NCBI GenBank assembly: GCA_017883235.1
Contig: JADGNY010000029.1
Coordinates: 1-54,989, forward strand
Direction: 5' to 3'
DNA length: 54,989 bases
DNA from: Thermoanaerobaculia bacterium
GTDB taxonomy: Bacteria; Acidobacteriota; Thermoanaerobaculia; Gp7-AA8
The position numbers and the translations under genes are program-made. Under the pieces are notes generated by a model. It was not told the origin of the DNA. It was given only the letters and a program-made list of their open reading frames with translations, and did not search any database. Position 1 is the stretch's first letter, and every line of letters begins with the position of its first letter. Below are positions 1-54,989 of the stretch, in pieces.

Positions 1-208
1 AATCAATCTGATGCGGCATCGAATCAGTCTGATGCGGCATCGAATCAATCTGATGCGGCATCGAATCAATCTGATGCGGCATCGAATCAATCTGATGCGA
101 TTTCGAATGAATCTGATGCGGTATCGAATCAATCTGATGCGGTATCGGTCCAATCTGATGCGATTTCGATCTGTTTGGAGGGTATCGGTCCAATTTAGAG
201 TGATATCG
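1..208. repeat. 21-bp degenerate tandem repeat array
   Basis: About ten consecutive units of 21 bp start at position 1, so the array probably continues beyond the window edge. The unit is AATCAATCTGATGCGGCATCG. The first four copies are almost identical. Copies five to eight drift to GATTTCG or GGTATCG endings, and the last two (169-208) are strongly decayed. Because 21 is a multiple of three, the array is open in one frame and would encode a repeated MRHRINL heptapeptide, but it has no ribosome site and I do not call a gene. Bases 209-337, up to the kinase fragment, hold no gene. They contain a perfect 14-bp palindrome, AGGCGCCGGCGCCT, at 273-286. Confidence 0.9.
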
Positions 209-337
209 ACAACTGTCTTCTTGTCAAACCAGGACGTTTTCCAGTCGAATCAACACGTTTCCTGCCAAGTCGAGGCGCCGGCGCCTTTGGCTTGACGGTC
301 CTCTCGATCCCGCGTCTCCAGCTACACTTCCCTCATC

Positions 338-775
338 GTGTCACTCCCTGCTGGCACCCGGCTCGGCCCGTACGAGATCTCTGCACCCATTGGCGCGGGC
401 GGGATGGGGGAGGTCTACCGCGCCAGCGACACACGCCTGTCGCGTGACGTAGCCATCAAAGTGCTGCCGGCGGAGTTCGCGCGCGACGCGCAGCTCCGGG
501 CCCGCTTCGAGCGTGAAGCGCGGGCCATCTCCAGCCTCAACCATCCGCACATCTGCATGCTTTTCGACGTCGGGCAGCAGGACGGCATCGAGTACCTGGT
601 CATGGAGTACCTCGACGGCGAGCCGATGACGGAGCGTCTGGCTCGCGGGCCGCTTCCGTTGTCTGACGTCCTGCGGCACGGTATCGAGATCGCCGACGCG
701 CTCGACAAAGCACACCGTACCGGCATCATTCATCGCGACCTCAAGCCGGGGAACGTCATCCTCACGCGTCCTTGA
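338..775 (+). pseudogene. 5' fragment of a Ser/Thr protein kinase gene
   Basis: The 145-residue frame opens with a GTG and matches the N-lobe and first part of the C-lobe of bacterial PknB-type Ser/Thr kinases. The glycine loop GAGGMGEV is at residues 19-26, the VAIK lysine is Lys41, and the catalytic-loop motif HRDLKPGN starts at residue 132. The frame stops six residues later, so the DFG metal-binding motif, the activation segment and everything after it are missing. Kinase similarity ends where a transposase fragment on the other strand begins (about 765-785), which points to a deletion or insertion junction. A protein made from it could not be an active kinase. The usual family member has a further 150 or more kinase residues and often a membrane or sensor region. 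Confidence 0.85.
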
Positions 776-1022
776 CCCACTCCGAAGAGACTCGTTTGAC
801 TTCCCTGACAAGGTCGGCGATGGCATGTACAGGCTTGATGCCCATCAGGAGATGGACATGATCGGCGACACCGCCGATTTCCTGCGGGAAGGCATCGAGC
901 CGTTTTAGACAACCTCCCATGAAGGCATGGAGGTCGGATTGCCACTTGGCGTCGATGAAGGGAAGACGTTCCTTCGTGCTGAAGACAAGATGAATGTGGA
1001 GGCTGGTGTGTGTTGAAGGCAT
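762..1022 (-). pseudogene. truncated REP-associated / IS200-like (Y1) transposase
   Basis: The 86 residues match the N-terminal half of Y1 transposases of the IS200/RAYT group: an early HLVFSTKERLP strand, then the HUH metal motif HVHLLM (His55, His57). The protein ends at SSEWVKDA. The normal second half, which carries the catalytic tyrosine and the WQ-GYGAF region, is missing, so it should be inactive. A good Shine-Dalgarno (GGAGGAG) precedes the start at 1022. The 3' end overlaps the truncated kinase frame by 14 bp, tail to tail. Palindromic REP-like sequences lie just upstream (1079-1164), as expected for a RAYT gene. Confidence 0.8.
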
Positions 1023-1078
1023 AGCGAGAACTCCTCCGTGACCCCTACCGGGGTCGATGATTTATTGACCGAATGATA

Positions 1079-1110
1079 CCGGTGGTCGCTCGCTTCGCTC
1101 ACACCACCGG
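1079..1110. repeat. REP-like palindrome beside the transposase
   Basis: CCGGTGGT (1079-1086) and ACCACCGG (1103-1110) form an 8-bp stem around a GCTCGCTTCGCTC-type core. The same cgcttcgctc core recurs in the palindromes at 50-53 kb. Its position directly upstream of a RAYT fragment supports a REP origin. Confidence 0.65.
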
Positions 1111-1116
1111 CTACCG

Positions 1117-1164
1117 TACGAGCCGCCTCCGGCGGCTAACGCGCCGCTCCGCGGCTGACTCGTA
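1117..1164. repeat. clover-shaped palindromic element
   Basis: An outer stem TACGAG (1117-1122) / CTCGTA (1159-1164) encloses two small GC-rich hairpins (GCCGCC...GGCGGC and GCCGC...GCGGC). This is a compact folded element of the kind mobilised by RAYT transposases. No coding content is evident. Confidence 0.55.
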
Positions 1165-1225
1165 TCCGAATATCGGGGCTGACCTCCGGGGCTCACGCCC
1201 AGGCTCAGGCCAGAATCACGCAGCC

Positions 1226-1273
1226 CAGGCTCACGCTCAGGCTCACGCTCGGGCTCACGCTCGGGGCTCACGG
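1226..1273. repeat. 12-bp tandem repeat
   Basis: Four near-identical copies of CAGGCTCACGCT follow one another (1226, 1238, 1250, 1262), and related GGCTCACG words occur just upstream from about 1190. No gene is evident in 1023-1299 apart from these repeats and palindromes. Confidence 0.8.
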
Positions 1274-1299
1274 TCCACAGTCACGAGTGCCATGACCCC

Positions 1300-1498
1300 T
1301 CACGATCGGCGACGTTGCTTCTTGTTGTCGTACTTCGGGTCGAACTTTACCGTTCCGAAGAGCTCCACGATCTTCATCTGCTTCCGGCGCTGGATGTACT
1401 CGCGAAGCGCCTCGGTCACCGTCGCCTTCTTCGTGCGGTGGCCGCCGATGTTTCTTGCTTCCCAGCAGGCGATCATCGATCGCGACATTCGTGACCAT
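1300..1498 (-). pseudogene. vapB-type antitoxin gene with a +1 frameshift
   Basis: Two frames together spell a complete VapB-family (DUF2191-like) antitoxin. The ATG at 1498 gives MVTNVAIDDRLL, and the next frame continues as EARNIGGHRTKKATVTEALR and ends in KFDPKYDNKKQRRRS with its stop at 1300. Removing one C from the CCC run at 1461-1463 (one G in the coding sense, CTGCTGGGAAGC) restores a single frame of about 65 residues with the typical ribbon-helix-helix N-terminus and the basic GHRTKKA motif. No PIN-domain toxin gene follows; the downstream side is repeat sequence. It is either a remnant antitoxin or a sequencing/assembly error in a G homopolymer. Confidence 0.75.
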
Positions 1499-1597
1499 CT
1501 GCTCATTTTACCGAATCAGGTCGAGAGGTGATCACACGCCCGCATCTCCCGTTTGTGCGTAGAATCCCGCTCGCAAACTGAACTGGAGGCAACATTG

Positions 1598-3667
1598 ATG
1601 CGCAAGTCTCTTCTCGCGGTCCTTGGGCTGCTCCTCGCTCTTCCGCTCGCCGCGGCGGATGAGGGAATGTGGCTTTTCAATCGGACACCTAACGCCATCT
1701 TCAAGCAACGCTACAACTTCGAGCCGACGCAGGCGTGGCTCGATCATCTACAGAAGTCGTCGATCCGCTTCAACAGCGGAGGCTCCGGTTCCTTCGTCTC
1801 GGCCGACGGGCTGGCGCTGACGAATCATCACGTCGGCCTCGACTGTCTGGCCAAGATCTCGACGAAGGATCACGACTACGTCACCACCGGCTATCACGCC
1901 AAAACCCATGCCGAGGAAGTGAAGTGTGTCGACCTCGAGCTGAACGTGCTGCAGTCGATCGAAGACGTCACCGCACGGGTCAACGCCTCGGTCACGCCGG
2001 GGATGACCACGGCAGCCGCCCAGGCCGCGCGCCGCGGCGTGATGAGCGCCATCGAGCAGGAGTCGGTGCAGAAGACTGGAATGCGCAGCGATGTGGTCAC
2101 GCTCTTTCAAGGCGGCGAGTACCACCTCTACCGCTACAAGAAGTACACCGACGTCCGCCTTGTCTTCGCCCCGGAAGTCGGCATCGCCTTCTTCGGCGGC
2201 GATCCCGACAACTTCGAGTATCCCCGCTACGACCTCGACGTCTGCTTTTTCCGCGCGTACGAGAACGACAAGCCAGTGCACCCGGCCGATTACTTGAAAT
2301 GGAGCGAGACCGGCGCGAAGGATAACGATCTCGTCTTCGTCTCCGGCCATCCCGGCTCGACGAGTCGGCTCAACACCTTCGCGCACCTGCAGTTCTTCCG
2401 CGACGTTGCCTATCCGTTCACGCTGAACATTTTCCGCCGCCGCGAAGTGCTGCTGACGAACTACGCGCAGCGGAGCATCGAGAACGACCGCCGCGCGCAC
2501 GATGAGCTGTTCGGGATCAAGAATTCGCGCAAGGCCTACCTCGGACGGATCGCCGGACTGCAGGATCCGGCTGTGCTGAAGGCAAAGGGGGCCACCGAGG
2601 CCTTGATGAGGCAGCAGGTGACAAGAGATCCGCAGCTCAACGCGGCGTATGGCGATGCATGGCAGAACGTCGACGCCGCGATCGCCACGTACCGGCCGAT
2701 CTATACCGAGTTTCGCTTCGTCGAGGGCGGACTGGCCTTCAACAGTTCCCTCTTCCAGACAGCGAAGACGCTCCTCCGCCTCGGCGACGAATCGACGAAG
2801 CCGAACGGCGAGCGGCTTCGCGAGTATCGCGAGTCGAACCTCCCATCGCTGAAGCAGGCCCTCTATTCCGAGGCGCCGATTTACGAAGACCTCGAAACGG
2901 TCACGCTCGCCGATTCGCTGTCGAACTGGATCGAGGTCGCGCCGAACGATCCCCTCGTGCAGCAGGTGCTGGCCGGCAAGTCGCCGCAGGAACGCGCCTC
3001 CGAACTGGTCCGCGGCACGAAGCTGCGCGACGTGGCCGCCCGCAAGGCGCTCGGCGAAGGCGGCCAAGCGGCGGTCGACGCCTCGAATGATCCGATGATC
3101 CAGGTCGCGCGCATGGTCGATGCCCGCGCGCGCGAGTTGCGCAGGCAGTACGACGACAACATCGCCGAGGTGCTCCGGCAGTCGTACGCCAAGATCGCCA
3201 ACGCTCAATTCAAGACCAGCGGCGGCGAAACCTATCCGGACGCCACGTTCACGCTGCGCCTCTCGTACGGCACGGTTAAGGGCTTCACCGAGAATGGCCA
3301 GGCCGTTTCCTGGGAAACCGAAATCGGCGGCACGTTCGCACACGCTGCCGAGCACGGCAACGAGGGCGAGTTCAAGCTGCCGGCATCGTGGATGGCGAAG
3401 AAGTCGTTGCTCGAGAGCGACAAGACCCCGTACAACTTCGTCATGACGGCTGACATCATCGGCGGCAACTCCGGCAGCCCGGTCGTGAACCGCAATAACG
3501 AATTCGTCGGCATCATCTTCGACGGCAATATCCAGTCACTTCCCTGGGACTACCAGTTCGACGATCGCGTGGGCCGGGCTGTGGCCGTGCACTCGGCCGG
3601 TATTCTCGACGCGCTGAGGAAGGTGTACGGAGTGACCGGCCTGGTGAAGGAACTGACGGGAAAATGA
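1598..3667 (+). CDS. S46 family dipeptidyl-peptidase (DPP7-like)
   Basis: The 689-residue secreted serine exopeptidase should remove dipeptides from peptides in the periplasm. I chose the ATG at 1598 because it follows CTGGAGG and begins a clear signal peptide, MRKSLLAVLGLLLALPLAAA, ending near residue 20. S46 landmarks are present: LTNHH (His77/His78), GGDPDNFEYPRYDLD with the likely catalytic Asp214, and GNSGSP with nucleophile Ser625. In characterised S46 enzymes, the residue 18 positions after this serine separates DPP7 (Gly, hydrophobic P1) from DPP11 (Arg, acidic P1). Here it is Gly643, so a DPP7-like preference is inferred. Length fits the family (about 700). The next reading frame starts inside its stop codon region. 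Confidence 0.95.
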   Translation: MRKSLLAVLGLLLALPLAAADEGMWLFNRTPNAIFKQRYNFEPTQAWLDHLQKSSIRFNSGGSGSFVSADGLALTNHHVGLDCLAKISTKDHDYVTTGYHAKTHAEEVKCVDLELNVLQSIEDVTARVNASVTPGMTTAAAQAARRGVMSAIEQESVQKTGMRSDVVTLFQGGEYHLYRYKKYTDVRLVFAPEVGIAFFGGDPDNFEYPRYDLDVCFFRAYENDKPVHPADYLKWSETGAKDNDLVFVSGHPGSTSRLNTFAHLQFFRDVAYPFTLNIFRRREVLLTNYAQRSIENDRRAHDELFGIKNSRKAYLGRIAGLQDPAVLKAKGATEALMRQQVTRDPQLNAAYGDAWQNVDAAIATYRPIYTEFRFVEGGLAFNSSLFQTAKTLLRLGDESTKPNGERLREYRESNLPSLKQALYSEAPIYEDLETVTLADSLSNWIEVAPNDPLVQQVLAGKSPQERASELVRGTKLRDVAARKALGEGGQAAVDASNDPMIQVARMVDARARELRRQYDDNIAEVLRQSYAKIANAQFKTSGGETYPDATFTLRLSYGTVKGFTENGQAVSWETEIGGTFAHAAEHGNEGEFKLPASWMAKKSLLESDKTPYNFVMTADIIGGNSGSPVVNRNNEFVGIIFDGNIQSLPWDYQFDDRVGRAVAVHSAGILDALRKVYGVTGLVKELTGK

Positions 3668-4054
3668 GTCGCGCAGCCGCGATGCTGTTTGTGTTCGTTG
3701 CGGCAGTTGCCTCGGCCGAGGCACCGCCGCACACCATCACCGTCGGCGGCAGTGCACACGTAGCGGTGAGCGCCGATCGTGGACAATTCACGGTCGGCGT
3801 TTCCACGCGCGCGGCCACGGTTTCCGCCGCCTTGCACGCGAACAACGAAAAGACACAGCGGGTGATCGATGCGCTGAAGGCTCGGGGCGTCTCCGCGAAC
3901 GAGCGCCACGGCGAATTTCTCTATCGAGGAACCATACGAAAACGGGCGACGCATTGCCGGCGAGTATCAGGTCCGCAATTCGGATGACCGGGTGGCCACG
4001 GTAGATAAGGAAGCCAGGACTACCTCGGCTCGCCCTAATCCACTGATCGACTAA
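3664..4054 (+). pseudogene. frameshifted, 3'-truncated SIMPL (DUF541) domain gene
   Basis: The first frame (3664-3987) starts in the ATGA overlap with the S46 gene and gives a signal peptide plus the first strand of a SIMPL domain: HTITVGGSAHVAVSADRGQF, then a typical helix ending LKARGVSANE. Around 3910-3920 the similarity moves to another frame, which reads ANFSIEEPYENGRRIAGEYQ and VRNSDDRVATV and stops at 4052-4054. The expected next 120 or so residues of the domain are absent. At least one frameshift plus a 3' loss makes this a decayed gene. SIMPL proteins are periplasmic and of broad, poorly defined function. Confidence 0.75.
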
Positions 4055-4118
4055 TCCAGTCGTCTACTCCTTCCTTGGATGACAATCCCTGCCGTTGGTG
4101 TTAGACGGACCGCCCCAC

Positions 4119-5915
<1,797 letters not shown>

Positions 5916-6152
5916 GGTGGGTGGACGGCGTTTCCTCGGTGGAGTTGAACACGCTGCCCGTCCGCTGGACCGAACAAAAAAGCGGGCCGAGAGCAGGGGC
6001 CACCCGGCCCGGCGGGGCAGGCGATTTCTGAGTTGTTTGCGGGACAAGCTGAGTTTTTTACCGCGCACGTATCGTGCAACGCGATACACTTCGCGAGCGG
6101 AAGGCCGGAAGCCATGCACTGGCAGGCATCAGCCGCAGAAGAGGAGATGTTG

Positions 6153-6647
6153 ATGGCTTCCAAGGTTTTCGTAGGGAATCTCGACTTCAACACAACGCGC
6201 GACGAGGTCGAAGCGTTGTTTGCGCAGGTCGGAACGGTACGAGACGTGTTTCTTCCGACCGATCGCGAGTCGGGGCGACCCCGCGGGTTCGCGTTCGTCG
6301 AGTTCGAATCGGATGAAGATGCGGCGAAAGCGATCGAAAAGTTCAATGGACATGATCTGGGTGGCCGTGCCCTCCGCGTGAACGCGGCCGAGGATCGTCC
6401 CCCCCGCGCCGGTGGCGGTGGTGGCGGACGTTCATTCGGCGGTGGTGGCGGCGGACGCGGCGGTGGTGGCGGTGGCTACAGCGGCGGTGGTGGCGGCGGC
6501 TACAGTGGTGGAGGTGGCGGCGGCTATGGCGGCGGCGGTGGTGGTGGCTACGGCGGCAGTGGTGGAGGAGGCGGCGCCTATGGCGGTGGCGGTGGCAAGC
6601 CGAAAGGCAGCCGGCGCAACATCCGCGCGAAGAAACGCGGCCTCTGA
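6153..6647 (+). CDS. glycine-rich RRM RNA-binding protein
   Basis: The 164-residue protein has one RNA-recognition motif at residues 4-80 with RNP2 VFVGNL (5-10) and RNP1 RGFAFVEF (44-51). A low-complexity tail of GGGG-Y/S repeats (about 86-150) and a basic end KPKGSRRNIRAKKRGL follow. It resembles the bacterial Rbp/cold-shock-type RRM proteins that bind single-stranded RNA; the target is unknown. GAGGAG at 6141-6146 is six bases from the ATG at 6153 and touches the ATG at 6147, so 6153 is preferred. The 237-bp gap before it has no gene and could be a long leader. A strong terminator follows at 6665. Confidence 0.93.
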   Translation: MASKVFVGNLDFNTTRDEVEALFAQVGTVRDVFLPTDRESGRPRGFAFVEFESDEDAAKAIEKFNGHDLGGRALRVNAAEDRPPRAGGGGGGRSFGGGGGGRGGGGGGYSGGGGGGYSGGGGGGYGGGGGGGYGGSGGGGGAYGGGGGKPKGSRRNIRAKKRGL

Positions 6648-6664
6648 TCGACAAACGACAACTT

Positions 6665-6693
6665 GGCCTCCCTCACGGGAGGCCTTTTCATTT
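6665..6693 (+). terminator. Rho-independent terminator of the RRM gene
   Basis: GGCCTCCC (6665-6672), loop TCAC, GGGAGGCC (6677-6684), then TTTTCATTT. The 8-bp GC-rich stem with a T-rich tail lies 18 bp after the RRM stop codon. Confidence 0.9.
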
Positions 6694-6755
6694 GCACGTT
6701 TGTTTTTCACTTCCGCAAGCGAACGGTAGTAGTTTTGCCAACCTGGGGGTGAATC

Positions 6756-7427
6756 ATGAAACGAGTTGCCTGTTTCGTGGCATTGCTGCTCGCGGCGGCC
6801 TGCAGCACTACGGCGCCGCCGGTAGCGGCTTCGAAGCCCGGCAGCATCGACATGAAAGAGCCGCGCCGGATGGTCGGCACTGAGAACAATGTCCGTGTCG
6901 ACGCAGAGATCTACGGCGAGGACATGGTGCAGGGCTCGAGTCTCTCCATCAAGTACGACGTCACGAACCAGCGTTCGTCGCCGATCCTCATCGCCGATCT
7001 CCTGCCCGAGACGACCTACGACCCGGATACGCGCATGGTCACCGTCAACATCGGGTCAGAGATCCCTGGCGAGGAGTTTCTGCCACGGCTGATCTCCATT
7101 CCCTCGGGTGAACGGCGCTCATTCCATGCCGGCGCTCACATCAACATCCACATGCCGCTCAACGCTTCCACGTCACCTCGGCCGAGGGGTTTGCAGCTTC
7201 GCGTCAACTTCCTCGGGGACTCGGCGCCCTTCGTGAAGCTGATCGACATTCCCGAGAAAGCGGTGCGCGACCGGGAGCTCGCTGCCGAGCTCTTTGCGAA
7301 GTGGGTCGACAAAAACGAGACGGTGACGACCAATGCGCTGCCGATGCGCTGGCAAGGGCCGCGGCCCTCGGGAATCGAGGATGATCCGGCCACCTCGCAG
7401 CCTTCGCGCCGGCGCCGTCCCGGATAG
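6756..7427 (+). CDS. predicted lipoprotein of unknown function
   Basis: The 223-residue protein begins with a lipoprotein signal, MKRVACFVALLLAAACS. Cys16 is the likely lipidation site (lipobox AAAC), and no Asp follows at +2. The mature part looks like an all-beta domain (about residues 45-165, with SIKYDVTNQRSSPILIADLLPE) such as an immunoglobulin-like fold. It ends in a proline- and arginine-rich tail. I recognise no named family. GGGGGTGA precedes the start. The gene is alone on its strand and converges on the STAS gene, with a strong GC hairpin over its stop codon. Confidence 0.75.
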   Translation: MKRVACFVALLLAAACSTTAPPVAASKPGSIDMKEPRRMVGTENNVRVDAEIYGEDMVQGSSLSIKYDVTNQRSSPILIADLLPETTYDPDTRMVTVNIGSEIPGEEFLPRLISIPSGERRSFHAGAHINIHMPLNASTSPRPRGLQLRVNFLGDSAPFVKLIDIPEKAVRDRELAAELFAKWVDKNETVTTNALPMRWQGPRPSGIEDDPATSQPSRRRRPG

Positions 7428-7438
7428 GCGGCGCCGGC
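7408..7438. terminator. GC hairpin between convergent genes
   Basis: GCCGGCGCCG (7408-7417) and CGGCGCCGGC (7429-7438) form a perfect 10-bp stem. The lipoprotein stop codon lies in the loop. There is no T-tract, so intrinsic termination is uncertain. Confidence 0.4.
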
Positions 7439-7455
7439 AGCACGAGACTCAGGTA

Positions 7456-7782
7456 TTAGAAGCTGTCCAGCGCTTCCTGCTCGTTCTCGTAAACTTCGAA
7501 AACGGTGATGAGCTGCGTGACGTGCAGCAACTCATTCAGTTTGGCCGGAAGGTGCAGCAGTTTGAGCTTGCCGTGATTGTTCGTCACGGTCGTGTAGGAC
7601 CCGACCAGTTCGCCGATGCCCGACGAATCGATCGTCGTGACGCCGGAGAGGTCGAGCAGAATCTTCTTGCTGTTTGCGTTGGCAATGACATCGCGAAGCT
7701 GCTGGTCGCCCGCGCCGATCGTGATCTTGCCATCGACCTTGATGATCGCGATGCCGTTTACGTCGCGAGTGGTGGCTTTCAT
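7456..7782 (-). CDS. STAS-domain anti-sigma factor antagonist (SpoIIAA/RsbV-like)
   Basis: The 108-residue single STAS domain is of the SpoIIAA/RsbV type. Such proteins bind an anti-sigma kinase when unphosphorylated and are released by phosphorylation of a conserved serine. The motif TTIDSSGIGELV places the phosphorylatable serine at Ser53 or Ser54. An AAGGAGAAG-type ribosome site precedes the ATG at 7782. Fifty-five bases upstream on the same strand is the matching HATPase kinase, so the two form a partner-switch pair. No sigma factor or RsbU phosphatase lies nearby, so the output is unknown. Confidence 0.93.
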   Translation of the reverse strand: MKATTRDVNGIAIIKVDGKITIGAGDQQLRDVIANANSKKILLDLSGVTTIDSSGIGELVGSYTTVTNNHGKLKLLHLPAKLNELLHVTQLITVFEVYENEQEALDSF

Positions 7783-7836
7783 CTCTCTTCTCCTTTGTTT
7801 GTATCCGCGGCACGCGACCGCCGGACGCGGAAGATA

Positions 7837-8289
7837 TCAGGCTTTGCCGCTGGCGATACCGGTTCCTTTGGCGAGGTTCTTGGTCATGACCAGCGAGGTG
7901 CCGCTGCCGGCCACAAAGCTGTAACGGATCTGATCCATGAATGTGCGCATGTAGAAGATTCCGCGCCCGCTCGTTTTCATCAGATTCTGTGGATTGAGCG
8001 GGTCGCTGACCTTCTCCGGATCGAATCCGGTTCCCTCGTCGGAGATGGTGATGGAGAGGTCGTGACCATTCAACTCGAACGTCGCGTTGACCTTTTTTTT
8101 GACGTCGAGCTTGTTGCCGTGCTTGATGGCATTCGCCACCGCCTCGCGGACGGCCATGCCGATCCAATGCGAACCGTCTTCATCCATCCCCGCGTTTTCA
8201 CAGAGATGTTCCGCGATCACCTGCACGAGCTCGATGTTCTCGAACCGACTGCTGATGGTGATCTCGATCCGCTCGCCGTCACGTTCCAT
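7837..8289 (-). CDS. RsbW/SpoIIAB-like serine kinase, anti-sigma type
   Basis: The 150-residue GHKL ATPase matches the RsbW/SpoIIAB kinases that phosphorylate STAS antagonists. Visible motifs are the N-box WIGMAVREAVANAIKHGN (Glu49, Asn53), G1 DEGTGFD (84-90) and G2 GRGIFYM (108-114). The start is uncertain. ATG 8289 (MERDGERIEITISS) fits the family and ATG 8310 is seven codons earlier. Neither has a strong Shine-Dalgarno, and the open frame continues much further upstream without family similarity. It is divergent from the HEXXH protein gene at 8381 and precedes the STAS gene, its probable substrate. Confidence 0.9.
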   Translation of the reverse strand: MERDGERIEITISSRFENIELVQVIAEHLCENAGMDEDGSHWIGMAVREAVANAIKHGNKLDVKKKVNATFELNGHDLSITISDEGTGFDPEKVSDPLNPQNLMKTSGRGIFYMRTFMDQIRYSFVAGSGTSLVMTKNLAKGTGIASGKA

Positions 8290-8380
8290 CGGTTTTGAAC
8301 CGGGCGGCATTGTAGGGGAGGCGGGGGCGAGGGACAAGGGAAGAGGGAAGACGGCTGCGCCTCTCCCCGTTCCAAGGCGC

Positions 8381-9547
8381 ATGTCACGACGGTTCCTGAA
8401 CTTAGTGGCCGCGCTTCTGCTCGTTTCCGCGGGCGCGCGCGGTGCGTCGCTCGAAGCGGAGATGAAGACGGTTGAGAAGTTGCGCGGCCTCACCTTCGAA
8501 CGTCCGGTCGTGCTGCAGACCATCACGCGGGCCGATCTCCCGAATGTGCTACGCGCGCAGATGGAGAAATCTCTCCCTTACTCGCCGGACGACTACGCGT
8601 TGATTCTGCGCGCGCTTCAACTCGTCGACGGCGGTACGAGTGACCTTGTCGGCAGCATGCTCGATCTCTATCAGTCGCAACTGCTGGCCTTCTACGACCC
8701 CCTGACACACACGTACTACGCGATCGATACCCCCCCCGCGGCGGCCGCCGGACTCATGGACGGCGACATGCTTCGGGAGTCGGTTGCCGTCCATGAGCTG
8801 ACACATGCGCTGCAGGATCAGCGGTTTCACCTCGGCGTGCGCGATCTGGCGCTGCAGAAGGACACCGACGGCAGCCTTGCTCTGCATGCGCTGATGGAGG
8901 GGGAGGCGACCCTGGTCATGATCGATTACGTTCTCGATCGCGCCGGCCAGAAGATGGATGACATGCTGGGCAATCCGGAGTTGATGTCGCTTCTGAAGTC
9001 ATCGCTCGGCGGCTCCGACAAGACGATCGATCCGTCGACGCCGAAGTATTTCGCCGAGTCGTTGAAGTTCCCGTACGCCTATGGGTTGAAGCTCGTCATC
9101 GACGGCTACCGGCGCGGTGGGTGGAAAATGGTCGACCGGATGGATGAGAATCCGCCGCGCTCGACGCGCGAGATTCTTCATCCTTCCGAGTATTTCGACC
9201 GGCTCGGCAAGGCCGGTGCTCCCCCCACCCCGTTCGACGATACGTCCCGACTCCCTGGTGCGCTGACCGTCGAGCACCTCGGCGAGTTCCACTGGCGTTT
9301 TCTGGTTGGCGACGCCGGCGCGGGCTGGGTCGACGATCGAGTCACCGTCACGCAGAATCTGCAGTGCGATCCGACCGTGCTTGTCGAAACCCGATGGGAG
9401 AACGCCGTCCGCGCCCAAGCCTTCCGCGACGCCTATGCCGATTTTCTCCGCGGCCGCGGCGTGGACGCGCGTGTCGCCATCGACGGCACGCGCGTGCGAG
9501 CCGCGTATGGCGCCGACGCCAAGATGATGGAGTCGTTCCTCCGATGA
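8381..9547 (+). CDS. secreted HEXXH-motif protein, predicted metallopeptidase-like
   Basis: The 388-residue protein has a signal peptide (MSRRFLNLVAALLLVSAGARG) and the zinc-binding motif VHELTHALQDQRF, with His138, Glu139 and His142. This is the gluzincin-like signature seen in uncharacterised bacterial HELTHALQDQ proteins. No third zinc ligand can be assigned with certainty, and the substrate is unknown. The C-terminal 130 residues have no motif I recognise. Its TGA overlaps the ATG of the next gene (ATGA), so the two are probably translated together. Confidence 0.75.
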   Translation: MSRRFLNLVAALLLVSAGARGASLEAEMKTVEKLRGLTFERPVVLQTITRADLPNVLRAQMEKSLPYSPDDYALILRALQLVDGGTSDLVGSMLDLYQSQLLAFYDPLTHTYYAIDTPPAAAAGLMDGDMLRESVAVHELTHALQDQRFHLGVRDLALQKDTDGSLALHALMEGEATLVMIDYVLDRAGQKMDDMLGNPELMSLLKSSLGGSDKTIDPSTPKYFAESLKFPYAYGLKLVIDGYRRGGWKMVDRMDENPPRSTREILHPSEYFDRLGKAGAPPTPFDDTSRLPGALTVEHLGEFHWRFLVGDAGAGWVDDRVTVTQNLQCDPTVLVETRWENAVRAQAFRDAYADFLRGRGVDARVAIDGTRVRAAYGADAKMMESFLR

Positions 9548-9822
9548 ATGTCGATTACGAGAATCTCGAAACCGACGTCGAAAGCGGCGTGTTTCGCGAG
9601 TCGCTGCGCGAAGAGCTGCTCTTCGGTTTCCGCCAGATCCATCAAACGGGCGAGCGGCTGCCGCTGGCTTCGTACTACGCGGCGCAGATTGCGGAAATCG
9701 TCAATCGTCGAGCCGCCGAGCCGCTGAACAAAGATCTGGCATTCCATGTTTACCAGGAGATCCTGCTCGCCGTCGAAGAAGCCCGCGCCGAGGTTCTGGG
9801 AGAGCCGATCGCACCGTCATAG
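9544..9822 (+). CDS. small conserved-looking protein of unknown function
   Basis: The 92-residue acidic, mostly helical protein begins MNVDYENLETDVESGVFRES and has no signal peptide, membrane segment or known motif. Its ATG lies in an ATGA overlap with the upstream HEXXH gene and it ends 14 bp before polA, so it probably belongs to the same transcript. I do not recognise a family. Confidence 0.7.
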   Translation: MNVDYENLETDVESGVFRESLREELLFGFRQIHQTGERLPLASYYAAQIAEIVNRRAAEPLNKDLAFHVYQEILLAVEEARAEVLGEPIAPS

Positions 9823-9836
9823 AATCGCGCCCGCTG

Positions 9837-12503
9837 ATGCCGCAGAAACGTCCCACGCTCTTCCTCATCGACGGATCGAATAACGTCTACCGCTCGTATT
9901 TTGCGATCCGCAATCTGACCAACTCCTCGGGGCTGGCTACGAATGCCGTCTACGGATTCACGCAGACGCTGAAAAAGTTGCTGAAAGACTTCGCGCCTGA
10001 CTGCATCGCCGTGGCATTCGATATCGGCCGCGCAACCACGCGGCACGAGGCGTTCGCCGACTACAAGAAGGACCGCCGTCCGATGCCGGACGATCTGGCC
10101 ATCCAGTTGCCGTTCGTCAATGAAGTGCTGGAAGGGTTCGGTATCCCGGTCATCGGTGTCGAGGACTGGGAAGCGGACGATCTCCTGGGAACGCTGGCTT
10201 GCGTCGCCCACGACCGCGGTTACGACGTCGTTCTCGCGACCTCGGACAAGGACTTCTTTCAGCTCGTCGGCGACGGTATCAAACTCTTTCACACCGGCCG
10301 CGAGGTTCTCTACGACGCAAAAGGCGTCGAGGAGACGTTTGGACTTCCTCCTGAAAAGGTGGTTGACGTCATGGCCATCTGGGGCGACGCCATCGACAAC
10401 ATACCCGGCGTACCCGGTATCGGCGAGAAGGGAGCCAAGGCGCTGATCACTGAGTACGGCTCACTCGAAGGGGTGTACGAGAACCTCGACAAGCTCAAAC
10501 CGGCGCAACGCAAGAAGCTCGAGGAGAATCGCGACAAGGCCTTCCTCTCGCGCGATCTGGCCCGGATCAAGTGCGACCTGTCGGTAGAGAGCATCGATTT
10601 CGAGAAGCTGAAGCGCCAGGAGCCGGATCGCGCCAGGTTGCATGATGTCTTCTCGCGTCTCGAGTTCGCATCGCTGATGCAGGAGTTTTTGCCGGCCGCG
10701 CCGCCGGTCGAGCGCGACTATCGCATTGCCGCCACAGCGGCCGAGGTGCTCGACTTCGCCGGGACCGCGGCCGAGGTGGCCATCTGGTTTGAGTCGGCCA
10801 CGCCGGAAGCGCATGACGATCTTTTTGCCGCGTCGCTGTCGGTGAAGCAGACCGCGTCGCTCATCGTGCCGATCGCCGACTCGGTCGGCGGTACCCCGGA
10901 ATTGCGCGAGGCGCTCAAGACCCTGCTGCGCTCGGACCGTCTCTTCGTCGCGTACGACATCAAGCTGCAGCTTCGACGCCTGGCCGCGAACGGCTGGCCG
11001 CTCCCGAAGCGCTTTTCCGACACGATGATCATGTCGTATGTGATCAACCCCGGCCTGCCCAGCCACGCCTTCAGCAACATCGCCCGTGACTGGCTGAAGG
11101 TGGATGTGGCCGCTCGGAAAGATGCCGCGAAGACTGCGCCGCTCTTCGCGCTCGATCACGAGATCGGCGCCACCGCCCTCTCCCCTTATCAGCAATACCT
11201 CGGCGAGAAATCCGACGTCACGGTGGCGCTGAAGGAAATGCTGGTGCCCGAACTGCGGCGCGATCCCGCGCTTGTCGACATCTACGACCGCATCGAGCTT
11301 CCGCTCATCCCGGTGCTGGAGCGGATGGAGGCGCGCGGCATTAAGATCGACGTTGCCCTTCTGCACGAAATGTCCGCGAAGATGGCGCTGCAGTTGGCGC
11401 AGCTCGAGAAAGAGATCTACGCCGAGGCCGGTACCGACTTCAATATCAACTCGCCGCAACAGCTCGGGCACATCCTTTTCGAGAAGCTGCAGTATCCGGT
11501 CTCCAAGAAAACCAAGGGGACGAAGGCGTTCTCGACGTCCGTGGACGTTCTGCAGGAGCTGGCCAGCCACGGATTCGCTGTACCGCGTTTGATTCTGTCG
11601 CATCGCGAACTGCACAAGCTGAAGTCAACCTACATCGACGCTCTTCCGCAGTTGGTGACCAGGGACGGCCGCGTGCACACGTCCTTCAATCAGGCGGTGG
11701 CGGCGACGGGCCGGCTGTCGTCGTCGGATCCGAACCTGCAGAACATCCCCATCAGGACCGAGCTGGGACGCGAGATCCGAAAGGCGTTCATCGCCGAAAA
11801 AGGAAACGTCCTGCTCGCGGCGGACTACTCGCAGGTCGAGTTGCGCATTCTCGCCCACATTTCGCAAGACGCCGATCTGATCGAGACCTTCCAGCGCGGC
11901 GCGGACATTCATCGTGCCACTGCTTCGAAAATGTTCAATGTGCCGGAAGATGAGCTGACGATCGATCAGCGGCGCGCCGCGAAGACCATCAACTTCGGCG
12001 TGCTGTACGGCATGTCGGCATTCCGGTTGTCGAATGAGCTGAATATCCCCACCGGCCAAGCGAAAGACTTCATCGACGCGTACTTCGCGCGCTATCCGAA
12101 GATTCAGGAGTACCTCGACCGCACGCTGGAAGAGGCGCGCCGCAGCGGCAAAGTGACGACGCTCTTCGGCCGCGTGCGCTACATCCCGGAGATTCACAAC
12201 AAGTCGTTCACCGTGCGCGGCAATGCCGAGCGGATGGCCACGAATGCCCCGATCCAGGGCACGGCTGCCGATATCCTCAAGCTGGCCATGATCGCGCTCG
12301 ACAAGCGGTTGGACGAGGATATCGAGGGGACCGCGACGATGCTGCTGACGGTACACGACGAAATCGTGATCGAGGTGCCGGAGACCCGCGCGTCCGACGT
12401 GGCGGGAATCGTGAAAGAGACGATGGAGAACATCTTCCCGCTCGCCGTGCCGCTCAAAGTCGACGCGCACTACGGTCGGAGCTGGTACGACGCGAAGGAG
12501 TAA
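9837..12503 (+). CDS. polA: DNA polymerase I
   Basis: The 888-residue protein fills gaps and removes RNA primers during replication and repair. It has the N-terminal 5'-3' exonuclease domain (about 1-300: LFLIDGSNNVYRSYFA, EADDLLG, DAIDNIPGVPGIG), a central exonuclease-like domain (about 305-480), and the family A polymerase domain (about 480-888: DYSQVELRILAH, RRAAKTINFGVLYG, VHDEIVIE). In the central domain the catalytic DxE motif is replaced by IWFES, and the later metal Asp of the LKYD-type motif is absent (AYDIKLQLRRL). The proofreading site therefore looks dead, as in Taq and Bacillus Pol I. Start ATG 9837. Confidence 0.97.
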   Translation: MPQKRPTLFLIDGSNNVYRSYFAIRNLTNSSGLATNAVYGFTQTLKKLLKDFAPDCIAVAFDIGRATTRHEAFADYKKDRRPMPDDLAIQLPFVNEVLEGFGIPVIGVEDWEADDLLGTLACVAHDRGYDVVLATSDKDFFQLVGDGIKLFHTGREVLYDAKGVEETFGLPPEKVVDVMAIWGDAIDNIPGVPGIGEKGAKALITEYGSLEGVYENLDKLKPAQRKKLEENRDKAFLSRDLARIKCDLSVESIDFEKLKRQEPDRARLHDVFSRLEFASLMQEFLPAAPPVERDYRIAATAAEVLDFAGTAAEVAIWFESATPEAHDDLFAASLSVKQTASLIVPIADSVGGTPELREALKTLLRSDRLFVAYDIKLQLRRLAANGWPLPKRFSDTMIMSYVINPGLPSHAFSNIARDWLKVDVAARKDAAKTAPLFALDHEIGATALSPYQQYLGEKSDVTVALKEMLVPELRRDPALVDIYDRIELPLIPVLERMEARGIKIDVALLHEMSAKMALQLAQLEKEIYAEAGTDFNINSPQQLGHILFEKLQYPVSKKTKGTKAFSTSVDVLQELASHGFAVPRLILSHRELHKLKSTYIDALPQLVTRDGRVHTSFNQAVAATGRLSSSDPNLQNIPIRTELGREIRKAFIAEKGNVLLAADYSQVELRILAHISQDADLIETFQRGADIHRATASKMFNVPEDELTIDQRRAAKTINFGVLYGMSAFRLSNELNIPTGQAKDFIDAYFARYPKIQEYLDRTLEEARRSGKVTTLFGRVRYIPEIHNKSFTVRGNAERMATNAPIQGTAADILKLAMIALDKRLDEDIEGTATMLLTVHDEIVIEVPETRASDVAGIVKETMENIFPLAVPLKVDAHYGRSWYDAKE

Positions 12504-12506
12504 CGA

Positions 12507-13250
12507 TTGACGCTGTCATTCCGAGCAGGCCTGATCCTTCTGCTCTACTCCTGCGCCCCGCCCGGCCATCAGCCCGCGCAATCGTCAAATGAGCCGAAAA
12601 TCCATGCGACGGTCGTCACGATCCAGACGTCGATTCAACCGGCAAACAAGACCTATACCCACACCCTCTTCATTGCGAACGATCGTGCCCGCAGCGGTGA
12701 TGAGGTCGACGAGTGGCGGCTGTTCGATTTTGCGCAGAAGCGCGTGACGTTCGTCGACGATCTGACCGGAACCTATCGCAATGAGCCGTTCGATGAGGTC
12801 GTGACGTCGCATCGCGCCGATATGGCGCGGTCGGTCCCGGAGGGAATGCCGCGTGCGCAGTTCTCCGTCACCGGTGCACAAAAAACGCTGCAGGGCGTCG
12901 CGGCGAGGCAGTCGATCATCAGCCTGGGCGCGTATCAACGAGAGCTCTGGATCGCCTCCCATCCGCTCATTCCGGAGGGACTCTTCGCCATGCTGCAGGC
13001 CAGCGAGCCGGTTTCGTCACCGCTGGCCGGCGTCATGCGCGCTGCCGACGAGGCGCTGTTGTCTGTGAAGGGATTTCCGATCTCTGACCACGCCGAACTG
13101 CCATACGAGAACCAGAAGCTCGTCGTCGACAACACCATCGTGAAGATCGATCAACGCGACGTGCCGGCCTCCTGGTTGAACGTGCGCGCCGACTACAGGG
13201 AACTGCATCCCGCTCCTGCGGGCGCGGGGAAGCCGCCGCAATCGAAGTGA
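12507..13250 (+). CDS. predicted lipoprotein of unknown function
   Basis: The 247-residue frame starts with TTG at 12507. AAGGAG at 12495-12500, inside the end of polA, sits six bases upstream and supports this start. The N-terminus MTLSFRAGLILLLYSC is a short lipoprotein signal with Cys16 as the lipid site. The remainder has no motif I recognise. It contains segments such as DEWRLFDFAQKRVTFVDD that suggest a beta-rich soluble domain. The first codons coincide with the dispersed TGTCATTCCGAG word (12514-12525). It lies 3 bp after polA and converges on selB. Confidence 0.65.
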   Translation: MTLSFRAGLILLLYSCAPPGHQPAQSSNEPKIHATVVTIQTSIQPANKTYTHTLFIANDRARSGDEVDEWRLFDFAQKRVTFVDDLTGTYRNEPFDEVVTSHRADMARSVPEGMPRAQFSVTGAQKTLQGVAARQSIISLGAYQRELWIASHPLIPEGLFAMLQASEPVSSPLAGVMRAADEALLSVKGFPISDHAELPYENQKLVVDNTIVKIDQRDVPASWLNVRADYRELHPAPAGAGKPPQSK

Positions 13251-13294
13251 CTAATCAGCTCCAACCGACAACCGACAACGCGCCGAAAGCGCAG

Positions 13295-15181
13295 TTACAG
13301 CACCTTCCGCGAGTCGCCAACCCGCTTCGTGACCCCTTCCCGATCCATCCACTCCAGGAGGGGGATGGCGATCTTGCGCGAGAGGCCGAAGTACTCCTTG
13401 AACTGGCCGACGTCGATCAAGTCGCCACTGCGTACGCTTATGCGCTCGCGTGCGGCAACGAGCGCGTCGCGATGAACGTAGATCCCTTCCGCCAGCCGGA
13501 CGAGGGTGCCCTGTTTGACGAGGAAACCGATCACCCCTTCGATCACCCGCGCCTTCTGGGTCCGCTCGTTGATGATCTCGGAGACCGGAGGCGGTGCCAG
13601 GCCCGCTTCGGCGAAACGCGACTCGATCATCCGCGCCAGCTCTCCTTCCGCGCCGCCCAGGCTCTTCGATCGGCCAGGAATGTCGAGGGCGTCGCCGGCA
13701 ATGGCAACGATTTTTTCGCGCGCCAGATCCTGCAGGAGGAAGTTGATCATCGCGCCATCGGCACCGCGCGGCAGCAGTTTCTGCACGAACTCGCTCTTTG
13801 GCACGTTGATCGCCATTCGGTTTTCTTCGAAGTAGGCGCGCAGAAACTCCATGGCCCGCCTTCGAAAGTCGGTGATCACGTCGTGATGAATCCACCGGCG
13901 CTCGCCGCTGTCGGCAAGATGCGGCACGTTCTTCAATTCTTTCGCCAGCGTCTCGACGCGAATGCCGGTCCGCGCCTGGACCTCGTGAATGGTCAATCCG
14001 CGTAGTCCTTCGAGCTTTGCCATCAGCTCGACGCGCTCCGGCAGCGTTCCGCCGGCGAGCGTATCGAGCAATTCGCCGCGCGTGTTGCGGCTCAGCTTCG
14101 GCAAGTGCGCGTCGAGGATCACGCCGCCACCGACCGTGAGGGCGGGTGAGTAGCGGCGGATGACGAAACGATCGCCGGCAACGGCGACCACCGGCGATTC
14201 GAGGCGCACCTGAATGTATGCGCTCGATCCCGGTTTCAGCTCCGGGGTCCGGTCGACGAATCGAATGCTGCCGAGGAGCTCGGCCGAGAGGTGATGGAAA
14301 CGAATGCGCGTCTGTTCCTTGAGCGGCTTCGCGTCCGCCAGCAGATCCAGGCGCGCCGTGATGACCTGCGACTGCCGGAGAGTATTCGGTGTGACCAGTT
14401 GCTGTCCGCGTTGGAGCTGATCCAGATCGATGTCGGGCAGGTTGACCGAGGTCCTCTCGCCTGCTGATGCGTAGTCGCGCGCTTCGCCGTGGACCTGAAT
14501 GTTGCGCGCGCGGCTGCGTTTGCCGCCTGGCAGCACCTCGATGTCCGTATCGACGTTCAGGCGTCCCGCGTAGGTCGTCCCTGTGACCACGGAACCGAAG
14601 CCCTTCATCGTGAAGACGCGATCGATCGGGAGCCGGAAGGTGCGCGTCGTGGCATCTCGGTCGCCGGCTTCGGCGACCGAGGCCAGGATGGCGTGGCGCA
14701 AATCATCCAGTCCCGCTCCCGTTACGCTGCTGACCGGCACGATCGGCTTTCCGGCCAGAAAACTCCCCGCCACCATCTCTTCGATCTCGAGCCGGACGAG
14801 ATCGAGAATGTCGTCCTCGACCAGATCGCGCTTCGTGACGGCGACGACTCCCGTTCGGATGTCGAGCAGCCTGCAGATAGCGAAGTGTTCGCGCGTTTGC
14901 GGCTTGATCGACTCGTCGGCAGCAACGACGAGGAGCGCGCTATCGATCCCTCCGACGCCGGCCAGCATGTTCTTGACGAAACGTTCGTGGCCGGGGACAT
15001 CGATGAATCCGATCTGGTAGTCGTCGGTGAACCAGCTGGCGAATCCGAGGTCGATCGTGATTCCCCGTCGTTTCTCCTCAGGGAGGCGATCGGTATCGAC
15101 GCCGGTGAGAGCGCGGACGAGCGCCGTTTTGCCGTGGTCGATGTGTCCTGCAGTTCCGACGACCCTCTTTTTACGAGACAT
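13295..15181 (-). CDS. selB: selenocysteine-specific elongation factor SelB
   Basis: SelB carries selenocysteinyl-tRNA to UGA codons marked by a SECIS hairpin. The 628-residue protein has the EF-Tu-like GTPase domain (G1 AGHIDHGKT at 11-19, RRGITIDLGFA, DVPGHERF, TKRDLV), two beta-barrel domains, and a C-terminal half with winged-helix repeats (about 380-628, including GDLIDVGQFKEYFGLSRKIA and LLEWMDREGVTKRVGD), which in SelB bind the SECIS RNA. The ATG at 15181 gives MSRKKRVVGTAGHIDHGKT; longer in-frame starts are not needed. selA, selD and tRNA-Sec genes are not in this window. A candidate selenoprotein lies at 17106-17588. Confidence 0.96.
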   Translation of the reverse strand: MSRKKRVVGTAGHIDHGKTALVRALTGVDTDRLPEEKRRGITIDLGFASWFTDDYQIGFIDVPGHERFVKNMLAGVGGIDSALLVVAADESIKPQTREHFAICRLLDIRTGVVAVTKRDLVEDDILDLVRLEIEEMVAGSFLAGKPIVPVSSVTGAGLDDLRHAILASVAEAGDRDATTRTFRLPIDRVFTMKGFGSVVTGTTYAGRLNVDTDIEVLPGGKRSRARNIQVHGEARDYASAGERTSVNLPDIDLDQLQRGQQLVTPNTLRQSQVITARLDLLADAKPLKEQTRIRFHHLSAELLGSIRFVDRTPELKPGSSAYIQVRLESPVVAVAGDRFVIRRYSPALTVGGGVILDAHLPKLSRNTRGELLDTLAGGTLPERVELMAKLEGLRGLTIHEVQARTGIRVETLAKELKNVPHLADSGERRWIHHDVITDFRRRAMEFLRAYFEENRMAINVPKSEFVQKLLPRGADGAMINFLLQDLAREKIVAIAGDALDIPGRSKSLGGAEGELARMIESRFAEAGLAPPPVSEIINERTQKARVIEGVIGFLVKQGTLVRLAEGIYVHRDALVAARERISVRSGDLIDVGQFKEYFGLSRKIAIPLLEWMDREGVTKRVGDSRKVL

Positions 15182-15274
15182 GGGTCCGCGAGTGTACCCG
15201 AGGGGGTGGGCCGGCACCGTATCGGCATAGAGTCTTGCCTGGATCGAAACCTTGAGCGTGTCTGAAACGTAGAA

Positions 15275-15303
15275 TTGACCGAACGGTCGTTCTGTAGTAG
15301 GCT
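15275..15303 (+). promoter_or_regulatory. sigma70-type promoter for a non-coding transcript
   Basis: TTGACC (15275-15280), a 17-bp spacer, then TAGGCT (15298-15303). The match is good in an otherwise gene-free gap and points away from selB towards the hairpins and terminator that end at 15604. Predicted transcription start is about 15310. Confidence 0.5.
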
Positions 15304-15309
15304 TTATGG

Positions 15310-15604
15310 CGTTCCCAAACTGATGGTTATCTCTCAGCAGTTCAGCAAGTTGTCACGTTGCTGTTACCATGAGAAAAGTTTCACAAGGTCGTGAGATAAT
15401 GCAGCCAGTCGTTAGAAATTGAGGGTTTACTGGATGATGTGGGGGCGGATTAGCTTTCTGTTTCAACAGCCCGCCTCTAGTTACACCGCTTGAATTCTTC
15501 TTCGAATCTTACCGATCCAGCAATTCACTCCACCCAAGCGTTCGCACCCACCCCCATCCAGTAGATTTTGCCGGCCCCGTCGAAAGACGGGGCCGGATTT
15601 TTTT
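15310..15604 (+). ncRNA. candidate structured RNA of about 295 nt, family unknown
   Basis: The 450-bp gap between selB and holB has no credible protein frame. It contains a promoter-like sequence, nested inverted repeats and a strong terminator, all on the plus strand. ATGGT (15323-15327) / ACCAT (15366-15370) encloses CAGCAA (15343-15348) / TTGCTG (15358-15363). TTATCTC (15327-15333) can instead pair with GAGATAA (15393-15399). CTGGATG (15430-15436) pairs with CATCCAG (15555-15561), closing a domain that includes GGGGCGG/CCGCCTC. I found no signature of RNase P RNA, tmRNA, 4.5S RNA or tRNA-Sec. A 6S-like RNA is possible but unproven. Confidence 0.5.
15571..15604 (+). terminator. Rho-independent terminator of the 15.3 kb transcript
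   Basis: CCGGCCCCGTC (15571-15581), a GAAA tetraloop, GACGGGGCCGG (15586-15596), then A and seven T. This is a very strong plus-strand terminator. No plus-strand protein gene lies upstream of it for 2.3 kb, so it most likely ends a non-coding RNA. Confidence 0.92.
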
Positions 15605-15634
15605 GTAACCCGGTTACGCAGCGACGCTCACCGC

Positions 15635-16414
15635 TTACGTCACCAGCTCGGCCAACGCCTGTTCGACCAGCATGCGGGCATCGGCATTGACGCCCAGCCA
15701 GCGGATCGCGGCGGTGGTGGCATCGGCGGCGGCCAGTAGTTTCGCCTGCTCGATCGAGAGCGGAAATCGACCGGCCACCGCGTCGCACAGAACTTTCCCG
15801 AGCAGCGCGACGGCGTCGCTGACCTCTTCCTGCGAAGCGATCACCGAAGCGATGCCGAGGAGAGCGGCTGTGTCGCGCTCATCGGAGAAACGCGTCAGGC
15901 CTGCCACGATCGACGCCGCCAGCGCGTCGTTCGTCTCGACCTCTCCGCCGACGAAGATCATCTGGCAGCGCGAGCGGATCGTCGGCAGCAGGAGATCGGG
16001 TGAGCGCGTGAGCAGGATGAAGGTTGTGTCGCTGGCCGGCTCCTCCAACGTTTTGAGGAGTGAGTTCGAGCCGCCGACGCTCAGCGCGTTGGCCGGGTCG
16101 ATGATGAACACTTTGTTGCGCCCTTCGTACGGCCGCAGAGTTGCCGCCGCGACGATCTCGCGGATCTGATCGACGCTGATCATCTTCCGCTCCCCGGTTA
16201 CCTCGATGAAATGAATGTCGGGATGCATCCGGCGTTCGATGCGCTGGCAGGCGGTGCAGTCATCGCCGGCGGTCCTGTTCAGGCAGTTGAGCGTCTTGGC
16301 GATGCCGACGGAGACCTCGCGTAAGGCAGCGGCAGATGGGCCGTGGCAGAGGATGGCGTGATGCAACTCGCCACGCCTCGCCGTCTCGAGCAGTAATTCC
16401 GCGGCGGCGCTCAT
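15635..16414 (-). CDS. holB: DNA polymerase III delta' subunit
   Basis: The 259-residue clamp-loader subunit helps open the sliding clamp ring. It shows the DnaX/HolB AAA+ layout: a degenerate P-loop (HGPSAAALREV), as usual in delta', a cysteine zinc module (C-DDCTACQ), VFIIDPANALSVGGSNSLLKTLEEP, and the SRC motif RSRCQ. The ATG at 16414 overlaps the tmk stop codon (ATGA), and the tmk-holB pairing is common in bacteria. The C-terminal domain is shorter than in E. coli. Confidence 0.92.
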   Translation of the reverse strand: MSAAAELLLETARRGELHHAILCHGPSAAALREVSVGIAKTLNCLNRTAGDDCTACQRIERRMHPDIHFIEVTGERKMISVDQIREIVAAATLRPYEGRNKVFIIDPANALSVGGSNSLLKTLEEPASDTTFILLTRSPDLLLPTIRSRCQMIFVGGEVETNDALAASIVAGLTRFSDERDTAALLGIASVIASQEEVSDAVALLGKVLCDAVAGRFPLSIEQAKLLAAADATTAAIRWLGVNADARMLVEQALAELVT

Positions 16415-17034
16415 CGCAGAACCTCCGGCTTCCTCCGAACCAGCTCCGCTTCGACGCGGGCGTACACCTCATCGACATCGCCCTCGGCGTTGATCACCGC
16501 GAAGCGCGCCGGCTCGGACACGGCTAACGCGAGGTATCCCTCGCGTACACGCCGATGAAACCGCAACTCTTCCGCCTCGAAACGCCCCTCGTCATGCACC
16601 GCCTCGGCGTTGCGCGAGCGCGCACGCGAGAGGCCGACCTCCTCAGGCAGATCGAAAAGCAACGTAAGGTCCGGGGTGAGCGATTCCGTGGCCCAGGCGT
16701 TGAGCGCCCGCAGCTTGTCGAGGTCGATGAGCCGGCCGAATCCCTGATACGCGAGAGTGGAGTCGGTAAAGCGGTCGCAGAGAACGGCCGCTCCCCGCTT
16801 CAGCGCCGGGCGGATGATCTCGACGACATGCTGTCTCCGCGACGCCGCAAAGAGAAAAAGCTCAGCGACGGGATCGAGATGCGAGCTGCTGTCGAGAAGG
16901 ATGGCCCGGATCCGATCCGCCAGCGGTGTGCCACCGGGCTCTTTGGTGACGACAGCATCTGAGATCCGTGCCGCCAGACGGCGCAGTTGTGTCGATTTAC
17001 CCGATCCCTCGATACCTTCGAACGTGATGAACAT
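16411..17034 (-). CDS. tmk: thymidylate kinase
   Basis: The 207-residue enzyme phosphorylates dTMP to dTDP. The P-loop FEGIEGSGKST is at residues 5-15, KEPGGT at 31-36 and the DRF motif CDRFTDSTLAYQG begins at Asp87. ATG 17034 starts the canonical MFITFEGIEGSGKST; longer in-frame starts would add an unrelated extension. It is followed by holB with a four-base overlap. The Sec-rhodanese gene ends about 70 bp upstream on the same strand. Confidence 0.96.
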   Translation of the reverse strand: MFITFEGIEGSGKSTQLRRLAARISDAVVTKEPGGTPLADRIRAILLDSSSHLDPVAELFLFAASRRQHVVEIIRPALKRGAAVLCDRFTDSTLAYQGFGRLIDLDKLRALNAWATESLTPDLTLLFDLPEEVGLSRARSRNAEAVHDEGRFEAEELRFHRRVREGYLALAVSEPARFAVINAEGDVDEVYARVEAELVRRKPEVLR

Positions 17035-17105
17035 GGGTTTTCGAAGTGTATCGCCACGAGGATCAGGCAATTTCGTAGGGCCCAGCACCGCTAAGCCCTA
17101 CGAGC

Positions 17106-17588
17106 CTATTTCTTCGCGGCAGTTTCGATCGGCAGGTGTGCTTCGTTCCAGCCGTTCCAGCCGCCGAGGAGAGCGGCTGTGTTCTTGATTCCGTGAGCAT
17201 TGAGGTCCAGCACCGCACGGGCGCTTGTGTGCTCACTCTGTCAAGCACAGTAGGTAATGATGAACGTCTTCGGCGGGATCTCCCGCAGGCGGGTCAGGAT
17301 GTCACCAAGAGGGATGTCGATCGCTCCCTTGATGTGTCCCTGGTCGTATTGGTCCTTACCTCGTACATCGACGTAAACGGCCTTCTTCTCTTTGACGAGC
17401 TTGATCGCTTCCTCGCGGGTGATCCGGCGCGCTGATTCGAGCGGCGCTTGTGCTGTCGGGATTGGGGTCGCCTGCGTGACCTGCGGCGACGTTTGCATTC
17501 CCGGCGGCACTGCCGACTTCATCTGTGCGTTGGCCAGACCCGTTGCGAGAAAGCCAACCACGGCTGTTGCGGCTAAGAGATGACGCAT
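17106..17588 (-). CDS. secreted rhodanese-like selenoprotein (UGA decoded as Sec)
   Basis: Rhodaneses move sulfane sulfur through an active-site Cys. Here a signal peptide (MRHLLAATAVVGFLATGLANA) is followed by a proline/threonine linker and a rhodanese domain: ITREEAIKLVKEKKAVYVDVR, DQGHIKGAIDIPLG, TFIITYCA. The frame then meets TGA at 17243-17241 and continues without a break as QSEHTSARAVLDLNAHGIKN, then TAALLGGWNGWNEA, to a TAG at 17108-17106. The continuation is clearly rhodanese: the S-AR helix and the ALLGGW motif. Relatives commonly carry Cys in the TGA position (YCACP-E type loop). I therefore read residue 116 as selenocysteine, next to Cys114 in a C-A-U motif, giving 160 residues. 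SelB is encoded 2 kb away. AAGGAGG precedes the ATG at 17588. A point mutation of a Cys codon is the alternative. Confidence 0.85.
17209..17233 (-). promoter_or_regulatory. candidate SECIS hairpin after the UGA
   Basis: Starting ten bases from the U of the UGA, AGCAC (17233-17229) can pair with GTGCT (17213-17209). An inner GCG/TGC stem closes a CCCG loop. Bacterial SECIS elements lie directly downstream of UGA within the coding region, and their loop sits roughly 16-37 nt after it, so spacing is suitable. The loop does not clearly show the conserved G near its 5' side, so the exact fold needs calculation. Confidence 0.4.
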
Positions 17589-17691
17589 GAATGGCAAGCC
17601 TCCTTTTGAACTCGATTCGAAAACCGGCCGAAAGCCTAGCATGTTCCGTACGGCGCAACTCCTGGTCAATCCCTCCGTACAATTCATCATC

Positions 17692-18072
17692 ATGAGAGAC
17701 CACATTCGCATACTCGGTTGGTGTTTCATCGTCTACAGCGCCATCATCGTCCTGGTCGGATTTGGGATCGGCAGCATCGTCATGTTCGGCGGCGCCATCT
17801 CGGGCGATCACGAGGCGATATTCATCACCAGCGCGGTCGGAGCGGCCATTGCCTGCTTCCTCATCGTCATTTCGCTCCCCGGGATGCTGGCTGGCATCGG
17901 TCTGCTGAAGCTGCGGCCATGGGGGCGTATCGTCGCCATCATCGTCGGCGTGCTTCACATCCTGAGCTTCCCGCTTGGGACGGCTCTCGGCGTTTACACG
18001 CTCTGGGTTCTGCTCAATGTGGAGACCGAGGCGCTGTTTCGTGGGCAGCAACAGGTCGCGGTAGCGGTGTAG
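17692..18072 (+). CDS. small membrane protein of unknown function
   Basis: The 126-residue protein has three or four hydrophobic segments: about residues 6-32 (ILGWCFIVYSAIIVLVGFGI), 44-68, 75-95 and 97-112. A short charged tail follows. ATG 17692 begins MRDHIRILGWCF; the open frame extends 35 codons upstream but would overlap the start of the divergent rhodanese gene. I recognise no specific family. It is divergent from the rhodanese gene and converges on the cytochrome gene, which ends only 2 bp away. Confidence 0.7.
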   Translation: MRDHIRILGWCFIVYSAIIVLVGFGIGSIVMFGGAISGDHEAIFITSAVGAAIACFLIVISLPGMLAGIGLLKLRPWGRIVAIIVGVLHILSFPLGTALGVYTLWVLLNVETEALFRGQQQVAVAV

Positions 18073-18074
18073 CG

Positions 18075-18427
<353 letters not shown>

Positions 18428-18431
<4 letters not shown>

Positions 18432-19561
18432 GCAGTCACCTCGACGTCGACGAAGTGCCAGGAGTTCTGAAGATATCCGCTCTGATTCCACGTCGCCTCG
18501 CGCGGTTGCACGTTTCCGCGGCTATCCGTCGCACGCGCGCAAAGACGCACGGTGCCTGAGCGCGAGGGCGTCCAGTGATGCGACCAAAGTCGCCAGGCAT
18601 ACGGGTCGTGACGCGGATCGAGCGACGTCTCCTGCCACGTCGCGCCGTCATCGTCGCTGATCTCGACTTTGGCGATGTCGGGCGCGCCGGAGAATGCGAA
18701 GCCGCGGATCTCGCAGGCATGTTTTGCTCTCGCTTTCGCGGGCGCGGTGGTGATGTTCGATTTCACGAACAACTCGGTCACCGGCGCCATCTCCTCCGGC
18801 TTGAACGCCACCCCGGGTGCGCCGGGCGTCAACGGATAGCGATACGCCGTCTCCATGTAAAAGCCCTTCTGCGCCTCCGCTTGCGGCGAGAGGCGGACGA
18901 GCCATTTCATCCAGTGATCGCCGGCCCAGCCCGGGACGATGAGACGGAGCGGCGCTCCGTGAGCGACCGGCAGCGGCTCACCGTTCATGGCAAAAGCGAG
19001 GATGCCGTCGGCAAGCACCTTCTCCAGCTCGACGCTGCGATGAAACGGGGGAACCTTCCCCGGCGGATCGTCGCTGCCGAATACGTGGAGATGTTTCGCT
19101 GACGGTTTCACGCCCGCGTGCTCGAGAACGTCGCGTACGCGCACCCCCGTCCAACGCGAATTGCCGACAGCCCCATAGCGCCACTGCACTCCCGGCAGGG
19201 GCGGAGAATAGAGTCCGCGCCCGTTCCCGGCGCACTGCAGAACGCACGTCGCTTCCGCGTGCGGGAGTTTTTTCAGCTCGGAAAGTGTAATGTCTCCCGA
19301 ACGGTCGACTTCGCCGTCGATCGTCAGTCTCCACTTCTTCGGGTTGGGCGTGCGCGGGATCCAGTGACTGCGGACGAAGAAAAGCTCGTTCGGGGTCACA
19401 TACTCGGTCAGTAGCGCAAGCGGTGTCTCCGCATTCACCGCATAGCCATTCATCTGCAGCATCGATTCACGGGCGCGAGGGGCCACGGCCTTTTGCGCCA
19501 CGAGCAACGGTGCAGCAGCGAGGAGAAGAAAACGTCTTCGATCGATCTCGTCGAACGGCAT
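18428..19561 (-). CDS. sulfite oxidase-family molybdoenzyme, SorA-like
   Basis: The 377-residue enzyme belongs to the sulfite oxidase family, with an oxidoreductase molybdopterin-binding domain and a C-terminal Mo-co dimerisation domain. It should oxidise sulfite to sulfate in the periplasm. Visible features are a twin-arginine signal (DRRRFLLLAAAPLL), Arg64 and His66 in FVRSHWIP, and the Mo-ligand cysteine Cys110 in VLQCAGNGR. The C-terminal domain includes IRGFAFSGAPDIAKVEIS and ends near HFVDVEVTA. It is followed directly by the cytochrome subunit. Close relatives can also act on other substrates, so SorA is the best but not the only reading. Confidence 0.9.
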
Positions 19562-19584
19562 ATCTAAAGTCTATCTCACGGCGA

Positions 19585-20448
19585 ATGAATAACTTGAACA
19601 CAACGAGCAAAGAACTGGTCCGGCTTTTGCCCTTGGGCGTTCCCATGACGCCGAAGATCTGCGCCACTGACTACGCCTGGACGTCTTCGCGGGACTTTCG
19701 CGAGATCTGCTCTTGCCAGGTCCACGCGCGCCGCGAACGTACGCTCTGGCGCCGAGCGTTGCGCGGTGCGAAACGGCGTGGTGTCGCGCTGCTCGTCACC
19801 GTGCCGCTGGCTTTCGGCGCGATCGGCATGGAAGCCATGAACATTTCACTCCCCGCATTTGCGCAGCAGGCGATCGAAATCAGCGGCGGAAGCCGTCCTT
19901 TTCGGATTTTCACGACGCGGAACGTTCGCGAGGCGTTTCTGAAGCCGCTGCAGGCGCCGGCTGCCTTCACGCTGGACGTGGCAAAAGAGGAGTTCTTCCG
20001 GACGCAAGTTCCGTACGGCTCGATCATTTATCGCGAAGCGGTGAAGAACGAGCTGCCGCCGGAGTTGATCGCCGCGGTCGTCGAATCCGAATCCGACTTC
20101 CGTCCACGTCTGGTCTCGAACAAGGACGCCCGTGGTCTGATGCAGATCGTCCCCGAGACCGCGCGACTCATGGGTTGTGACGATCCACTCGATCCGTATG
20201 CGAACATCGCCGCTGGAACCAGGTACCTGCGCTACCTGATGAACCGTTTCGGCGACGAGCGCGCCGCCCTGGCCGCCTATAACGCTGGGGAAGGAACAGT
20301 CGAACGTCTCGGTGGAGGGATTCCGCAGTACCCGGAAACGATTGACTACCTGCAGCGCGTCAGTACGCGCACACGCGAATACCGGCAGCGCGTCCAGAAA
20401 CGATACGCCGCCTCGATAGGCATGCAGGCATCGATCATCGCGCGGTAG
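19585..20448 (+). CDS. lytic transglycosylase (SLT domain)
   Basis: The 287-residue enzyme cleaves peptidoglycan glycan strands. Residues 66-92 form a hydrophobic export or anchor segment after a basic N-terminus. The SLT domain covers about 145-275, with catalytic Glu169 in [20 protein letters not shown] (184-193), GTRYLRYLM and [11 protein letters not shown] 19585 is chosen; ATG 19645 is a plausible shorter start. The frame is open further upstream but lies across the sorA start. Its 3' end overlaps the end of the convergent histidine kinase by 14 bp. Confidence 0.9.
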
Positions 20449-22408
20449 TCGTGGGCGTGGCCATGGCGGGCGTGTCGATCGCCACCGGGAGGGTGAAGGA
20501 GAACTTCGTCCCTTCTCCTGGCTCGCTCTGCACCCAGATCTGTCCGCCGTGCGACTCGACGATTCCTTTTGCGATCGGCAGACCGAGTCCCGCACCGAGG
20601 CGGGCGGTGCGCTTGGCTTGCCAGTAAGGATTGAAAATATCGCCGAGGTTCTCCTTCGGGACGCCGGGGCCGGTATCGGCAACGCTGATCACGACGCTAG
20701 AACCTCTCGACTCCGCGTGAAATGTGATCATGCCGCCTGTCGGCGTGAACTTCATGGCATTGCCGATGAGATTCGACAACACCTGCATCACGCGGTGCCC
20801 GTCGGCATAAACCGGCGGCACATCATCGACGTGATACTGCAGCGTGATGGAGCTCGTGGCCGCCTGTGACTTGAACAGCTCGTAAGTCTCCGCGAATAGT
20901 GTCCGGACGTCGATCGGCGCCCGCTCGATCGGCAATCGTTTCCCGCCTTCGAGACGTGTGACGTCGAGCAGGTCCTCGATCAGACGCTGCATCCGCTTGG
21001 CTGAGATGTCGATGATCTCCAGCTCCTCGCGATCCTCCGGCGCGATCCTCTCCGATGTCTGCAGCAGTGACGCCGCGAGCATCACCGCGTTGAGCGGACT
21101 GCGGAGGTCGTGCGAAACGATGGCCAGCACTTCCTCGCGTGCCTGAACGGCCTGCTGCGACTCCAGGTAGAGCCGGGCATTGTCGATCGAGAGAGAGCCG
21201 TGCCGGGAGAGCTCACTGAGAAGCGAGGCGTCCTCCTGCGTGAATGGCCTTGACTCCGCGGCCGCGGCGAGAATGACGCCAATCGTTTGACCACGGCTCA
21301 CGAGCGGTACGGCCAGCAGCGAGCGCTGCTTCGCGGTTGGGAAGCAGGCGTACGCCATCAGCGAAGACGCATTGCCGATGATCCGGGTCTCCCGTTTCTG
21401 AATCACCGACGGCAGCGGCTCGGGAACGTCGTGGACGACCTCTCCAACGTGAGCCGCAAGTTCACGCTCCCGCTCCATGTCGTGGTGCGCGACCGCGGCA
21501 CGGCGCAGCGAGCCATCCGATTCGGCGAGATCGATCACGCAGATCTCGGCGATGTTCGGTACGATCAGCCTTGCCAATGTGGCGATGGCTTGTTCGTAAT
21601 CGAGAGATGCCGCCAGTTCCTGCCCGGCTGTCGCCAGAAACGCCGCCCGGCGCTCCTCGCGCTCGGCCGCGGCGCGTGCACGTTGCGCGTCCGCTGCGTC
21701 GTGCTCCGCCTCATGCCGTTGCGCCATCGCCTCGCGCGCGAGGAGGCGCATCTGCCGGCCGAGACCAGCCACCAGTAGCGCCGAGGTCAGAGCGAGAAGT
21801 GTGAGGATGATCTCCAGCGACGCGCTCAACTTCTCCGCATCCCGGATCTTCGTCCGGCGGTCGTCGATCGCTTCCTGGATCGAGACCTCCAATTCAGCGG
21901 CTGCGACCAATGCTTCGTCGTACGACGGATGTTTTTCAAACAGGCGGGCCAGGAAGACTTCGGCCGGCATGTGCCGCGAGAGGAACTCGTTCGAGGCGAC
22001 GTCCGCATGCCATTCGCTTGTCTCCTTGTTCAGCGCTCTGAGCTTGTCTCTCACCTCCGGGCCGAGCTCGGGGCCGAGCACGCGCAGACGGGCGTATTCG
22101 CTGCGCTGGTCCTGAACAAGAGCGTTGTACTTGCCGCGATATTGACCCTGCTCGGTGACCTGCCAGGCGATCACCGCGTCGAGCTCCGTCGAGAGGTCCG
22201 ACTCGATCTTGTTTGCCGCGATGCGAGAGGGCTCCGCCACCTGGGTGATCTCGCGCCGCATCTGGGCCGTGTGCGAGCCAAAGACGACCGGCAACAGGGC
22301 CAGGGTAAGCAAAGACACGATGATGAAGACAACAGGGACGACCGTCGTCCACGTGCTGTCAGGACCTACGCGCCAGATACTTCGCCGCTCAGGGATGCGT
22401 TCGTTCAC
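20435..22408 (-). CDS. membrane sensor histidine kinase with GAF domain
   Basis: The 657-residue protein has two membrane segments (about 22-44 and 197-218) around a helical periplasmic region (CHASE3-like), then a coiled-coil stretch, a GAF domain (about 255-405), HisKA with phospho-acceptor His433 in [11 protein letters not shown], and HATPase ([31 protein letters not shown]). It should autophosphorylate in response to an unknown signal. No response regulator is adjacent, so it is an orphan kinase in this window. Start ATG 22408 follows GGAGGATC. It is divergent from the PilZ gene. Confidence 0.93.
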
Positions 22409-22467
22409 GATCCTCCTTGGACGCAGGCCTGAAAATGCAGCAATATGCTTGCCTTCGCTTTCGCCCT

Positions 22468-23112
22468 ATGCTCAAGCACGATCGCAGAATTTTCCAGCGC
22501 CTCCGCCTGGCCCGCCCGATTCTGGGGCTTCTCGATGGGCAGAACGCGCTCATTCTCGATCTCGGGGTGGCCGGCGCTTTCGTCGAGCACTACGGTATTA
22601 CGACGCACAACGCACGGTTACGGTTGCAATTTCGCTGGCACACGGAGAACATCGAGTTCGTTTGCGAGGTGGCGCGAACGCAAGTAGTCCGGCGTTCGGC
22701 CACGAATGCCCTCTCGCATACGGGGGTGCGCTTCGTCGAGCCGGTCGCCGATTCCGAGGCCCGGCTGCACGATTTGATGGCCACATTTGTCGGAAACCTG
22801 CTGGCGTCGCAGAAGGCAAACGCAAACGGTATTGGTCACGTCGGCGACGATCTGCCGCTGACAGAAGTCGGGGGTGCACGCCGCGCCCGCGTTCGGGGGC
22901 TGGTGAGCTATCGGCTGCGAGCAGATGGAACGTGGCGGCGGTCTTCGACGACCGACCCGAGACAGCCGGACGACGGTTTCACCGTCGCCGCATATGAATA
23001 CGAAGCCGATCTCGAAGTCCTCTGCCTTGCCTACGAGAAAGCCGACGAGGAAGGGCGGCGGATGATCCGGCTGGTGTCGGAGCTGAGCGTGCGGACGGTG
23101 ACCCTTCGTTGA
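22468..23112 (+). CDS. PilZ-like domain protein
   Basis: The 214-residue protein begins MLKHDRRIFQRLRLARPILG. Its first 110 residues resemble a PilZ domain, with an RxxxR-like cluster (RRIFQRLRL) and a DLGVAGAFVEH motif at the place of the canonical D/NxSxxG. PilZ domains often bind cyclic di-GMP. The Ser is replaced by Val here, so binding is uncertain. The C-terminal 80 residues have no recognised motif. The start at 22468 is preferred over an upstream in-frame ATG because PilZ similarity begins here. The TGA overlaps the TTG start of the next gene. Confidence 0.65.
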   Translation: MLKHDRRIFQRLRLARPILGLLDGQNALILDLGVAGAFVEHYGITTHNARLRLQFRWHTENIEFVCEVARTQVVRRSATNALSHTGVRFVEPVADSEARLHDLMATFVGNLLASQKANANGIGHVGDDLPLTEVGGARRARVRGLVSYRLRADGTWRRSSTTDPRQPDDGFTVAAYEYEADLEVLCLAYEKADEEGRRMIRLVSELSVRTVTLR

Positions 23113-23336
23113 TCGTCATCGATCCCGAGTTCCGCGACATCCTGCTGCGGGTAGTGCTCGTCGGCGGCACGATCATCGCCATCGGGGCGACGGGTTTGTA
23201 CTTCGCATTTCGCGCTTTTGCCCCCTCCGCGAAGGAGGGACGCGACTTTCGCGCCGTCGTCGCCATCATTGCCGTGCTCGCCGTCGTGATGGTGGGGTGT
23301 TTCGTCCTGCTGATCTTCTCGTATTCGCGACGATGA
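23109..23336 (+). CDS. small two-helix membrane protein
   Basis: The 75-residue frame starts with TTG inside the stop codon of the PilZ-like gene, indicating coupled translation. It has two hydrophobic segments (about 12-36 and 47-71) around a short charged loop (APSAKEGRDFR) and ends SYSRR. No family is recognised. Its last 71 bp overlap the 3' end of the convergent CoA-transferase gene, so one of the two ends may be misjudged. Confidence 0.6.
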   Translation: MIVIDPEFRDILLRVVLVGGTIIAIGATGLYFAFRAFAPSAKEGRDFRAVVAIIAVLAVVMVGCFVLLIFSYSRR

Positions 23337-24477
23337 CGCCCAGTTCCTGCAAAACCGCGGCGGTGTGTTCGCCAAGCGCCGGCGGCGGCGAGCCGATCGC
23401 GCGCCGCTGACCATCGATGCGCACCGGGTTGCGCACGGCGTCGTATGCGCCGATCCCGGCGTGCTTCACCGTCTCGACGAGCGCGCGCGCGGCGGGGGTG
23501 CGAAGCGCCTCGCGTACGCCGCGGACGAGCGACGCCGGAATGGACGCGCGCCGGCAGCGTCCCACCCATTGGGACGCGGTCCGGTTGCGGAACTCCGTTT
23601 CCAGAATCGCCACGAGCACTCCGCGATGGTTCACCCGTTGCGAATTCGTGGCGAAGCGTTTGTCCTGCGCCAGCTCCGGCCGCCGCAGCACGCGTTCGCA
23701 TAGCTGCACGAAGTGCTGGTCTGTGCCGGCGCCGATCGCAAAGGGACGATCGCTCGCGTGAAACACCTGGTAGGGGACGATCGACGGATGGGCGTTGCCG
23801 TACCGCCCGGCCTCTCTGCCGGTTACAAGCACGTTCTGCGCGACATTGGCGAGTGAGGCGATCGCGGCGCTGAAGAGCGAGATCTCGAGCGCCGCCCCTT
23901 CGCCCGACTTTTCACGCCAGCGAAGGGCCGCGCAGATTGCGCCGAAGGCATAGTGCGCGGTCAGCACGTCGGCGAGCGCCACACCGATCTTCATCGGTTC
24001 GCCGTCCGCTTCGCCAGTGATGGACATCAACCCCGATCCGGCTTGCGCGAGAAGGTCGTAGCCGGGTGTATCGGCGTCGTCGGTGTCGCTGTCGAAGCCG
24101 GCGATCGTGCAATGGATGATGCGCGGGTTGATCGAGCGCGGAGCAAAGTGCAGCGATTCTTTCTGCGCCGGCAGAAAGTTGTCGACGACGACATCGGCCC
24201 TTGCGATCAGCCGACTCGCGGCCTCGGCACCCTCATCCGACTTCAGGTCCAGCGTCACTGACTCTTTGTTGCGATTGATCGAAAGAAAGTACGCGCTGAC
24301 ATCGCCGACGAACGGAGGACCCCAACGCCGCGTCTCGTCCCCACGCTCCGGCTCCTCGACCTTGATGACGCGCGCTCCCCAATCGCCGAGGAACTGTGTA
24401 GCCAGCGGACCGGCTAAAATGCGTGAGAAGTCGGCGACCAGGATGCCGTCCAGCGGAAGCGTTGTTTTGCGGCGCAT
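23266..24477 (-). CDS. family III (CaiB/BaiF) CoA-transferase
   Basis: The 403-residue protein belongs to the family that moves CoA between organic acids through an aspartyl thioester. The opening LDGILVADFSRILAGPLATQ, WGARVIKVEEPERGD, and GYDLLAQAGSG with its catalytic Asp are all present, as is NPRIIHCTIAGF. The substrate cannot be told from sequence. Family similarity fades after LGEHTAAVLQELG; the last 22 residues (rich in Arg and Ser) extend over the convergent small membrane gene. It follows the helicase gene on the same strand after a 60-bp gap. Confidence 0.92.
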   Translation of the reverse strand: MRRKTTLPLDGILVADFSRILAGPLATQFLGDWGARVIKVEEPERGDETRRWGPPFVGDVSAYFLSINRNKESVTLDLKSDEGAEAASRLIARADVVVDNFLPAQKESLHFAPRSINPRIIHCTIAGFDSDTDDADTPGYDLLAQAGSGLMSITGEADGEPMKIGVALADVLTAHYAFGAICAALRWREKSGEGAALEISLFSAAIASLANVAQNVLVTGREAGRYGNAHPSIVPYQVFHASDRPFAIGAGTDQHFVQLCERVLRRPELAQDKRFATNSQRVNHRGVLVAILETEFRNRTASQWVGRCRRASIPASLVRGVREALRTPAARALVETVKHAGIGAYDAVRNPVRIDGQRRAIGSPPPALGEHTAAVLQELGVIVANTRRSAGRNTPPSRRRARQ

Positions 24478-24504
24478 TGCGGCGATGCTACGTCAAACCC
24501 CGGT

Positions 24505-24530
24505 CATTCCGAGCCGTTGAGCTCGGAATG
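24505..24530. repeat. small inverted repeat with dispersed CATTCCGAG word
   Basis: CATTCCGAG (24505-24513) and CTCGGAATG (24522-24530) form a 9-bp stem between the helicase and CoA-transferase genes. The word also occurs at 12514-12525, 40711-40722 and, with one change, at 38538-38549. There is no T-tract. Confidence 0.6.
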
Positions 24531-24537
24531 GCAAAGA

Positions 24538-26889
24538 TCAGATCCGAATCAACTTCGCGTACTTGGCGATGAACTTCTTCGAGCCGATGCGGTCGAAGTA
24601 GACCGTCAGTTTGGCGTCGGGGCCGGAGCCTTCCATCGTCAGAATCGTCCCATCGCCGAACTGTTCGTGGCGGACGCGCTGGCCTCGTTTGAGGACCGCA
24701 GGTGCTCCCGGTTGCGTAGCCGGGCGAAGGGCGGCGGGATCGAGTTGTACGGGCGACTCCTTGAAGAACGACAGCACCCCGTTGACAGAATCGTTTTTCC
24801 GCGGCTGGGGAGAAGGAGGGGGAGCTGCCGCGCGATGAGGCGGCGCGGAAGGACGTGCGTACGACGGCTGGCGGCGCGGCTCGCCAGAGTAGCGGTCGTA
24901 CTGGTCAACCGACCTGCCGAGCGGCCGTTCACGCCACGACGGCCTCTCGGGCACATAGCGCGCGCGCGCCATGCGCACTTCCTCACGTACGGCCTCCGGA
25001 ATCTCGGTGATGAACGGCGAGGGACTCTGCTCGCGGAACTGGCCGTGCAGGCGGCGCTCCAGGCAGTGCACGCACCAGAGCTGCTCGCGGGCCCGGGTCA
25101 TGCCGACGTAGCAGAGGCGCCGCTCTTCCTCGAGATCTTCGTTCGACTCCTTCGACTGCGAGTGAGGAAGGATGCCTTCTTCCATCCCTGTGAGAAAGAC
25201 GACCTTGAACTCCAGCCCTTTTGCGGCGTGCAGCGTCATCAGCGTCACGCCCTTCTGCGATTCGTATTTGTCGAGATCCGACATCAGCGTCAGCGAGTCG
25301 AGGTAGTCGCCTAGGGTCGCACCCGAGTTCTGCTCCGAATACTCGCGCGCGGAGTTCATCATTTCGTCGATGTTCTGCAGACGGGATTCGTCCTGCACGT
25401 CGCGCGATTCCTGCAACATCCGCCGGTAGCCGGTACGCAGGAGCAGGTAGTCGTACAACTCCGGCAGCGGATTGCTTGACGCGCGCTGCAGGTCGTGAAC
25501 GATCTCCCGAAATTCTTTAACCGCCTTCGAGGCTCGCGGCGGCAGAAAGTGGAGATCGCCTTCGATGACCGTCCAGAGCGTCACGTTCTGTGCCGTGGCC
25601 TGATCGTTCAGCGCCTTCGTCGTCGTATCACCGATGCCGCGCGATGGAACGTTGATGACGCGCTCGATCGAGGGAGTGTCGTGGGGACGGATGGCCAGAC
25701 GAAGGAACGACAGAACATCCTTGATCTCGGCACGCTCATAAAACTTCACGCCGCCGACGACCGAATAGGGGATATTGCCGCGCAGCAGCTCCTCTTCAAA
25801 AGGCCGCGACTGTGCGTTGGTCCGAAAAAGGATGGCGTAGTCCGACAGCTTGTATCGGGACCGTCCGCTGTTGATCTTGTCGATGACAAACGTCGCCTCT
25901 TCGCGCTCGTTGCTGCATGTCACGACACGCACGGGCTCACCGCTGCCGGAGTCGGTGAAGAGCGTCTTTCCCTTGCGGGCGATGTTGTTTGCGACGACAC
26001 CGGTGGCAGCGTCGAGGATGTTGCCGGTCGACCGATAGTTTTGTTCGAGCTTGATGATCCGCGCTCCCGGGAAGTCCCGCTCGAAGTTGAGGATGTTGTT
26101 GATATCAGCGCCGCGAAAGCGATAAATCGACTGATCTTCATCGCCGACGGCGATGATGTTCTGCCGCTTGCCGGCCAGCGCTTTGATGAGCATGTACTGC
26201 GCGCGGTTGGTATCCTGATATTCGTCGATCAGGAGATGATGGAATCGTGAATGGATCTCCTCGGCGATATCCTCGTTCTTCTCGATGAGCGCCACGTAGT
26301 TGCCGATGAGGTCATCGAAATCCATGGCGTCGTACTCTTTGAGTCGGCGCTGATACATCCGGTAGACCTCGGAAACACGCGATCCGAAGAAGTCGAGGTT
26401 CCCCTTCTCGTATTCAGCCGGTCCGATCAGCTCGTTCTTGGCATTCGAGATCCGCGTCAGGATCGACCGGGGAGGAAACGCTTCGTCGTTCATCTGCAGT
26501 TCGCGCATGCAGCGGCGGACGAGCGTGAGCTGGTCGGAGGTGTCGTAGACGGCGAACGACTTCGTGTATCCGAGGCGGTCGGCGTATCGGCGCAACATAC
26601 GGAGTGACGTCGAGTGGAAGGTGCCGATCCAGAGGCTTCCATGCGCCCGTGCGCCGCTGCCGGGAACGAGGTGGCCGACGCGGCTGACCATCTCGCTAGC
26701 CGCTTTGTTTGTAAACGTTACGGCCAGGATGTTTGTCGGATGCACACCGAGCTCGCCGATCAGCCAGGCGATGCGATACGTGATCACGCGCGTCTTCCCG
26801 GACCCGGCCCCGGCCAGGACGAGCAGCGGCCCTTCGCCGTGAGTCACGGCATCGCGCTGCTGAGGATTGAGTCCGGTAAGGTCGATCAT
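24538..26889 (-). CDS. UvrD/PcrA-type ATP-dependent DNA helicase
   Basis: The 783-residue SF1A 3'-5' helicase acts in DNA repair and in clearing replication obstacles. Motifs appear in order: Q-motif LNPQQRDAV, Walker A AGAGSGKT (26-33), Ia TFTNKAA, Walker B LLIDEYQDTN, GDEDQSIYRFRGA, YRSTGNI, LMTLHAAKGLEF, and the VGMTRAREQL motif VI. The C-terminus has a linker (700-730, proline- and arginine-rich) and the Tudor-like end typical of PcrA, GQRVRHEQFGDGTILTMEG. PcrA and UvrD cannot be separated by eye. Start ATG 26889. Confidence 0.95.
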   Translation of the reverse strand: MIDLTGLNPQQRDAVTHGEGPLLVLAGAGSGKTRVITYRIAWLIGELGVHPTNILAVTFTNKAASEMVSRVGHLVPGSGARAHGSLWIGTFHSTSLRMLRRYADRLGYTKSFAVYDTSDQLTLVRRCMRELQMNDEAFPPRSILTRISNAKNELIGPAEYEKGNLDFFGSRVSEVYRMYQRRLKEYDAMDFDDLIGNYVALIEKNEDIAEEIHSRFHHLLIDEYQDTNRAQYMLIKALAGKRQNIIAVGDEDQSIYRFRGADINNILNFERDFPGARIIKLEQNYRSTGNILDAATGVVANNIARKGKTLFTDSGSGEPVRVVTCSNEREEATFVIDKINSGRSRYKLSDYAILFRTNAQSRPFEEELLRGNIPYSVVGGVKFYERAEIKDVLSFLRLAIRPHDTPSIERVINVPSRGIGDTTTKALNDQATAQNVTLWTVIEGDLHFLPPRASKAVKEFREIVHDLQRASSNPLPELYDYLLLRTGYRRMLQESRDVQDESRLQNIDEMMNSAREYSEQNSGATLGDYLDSLTLMSDLDKYESQKGVTLMTLHAAKGLEFKVVFLTGMEEGILPHSQSKESNEDLEEERRLCYVGMTRAREQLWCVHCLERRLHGQFREQSPSPFITEIPEAVREEVRMARARYVPERPSWRERPLGRSVDQYDRYSGEPRRQPSYARPSAPPHRAAAPPPSPQPRKNDSVNGVLSFFKESPVQLDPAALRPATQPGAPAVLKRGQRVRHEQFGDGTILTMEGSGPDAKLTVYFDRIGSKKFIAKYAKLIRI

Positions 26890-27040
26890 TCGGGCGCATG
26901 GTAACAGCCGTTTTCCGATGCGAAATCCAGGAGCCCTTGAGGCTTGTTATGTCGGCCGGACATCGATTTGTACTACACTTTGCGGGTTCGTCAACGCGGG
27001 AATCAGGGGCCGCTGCGGCAACCACTTCGGAGGTTACTAA

Positions 27041-27226
27041 ATGTTAGGTGGTCTGGGATTTCCTGAGCTCCTCCTCATCCTCATCATCGTCATCGTCATT
27101 TTCGGCGCGGGGAAACTCCCGCAGCTCGGCAAGGGCCTCGGTGAGGGCATCTCCAACTTCCGCGACGGTCTGAAGGGTCGCGAGGAAAAGAAGCCGGAAC
27201 CTCTGGAAGAGAAGAAGAACGCGTAA
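27041..27226 (+). CDS. tatA: Sec-independent protein translocase TatA/E
   Basis: The 61-residue subunit of the twin-arginine pore has an N-terminal membrane helix ([21 protein letters not shown]), the [17 protein letters not shown] hinge and amphipathic helix, and a charged tail ([12 protein letters not shown]). TatB and TatC are not in the window. A Tat signal is present on the SorA-like enzyme at 19561, a likely client. GGAGG precedes the ATG. Confidence 0.96.
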
Positions 27227-27247
27227 TCCGCGCTCTGGGGTTCTCCT

Positions 27248-28021
27248 GTGCCATTGACGCCGGAACCTACAGCACCGCTGTATCAGACGGAAATCTCCCA
27301 GATGCCTCTTGCCGAGGTGCTGGTGAAGATCCATCGGTACCGGGCGCCCGGCCGCGTCGATTGCAAGCGCGGCGACGAGGTGAAGCGCATCTATCTCGAT
27401 CACGGCCAGATCGTTTTCGCCACAACCAACCAGCTCGGCGAATCACTCGGCGACAAACTCCTGCGCGAAGGACGCATCACCCGCCGCCAATACGAGGAGA
27501 GCCTCACGCGCGCACGCGAGAGCGGCAACCGTCACGGGACCACGCTGGTGGAGATGAAAATCCTCTCGCCGCGAGATCTTTTCGTCGCCGTCCACGAACA
27601 GATCGAGGAGATCATCTGGCCGATCTTCGGCTGGGACGCGGGGACGGTCAGCTTCACCGCCGGCCGCGACAAGAAGCAGGAGTTCATCAAAGTCGATGTC
27701 CCCGTTCCCATGGCTATCCTCCGCGGCGTCCGGCATGTTGCGGATGCCCGGTCGCTCGTCGCACGCCTCGGCACGAAGACGACGCTTTTCGCGCGCGCGG
27801 CCGGGCACACCGAGGGATTGGTACTTGACGCTGACGAACAGCACCTGCTCGATGCCGTCGATGGCCGCCGGGTGCTGTATGAGTTGGTGAACACGCCGCC
27901 TCTGGCCGCGTCCGACAATGCGCGCATCCTTTACGCCTTCTTCGCCCTCGGCCTGATCGTCCCGCGCGAGCCGCGGCAGATCAAGGTGCAGCTCAAGACC
28001 GACGGCGGAAAGTACGCGTGA
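27248..28021 (+). CDS. DUF4388-domain protein
   Basis: The 257-residue cytoplasmic protein starts with GTG. The first 150 residues match the DUF4388 pattern (ISQMPLAEVLVKIHRYRAPG, RIYLDHGQIVFATTNQLGES, LGDKLLREGRITRRQYEESL), found in gliding- and signalling-associated proteins of Acidobacteriota and myxobacteria. The C-terminal part (165-257) is helical and unassigned. The last codons overlap the GTG of rfbD (GTGA). Confidence 0.85.
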   Translation: MPLTPEPTAPLYQTEISQMPLAEVLVKIHRYRAPGRVDCKRGDEVKRIYLDHGQIVFATTNQLGESLGDKLLREGRITRRQYEESLTRARESGNRHGTTLVEMKILSPRDLFVAVHEQIEEIIWPIFGWDAGTVSFTAGRDKKQEFIKVDVPVPMAILRGVRHVADARSLVARLGTKTTLFARAAGHTEGLVLDADEQHLLDAVDGRRVLYELVNTPPLAASDNARILYAFFALGLIVPREPRQIKVQLKTDGGKYA

Positions 28022-28881
28022 CGCTGCGCTGGCTCGTCACCGGAGCGGGTGGGATGGTGGGCCGCGACCTTTGCGCGGCCCTGGAGATGCGCGAAGAGCA
28101 CGTCGTCGCTGTTACGAAGACGGCTCTCGACATCACCGACGCTCCCGCGGTTCGCGACGTTTTTCGCCGGGCGATGCCGGACGTAATCGTCAACTGTGCC
28201 GCGTACACGAAAGTCGATGACGCCGAGGCGAATGAGCATCTGGCCACGGCGATCAACGGCTCCGCTGTCGAGTTTCTCGCCGGCGCGGCGAATGATGTCG
28301 GTGCGTTACTCGTGCAGCTCTCGACCGACTTTGTCTTCGACGGCCTGAAACGCACGCCGTACGAGGTCAACGATCCCACGTCGCCGCTGTCGGCGTATGG
28401 CCGTTCGAAGCTGATCGGAGAGCAGGCTGCGAGCCGGGCGCAGAAGCACGTCGTCCTCCGGACGGCGTGGCTGTTCGGCGTCCACGGTCCGAATTTCGTC
28501 GAAGCGATCCTCAATCAGATTCGCAAGGGAACGAACCAGCTACGCGTGGTGCACGATCAACGCGGACGGCCGACCTACACGCCACACCTGGCCGATGCCA
28601 TCATTCGTGTGGCCCGGCTGGCGCACGCGGACGAGGACGCGCGGGGCATCCTCCACTACGCGGACAACCCTGAATGCACATGGTTCGACTTCGCTCGTGC
28701 GATCGTGGCGAGCGCCGGAGCCGATACGACAGTGATCCCGGTACCGAGCAGCGAGTTTCCACGGCCGGCGATCCGCCCGGCGTATTCGGTCCTCTCGACC
28801 GAGCGTTACCAGCGGATCACCGGCGTCCATTCCGAGTCGTGGGAAGAGGGGCTGCGCGAGTATCTGCTGGCCCGTGGTTAA
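28018..28881 (+). CDS. rfbD: dTDP-4-dehydrorhamnose reductase
   Basis: The 287-residue short-chain dehydrogenase catalyses the last step of dTDP-L-rhamnose synthesis. The Rossmann motif GAGGMVG is at 9-15, the catalytic YGRSK at Tyr127-Lys131, and STDFVFDG at 102-109. Family motifs further on include RTAWLFG and DQRGRPTYTPHLADA. The GTG start lies in the 4-bp overlap with the DUF4388 gene. The other rhamnose genes are not in the window. The product could also reduce a related 4-keto sugar nucleotide. Confidence 0.9.
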   Translation: MTLRWLVTGAGGMVGRDLCAALEMREEHVVAVTKTALDITDAPAVRDVFRRAMPDVIVNCAAYTKVDDAEANEHLATAINGSAVEFLAGAANDVGALLVQLSTDFVFDGLKRTPYEVNDPTSPLSAYGRSKLIGEQAASRAQKHVVLRTAWLFGVHGPNFVEAILNQIRKGTNQLRVVHDQRGRPTYTPHLADAIIRVARLAHADEDARGILHYADNPECTWFDFARAIVASAGADTTVIPVPSSEFPRPAIRPAYSVLSTERYQRITGVHSESWEEGLREYLLARG

Positions 28882-28974
28882 GGCGTCACCGCAGAAAAAA
28901 GTGCAGCCGGACCCGTTGCCGAACCGCGCGACCCAGACAAGGCACGGCTCACCGCAGAATCCGACTGCCCATTA

Positions 28975-29718
28975 TTAGAGGGCCCGATCTCTCAGATTTC
29001 CCGCGTACATCAAATACTCGACGTTGCCCTCGGCGCCTTTGATCGGGCTTTCGATCACCCCTTTTACGGCGAAACCGTTCTCATGCGCTGAAGCCAGGAC
29101 CGCATCGACCGCGGCCGTGCGCTTCACGTCATCGCGAACGATCCCGCCTTTTCCGACTTCGCCTTTTCCGACCTCGAACTGCGGTTTGATCAACGCCACC
29201 AGTTCGCCGTGAAGGAACGTGGCCACCGCAGGCAGGATCAGTTTCAGCGGGATGAAAGAGACATCGATCGAAACGAATTCGATGACATCGTCAAAATCAG
29301 CAGCAGTAAGATAGCGGGCGTTGACCTTCTCGCGGTTGACCACGCGCGGATCGTTGCGAAGGGAAGCGTCGATCTGTCCGTACCCGACGTCGATGGCGTA
29401 GACCTTCTTCGCGCCGCTCTTCAACATCACATCGGTGAAACCGCCGGTCGATGCGCCGATATCCGCGCAAATCCTTCCTCCGACACTGATCCCGAATTCG
29501 CGGAGTGCGTGCGCGAGCTTCATCCCGCCCCGCCCAACCCAGGGATGCTCCAGCTCCTCGATCCGCAGTTGGTCGTCATCGGCGACGCTGGTTCCCGCCT
29601 TGTCGGCATGCTGCCCGTTGACCAGGATCCTTCGGGCCATGATCAGCGACTGCGCTTTCGAGCGCGTGTCGCACAGACCACGCTCGACGAGGGCGACGTC
29701 GAGACGCTGTTTTTTCAT
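28975..29718 (-). CDS. tlyA: TlyA-family rRNA 2'-O-methyltransferase
   Basis: The 247-residue protein has an S4 RNA-binding domain (about 1-60: KKQRLDVALVERGLCDTRSKA) and an FtsJ-like SAM methyltransferase domain (ADIGASTGGFTDVMLKSGAK, AIDVGYGQIDASLR, SIDVSFIPLKLILPA). TlyA methylates the ribose of 16S and 23S rRNA; the haemolysin name is historical. The ATG at 29718 overlaps the PIN-gene stop (ATGA). It is the last gene of the reverse-strand operon that begins with xseA. Confidence 0.94.
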   Translation of the reverse strand: MKKQRLDVALVERGLCDTRSKAQSLIMARRILVNGQHADKAGTSVADDDQLRIEELEHPWVGRGGMKLAHALREFGISVGGRICADIGASTGGFTDVMLKSGAKKVYAIDVGYGQIDASLRNDPRVVNREKVNARYLTAADFDDVIEFVSIDVSFIPLKLILPAVATFLHGELVALIKPQFEVGKGEVGKGGIVRDDVKRTAAVDAVLASAHENGFAVKGVIESPIKGAEGNVEYLMYAGNLRDRAL

Positions 29719-30122
29719 TCGTTGACGACGGTGAAGCCTTCCTGGCGGAAGTGGTGGTCGTTAGTGAGGACGTGGGTGATACCGCGCCTTTCCATGAGTT
29801 CCATCGACATGCAATCGACGAACGAATACTCCTTGTCGAGCCGGCGTGAATAGCGGTCGACCGAGGACTGAAAGAGCGGAGTGAACGTAGCTACATCGTA
29901 CTGGGGATGCATCAGCAGGTTTCGCACACGCTGCGCCGCTTGCAGACGCTGTGCGCTTCCGAATCCGCCAAAGTACGCAAGAAATTCGGCGAGAACTCCT
30001 TCGTGAGTCACGAGGATCGCGTTCGCGGTGCGTGCATCGATTTGGACCGCCTGGCGATGATGGCCGTCAAAACGATCGACAAGAGCGATGAGAAACCACG
30101 TGTCGACGAGGTAAAGCTGCAT
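29715..30122 (-). CDS. PIN-domain protein, VapC-like, without an antitoxin
   Basis: The 135-residue PIN nuclease-fold protein has the usual acidic residues at Asp7 (LVDTWFL), Glu46 (LAEFLAY), Asp103 (FVDCMSMEL) and Asp122 (LTNDHHF). PIN proteins cut RNA; most small ones are VapC toxins paired with an antitoxin gene directly upstream. Here the upstream gene is dxs, whose TAA shares a base with this ATG (TAATG), and tlyA overlaps the end by four bases. No antitoxin is present, so it may be a housekeeping-linked PIN protein or a captured toxin kept silent. Confidence 0.85.
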   Translation of the reverse strand: MQLYLVDTWFLIALVDRFDGHHRQAVQIDARTANAILVTHEGVLAEFLAYFGGFGSAQRLQAAQRVRNLLMHPQYDVATFTPLFQSSVDRYSRRLDKEYSFVDCMSMELMERRGITHVLTNDHHFRQEGFTVVNE

Positions 30123-32176
30123 TATTTGGTCGCTGTGCGGCGTAGCCCGTAGACAACTTCATCGACCCGATCGGAACCAGGCAGCTTGCGCAATTCTTCT
30201 TCCGGCACATTGCGAAAAATGAATTGAGCGATCTCTCCCTCGGTTGCGCCACGAGCGATCATGGCCCGGACTTCGGGGTCGAGCTCCTCTGTTTTCGATC
30301 CGCTTCTAAGAAACTCTCTCACCCTCTTCGCAATCCCGTTCGCATCGAGGTCGTACTGCGCGCGGAGCACATCCTGCGCGCCGTGATGGACGTACTCGTC
30401 CGGGATGCCGATGCGATGGAACTGGATGTCGCGGATGCCGAGTTGCTGGACGCGTTCCATGATGGCGGAGCCGAAGCCGCCGGCCAGTGAGCCTTCTTCG
30501 ACCGTGATGACGCGGGCGAATGGGCGGCAGTACCTCGTGATCAGCTCATCGTCGAGCGGTTTGATGAAACGTGCGTTGACGACGGCGACCTCGACCCCTT
30601 CTTTCGCAAGGATCTCCGCCGCCTGCACCGCCGGCCATACTTCGTTGCCGATGGCGAAGATCACACCGGCCTCGCCTTCGCGCATCACTTCGCCCTTGCC
30701 TACCGGCAAGGACTGCAGCTCGGCGTCCATGGCCACGCCGAAGCCATTCCCGCGCGGGTAGCGCAGCGACGTTGGATGGCCGGTTTCGAACGATGTCTTC
30801 AGCATGTGCCGCAGCTCGTTCTCGTCCTTCGGAGCCATGCAGATCATGTTCGGGAAGATCCGCAGGTAAGCCATGTCGTAGATTCCATGGTGTGTCGGCC
30901 CGTCGGCGCCGGCGATTCCGCCGCGGTCGAGCGCGAAAACCACCGGCAGATCCATGATGGCGACGTCGTGGAAGACCTGATCGAAGGCCCGCTGCAGGAA
31001 CGTTGAATAGATTGCCGCGATCGGCTTCATTCCCTGCGTGGCCATGCCTCCGCAGAACGTGACCGCATGCTCCTCGGCAATGCCGACGTCGAACATGCGC
31101 TCCGGCAACGCCTTCCCGAATTTGTCGAGTCCCGTGCCGTCGGGCATCGCCGCGGTGATGGCCACGATCTTCGGGTCTCGCTTGGCGAGCTCGATGAGCG
31201 TCTCGGAGAAAACGGCCGTGTAGCTCGGCGGCGATGATTTCGTCGACTTCACCACGTCGCCCGAATCGATGTCGAACGGCGAGACGCCATGCGACCAGAT
31301 CGGCCTGTTTTCCGCCGGCGTATAGCCCTTCCCCTTCTTCGTGATCACATGAACCAGGAGCGGGCCGTTGTAGTCCTTGTTCTTCTCGAACAGATCGATC
31401 AGGAAATCGAGATCGTGACCGTCGTAGGGCCCGATGTACTTGAAGCCGAGCTCCTCGAAGAGCGTCCCCGGGACGATCATGTGTTTGAAGAGCTGCTCCA
31501 TGTCGCTGGCCATGCCGTGGAGCTTCCCGCCGACGAGAGGGATGCGATCCATCATGCCCTTGGCCAGATCCTTGGCCTGGTTGTAAGCCTGTCCCTTGAT
31601 GATCCCGTTGAGGTAGCCCGACATCGCCCCGACGTTGGTCGAGATCGACATGTCGTTGTCGTTGAGGATGATCATCAACTTGCGCTTTAGATGGCCGGCC
31701 TGGTTGAGGCCTTCCAGCGCCAGGCCGCCCGACAGCGCGCCGTCGCCGATGATGGCCACGACGCGGTAGTTCTCGTCTTTGATGTCGCGCGCCACGGCAA
31801 TGCCGAGAGCGGCGGAGATCGAGGTCGAAGCATGGCCGGCGTTGAAGACGTCGTACTCCGACTCTTCCCGTTTGCAGAAGCCGGAGATGCCGCCGTGCAT
31901 GCGGATCGTGTCGAACGTATCGCGGCGTCCGGTGATGAGCTTATGCGGGTAGGACTGGTGGCCGGTGTCGAAGACGATCTGATCGCGGGGCGTGTTGAAG
32001 ACGTAGTGCAGAGCCAGTGTCAGCTCGACGATACCGAGGTTGCCGCCGAAGTGCCCGCCGATTCGCGAGACGACCTCGATGATGCGGTGGCGAATCTCTC
32101 CGGCGAGCTCATGGAGCTGTTTGCGGTCGAGCTTCCGAAGGTCTTTCGGAGAATTGATGGTGTCGAGGAGCGTCAT
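30122..32176 (-). CDS. dxs: 1-deoxy-D-xylulose-5-phosphate synthase
   Basis: The 684-residue thiamine-diphosphate enzyme makes DXP from pyruvate and glyceraldehyde-3-phosphate, the first step of the MEP isoprenoid route. Landmarks are DTGHQSYPHKLITGR, the ThDP motif GDGALSGG (144-151) with ILNDNDMSIS, the GIAEEHAVTFCGGMA region with its catalytic Glu, and LDRGGIAGADGPTHHG. It lies 15 bp after ispA, which consumes the products of this route, so the operon supplies isoprenoid precursors. The extra C-terminal 50 residues are slightly longer than in E. coli. Confidence 0.97.
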   Translation of the reverse strand: MTLLDTINSPKDLRKLDRKQLHELAGEIRHRIIEVVSRIGGHFGGNLGIVELTLALHYVFNTPRDQIVFDTGHQSYPHKLITGRRDTFDTIRMHGGISGFCKREESEYDVFNAGHASTSISAALGIAVARDIKDENYRVVAIIGDGALSGGLALEGLNQAGHLKRKLMIILNDNDMSISTNVGAMSGYLNGIIKGQAYNQAKDLAKGMMDRIPLVGGKLHGMASDMEQLFKHMIVPGTLFEELGFKYIGPYDGHDLDFLIDLFEKNKDYNGPLLVHVITKKGKGYTPAENRPIWSHGVSPFDIDSGDVVKSTKSSPPSYTAVFSETLIELAKRDPKIVAITAAMPDGTGLDKFGKALPERMFDVGIAEEHAVTFCGGMATQGMKPIAAIYSTFLQRAFDQVFHDVAIMDLPVVFALDRGGIAGADGPTHHGIYDMAYLRIFPNMICMAPKDENELRHMLKTSFETGHPTSLRYPRGNGFGVAMDAELQSLPVGKGEVMREGEAGVIFAIGNEVWPAVQAAEILAKEGVEVAVVNARFIKPLDDELITRYCRPFARVITVEEGSLAGGFGSAIMERVQQLGIRDIQFHRIGIPDEYVHHGAQDVLRAQYDLDANGIAKRVREFLRSGSKTEELDPEVRAMIARGATEGEIAQFIFRNVPEEELRKLPGSDRVDEVVYGLRRTATK

Positions 32177-32191
32177 GGCAGCATCGGCGCC

Positions 32192-33082
32192 TCACGATCG
32201 CCGTTCGCAGATGAAACGCGCGATCCCGGCGAGATAGTTCACAGGGCCGGCGATGATATCAGCGTTGAGAACCGCCTCTTCGAGCAGCGATTCAACCCTG
32301 GCGCGCGCGGCATCCGTACCGAACACCGCCGGATAGGTCAGCTTTCCTTGTGCAAGATCCTTCCCGGCCGTTTTTCCTAGTGTCGCGGCGTCTTCTTCCT
32401 GGTCGAGCAGATCATCGACGATCTGGAAGGCCAGCCCCACTGCATTGCCGTAGCGGCGGAGCGCATCGACCTTCTCCTCGGGCGCACCGGCAAGCAGCCC
32501 GCCGAGAACCACGGACGCCGTCAGCAGTTTGCCGGTCTTGTTGCGATGGATGAAATCGAGTAGCTCAGGACTCGCTTCGTTCGTGCCGGTGGTGATGACA
32601 TCCGCGACCTGCCCCCCGATCATCCCTTTCGAGTCGACGGCGACGGCGACTTCGCGCACGGCCCGAAGCTGGTGTGCGGCGTCGATGCCCGCCACCGGCC
32701 GGGCCAGCCATGCGAATGCTTCGGTCAGCAGCGCGTCGCCGGTGAGAATGCCCATCGCCTCGCCGAAGACGACGTGCGTCGTCTTGCGTCCCCGGCGGAG
32801 GTCGTCGTTGTCGAGGGCGGGAAGATCATCGTGAACGAGCGAATAGGTATGGATCAGCTCCAGCGCGGCGATTGGAACGAGCAGCCCCTCGACGTCGGCG
32901 CCGCACGCTTCGGCCGCCGCGATGGCGACGATCGGCCGGATGCGCTTGCCGCCGCCGAGGACGGCGTAACGCATCGCCTCATGGATGACGGCAGGCGGTG
33001 TATCTGCGGGCGGGAGGTTTGCGCCGAGCACGCGATCGACGAGTTGCCGTTTGTCGTTGAGGTAGTCCAGGAGCGCGCTCAC
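32192..33082 (-). CDS. ispA: polyprenyl (farnesyl) diphosphate synthase
   Basis: The 296-residue prenyl transferase has a first Asp-rich motif DDLPALDNDDLRRGR (from Asp85) and a second, DDLLDQEED. The bases before the first motif give HTYSLVHDDLPALD, very like IspA-type farnesyl diphosphate synthases (E. coli has HTYSLIHDDLPAMD), so C15 product is inferred; geranylgeranyl synthase is the alternative. The ATG at 33082 overlaps the xseB stop (ATGA), the usual xseB-ispA-dxs order. Confidence 0.93.
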   Translation of the reverse strand: MSALLDYLNDKRQLVDRVLGANLPPADTPPAVIHEAMRYAVLGGGKRIRPIVAIAAAEACGADVEGLLVPIAALELIHTYSLVHDDLPALDNDDLRRGRKTTHVVFGEAMGILTGDALLTEAFAWLARPVAGIDAAHQLRAVREVAVAVDSKGMIGGQVADVITTGTNEASPELLDFIHRNKTGKLLTASVVLGGLLAGAPEEKVDALRRYGNAVGLAFQIVDDLLDQEEDAATLGKTAGKDLAQGKLTYPAVFGTDAARARVESLLEEAVLNADIIAGPVNYLAGIARFICERRS

Positions 33083-33354
33083 TCCTCATCGTCCTCTGGG
33101 TGCAGCTCGGACCGCTCATCGAGCTCCTCACTCTCGAACGGCTCGATACGCGGCTGCCCTTTCGGGTCGGCCAGAATCAGTTCGATCTTCTTCTCCACTT
33201 CCTCGAGTTTCTGATTGCAGAAGCGGGAAAGGCGGACGCCTTCCTCGAAGAGCTGCAGCGACTCATCGAGCGGCATCTCCTCCGACTCCAGACGCTTCAC
33301 GATCGTCTCGAGGTTTTGAAAGGCTTTTTCGAATTCGTTGGATTTGCGGGCCAT
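33079..33354 (-). CDS. xseB: exodeoxyribonuclease VII small subunit
   Basis: The 91-residue helical subunit holds EFEKAFQNLETIVKRLESEEM, then PLDESLQLFEEGVRLSRFCN, the family signature. It assembles with XseA into the nuclease that degrades single-stranded DNA. The tail (SEELDERSELHPEDDEE) is acidic. It follows xseA by 9 bp and overlaps ispA. Confidence 0.96.
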   Translation of the reverse strand: MARKSNEFEKAFQNLETIVKRLESEEMPLDESLQLFEEGVRLSRFCNQKLEEVEKKIELILADPKGQPRIEPFESEELDERSELHPEDDEE

Positions 33355-33363
33355 GAGTGCCGG

Positions 33364-34665
33364 TCATTCTTTCGCCAGGGGCCACACAGTCTCAAGCCCC
33401 ATGGTCTTTGCGTCAACCGTGCACTCGATGCGGCCCTTCTTCAACTGCACCTCGATCAGCTCGCCGATGGCGACGGCATTGGCGTCGAGAATCGGCTTAC
33501 GGCGCCCGCGCTTTGTGCGGGAGAAGGCGATGGCGTAGCCGCGCGACAGGACGGAGAGGGGTGAAACGGCGCTGAGCGTTGCGGCGGCGGAGCGCAGGCG
33601 CTCGCGCTCGCGCATGACGAGCGCGGGGAACCGCAGCAGCGGTGCGTTTACCGCGGCGAGCCTCGATCGCATCGATCGCGCTCGTGCTTCCAGCAGGCGG
33701 AACAGCGTCACGCGGCTGCGATTGAGGCGCTCACGCCGGAGGGCGATGCGGCGCGGCACCATGCCCAGGCGGTCGGATGAAGCGAGATGGCGCAGCTCGT
33801 GGCGGTAGTTCCGAACGCGCGACTCGACGACCTGCCGCACCCGCCGCGTCATGTGATCGAGCTGCGTGCAGAGCTCGCTCTTGGCGCGAATCACGATCTC
33901 CGCGGCGGCGGACGGCGTCGGCGCGCGCAGATCGGCTACGAAATCGCAGATCGTGAAGTCGGTCTCGTGTCCGATCGCGGAGATCGTCGGGATGGTGCAG
34001 TCAGCCACCGCGCGCGCCACCGATTCCTCGTTGAAGGCCCACAGGTCTTCGAGCGAACCTCCTCCGCGGCAGATCAGAAGGACGTCGTGCAACTGCCAGC
34101 GCGAGAGGTGGCGGATGGCGATGGTGATCTCACGCGCCGCATCCCGTCCCTGCACCCGCACTGGATATACCTGCACGTGAAGGCCGGCGAAGCGCCGGCC
34201 GAGGACGTTCAACACATCCCGGATGGCAGCGCCACTCGGACTGGTGACGATCGCGATCCGTTGCGGCAGCATCGGGATCGGCTTTTTTCGGGCTTGGTCG
34301 AACAACCCCTCATCGGCGAGCTGCTTTTTCAGCTGCTCGAACGCCAGTTGCAGTGCGCCCAGACCAGCCGGCTCCACCGCCACCGCGTTGAGCTGAAACT
34401 CTCCCTTCTGCTCGTAAAGGGTCAGCCGTCCGCGGACGACGAGTTGCAATCCGTTCTCGATTCGGAAGCGAAGGAAGCGCGCGTTCGTGGCAAAAAGGAC
34501 CACCCGCATCTGCGCGCGGGCATCTTTGATCGAAAAATAGAGGTGACCGGCAGCGGAACGTACGACGTTCGTCGCCTCGCCTTCGACGCTTATGTCGTTG
34601 TATCGAAAGAGCTCTACGTTGATCTGACGGATGAGCTCACTTACCTGCCAGACGCGCTCTGCCAT
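33364..34665 (-). CDS. xseA: exodeoxyribonuclease VII large subunit
   Basis: The 433-residue catalytic subunit has an N-terminal OB fold (WQVSELIRQINVELFRYNDI), then the nuclease domain with RIAIVTSPSGAAIRDVLNVL, ICRGGGSLEDLWAFNEE and SAIGHETDFTICDFVADLRAPTPSAAAE, followed by a helical coiled region. It is the first gene of the reverse-strand operon xseA-xseB-ispA-dxs-PIN-tlyA. Start ATG 34665. Confidence 0.97.
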   Translation of the reverse strand: MAERVWQVSELIRQINVELFRYNDISVEGEATNVVRSAAGHLYFSIKDARAQMRVVLFATNARFLRFRIENGLQLVVRGRLTLYEQKGEFQLNAVAVEPAGLGALQLAFEQLKKQLADEGLFDQARKKPIPMLPQRIAIVTSPSGAAIRDVLNVLGRRFAGLHVQVYPVRVQGRDAAREITIAIRHLSRWQLHDVLLICRGGGSLEDLWAFNEESVARAVADCTIPTISAIGHETDFTICDFVADLRAPTPSAAAEIVIRAKSELCTQLDHMTRRVRQVVESRVRNYRHELRHLASSDRLGMVPRRIALRRERLNRSRVTLFRLLEARARSMRSRLAAVNAPLLRFPALVMRERERLRSAAATLSAVSPLSVLSRGYAIAFSRTKRGRRKPILDANAVAIGELIEVQLKKGRIECTVDAKTMGLETVWPLAKE

Positions 34666-34770
34666 TCGCGCATCTTAGATAAATCAATCTAGGCAAGCTA
34701 GTTGCTCTTCCGTTTATCGCCAAAAGGCATAAACGAGCTGCCAGCTAGAAGGCAGCAAGGAGCAGGAAAA

Positions 34771-35316
34771 ATGAAAAAAGAAACGTTTCTGAAGAAAGCA
34801 GTTGCCGGCCTCGGATCGGCAGCGCTCGTAATTGCATTGAGCGCCTGTGCTCACCATGATGCTACCGCGGACAAGGGCTATGGGCAGATTCGCACCGAAG
34901 AGCCGGCCTCGCCGAGCAGCAGCGGGACCACCGTTGCGACAGTCGCGGTTCCCGCCAACGCGGAGGGCGTCGGCACATCGTCGACTCCGGCGGTGATCTC
35001 CGGCCCGGCGGCGGTCGACAGCACCGGCCGCGCCTACACCAGCAGCTCGGTTGGCAGCGCCGGCAATAGCAACACCGTCGGCACGAACACGAACGTCAAC
35101 CTCATTCCCAAGAAGAGCTCTGATGTGACGGTCACGCAGTCCGCGGCCACCGTCGAGACGCCGGTCGTCACCGAGACTCCGGCCCCGGCCCCTGTCATCG
35201 TCGAGACCCCGGCTCCGGTGGTCGAGACCCCGATGGCCTCGAGCACGACCGAGCAGACGACGACCACGACGACGGAAACACCGAAGCATCACCACCACCG
35301 GATGCACAAAGACTAA
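34771..35316 (+). CDS. low-complexity lipoprotein of unknown function
   Basis: The 181-residue protein has a lipoprotein signal (MKKETFLKKAVAGLGSAALV then IALSAC, Cys26). The mature region is disordered, rich in Ser, Thr, Val and Pro, with repeated VETP/TPAPAPVIVETPAPVVETP units and a histidine-rich end KHHHHRMHKD. It may span or bind the cell envelope; no domain is recognised. AAGGAG at 34757-34762 precedes ATG 34771, and a GCTGCC/GGCAGC hairpin (34737-34756) touches the ribosome site. It is divergent from xseA and has its own terminator. Confidence 0.75.
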   Translation: MKKETFLKKAVAGLGSAALVIALSACAHHDATADKGYGQIRTEEPASPSSSGTTVATVAVPANAEGVGTSSTPAVISGPAAVDSTGRAYTSSSVGSAGNSNTVGTNTNVNLIPKKSSDVTVTQSAATVETPVVTETPAPAPVIVETPAPVVETPMASSTTEQTTTTTTETPKHHHHRMHKD

Positions 35317-35341
35317 TCCTCCCGGTTAACGCATTGCAGCA

Positions 35342-35369
35342 GGGCGCGGGCGACCGCGCCCTTTTGTTT
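35342..35369 (+). terminator. Rho-independent terminator
   Basis: GGGCGCGG (35342-35349), loop GCGA, CCGCGCCC (35354-35361), then TTTTGTTT. It ends the lipoprotein gene and lies 3 bp before the stop codon of the convergent M61 peptidase gene. Confidence 0.9.
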
Positions 35370-35371
35370 GT

Positions 35372-37258
35372 CTACTTCTTTTTCGGAGGTGTTGGTGGCG
35401 GCATCAGTGGCTTCGTCAGCGCCTCCATCCAGTCCGCCTTTCCGGTCACGCGCTCCAGATGCGGATAGCGCTCGCCGCCGTGATAGTCGACCGGGACGGT
35501 CGTGAAAAACTCTCCGCTCTGCACGATGATCGTCATCGGCGTGCTGGCGCTGGCGGACGCCTTGATGACATCGCGTAACCGCGCCGTGCTGTAAGCGCGG
35601 CCGTTCACGGCGACGATGCGCCCTCCCGGCGTGAGGCCGGCGCGCGCGGCCACGGAGCCCGGTACGACGTCGTTGATCGTGCCGTTGTCTCTGACCGAGA
35701 AGCCCACCGACGCGCTCAGATCGGCGCCTTTGTTGCGGCCCTCGTAGTACTGCAGCGCCGTGTTCGACTTAGCGGTGTAGACGAGGTGCCAGCCAGCCTG
35801 CTCGATGCCTCCCATCGGCGGCGTCGGCGACATCGACGTCAGCCGCTCGTTGAGAAACGCCCGCCAGTCGTGAGGTGCGACAGCCTTGAGTGCGGCGACG
35901 ATGTCGTCGAAGGTGTACGGCTTGAGGTCGGGATGTCCGCTCGCGCCGCCGTAGAAGGCGCGGCAGAAATCGTCGAGCGATTTTTTGCCGTTCGTGAGCG
36001 ATCGGATGGTCATGTCGGCGTCGAGCCACAGCAGCTCGCCCTCGGGGTAGTAATCGACGCTGCGCCGCCAGTTTGTCGATGCCCCCGGCGCTTCGTAGAG
36101 AAGTTGCGCGGCGACGGCCGTGTCCAGCAACGGACGCCATGTGCGCCCAACGTGCTGCGTCATGTTGGCAGCGGTCTCGGCAAGATTTTCCCGATAGTCA
36201 TCAGCCGAAAGAATCCCGCTGCGCACAGGAAGGAGATCGCCGAGGTACTCGGTCAGACCCTCGTAAACCCAGAGAAGCTCGCCGGTCATCGGTTTGTCAT
36301 AGTTGCCGGTGGCCAGACCCGCGGGACGGCGGTACTTGCCGTTCCAGGAGTGCACAAATTCGTGAGCCAACAGTGTCGAGACCCACTTGCGGCTGGTCTC
36401 TTCGCGCAATGCCGGCTCCTCCGTTCGATCGTCGCTCGACTCGTGATGTTCGAGGCCGAAATGCGCCACGCCATCGCTCAGCGTCAGGAGCCAGTCGTAA
36501 TGACGATAGTGATTCGCGCCGAACACAGCCGATGCCTCGTCGACCAGACGGCCGTACTGCGCGGCGAAGTCGTCGGGCGTCTGGGTTGCCTCGGTGCTTT
36601 CGGAGAGCAGATTCAGCGTGTGTTTCAGCGAGGAGTGGCTGGGGATGTCGATCTTTCGCAGGATCGTACCGAGTTGCACCGGCGAATCGATCACGCGCGT
36701 CAGCGACGCTGATTCGAACGTAATCTCGTCGCCGCTGCGCCCAAGCGTCTCCAGCGCCGTCGCGTACTGCCAGCCGGCCGGAATGCGCAGCGTGGCCTCG
36801 ACCTCCAGCGAATCGCTGTGAGCCGCGGTCTTCGGGTAGAGCAGCACCGTGTTCCAGCTCAGGATCGCCAGGCGCGGCGAAGTCGAAGCACCTGCCGTGA
36901 AATTTGCTCCGGGAGCGGGCGCGAGGTAGTCGAGATCGATGTCGAGCGATGTCGCCCCTGCCGGCACATCGACCTGAAAGGCGAACATGTCGACAGGATC
37001 GCGTAGCCACGGAACGGCAGTGCCGTTGGCCTTGATCTGCAAGCCCGTCAGGCCGTTGATCGGCCCCGTCGGCCCATGCTCACCCGGAATCCACTTCGGG
37101 TAGTAGAGCGTCATCGGTCCGGGCGTCGCCTGCATCGTCAGATGCGCGTGATAGACGTTCGACGCCACGCTGCTCGCGTCGACATGCAACGTGATCGGCG
37201 CCGCGGAGAGGGCGAAGGCAACGAACAGAGCCGCAGACACGACTACGAATCGCTTCAT
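35372..37258 (-). CDS. M61 family metallopeptidase with PDZ domain
   Basis: The 628-residue secreted protein belongs to the glycyl aminopeptidase family. It has a signal peptide (MKRFVVVSAALFVAFALSA), a beta-rich N-terminal domain (PITLHVDASSVASNVYHAHL), the zinc motif HEFVHSWNGK (His299-His303) with the third ligand in YEGLTEYLGD, and a C-terminal PDZ domain (about 520-605: VGFSVRDNGTINDVVPGSVA, ARAGLTPGGRIVAVNGRAY). ATG 37258 follows GAGGAGAATT; the upstream open frame lies inside the previous gene. It follows the ferredoxin/MBL gene by 29 bp. Confidence 0.94.
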   Translation of the reverse strand: MKRFVVVSAALFVAFALSAAPITLHVDASSVASNVYHAHLTMQATPGPMTLYYPKWIPGEHGPTGPINGLTGLQIKANGTAVPWLRDPVDMFAFQVDVPAGATSLDIDLDYLAPAPGANFTAGASTSPRLAILSWNTVLLYPKTAAHSDSLEVEATLRIPAGWQYATALETLGRSGDEITFESASLTRVIDSPVQLGTILRKIDIPSHSSLKHTLNLLSESTEATQTPDDFAAQYGRLVDEASAVFGANHYRHYDWLLTLSDGVAHFGLEHHESSDDRTEEPALREETSRKWVSTLLAHEFVHSWNGKYRRPAGLATGNYDKPMTGELLWVYEGLTEYLGDLLPVRSGILSADDYRENLAETAANMTQHVGRTWRPLLDTAVAAQLLYEAPGASTNWRRSVDYYPEGELLWLDADMTIRSLTNGKKSLDDFCRAFYGGASGHPDLKPYTFDDIVAALKAVAPHDWRAFLNERLTSMSPTPPMGGIEQAGWHLVYTAKSNTALQYYEGRNKGADLSASVGFSVRDNGTINDVVPGSVAARAGLTPGGRIVAVNGRAYSTARLRDVIKASASASTPMTIIVQSGEFFTTVPVDYHGGERYPHLERVTGKADWMEALTKPLMPPPTPPKKK

Positions 37259-37287
37259 GAATTCTCCTCGCTCGATTTGACGGTGCG

Positions 37288-38157
37288 CTATCCTAAACGC
37301 ATCCACTCGATGCAGCGCTCCAAACTGGCGCGCATGGACGAGGCATCGAGGTGCACCGGACGCCCGTGGCCGGGCAGGACCCATTCGAAGCGGTAATCGA
37401 GGAGACGCTCCATGGAACGGATCTGCTCGGGCCAGGAGTACCAGCAGGCGCTCCGAAACGCGTACAGATGGCCCCGGCGCTCGCTCCAGGCCAGATGATC
37501 ACCGGTGAAGAGGTATGTCTCGCGATCGAGGAAAACCGCATGCCCGCGTGTGTGACCGGGGGTCGGAATCATGAGCATGTCATCTCCGAGAGCGATCGGA
37601 TCGCGGCCTGAGGGCTGCAGCTCGATGGACGCGGTGCGGGGATGAACATCGTCGCGATGCAGAACGCGCTCGCAACCGAATCGTTCCGCGAACCGGGCGT
37701 GATCGGCGACGTCGTCCTGATGAGTCAGAAGCATCCGCGAGACGCCGCCCATCGCCGTGATGTTTCTGACCAGCGGTCCGGAAAAACGCGGCGAGTCGAT
37801 GAGGATGTTTCCCGGCGGGCGGCGAATCAAATAGCTGATCGCCCCGAACGACGATTCCGAGGCATAGCCGCAGCGGTAGACGTCATCGTCCACGAGCTCC
37901 GGCAGCGCCGCCAATGCGGGACGCATGTCGTGTTTCTTCGCCGATCCGATCGATGCCGTCGGGCAGGAGATGAGCGCCTTTTCGGCCGCGAGAAGCTCTT
38001 CGGCCGTTTCGGGTTGGTGGTAGACGCTCGATTGGTCGCCTTTATCGCTGAAAACCTGCGGCGCAAAGATGCGGCAGGCGTCGCAATCGATGCAGGTGTC
38101 GTCGACGAAAAAGTCGCCCGGCACGTTGTCGGGAAGCCGCTGCGCGAGCGAGGCCAT
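37288..38157 (-). CDS. ferredoxin / metallo-beta-lactamase-fold fusion protein
   Basis: The 289-residue protein joins an N-terminal single [4Fe-4S] ferredoxin domain (Cys22, Cys25, Cys28 and Cys65 in CIDCDACRIFAPQVF and ISCPT) to a metallo-beta-lactamase hydrolase domain. The metal motif is LLTHQDDVADH, a variant of HxHxDH, and later ligands lie in PTPGHTRGHAVF, FTGDH and LPGHGRPVH. This combination occurs in uncharacterised bacterial proteins; a redox-linked hydrolase is inferred and the substrate is unknown. Start ATG 38157. Confidence 0.88.
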   Translation of the reverse strand: MASLAQRLPDNVPGDFFVDDTCIDCDACRIFAPQVFSDKGDQSSVYHQPETAEELLAAEKALISCPTASIGSAKKHDMRPALAALPELVDDDVYRCGYASESSFGAISYLIRRPPGNILIDSPRFSGPLVRNITAMGGVSRMLLTHQDDVADHARFAERFGCERVLHRDDVHPRTASIELQPSGRDPIALGDDMLMIPTPGHTRGHAVFLDRETYLFTGDHLAWSERRGHLYAFRSACWYSWPEQIRSMERLLDYRFEWVLPGHGRPVHLDASSMRASLERCIEWMRLG

Positions 38158-38222
38158 GGAGATCGAAACGACGATCCGGCAGGAGCAATTTCGAGCAGGT
38201 GTTGTGTCATCATGTGACCCTC

Positions 38223-38534
38223 ATGGCCCACGCAGCAGCGTCTCTTCGTGCCGAAACCCTTCCTCTGACGTCCTTCGTCGACGAGGGCCGTACGCTGTCG
38301 CTATCCAAGCCGGTGGTGCTTCATGTCTCCATCGAGGACGGCGCATATTTTGTCGAGAACGAGTCACTTCACCTCTTTGCGAAGGGGTCTTCGCTCGATG
38401 AGGCCGTTGAAGCATTTGCTGCCGATCTCGCTTACTACTGGCGCTACTACAACTCTCTCCGTGACGATGAAGTTGCAGGAGCGGGTCTGGAGTTGAAAAG
38501 AATCTACGAAGGTCTTGTAATTAGCGAAGATTGA
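38223..38534 (+). CDS. small protein of unknown function, possibly HicB-like
   Basis: The 103-residue protein begins MAHAAASLRAETLPLTSF. Its middle, VVLHVSIEDGAYFVENESLH, then LFAKGSSLDEAVEAFAADLA, has the strand-strand-helix look of HicB/RNase H-like antitoxins or a related immunity fold. It lacks a DNA-binding domain and has no HicA partner next to it, so the assignment is weak. It is divergent from the ferredoxin/MBL gene. Confidence 0.6.
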   Translation: MAHAAASLRAETLPLTSFVDEGRTLSLSKPVVLHVSIEDGAYFVENESLHLFAKGSSLDEAVEAFAADLAYYWRYYNSLRDDEVAGAGLELKRIYEGLVISED

Positions 38535-38612
38535 GAGTTCGGAATGACAGCGCGCCCATCAGAGCAATTTCGGCCGGCAAACTGCTGTGCCTGGACCTCC
38601 GACTTCGGCCTC

Positions 38613-39272
38613 TTACTTCTTGCCAACGCAAGCCTGGCACCCTTCTTCTGAAATACGCTTTCTGCACACATTCAGCACTTCCTCGCGAGAGAATTTCTTC
38701 AGCCCGTCTCGAAACTCGCCGCAACCTTCGGTATTTTCAAAGTTCAGAGTTGGCGGGACGTGAAATGCGACCTGGTTTGCGCGCACGGCATGAATACTCG
38801 GTCCCGTCTCGTCATCGACCCGGAGCTCGACGACATCGTTCCCGTAGGACAGGTTCAGCGCGGAGCCGCCTTCGGCGCCCGCGACGAGCGTCGCCGTCTG
38901 ACCGGACTTGCGATTGTCGAGCGTCAACGCCACCTGACGGCCAGGAGCGAACGTGATGTAGCCTCCTCGCTCCTGTCCGGTATCGTCGTATAGCAGCACG
39001 CCTGATGCCTTCTGGCCACGCGGCACGCGCTTACCATTGACGACCGAGTCCGGCAGATCGCCTCCCAGCCTCACGCGGACAACGCCCCTTGGATCCACCA
39101 CGTTGATCTCGGATACCGTAAGCACCCGCGGCTGCGACTGAACGTCACCGGCCGTACGACAGCTCGAAACAACGAGAGCGATCATCGCAAGGATCAAAGC
39201 GGCGTTGACGAAGAGGACGACTCTAAGCCGCGACTCGAGTGCGGCGACGCGGATCGAGGATTCATCGTTCAT
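38613..39272 (-). CDS. single-pass membrane-anchored protein of unknown function
   Basis: The 219-residue protein begins MNDESSIRVAALESRLRVVL, has one membrane helix (about 17-38, ending VVSSC) and a periplasmic beta-rich domain. That domain has the pattern EINVVDPRGVVRVRLGGDLP, SGVLLYDDTGQERGG and VALTLDNRKSGQTATL, which recalls repeats in other uncharacterised envelope proteins. The C-terminus has four cysteines (ENTEGCGEF, NVCRKR, GCQACVGKK). AGGAGGTG lies upstream of ATG 39272, a very good site that fixes the start. It is divergent from ffh. Confidence 0.75.
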   Translation of the reverse strand: MNDESSIRVAALESRLRVVLFVNAALILAMIALVVSSCRTAGDVQSQPRVLTVSEINVVDPRGVVRVRLGGDLPDSVVNGKRVPRGQKASGVLLYDDTGQERGGYITFAPGRQVALTLDNRKSGQTATLVAGAEGGSALNLSYGNDVVELRVDDETGPSIHAVRANQVAFHVPPTLNFENTEGCGEFRDGLKKFSREEVLNVCRKRISEEGCQACVGKK

Positions 39273-39362
39273 GGTTTCACCTCCTTCTGTTCTATACGGC
39301 GGCTGCCGTGGCGGGTTTACGGCTTGGATTTTTTTGCCGAGGCGATCGTTTAGCTCCTCCGC

Positions 39363-40703
39363 ATGTTCGACAACCTGCAGGACAAGCTGGACCGGGTCTT
39401 CAAGACCCTGCGCGGCGAGGCGGCCCTCAACGAGTGGCACATCGACAACGCGCTGAAGGAAATCCGCGTCGCGCTGCTCGAGGCCGACGTCCACTTCAAA
39501 GTCGTCAAGGAGTTCACCAACCGCGTCCGTGAAAAGGCGGTCGGCCAGGACGTCCTCACGGCCTTCTCACCTGCGCAACAGGTGACGAAAGTCGTTCGCG
39601 ATGAGCTGCAGGAGCTTCTCGGCGGCAACGAGGTCGGCCTCGCTCTGGTCGGTTCTCCTGCGGTCGTGATGATGGTCGGGCTTCAGGGCTCCGGCAAGAC
39701 GACGACCTCGGGAAAACTGGCGCTGCATCTCAAGAACCGCGGCCGGCGTCCGCTGCTGGTTCCTTGCGACGTCTATCGGCCCGCCGCCATCGAACAGCTC
39801 CGCATCGTTGCCAACAACGTCAAGGTGCCGTTCTTCGAGATCGGCGACGACCGCGATCCACTTTCGATCGCCCGCCGCGCCGTGACCGATGCCCGAACGC
39901 TCCTCTACGACACCGTCATCCTCGACACCGCCGGCCGTCTGCATATCGACGCCGAGCTGATGTCCGAGCTCGACGCCATCAAGCGCGACACCCGCCCGAG
40001 CGAGATTCTCTTCATCGCCGACGCCATGACCGGCCAGGACGCCGTGAAGTCGGCCAAGGAATTCGATGACCGCCTCGCCGTGACCGGCATCGTCCTGACG
40101 AAACTCGACGGCGATGCACGCGGCGGCGCGGCTCTTTCGATCAAATCGGTCGTCAATCGCCCTATCAAGCTCGTGGGCGTCGGCGAAAAGTACGCTGACC
40201 TCGACGTCTTCCATCCCGACCGGATGGCCTCCCGCATCCTCAGTATGGGCGACGTGCTGTCGCTCATCGAGAAGGTCGAGACCGAGATCGACCGCAAGGA
40301 AGCCGAGCGGATAGCCAATCGCGTCGCCAAGGACAAGTTCACCCTCGAAGATCTCCGAGCGCAACTGCTGCAGGTCAAGAAAATGGGGCCGCTCTCGTCG
40401 CTGGTGAACATGCTTCCCGGCGCCGGCAAGATCAGCGAGGACGACATCGACGAGAAAGCCATCGTCCGGATGCAGGCCATCCTCGACTCGATGACGAAGA
40501 AGGAGCGCGAGTTTCCGCAGGTCATCGACGGGAAACGGAAGAAGCGGATCGCCAAAGGCTCCGGCACCTCGGTCCAGCAGATCAATCAGCTCCTCAAGCA
40601 GTACCTGCAGATGAAGAAGATGATGCGCAGCTTCTCCAAAGGCTTCGGCGCAAGGAAGTTCGGCAAGATGATGAAGGGGATGCCGCCGGGGATGCTGCAG
40701 TAG
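39363..40703 (+). CDS. ffh: signal recognition particle protein
   Basis: The 446-residue GTPase binds signal sequences on nascent chains and directs ribosomes to FtsY. It has the N domain (MFDNLQDKLDRVFKTLRGEA), the G domain with GLQGSGKTTTSGKLA, DTAGRLHID and TKLDGDARGGAALS, and a methionine-rich M domain (about 320-446, ending MKGMPPGMLQ). It heads the block leading into rpsP, a common bacterial order. ATG 39363. Confidence 0.98.
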   Translation: MFDNLQDKLDRVFKTLRGEAALNEWHIDNALKEIRVALLEADVHFKVVKEFTNRVREKAVGQDVLTAFSPAQQVTKVVRDELQELLGGNEVGLALVGSPAVVMMVGLQGSGKTTTSGKLALHLKNRGRRPLLVPCDVYRPAAIEQLRIVANNVKVPFFEIGDDRDPLSIARRAVTDARTLLYDTVILDTAGRLHIDAELMSELDAIKRDTRPSEILFIADAMTGQDAVKSAKEFDDRLAVTGIVLTKLDGDARGGAALSIKSVVNRPIKLVGVGEKYADLDVFHPDRMASRILSMGDVLSLIEKVETEIDRKEAERIANRVAKDKFTLEDLRAQLLQVKKMGPLSSLVNMLPGAGKISEDDIDEKAIVRMQAILDSMTKKEREFPQVIDGKRKKRIAKGSGTSVQQINQLLKQYLQMKKMMRSFSKGFGARKFGKMMKGMPPGMLQ

Positions 40704-40807
40704 CGCGAGACTCGGAATGACAGGGTACCCGTTGCGGTTTCACGCCCCGGTTCGGTAGGATTGCCGGCCCGACTCAGCTTGCAGTTCATCAAGGAGCACC
40801 ACACGAC

Positions 40808-41047
40808 ATGTTGAAGATTCGCCTGCGCCGCCAGGGCGCGACCCACTCGCCGTTCTATCGCGTCGTCGTTTCCGACTCGCTGAAGACTCCGAGCAATGCC
40901 ACCATCGAGCAGATCGGCCATTACGATCCGAAGAAGAACCCGGCCGACGTGAAGATCGATCGCACGCGCGTCGATTACTGGGTCAGCAAGGGAGCCCAGC
41001 TCTCGCCGACCGTCAAATCGCTGCTGAAAAAGAACAAGACCGCGTAA
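40808..41047 (+). CDS. rpsP: 30S ribosomal protein S16
   Basis: The 79-residue protein has the S16 opening MLKIRLRRQGATHSPFYRVV and IEQIGHYDPKKNP. It is needed for 30S assembly. AAGGAG lies upstream of ATG 40808. It begins the rpsP-khpA-rimM-trmD-rplS cluster. Confidence 0.98.
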   Translation: MLKIRLRRQGATHSPFYRVVVSDSLKTPSNATIEQIGHYDPKKNPADVKIDRTRVDYWVSKGAQLSPTVKSLLKKNKTA

Positions 41048-41056
41048 TCTCGCTCC

Positions 41057-41287
41057 ATGGAAGAGCTGATCGAGTTCGTCGCCAAGTCGCTCGTCGATGA
41101 TGCCGAGGCGGTCAATACGCATGCGTACAACCGCGGCGATCAGACCGTCATCGAGCTCGAGGTGGCCCAGGACGACCTGGGCAAGGTGATCGGCCGCCAG
41201 GGTCGGACTGCGCGCGCCATGCGCACGCTCCTCGCCGCGGCCGGCCAGAAGACACGCCGCCGCTACACCCTCGACATCGTCGACTGA
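41057..41287 (+). CDS. khpA: KH-domain RNA-binding protein
   Basis: The 76-residue single type II KH domain has the GxxG loop GKVIGRQGRTARAMRTLL. KhpA proteins bind RNA broadly and are found in this rpsP-rimM position in many bacteria. It starts 9 bp after rpsP and is followed by rimM after 5 bp. Confidence 0.95.
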   Translation: MEELIEFVAKSLVDDAEAVNTHAYNRGDQTVIELEVAQDDLGKVIGRQGRTARAMRTLLAAAGQKTRRRYTLDIVD

Positions 41288-41292
41288 CCTTC

Positions 41293-41811
41293 ATGCCTGG
41301 CGACCGCATCGCCCTCGGCATTATCCGAAAAGCGCATGGGGTCCGCGGCGAGGCCAGCGTCGAAGCGTGGTCCGATTCACCCGAGCGCTTCACCGATCTT
41401 CGCGCCGTCACCCTCGTCTCGCCCGATGAAGAGCAGACGCGCGAGGCCACCATCGACAGTGTGCGCATCCACGCCGGCCGCGCGCTCGTGAAGTTCTCCG
41501 GCATCGAATCCCCTGAGGATGTTCAGAAGCTGCAGAACTGGACCATCGAAATCCCGGAGGCTGATGCGCGGAAACTCGATGCGGATGAATACTTTCTCCA
41601 CGATCTTGTCGGGCTGACGTTGATCGATGCGGAGGGGCGAAATCGTGGGAAAGTCGTCGAGGTCGAAGAGACCGCCGGCGGACTGCTACTCGTCATCGAC
41701 GGCCCCAAGGGCCGTTTCGATGTTCCGTTCGCGGCGGAGATCTGCACAAAAGTGGATCTCGATGCGAAGACGATCGATGTGCGCCTTCCGGTCGGGATCG
41801 AAGACCTCTGA
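41293..41811 (+). CDS. rimM: ribosome maturation factor RimM
   Basis: The 172-residue protein helps mature the 30S head and binds S19. It shows the N-terminal RimM barrel (LGIIRKAHGVRGEASVEAWS) and the C-terminal PRC-like barrel with EYFLHDLVGLTLIDAEGRNR and LLVIDGPKGRFDVPF. The stop codon is followed directly by a 350-bp palindromic tandem array before trmD. Confidence 0.95.
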   Translation: MPGDRIALGIIRKAHGVRGEASVEAWSDSPERFTDLRAVTLVSPDEEQTREATIDSVRIHAGRALVKFSGIESPEDVQKLQNWTIEIPEADARKLDADEYFLHDLVGLTLIDAEGRNRGKVVEVEETAGGLLLVIDGPKGRFDVPFAAEICTKVDLDAKTIDVRLPVGIEDL

Positions 41812-41835
41812 GTACGACCCGCGTTCCTGTTCAAT

Positions 41836-42185
41836 TGTCCATGGCTAACGTGAGTACGACCCGGGGGTTGTTTTCAAGTGTCCATGGCTCGTATTCAAGT
41901 GTCCATGGCTAAGGTGAATACGACCCGCGTGTCGTATTCAAGTGTCCATGGCTAAGGTGAATACGACCCGGGTGTCGTATTCAAGTGTCCATGGCTAAGG
42001 TGAATACGACGGCGTGTCGTATTCAAGTGTCCATGGCTAAGGTGAATACGACCGCGGTGTCGTATTCAAGTGTCCATGGCTAAGGTGAATACGACCGCAG
42101 GGTCGCTCTCAAGTGTCCATGGCTAAGGTGAATGCGACCGCGTGTCGTTCTCAGGTATCCAGGGCTAAGGTGACTGAGGACGCTT
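41836..42185. repeat. tandem array of 42-43-bp hairpin repeats between rimM and trmD
   Basis: Units starting at 41836, 41900, 41943, 41986, 42028, 42071 and 42114 share a constant part, TGTCCATGGCTAAGGT. A 9-bp inverted repeat, GAATACGAC...GTCGTATTC, follows around a variable 5-6-base loop (CCGCGT, CCGGGT, GGCGT, CGCGGT). A 21-bp partial unit sits at 41879 and a degenerate one at 42157. The first and the last two units have broken stems. The gap from 41812 to 42247 holds no gene besides this array. It would be transcribed within the operon if no promoter intervenes. Confidence 0.92.
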
Positions 42186-42247
42186 GTCCTTTCAGCCGCT
42201 CACGGCTCAAATGGTAAGGGTGCGGCCGCTGATATCGTTCACGCACC

Positions 42248-42964
42248 GTGCGAATCGACTTCGTCACCATCTTCCCCAAAATGTTCGAGCCTCTCCTGGC
42301 GGAAGGGGTCATCGCCCGCGGCATCAAGCAGGGGTTGCTCGACGTCCGTGTCTGGGACCTGCGGGACTACGCGGCCGACAGACATCGCTCGACGGACGAT
42401 GAGGCGTATGGCGGCGGACCGGGGATGGTGATGCTGGCCGAGCCGGTGCTTCGGTGCGTGGAGGCGATCGGCGGCGGACACATCCTGATGACCTCACCAC
42501 AGGGACGCCTTTTCACCCAGGACATCGCGCGCGAGCTGGCATCGCGGGAGTGGTTGCTCCTCCTTTGCGGACGCTACGAAGGATTCGACGAGAGGATTCG
42601 CGAGGCGCTTCAGCCTGACGAGATTTCAGTCGGCGATTTCGTCGTCTCCGGTGGCGAGCTGCCGGCGATGTTGATCGCCGATGCCGTCGGACGGATGATC
42701 GAAGGGGTCGTCGGCAATAGCGGCTCGGTGGAGGAAGACTCCTTCTTCCGGGGACTGCTCGATTACCCTCACTACACCCGGCCCGAGGAACTGCGTGGGA
42801 TGCGCGTCCCCGAGGTGCTCATGTCGGGGCATCACGAGAAGATTCGCAAGTGGCGGAAAGAGCAGGCCTTGCGGGCCACACTGCAGAAACGGCCTGACCT
42901 TCTGGAGTCAGCCAAGTTGGACGATGAAGCGCGGGCCATGCTGCGGCGGATTCGGGAGGAATGA
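42248..42964 (+). CDS. trmD: tRNA (guanine37-N1)-methyltransferase
   Basis: The 238-residue knotted SAM enzyme modifies G37 next to the anticodon and prevents +1 frameshifting. Motifs are [44 protein letters not shown], and [15 protein letters not shown]. It starts with GTG at 42248. In other bacteria it is close to rimM; here the hairpin array separates them. Confidence 0.97.
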
Positions 42965-43067
42965 CTCTGCACGCTCTGCCGTTCAAGGGGTCCGCGGCAG
43001 AAGTTGCCTAAACGCAACAAATCGGCGATCCTTGCGGGCTCGCTACAGAAACAGGAAGGTTGTCATC

Positions 43068-43421
43068 ATGGCTCAGGATTTAATGAAACTCGTCGAATCG
43101 CGTGAGACGCGGACCGACATCCCGAACTTCGCCACGGGAGACACGGTCAAGGTCCACGTGAAGGTCAAAGAAGGCGACAAGGAACGCATCCAGATTTTTC
43201 AGGGTCTGGTGATCTCGCGCAAAGGTGGCGGCGCGCGGCAGATGTTCACTGTCCGCAAAATCTCCGGTGGAATCGGCGTGGAGCGCATGTTCCCCCTGAA
43301 CTCTCCCAGCATCGATCGTATCGAGGTTGAACGCCATGGCCGGGTCCGCCGCGCGAAGCTCTATTACCTCCGGGATCTCCGAGGGAAAGCCGCCCGCATC
43401 GAAGAAAAGCGTAAACGCTAA
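43068..43421 (+). CDS. rplS: 50S ribosomal protein L19
   Basis: The 117-residue protein has the L19 sequence: [49 protein letters not shown] and [23 protein letters not shown] precedes ATG 43068; longer in-frame starts lie in the trmD tail. The 3' end overlaps rnhB if that gene starts at 43336. Confidence 0.98.
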
Positions 43422-44118
43422 ACCGAAGCCGGCCGAACGGCTGGTCAGGAAACTCTTCGCGGAGTTGGCGCGGGTCGCTGAAATGTCAGCGGTCGAGCGC
43501 CGGCTCCGCGATTTCGGTTTCCGCGCCATCGCCGGAACGGACGAAGTAGGCCGCGGCTGTCTGGCCGGGCCTGTCGTCGCCGCCTGCGTCATTCTCGACA
43601 CCGAGCCCACCCTCGTCGGCGTCAACGATTCCAAGCTCGTCGGCCGCGAAGACCGCATCGACGTCTGCCGTCTGATCCTCCGCCAGGCTCGCGCTGTCGC
43701 GGTCGGCGTCATCGAGCCGCAAACGATCGACGCCATCAATATTCTGCGCGCCAGCAAACTGGCCATGATCGAAGCGGTTGAGAACCTCGCCGTCCGTCCC
43801 GACGTGCTTCTTCTCGATGCCGTGACCATCGACATGCATCTTCCTCAGGTGCCGTTAATCGGCGGCGATCGCCGCAGCGTCTCCATCGCCGCGGCATCGA
43901 TCGTGGCGAAGGTCTATCGCGATCTGTTGATGGAGTCGTATCATGCCCTCTACCCTGTTTATGATTTTCGACACAATCGGGGATACGCGACGGAGGGGCA
44001 TCAAGCGGCTCTGAAGCTCTACGGCCCTTCGCCGATTCATCGCAAGTCGTTCGAAGGGGTGGGCGAGCCGATGTTGCTGTTCGTGCGGAACGGAGCCGAT
44101 GGCGATCCAACGCGATAA
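43336..44118 (+). CDS. rnhB: ribonuclease HII
   Basis: The enzyme cuts RNA in RNA-DNA hybrids. The catalytic core shows [36 protein letters not shown] and [13 protein letters not shown]. The start is uncertain. ATG 43336 (260 residues) is preceded by a GAGG but overlaps rplS by 86 bp, and its first 30 residues are probably a frame shadow of L19. ATG 43483 (211 residues, [12 protein letters not shown]) fits the family better but lacks a ribosome site. The 3' end overlaps the TPR gene by 20 bp. Confidence 0.92.
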
Positions 44119-47032
44119 GATCATCGCCAGCGCTGAAAAGCTGGTGGCGAAGGGGAAGATCGAGCCGGCGATCAAAGAGTACGAGCGCCTTCTCGACGAT
44201 AACCCCAGTGATGTCAACACTCTGAATCGCATCGGCGATCTCTGGGTGCGCATCAGCCGCAACGACGAAGCGGTCAAGGTCTTCTCCCGGATTGCCGACC
44301 ATTACTCCAAGGACGGCTTCTTTCTCAAAGCGATCGCGATCTACAAAAAGATCAACAAGCTCGATCCCTCCAAGCTCGATATCTACGCCAAGCTGGCCGA
44401 TCTCTACGGCAAACAGGGGCTGGCGATGGAGGCAAAGAGCCAGTACCAGGTTCTCGCCGACTACTACCTCAAGCACGGTGATCCGGGGAACGCGCTCGCT
44501 ATTTATCGCAAGATCTCCGAGCTCGATCCGAACTCGATCAACGTCCACGTCAAGCTTGCCGACCTCTACTCGCAGAACAACCAGACCAAAGAGGCGCTCA
44601 AGGAGTACGACCGCGTGGGACGCTTGCTGCTCAAGCGAGGCATGCTCGACGAAGCGGTTCAGGTCTTCAAGAAAGCGCTGAAGATCGACGCCGGCAACAT
44701 CGAGCTCGTCGAGTCGCTCGTCACCGCCCTTCTCGAAGCGAAGGACTACGACAACGCGCTTCAGATCGTGCAGGCGTCGATCGAATCGTCCAAGGACAAC
44801 CCGCGGCTTCTGGCGATCTACGGCCGCATCCTCATGACCAAGGGCGACATGAACGGAGCCCGCGCGGCGCTCGAGCGTGCGCATGCGCGCGATGCGAACG
44901 ACGCCAGCGTGCGCGAAGCGCTTTCCGATCTCTACGTCCGCATCGGCAATGCGGACGGCGCGCTGGAGATGCTCTTGCCGATCGTCGAGAAGGCCCTCGC
45001 CCGCGGCGAGCGCGGGACCGCCCTGGAAATGCTGAATCGTCTCCTGCGCGTCGATGCCGGCCATACGCCGACCCTGGAGCGGCTGGTCGCCGTCTACTCC
45101 CGGCTCAACGAGGAGACCAACATCCTCTCATCGCTGAGCAGCCTCGCCGAGGCGCATGTAGCGAAGGGTCACTACGAGAAGGCGGCTGATGTTCTGGAGA
45201 AACTGATCCAGCGCGAACCGCAGAACTCGCAGCACCGCACCAAGCTCCAGTTCGTCCGTACGCAGATAGGCGGTGTGGACACCATGCCGGTGCGGCCGAA
45301 GCCGGGCGGCGATATCCCGGTGGCTCCTCTGTCGATGGAGATCGAGGAGCCTGTGCCGACGTTCGATTCGTTCGAAGAAGGGCCGGGCCTCTCCTTCGAT
45401 CTCGATTCCTCGGAACCGCTGGACCTCGATCTCGACAGCGGTTTCGCGCAGCCGGCTTCTGCCGCACCTACCCCTCCGCCCACTCCGCCACCGGCACCTA
45501 CGCGTCTCCAGTCAGCCGTGGAGAAAGCGGCGGTTGAGCTCGATCAGGAGGAAGGCGGCGAGGATCTCGACTACATCACCGAGCACATCACCGAGGCGGA
45601 GGTATTCGCGAAATACGGCCTCGCCGAGAAAGCAGCGGAGCACCTCCGCGCCATCATCGAACGCGCACCGAAACACCTGGCCGCCCACGAGAAGCTCTAT
45701 CGCATCCTGCTCGAAGAAGCCGACATCAATGGCGCGCGTGCCGCGGCCAATCAGTACATCAGCGTTTTGCGGGAGAGGGGCGACCTGTCGACGGTCGAAA
45801 GCGTGCGCGAAGACTTCGTCATGCGCGGTCACCCGCTGGAGCCGCCTGCGCCTGCGTCGAAGCCCGCCCCGCCGCGCCCCCCCACGATGGAGCGGGCCAT
45901 GCCCACTCCCGACGAAGTTGCTGAGGAGCTCAGTTTCGATCTCGACTCCGGCACGCCCGAGCTCTCGATTCCTGCCGGCGGCGCGGAGCCTCAGTTCTCG
46001 TTCGATGTTCCCGAGCCGGAGCCGTCATTCGACATGCCATCGGTCGACATGCCGGCCTTCGAAATGCCGTCATTCGAGCCCGAGCCGCTCCTGCAAACGC
46101 CTTCGCCGGTTGAGGAGTTCTCATTCGACACGCCAGCCGAGCAGCCGGTTTTCGAGCCTGCCTCATTCGACAATGCTCCCTCGGCAGAGGAGCTCCGCGA
46201 GCTCGATTTCTATATCGAGCAGGAGCTGTTCGATGAAGCGCGCGAAAAGCTTGCCGCGCTCAGTTCCAGGTTTCCTGGGGATGCCTCGGTCGACGAGCGC
46301 CGGACACGTTTCGAAGCCGCCTCCATGCCTGCCGCCAAACCGCCTGCCGACGCCTACGGGCCGCCGGTGCTCTCGCGCGACGAGATCGAGAGCGAGCTTC
46401 TCTTCGCTCTTCCCGATGACGATGACGACTTTCTCGTGCCCGCGCCTCCTCCTCCTCCGCGCGCCGCTGCGCCGCCGCCCGTAACGCCTGTTCACGAGGA
46501 GAACCTCTTCGCCGACGAGGACGACTTTTTCGATCTCGCCGCCGAATTGGAGTCGGAGCTGGAGGAAGAATCGGAGGAGGTCTCTCTCAGTGAAGAGGAG
46601 CAATCGCTCGAAGAGATCTTCAAGGAATTCAAGAAGGGTGTTGAGCAGCAGCTCGATTCCGAGGATTACGATACGCATTACAACCTCGGCATCGCATACA
46701 AAGAGATGGGCCTGATCGATGAAGCCATCGGCGAGTTTCAACTGGCCTCGAAGGATCCGAAGCGCGCCGTCGAATGCGCTTCAATGCTCGGTCTCTGCTT
46801 TCTCGAGAAGGGGATGCCGCAGCTCGCCATCAAGTGGTACCGCAAAGGGCTGGAGATGCCCGAGATCACGCCCGAGGAGCACGTCGGACTGCTCTACGAC
46901 CTCGGCTCCGCGTTCATGGAGGTCGGGGACACCGACAACGCCCAGAAGGCGTTCGTGGAGGTCTACGGTTTGAAGTCGAACTACCGCGATATCGTGACAC
47001 GCATCAAACAGTTGGAAGACGCCCGCCGATGA
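44099..47032 (+). CDS. large TPR-repeat protein
   Basis: The 977-residue protein begins [23 protein letters not shown] repeats fill about residues 1-390 and another set closes the protein (about 850-970: YNLGIAYKEMGLIDEAIGEF, then LGLCFLEKGMPQLAIKWYRK). Between them is an acidic, disordered linker with repeated SFD/FDS and FEMPSFEPEP-type segments, with a helical island near 490-580 (YITEHITEAEVFAKYGLAEK). No enzyme motif or signal peptide is visible. It likely serves as a cytoplasmic scaffold; similar proteins occur in Acidobacteriota and myxobacteria. It overlaps rnhB and the next gene (ATGA). Confidence 0.85.
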   Translation: MAIQRDKIIASAEKLVAKGKIEPAIKEYERLLDDNPSDVNTLNRIGDLWVRISRNDEAVKVFSRIADHYSKDGFFLKAIAIYKKINKLDPSKLDIYAKLADLYGKQGLAMEAKSQYQVLADYYLKHGDPGNALAIYRKISELDPNSINVHVKLADLYSQNNQTKEALKEYDRVGRLLLKRGMLDEAVQVFKKALKIDAGNIELVESLVTALLEAKDYDNALQIVQASIESSKDNPRLLAIYGRILMTKGDMNGARAALERAHARDANDASVREALSDLYVRIGNADGALEMLLPIVEKALARGERGTALEMLNRLLRVDAGHTPTLERLVAVYSRLNEETNILSSLSSLAEAHVAKGHYEKAADVLEKLIQREPQNSQHRTKLQFVRTQIGGVDTMPVRPKPGGDIPVAPLSMEIEEPVPTFDSFEEGPGLSFDLDSSEPLDLDLDSGFAQPASAAPTPPPTPPPAPTRLQSAVEKAAVELDQEEGGEDLDYITEHITEAEVFAKYGLAEKAAEHLRAIIERAPKHLAAHEKLYRILLEEADINGARAAANQYISVLRERGDLSTVESVREDFVMRGHPLEPPAPASKPAPPRPPTMERAMPTPDEVAEELSFDLDSGTPELSIPAGGAEPQFSFDVPEPEPSFDMPSVDMPAFEMPSFEPEPLLQTPSPVEEFSFDTPAEQPVFEPASFDNAPSAEELRELDFYIEQELFDEAREKLAALSSRFPGDASVDERRTRFEAASMPAAKPPADAYGPPVLSRDEIESELLFALPDDDDDFLVPAPPPPPRAAAPPPVTPVHEENLFADEDDFFDLAAELESELEEESEEVSLSEEEQSLEEIFKEFKKGVEQQLDSEDYDTHYNLGIAYKEMGLIDEAIGEFQLASKDPKRAVECASMLGLCFLEKGMPQLAIKWYRKGLEMPEITPEEHVGLLYDLGSAFMEVGDTDNAQKAFVEVYGLKSNYRDIVTRIKQLEDARR

Positions 47033-47523
47033 ACCAGTCGCTGGAATCGTTTCTTCGCTTCGTCAACCTGACCACCTCCGGCCTGCTGGCGGGCTCTCTC
47101 GGCTTTGGCGAACAGGCTCTCGTCCCGGGCTGGCAGCGGGAGTTGCCACAGCACGCCGACCCGCGTTCGCGCGCTCTCACCGCTCTCACCGACGCCAGGA
47201 ATTACTTCAACGCCATCGGTCCCGTGGCGCTGGGGACGGCGGTCACGCTCGCGGTCGGTTCACGCGACGTCAAACCGCTCAAGCGCGCGCTCGACGCCGC
47301 GGCCGCGATCAGCCTGGCTGGCGTCCTCGCCGCCACGATCATGGTGACGGTTCCGATCAACAAGGAGCTGGAAGGGCAGGCCCCGACCGACTATCCCAGC
47401 GAGCGGTCGCAATCGCTGGCGAAGAACTGGTCCCGAGCCCACGCCATTCGCACTACCCTCGGCGTCAGCGCGTTTCTCTGCGCGGTGGCGTCGAATCTCG
47501 CGCGCTCGTCTCACGCGAAGTGA
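47029..47523 (+). CDS. DUF1772-like membrane protein
   Basis: The 164-residue protein has three to four hydrophobic segments (about 8-28, 58-79, 88-108 and 139-157) and the pattern VTVPINKELEGQAPTDYPSE seen in DUF1772 proteins. Function is unknown. ATG 47029 lies in an ATGA overlap with the TPR gene. Its last 13 bp overlap the end of convergent thiL. Confidence 0.75.
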   Translation: MNQSLESFLRFVNLTTSGLLAGSLGFGEQALVPGWQRELPQHADPRSRALTALTDARNYFNAIGPVALGTAVTLAVGSRDVKPLKRALDAAAAISLAGVLAATIMVTVPINKELEGQAPTDYPSERSQSLAKNWSRAHAIRTTLGVSAFLCAVASNLARSSHAK

Positions 47524-48416
47524 TCGAATCCGCGCGGCGCAAGCAACTCGCCGTTGACGCGTACTCCCCGCTCCTCCGTGATTCGCCCGATTGCGTACAC
47601 CGGCCGCCCAACTCGCGCGCTCAGCTCGGACTCGCGCATCGATGAGGTGAAGAGAAGCGCGTACTCCTCGCCGCCATGCAGCACCGCGTCGCGGACGTTG
47701 ATGCCGAGGCGCGGGCCGTAGCGGGGAAGATCGGGGAATGCCGGAATGCGATCGCCGTCGATCAGCGCGCCGGCGTTCGAGGCATCGCAGAGATGGTGGA
47801 GATCGGTCGAGAAACCGTCGGACACGTCGATGCAACTCGTGGCGATGCCAACGAGCTTCATCCCCAGCGCCACTTCTGCTTCCGGTTCGAGATGGCGGCG
47901 CTTCGCCGATTCGATGAACTCCCGCTCCGCGTAATCAGCCGCTTCCGCCCCTCGCTGCAACAGCGCCAGTCCGGCCGCCGAGCCCCCGACCGGCCGGCTG
48001 AGATAGATGCGGTCGCCGCGCCGCGCGCCGCTTCGAAGGATCGGGTGAGCCGCCTCTCCGATCAGCGTGATCGACACGAACGCGCGCTCGGCGCGGGAGA
48101 GATCGCCGCCGACGATCTCGACGTCGTGTTCCCGCGCCGCCGCCGCCAACTCTTCGATGATCGACGCGGCAAACGCCTCTTCCGGCGAGCCGATGGCAAC
48201 GACGGCATACTGCGGCCTCCCTCCCATCGCCGCGATATCGGACAGGTTGACGGCGAGGCTTTTGCGGGCAATAAGCCGCAGCGGGATATCGCGCGTGAAG
48301 TCGACGTTCTCGACAAGCACGTCATTCGTGATGACCTGCGTACCGATCACGGCCGCGTCGTCGCCCGCGCGGGGGAAGAGCTCGCGGATGCGCGCAATCA
48401 GATCGGCCTCGCTCAT
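47511..48416 (-). CDS. thiL: thiamine-monophosphate kinase
   Basis: The 301-residue enzyme makes thiamine diphosphate, the cofactor used by Dxs. It shows the PurM/ThiL fold landmarks GDDAAVIG, TNDVLVENVDFTRD, KSLAVNLSDIAAMGGRP, EIVGGDLSRAER and CIDVSDGFSTDLHHLC. The ATG at 48416 overlaps the truA stop codon (ATGA); the longer open frame upstream lies antisense to nothing useful and inside truA. Confidence 0.95.
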   Translation of the reverse strand: MSEADLIARIRELFPRAGDDAAVIGTQVITNDVLVENVDFTRDIPLRLIARKSLAVNLSDIAAMGGRPQYAVVAIGSPEEAFAASIIEELAAAAREHDVEIVGGDLSRAERAFVSITLIGEAAHPILRSGARRGDRIYLSRPVGGSAAGLALLQRGAEAADYAEREFIESAKRRHLEPEAEVALGMKLVGIATSCIDVSDGFSTDLHHLCDASNAGALIDGDRIPAFPDLPRYGPRLGINVRDAVLHGGEEYALLFTSSMRESELSARVGRPVYAIGRITEERGVRVNGELLAPRGFDHFA

Positions 48417-49195
48417 CGTCTGATGACCGGCACAATCGGTTCGAGCGGACGATCGAACGCCTCGCCCGGATAGAGGACCGCCTCGAGAAAGAGTCCCGAG
48501 GGGGGGGCCGTCGGTTCGACGTTCGCCGCATTCGCTTTCAGCCTGGCCGCGAGATCCTCCGGGGTGGCATTGCCGCGGCCGATCTCCACGGCGAAGGCCA
48601 CCAGCTTGCGCACCATCTTCCAGAGAAAATGCGACGCTTCGATCCGGAACAGGATCAGATCGCCGCTCGCCGCCGCGTCGCATCGCTCGACGACGACGAT
48701 GCGCGAGTCTTCTTCTTTCATCCGCCGGTCGCTGAAGGCGCTGAAGTCGTGCCGTCCTTCGAGCAACTTCGCCGCACGGGTAATGGCGCCGAGGTCGAGG
48801 CGGTCTTTGATCCACCAGACAAACGGCTTTGCGAAGGCGGTGCGTCGCGTGGCGATCTGGTAGAGATACACGCGCGAGATGGCATCGTGCCGGGCATGGA
48901 AGCGGTCATTCACCCGCGACGACGCCACGATGCTGATGTCATGCGGCAGGAGGTCGTTGATCTTGCGCGAGAGCACCAGCGGATCGACCGCTTTGTGCGC
49001 GCGCAGATGCGCGACCTGCGCCGCCCCGTGGACGCCGGCATCCGTCCGTCCCGCGCCGCCGATGTCGACCTCGCCGACCACTTGCGTGGCCGCGCGGAGG
49101 AGGTGGCCCTGGACCGTTTTCGGCGTGTTACCCTGCGCCTGCCATCCTGAGTACCGCGTACCTTCGTACTCGATCGTGAGCTTATAAGTCGGCAT
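48413..49195 (-). CDS. truA: tRNA pseudouridine(38-40) synthase
   Basis: The 260-residue enzyme converts uridines 38-40 of tRNA to pseudouridine. The catalytic Asp52 lies in GGAGRTDAGVHGAAQ, and the opening YKLTIEYEGTRYSGWQAQG and the motif FHARHDAISRVYLYQI are typical. ATG 49195 sits in GCATGC, so its start codon shares two bases with the divergent DUF971 gene. Confidence 0.97.
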   Translation of the reverse strand: MPTYKLTIEYEGTRYSGWQAQGNTPKTVQGHLLRAATQVVGEVDIGGAGRTDAGVHGAAQVAHLRAHKAVDPLVLSRKINDLLPHDISIVASSRVNDRFHARHDAISRVYLYQIATRRTAFAKPFVWWIKDRLDLGAITRAAKLLEGRHDFSAFSDRRMKEEDSRIVVVERCDAAASGDLILFRIEASHFLWKMVRKLVAFAVEIGRGNATPEDLAARLKANAANVEPTAPPSGLFLEAVLYPGEAFDRPLEPIVPVIRR

Positions 49196-49517
49196 GCGCC
49201 CCGCGTCGTACCAGGTTGTCGGTGATCTGTTAGCAGTCGTCTGGGACGACGGCCACGAATCATACTATCCGCTGGAAGCCCTTCGCCGCGCCTGTCCCTG
49301 TGCCGGCTGCTCCGGCGAGCCCGATCTCTTCGGGCGCATGTCCGCCGGCCCCCCGCCCCGCTACACCCCCGCGTCGTTCCAACTCCAGAGCGTCACCCCG
49401 ATCGGCAACTACGCCCTCCAGCCGAACTGGGCCGATGGCCACACGTACGGGATGTGGACGTACGACAGCCTCCGCGCTTTCTGCGGATGCGGAGAGTGTG
49501 GCGGCAAGTCTGAATGA
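49194..49517 (+). CDS. DUF971 (GBBH-like N-terminal) domain protein
   Basis: The 107-residue protein has the pattern LLAVVWDDGHESYYPLEALR, the cysteine motif CPCAGC, IGNYALQPNWADGHTYGMWT and an end CGCGEC that may complete a metal site. Stand-alone DUF971 proteins are linked in some bacteria to iron-sulfur cluster handling; the role here is not shown. ATG 49194 overlaps the truA start codon on the other strand. Confidence 0.9.
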   Translation: MRPASYQVVGDLLAVVWDDGHESYYPLEALRRACPCAGCSGEPDLFGRMSAGPPPRYTPASFQLQSVTPIGNYALQPNWADGHTYGMWTYDSLRAFCGCGECGGKSE

Positions 49518-49592
49518 TCGCCTGCGTAGCTCTCCGAACGAAGCCGGCTCAAGGTCGCGAAAATCGCGAAGGTAAGGCATTAAGATTCGCCG

Positions 49593-50114
49593 GTGGCGCT
49601 CGTCTTCGTCGCCGGCAATGCCGCCGACGTCTTTGCTCCCGATCTCGCAAAGGCGATCGACGCCGGGCTGCGGAATCGATTCCCGGCGCTGGCGGCCGTC
49701 CGCGGCGAGCCGTATCGCTCCGACCCCGTCGAAGGCATCGGCTGGCCGCAACTGCAGACGCGCGTGATGCGGACGATCGAGGCCGCACCGCACCTCTCCG
49801 GGCTGGATGCCTATCAGTCGGTCTACCTCCCTCTGCGGTTCGAGATCGTCGAGCAGATCGTCATCCCCACCGTCGCCGATCCATTCGAGGCCGGCAGTCT
49901 CGATGCCCTGCTCGACGAATTGCACCTCTTCGCCGCGAAAGCCTCGCTGCCGACCGACGACGTAGAGTTGATGCAACTGGCGGCGAAGTATCTCGAAGAC
50001 GATGCGCTCTTTGATACCGATCTCGATATCCAGACCTACGTGCAACTCTTCCTGACCGCGAAACAGGCCGCGGCGCATCGTGTGGGGTTGTGGATCGACA
50101 GCAGTTCATCCTGA
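49593..50114 (+). CDS. hypothetical protein
   Basis: The 173-residue cytoplasmic protein starts with GTG at 49593 (MALVFVAGNAADVFAPDLAK). It has no signal peptide or membrane helix and is rich in Ala, Leu and Asp. The middle, LPLRFEIVEQIVIPTVADPF, and a helical C-terminus do not match a family I know. GAAGGTAAGG upstream could serve as the ribosome site. It ends just before a REP-like palindrome. Confidence 0.65.
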   Translation: MALVFVAGNAADVFAPDLAKAIDAGLRNRFPALAAVRGEPYRSDPVEGIGWPQLQTRVMRTIEAAPHLSGLDAYQSVYLPLRFEIVEQIVIPTVADPFEAGSLDALLDELHLFAAKASLPTDDVELMQLAAKYLEDDALFDTDLDIQTYVQLFLTAKQAAAHRVGLWIDSSSS

Positions 50115-50138
50115 TGGGAGCGATGGCGTTGGCAGGCA

Positions 50139-50178
50139 ATCCTGACGGCGAGCGCAGCGAGCCTGTCAGGATCTCCGG
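50139..50178. repeat. REP-like palindrome
   Basis: ATCCTGAC (50139-50146) ... GTCAGGAT (50165-50172), followed by CTCCGG. The central part reads GGCGAGCGCAGCGAGCCT. Same family as the copies at 50224, 52937 and 52988, in the opposite orientation. Confidence 0.85.
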
Positions 50179-50217
50179 TTGGCCCGCGATGAGTGAACCT
50201 ACGTCCGCGAGGTGTCA

Positions 50218-50257
50218 CCGGAGATCCTGACGGCCTCGCTGCGCGAGTCGTCAGGAT
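50218..50257. repeat. REP-like palindrome before mprF
   Basis: CCGGAG leads into ATCCTGAC (50224-50231) ... GTCAGGAT (50250-50257). It ends 16 bp before the mprF start codon and could shield or structure its leader. Confidence 0.85.
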
Positions 50258-50273
50258 AGACTTCAAACTCCGC

Positions 50274-52823
50274 ATGGACCGCCTCAAACGACTGGCCCCG
50301 TTCCTCAAACCGCTGGTGATCCTGGCGCTGTTTGCGGTCGCGCTGCGGGTACTGCACGACACGCTGGCGCAGTATCGCTATCGCCAGGTCATCGGCTACA
50401 TCAACACTCTCCCGCGCCACCAACTCGTTCTCGCCGTCGTCCTCACGCTCCTCAGCTACCTGGTGATGACCGGCTACGACACGCTGGCCTTCCAATACAT
50501 CCGGCATCCGCTTCCGTACTTCAAGATCGCCCTGGCCTCGTTCATCGGCTACGCCTTCAACAACAGCGTCGGCCTCTCGGGGCTCGTGGGCGGCTCGCTG
50601 CGCTTCCGGCTCTACAACGCCTGGCGTCTTACCGCCGTCGAGATCGCGAAAGTCATCACCTTCTGCACGATCAGCTTCTGGCTCGGCTTCGTACTGCTCG
50701 GCGGGTTTTTCTTTCTGGCCACGCCGCCGGAGATTCCACCTTCGATTCATCTGCCATTCGTGTCGATCCGCTTTCTCGGCATCGTGCTGCTCCTGCCGGC
50801 GATCGCCTACATGCTCTGGATCGTCATCCGCCGCGAGCCGATCCGCATCAAACAGTGGGAGTTCGAGTTGCCGTCGGCCCGGCTGTTTCTGGCTCAGGTG
50901 ACGACGTCGTGCCTCGACTGGCTCCTCGCCGCCGGCGTTCTCTACGTTCTGCTGCCCGCCTCGCTGCCGGTGACATTCGGCCGGTTCTTCTGCATCTTCC
51001 TTCTGGCGCAGATCGCCGGTGTCGCCTCCAATGTGCCGGGCGGCCTGGGCATCTTCGAGGCCATCATCATCGTCTTCCTGGCGCCCTTCTCTTCGGCCTC
51101 GGCGATCCTCGGCACGCTGGTCGCCTTCCGCGCCATTTACTACCTTCTGCCACTCCTGGCTGCCATTCTGCTGCTGGCGATCCACGAGATCGTCGAGAAG
51201 CGCGAAGGGGTCGCCAAGGCGTGGAGGATCTTCGGCCGCTGGGCGCCCGGCCTCGCCCCGCAACTCCTCGCCTTCACGACGTTCGTCGGGGGAGCGGTAC
51301 TGCTCTTTTCCGGAGCCACGCCGACGCTCCCCGGACGCCTCAGTTTCCTGCGCCGCAATGTGCCGTTGCCGGTCGTCGAGCTGTCACACTTTTTTGGTTC
51401 GATCACCGGCGCGGCCTTGTTGCTGCTCGCGCGCGGTTTGCAACGGCGCCTCGATGCCGCCTACCAGATCACCGTGGGCGTGCTCGGGGCGGGCATCCTG
51501 TTTCAGCTCTTCAAAGGCGGAGACTTCGAAGAGGCCATCATCCTGGCGGTGATGCTCTTCGCGATCGTGGCGGCGCGGCGTCACTTCTACCGCAAGGCCG
51601 CTCTCCTCAATGAAGGCTTCGGACCGGGCTGGATCACCGCCATCATCCTCGTCGTCATCACGTCGGCCTGGCTTGGTTTTTTCAGCTACAAACACGTCGA
51701 GTATTCGAGAGATCTCTGGTGGCACTTCTCATTCCGCGCCGACGCCCCGCGTTTCCTGCGAGCCTCGGTCGGTGCCATCGGCGTGTTACTGCTTTATTCA
51801 ATCCAGCGACTGCTCCGCCCCGCACTTCAGGAGCCCGATCCGCCGCGGATCGAAGAGCTCGATCGCGCCGCCGCAATCATCAAGAACGAAAAGAACAGCC
51901 AGACCAGCGTGGCCCTGCTCGGTGACAAACCGCTGCTGTTCAGCCCGAGTGGACGTGCGTTCCTGATGTACGGCGTGGAAGGCCGGAGCTGGATTGCGAT
52001 GGGTGACCCGGTTGGCGCCGAGGACGAGAAACAGGAGCTGATCTGGCAATTCCGCGAACTGTGCGACCTTCACGTGGGCTGGCCGGTGTTCTACGAAGTG
52101 CAGCGCCAGAACATGCACCTCTATCTCGAGCTCGGCCTGACGCTGTTGAAAATCGGAGAGCAGGGACGGGTAGCGCTGGAGAGCTTTTCGCTGGAGGGGA
52201 GCAAACGCAAGTGGATGCGCTATGCGCTGCGGCGCGTCGAGGCGGAAGGCTGCCGGTTCGAGATCATCGATCCCGGCCCGGTCATCGAAGAGCTCCACGC
52301 CATCTCCGACTCATGGCTCGCAGAGAAGCGAACGCGCGAGAAAGGTTTTTCCCTCGGCTTCTTCTCCGAGCAGTACATCCGGCGCGGCAAGGTTGCGGTC
52401 GTGCGCCGCGGCGATCGCATCGTGGCCTTTGCCAACCTGTGGGAAGGAGCGCACGAAGAGCTGTCCGGCGACCTGATGCGCCACCTCCCTGACGCGCCGG
52501 CCAGCGTGATGGACTACATGTTCATCAGCCTCATTCTCTGGTCGCAACAAAATGGCTACCGCTGGTTCAACCTCGGCATGGCCCCTCTGTCGGGACTGGA
52601 GAACCGCGCTCTCGGCACGCTGTGGAGCCGCATCGGTGCGCTGACCTACCGATTCGGCGAGAACTTCTACAACTTCCAGGGGCTTCGCCAGTACAAGGAG
52701 AAATTCAACCCGGTCTGGGAGCCGATGTATCTGGCGAGCCCTGGTGGCCTTGCATTGCCGCGAATTCTGACGAATCTCGCGGCGCTGATTTCAGGGGGGT
52801 TGCGCGGGGTGATCTCGAAGTAG
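50274..52823 (+). CDS. mprF: MprF-type phosphatidylglycerol lysyl/alanyl transferase and flippase
   Basis: The 849-residue membrane protein should attach an amino acid to phosphatidylglycerol and move the product outward, lowering surface charge. The N-terminal half has about a dozen membrane helices (flippase part, with YAFNNSVGLSGLVGGSLRFR). The C-terminal 300 residues form the DUF2156 transferase domain, with LGDKPLLFSPSGRAFLMYGV, EGRSWIAMGDPVG and NLGMAPLSGLENR. ATG 50274 is chosen because the upstream open frame is REP sequence. Whether Lys or Ala is transferred cannot be read. Confidence 0.92.
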   Translation: MDRLKRLAPFLKPLVILALFAVALRVLHDTLAQYRYRQVIGYINTLPRHQLVLAVVLTLLSYLVMTGYDTLAFQYIRHPLPYFKIALASFIGYAFNNSVGLSGLVGGSLRFRLYNAWRLTAVEIAKVITFCTISFWLGFVLLGGFFFLATPPEIPPSIHLPFVSIRFLGIVLLLPAIAYMLWIVIRREPIRIKQWEFELPSARLFLAQVTTSCLDWLLAAGVLYVLLPASLPVTFGRFFCIFLLAQIAGVASNVPGGLGIFEAIIIVFLAPFSSASAILGTLVAFRAIYYLLPLLAAILLLAIHEIVEKREGVAKAWRIFGRWAPGLAPQLLAFTTFVGGAVLLFSGATPTLPGRLSFLRRNVPLPVVELSHFFGSITGAALLLLARGLQRRLDAAYQITVGVLGAGILFQLFKGGDFEEAIILAVMLFAIVAARRHFYRKAALLNEGFGPGWITAIILVVITSAWLGFFSYKHVEYSRDLWWHFSFRADAPRFLRASVGAIGVLLLYSIQRLLRPALQEPDPPRIEELDRAAAIIKNEKNSQTSVALLGDKPLLFSPSGRAFLMYGVEGRSWIAMGDPVGAEDEKQELIWQFRELCDLHVGWPVFYEVQRQNMHLYLELGLTLLKIGEQGRVALESFSLEGSKRKWMRYALRRVEAEGCRFEIIDPGPVIEELHAISDSWLAEKRTREKGFSLGFFSEQYIRRGKVAVVRRGDRIVAFANLWEGAHEELSGDLMRHLPDAPASVMDYMFISLILWSQQNGYRWFNLGMAPLSGLENRALGTLWSRIGALTYRFGENFYNFQGLRQYKEKFNPVWEPMYLASPGGLALPRILTNLAALISGGLRGVISK

Positions 52824-52843
52824 GTTGTCTGTCCCAAGAGTCC

Positions 52844-52867
52844 ATCCTGCGGCGAAGCGCGCAGGAT
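52844..52867. repeat. REP-like palindrome, short form
   Basis: ATCCTGC (52844-52850) GGCGAAGCGC GCAGGAT (52861-52867), then CTCCGG. An identical 24-bp copy is at 54832-54855. Confidence 0.8.
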
Positions 52868-52930
52868 CTCCGGTGGTGCCGCGCGAGCTGAACAAACGCC
52901 GCGCTTGTCGTGGAGTATCGCGCGATGCTA

Positions 52931-53045
52931 CCGGAGATCCTGACAGGTTCGCTTCGCTCGCCGTCAGGATGGACTTCTCCACCGGAGATCCTGACAGGCT
53001 CGCTTCGCTCGCCGTCAGGATGAACTTCGCGCTCGCCGTCAGGAT
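52931..53045. repeat. cluster of two REP-like palindromes and a half copy
   Basis: Copies ATCCTGAC (52937-52944) ... GTCAGGAT (52963-52970) and ATCCTGAC (52988-52995) ... GTCAGGAT (53014-53021) each follow CCGGAG, with cores AGGTTCGCTTCGCTCGCC and AGGCTCGCTTCGCTCGCC. A third partial copy, GCTCGCCGTCAGGAT, ends at 53045. They fill the space before the amidase start. Confidence 0.88.
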
Positions 53046-53058
53046 AGAATTTGAAAAC

Positions 53059-54759
53059 ATGAAGAGCGCCGCAACCTCCGCCCTCCTCACTCTCGCCATC
53101 ACCCTCACCATAACCGCAGCGACGAAACCCGCTCCAAAACCGTTCAACGTCGTCGAGGCCAGCATCTCCGACATGCAGGCCGCGTTGAAAGACGGCCGGG
53201 TCACCTCGCACGAGCTGGTGCAGCAATACCTGCTGCGCATCGCTACGTACGAGGACAAGCTGCATGCGGCCATCACCGTCAATCCGAACGCGCTGAAGGA
53301 AGCCGATGAACGGGATCGCGAGCGCGCGGCAGGCAAGATCCGCGGGCCGCTGCACGGCATCCCGATCGCGCTCAAGGACAACATCCAGACCACGGACATG
53401 CTGACCACCGGCGGCGCACTGGCATTCGCCAGCCTCCTCCCGCCGTATGACGCAACACTGACGAAGAATCTGCGCGACGGCGGGGCCATCATCATTGCCA
53501 AGACGCAGCTCACCGAGCTCGCCAACTGGGTGGCCGGCAATCCGCCGATGCCGACGAATTACAACGCCCTCAACGGTTACGGCTTCAATCCCTACGATCC
53601 GCGGCGCGACCCGCGCACCGAGACCGGCGACGGACGGCCCGCGCTCGCCACCGGCGGCTCCAGCTCCGGCGCGGGAACGACCGCGAGCTTCTGGGCGGCA
53701 AACGTCGGCAGCGAGACGTCCGGCTCCATCCTCAGCCCGGCAAACCAGAACATGCTGGCCGCGATCAAGCCGACCGTCGGCCGCATCTCACGCTACGGCA
53801 TCATCCCCATCACTGCCGACCAGGACACGGCAGGCCCGATGGCGAAGTTCGTCACCGACGCGGCCATCCTCTTCGGAGTCCTCGAGGGGAACAATCCCGA
53901 TGCGAATGATTCCGCCACGACCCGCTGCACGCCGCCTCCGAATCACGACTATCTGCCGTTCTTGAAAAAAGACGGACTCAAGGGCGCGCGCATCGGCATC
54001 CCCCGCGCCGGCTTCTACGACAAGATCACGCTCCCCGGCGCCGACAAGCCGCGAGGCGGACTCAATCCCGAACAATTGAAAGCGATCAACGACGCCATCG
54101 CCGTTCTCAAAGACCAGGGGGCCGTCATCGTCGATCCCGCCGACATCCCGAGCGTCGTCGACAAGAACGCCGCCGACAACTACTTCCTCTGGGGCGTATG
54201 CACCGACATGGACGATGTGAAGGGCCGGAAGTGCTCGATCGATCTCGCCTACGGGATGGAGCGTGATTTCAACAAGTGGCTTACCGCCCTCGGCAGCGCC
54301 GCTCCGTTGAAGTCGCTGACCGAGTTGCGCAAGTGGAACACCGACCACGCGAAGATGGGGGCCATCAAGTACGGCCAGTCGCTGCTCGACATCTCCGACG
54401 CCATGGATCTCGACGTCTACAAGTCTCGCTACGAGTCCGACCGCGCCAACGACATCCGCCTCAGTGCCACGCATGGCATCGATGAGGTGATGAAGGCGCA
54501 GAACCTCGATGCACTCCTCTTTCCGGGCCCCGGCGGCGCATCGATCGCAGCACGCCCCGGCTATCCGACCGTGATCGTGCCGTGGGCAATGGTCCCGAAC
54601 GCGCCGCCGACGGCGTTCCCCGAGGGGTTCAAAGCGTTGCCGCAACCCTTCGGGGTCAGCTTCACCGGCATGGCGTGCAGCGAGCCGACGCTGTTGAAGC
54701 TCGCGTACGCATTCGAGCAGGCGACGAAGAAGAGGATGCCGCCACCGTCGACACCGTAA
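53059..54759 (+). CDS. secreted amidase-signature family protein
   Basis: The 566-residue amidase has a signal peptide (MKSAATSALLTLAITLTITA) and the amidase-signature triad: Lys106 in IALKDNIQT, cis-Ser in GGSSSGAGTT (201-203) and the nucleophile in GSETSGSILSP (likely Ser223). Such enzymes hydrolyse varied amides; the substrate here is unknown. ATG 53059 is preferred, since the upstream open frame is REP-derived. The protein is longer than GatA and not in a gat operon, so it is not the tRNA amidotransferase. Confidence 0.93.
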   Translation: MKSAATSALLTLAITLTITAATKPAPKPFNVVEASISDMQAALKDGRVTSHELVQQYLLRIATYEDKLHAAITVNPNALKEADERDRERAAGKIRGPLHGIPIALKDNIQTTDMLTTGGALAFASLLPPYDATLTKNLRDGGAIIIAKTQLTELANWVAGNPPMPTNYNALNGYGFNPYDPRRDPRTETGDGRPALATGGSSSGAGTTASFWAANVGSETSGSILSPANQNMLAAIKPTVGRISRYGIIPITADQDTAGPMAKFVTDAAILFGVLEGNNPDANDSATTRCTPPPNHDYLPFLKKDGLKGARIGIPRAGFYDKITLPGADKPRGGLNPEQLKAINDAIAVLKDQGAVIVDPADIPSVVDKNAADNYFLWGVCTDMDDVKGRKCSIDLAYGMERDFNKWLTALGSAAPLKSLTELRKWNTDHAKMGAIKYGQSLLDISDAMDLDVYKSRYESDRANDIRLSATHGIDEVMKAQNLDALLFPGPGGASIAARPGYPTVIVPWAMVPNAPPTAFPEGFKALPQPFGVSFTGMACSEPTLLKLAYAFEQATKKRMPPPSTP

Positions 54760-54781
54760 TCCGAGAATAGGAGACCGATGT

Positions 54782-54805
54782 GGCACAGACACTCTTGTCT
54801 GTGCC
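54782..54805 (+). terminator. inverted repeat after the amidase gene, likely terminator
   Basis: GGCACAGACA (54782-54791), loop CTCT, TGTCTGTGCC (54796-54805), then TGTTCG. The 10-bp stem is strong but the T-tail is poor. Confidence 0.55.
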
Positions 54806-54831
54806 TGTTCGACGAGTAGGATCAATCGTCA

Positions 54832-54855
54832 ATCCTGCGGCGAAGCGCGCAGGAT
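54832..54855. repeat. REP-like palindrome, short form
   Basis: ATCCTGC (54832-54838) ... GCAGGAT (54849-54855), then CTCCGG. Identical to the copy at 52844-52867, so the amidase gene lies between two identical short palindromes. Confidence 0.8.
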
Positions 54856-54946
54856 CTCCGGTCATCCCGCGCGACTGTCTGTTTTCTAACCCGCATTTCT
54901 CACAGTCTCACTGGAATCGTCGGCACCCCTGTACCCCGTCGAGAGC

Positions 54947-54984
54947 CCTTCTCCCCCCAGCGTTTTTCAGCTGGGGGGAGAAGG
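54947..54984. repeat. 15-bp perfect inverted repeat at the window edge
   Basis: CCTTCTCCCCCCAGC (54947-54961), loop GTTTTTCA, GCTGGGGGGAGAAGG (54970-54984). Nothing else is evident in the last 130 bp. The palindrome may be the end of a small mobile repeat or a terminator-like element that continues outside the window. Confidence 0.85.
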
Positions 54985-54989
54985 TGCCG

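Follow-up and report, generated by a model that had tools for sequence, protein, structure and literature searches.

The window, i.e. the whole stretch of 54,989 nucleotides analysed here, carries on its minus strand a rhodanese gene with an in-frame TGA, and this UGA, codon 116 of the gene, is almost certainly decoded as selenocysteine (Sec); the in silico support for this is very good. The reading that best explains all observations, and which we consider very probable, is a full-length single-domain rhodanese with a predicted location outside the cytoplasm, in which UGA 116 would be decoded as Sec by means of SelB, tRNA-Sec and a bSECIS hairpin. The host genome (6.9 Mb in 246 contigs) belongs to the Acidobacteriota. 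The gene comprises the following features:

17106..17588, minus strand: putative secreted Sec rhodanese of 160 residues with Sec116; Pfam Rhodanese match across the TGA, TGA-containing orthologues
17526..17588, minus strand: putative N-terminal export signal, MRHLLAATAVVGFLATGLANA, seen in the sequence; the leaders of the orthologues are hydrophobic
17247..17249, minus strand: codon of Cys114, the catalytic Cys, with which the active-site loop of the rhodanese begins, unchanged in all 18 homologues of the alignment
17241..17243, minus strand: in-frame TGA, read as Sec116; TGA in 11 of 11 orthologues, TGC in 7 of 7 sister paralogues
17106..17108, minus strand: true stop codon TAG, from the translation

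With TGA translated as U, the frame yields 160 residues followed by TAG, with the catalytic Cys at residue 114 and U at residue 116. Along the protein, a hydrophobic leader and a linker precede a single rhodanese domain, which includes the TYCA motif, the TGA and sequence in the 44 codons between TGA and TAG. The first-pass annotation had described a TGA at 17243-17241 directly after TYCA, an S-AR helix and an ALLGGW motif past it and a TAG 45 codons further on. The translation bears out each of these: the helix reads S122-A123-R124, ALLGGW is present and TAG is the 45th codon past the UGA. The Pfam Rhodanese profile (PF00581) is continuous over the TGA, matching residues 58-149 with 62.4 bits, above the gathering score of 22.2. 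The usual rhodanese loop is CxxGxR/S. In the aligned family of the window protein the loop is C-x-U/C-x-x-E, of which C, U/C and E are all invariant. Lipoprotein-like leaders were observed in several members outside this family, and judged from the leaders an extracytoplasmic location seems to be general among CxU rhodaneses.

Orthologues were identified in 11 of the 18 genomes of the family (own genome included), the other ten being 53-81% identical to the window protein, and the Acidobacteria gp7 record QHVX01000060.1 carries an orthologue. All 11 orthologues contain TGA at exactly the same codon. A Cys had been expected in related proteins at this column, and homologues indeed have U or C there, with TGC in all seven paralogues of a sister clade. 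In the tree, these seven Cys copies form one supported clade (97/89) nested in a clade whose other members have Sec, as would be expected if a duplication had preceded a single Sec-to-Cys change. Sec and Cys copies are located in tandem in G011 (L060 8306-9232) and G006 (L062 3332-4309). At each of L072 and L107 (G090 and G172), two rhodanese copies lie in tandem and both contain TGA. Lack of conservation past the UGA had been set beforehand as a ground for abandoning the Sec reading; the homologues are conserved there, with a dN/dS of 0.22-0.38, as low as before the UGA (0.06-0.45). An in-frame UGA within conserved coding sequence and Cys in homologues, the marks by which bacterial selenoproteins are recognised, are thus both present.

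Downstream of the UGA, a hairpin is situated within the coding sequence:

17209..17225, minus strand: putative bSECIS-type hairpin AGCGCC-CGUGC-GGUGCU, from its fit to the model and synonymous sites frozen in TGA genes only

It consists of a 6 bp stem and a 5 nt loop whose second base is G, has -8.7 kcal/mol when folded in isolation, and starts 15 nt past the UGA, its apical loop 21 nt past the UGA. The published bSECIS model describes an upper stem of 4-16 bp, a loop of 3-9 nt with G among the first two positions, a distance of 16-37 nt from the UGA and an MFE <= -7.5 kcal/mol (PMC13188914); the window hairpin agrees with it on every count. In the TGA clade that includes the window gene (clade A), the normalised codon entropy of the hairpin codons is 0.19 versus 0.51 elsewhere (permutation P 0.0009), and in TGA clade B it is 0.00 versus 0.59 (permutation P ~1e-5), whereas the Cys clade has no dip at these codons (0.65 versus 0.46 elsewhere). 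Stem pairs are kept in 86.9% of cells, compared to 27-47% when the stem is slid. Pair covariation revealed no two-sided compensatory changes in the stem, and when folded alone, the UGA region does not exceed shuffled sequences in stability (z -0.67 and +0.55), due to which the structural claim is a limited one. An Rfam search over the hairpin gave no match. A covariance model of the hairpin, run over the whole genome, strongly matched only the three TGA rhodaneses described below, all of which belonged to its training set (E 8e-15 to 1.5e-10; next match 0.015). It is the frozen synonymous sites and the fit to the model, rather than folding or covariation, that argue for a SECIS element.

The window also encodes a component of the decoding machinery:

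13295..15217, minus strand: selB, Sec-specific elongation factor; TIGR00475 with 353 bits (cut-off 242), Pfam GTP_EFTU, SelB barrel, SelB-wing_2 and wing_3

The selB product combines GTPase domains with winged helices at its C-terminus. A search of the host genome for selA, selD and tRNA-Sec, whose absence the first-pass annotation had named as a refutation, recovered all three, so that selA, selB, selD and selC occur together; the tRNA-Sec has the anticodon UCA, and selD contains an in-frame TGA at the usual N-terminal active site, i.e. is itself Sec-containing. The Sec reading had originally been drawn from conserved coding, the Cys column and a complete selB about 2 kb away. The former two stand. 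The selB gene is indeed complete and 1.9 kb away, but its proximity was rejected as evidence, since selB is near the rhodanese in no other genome examined; furthermore, a strong terminator-like hairpin is located between selB and holB.

The intergenic region of selB and holB (15350-15606, plus strand) resembles a structured non-coding RNA gene: TTGTCA/GATAAT is reminiscent of a promoter, TTTACTGGATG...CATCCAGTA forms a long closing stem, and a strong terminator is present. Its folding is much better than that of shuffled sequences (z -5.7), similar DNA is present in 14 of the 18 genomes of the family, and an Rfam search with it gave no match. Possibly it represents a candidate 6S-like RNA.

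Among the 10 Pfam rhodanese matches in the host genome, exactly three contain a stop, each a single TGA, and in all three the TGA occupies the same slot two residues past the catalytic Cys:

TYCAU: the window rhodanese
TYCTU: membrane-anchored protein on contig C236
LYCTU: DedA-rhodanese fusion on contig C24 (L070 10457-11389), ~1 kb from selD

In the last of these, a DedA-family membrane protein is fused to the TGA-containing CxU rhodanese, and a small MoaD-like frame is situated between the fusion and selD.

On the level of the phylum, matches were observed in 50 of 396 Acidobacteriota genomes. According to a hand count, the 60 matches comprise 40 with exactly one TGA (in 36 genomes), 19 without a stop and a single one flagged with TAA. 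The latter, L090 (G367:C8:134994-135335), has the motif CxC, and its frame is open around the motif. In 21 sequences from the phylum loci read, the TGA occupies the CxU slot, and most of these have a similar hairpin signature. All 36 genomes with a TGA match possess selA, compared to 252 of 396 overall (hypergeometric 3e-8, relatedness not corrected). G242 and G204, which lack selA, have TGT and TGC, respectively, at the position, and their genus has TGA in most matches.

Two other interpretations of the UGA have to be considered. It is very improbable that the UGA is a genuine stop, be it in a nonsense pseudogene, through a sequencing error or at the end of a 115-residue product ending just past the catalytic Cys. 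Of the 27 long frames in the window, 13 end in UGA, more than in any other stop. The window is G+C-rich, and a tail of 44 open codons is in itself nothing unusual there: 5 of the 13 long TGA-ending frames have more than 44 open codons past the stop. On the sequences compared, it is the homology, rather than the length of the tail, that exceeds chance. A sequencing error is implausible because the same TGA occurs in 11 genomes, and its identity across proteins of 53-81% identity, the purifying selection on the tail, the Cys of the paralogues at this column and the SECIS codons frozen in TGA genes only likewise speak against a stop. Moreover, truncation would remove the entire C-terminal portion of the rhodanese domain. 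That the UGA is read as another amino acid, through a reassigned code or leaky readthrough via a normal tRNA, has a negligible probability: ordinary genes in the same window end in UGA, the other rhodaneses of the host genome have no in-frame stop, TGA at the CxU position is found solely in selA-bearing genomes, and UGA alternates with Cys, not with Trp or Gly.

Considering the genomic neighbourhood, SorA/SorB-like genes are located 0.5-2 kb from the window rhodanese:

18428..19561, minus strand: SorA/SorT-like molybdopterin sulfite dehydrogenase; SorA 287 bits, below the cut-off of 600; Pfam Oxidored_molyb and Mo-co_dimer
18075..18431, minus strand: SorB-like c-type cytochrome; SorB 45 bits, below the cut-off of 93

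A sulfite dehydrogenase beside the rhodanese had been pointed out before, which is correct for the window. As a family trait this linkage was rejected: SorAB-like genes otherwise accompany only the G007 and G014 orthologues, G015 has a weak and more distant SorA-like match, and no such genes were found in the stretches read near the orthologues of G013, G002, G011, G012, G006, and G010. No genomic neighbour of the rhodanese is conserved across the family. The SorAB-like sulfite dehydrogenase may be a local partner, not a family-defining one. A small membrane-protein-like frame at 17587-18072 (plus strand), divergent from the rhodanese, adjoins it in G007, G008, and G015 as well; a Pfam search with this frame gave no match.

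Everything beyond Sec insertion we infer. Outside the cytoplasm, Cys114 would accept sulfane sulfur from persulfide, polysulfide or thiosulfate, and the selenolate of Sec116 would attack and resolve the Cys114 persulfide. Sulfide would be released under formation of a Cys114-Sec116 selenosulfide, which a thiol reductant would reset. With such a cycle, which we put forward tentatively as a quite conceivable one, the protein would not be a classical cyanide:thiosulfate rhodanese but a sulfane-sulfur reductase boosted by selenium. The acidic Glu of the loop speaks against thiosulfate being the main substrate. An AlphaFold model from two sequences (pLDDT 55) was too poor to judge the Cys114-Sec116 geometry. 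Literature searches found nothing on a selenosulfide mechanism in rhodaneses and no clear lead on a rhodanese with SorA.

Alternatively, the rhodanese fold may serve as a mere scaffold of a Sec protein without sulfur transfer, namely a thiol-disulfide oxidoreductase or peroxidase that acts outside the cytoplasm and uses CxU as redox pair. We regard this as possible, if somewhat doubtful: the CxUxxE loop departs from the usual one, the Cys forms retain CxC and with it a redox-capable pair, the protein appears to be exported, and Sec proteins of known function are mostly redox enzymes (PMC9312934), but neither the catalytic Cys nor the rhodanese domain is disrupted, and a sulfite dehydrogenase adjoins the rhodanese in its own genus. 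The same neighbourhood in the window, in G007 and G014 and, more distantly, in G015 would suit a thiosulfate sulfurtransferase supplying sulfite to the SorAB sulfite dehydrogenase; given the six orthologues in whose surroundings, as far as read, SorAB was not found, and the acidic loop residue, this function is unlikely. Returning to the sulfane-sulfur reductase reading, one may speculate that the CxU rhodaneses of the Acidobacteriota constitute an exported Se-dependent system of their own for sulfane-sulfur reduction, with 2-3 paralogues per genome and Sec/Cys twins kept so that the cell swaps to the Cys enzyme when Se is short, a scenario to which we assign a low probability.

The evidence for Sec is unusually complete, and a conserved version of the protein recurs across a whole bacterial phylum. 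Acidobacteriota, which are abundant in soil, would make wide use of exported Sec rhodaneses, and standard gene callers would end such proteins at the UGA. Such proteins are known from bioinformatics alone; the Sec/Cys twins, some of them in tandem, and the Cys congeners of selA-lacking genomes offer natural pairs for asking what Sec buys in a rhodanese.

As the first-pass annotation had noted, Sec-containing rhodaneses have been reported before: CxU rhodanese selenoproteins are catalogued as rhodanese-like form 3 (PMC13188914) and as form 2 of COG0607 (PMC9312934). Forms 1, 2, and 4 of the former catalogue share the PF00581 domain with Sec, but have the motif UxxS/UxxG (PMC13188914), whereas the window protein is of the CxU type and keeps the catalytic Cys. 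A rhodanese domain with Sec is also common to NCBIfam NF045694 TsoB, a rhodanese/DsbD fusion-like selenoprotein (UxxxxU) for which a literature search found nothing; this model of a fusion spans 572 positions with two Sec, and the window protein reaches only 20.8 bits with it. The thiosulfate sulfurtransferases GlpE and PspE resemble the window protein in their single rhodanese domain and catalytic loop Cys (31-33 bits), but are devoid of Sec; the loop of the window protein is C-x-U-x-x-E. In NCBIfam, the window protein, the second copy in its own genome and the remaining CxU relatives tested all match best to NF041203 rhodanese_LYCAU, a "rhodanese-related (seleno)protein" that corresponds to rhodanese-like form 3; they share with it the rhodanese domain, the catalytic Cys, Sec two residues on and the C-x-U/C motif. 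The window protein scores 75.9 bits against the curated cut-off of 115, and the Acidobacteriota CxU proteins tested all range from 65 to 104 bits. Because its best match scores under this cut-off, the window protein is, as far as sequence comparison goes, a divergent relative of the already catalogued CxU rhodaneses, and the case for its Sec is solid across the family.
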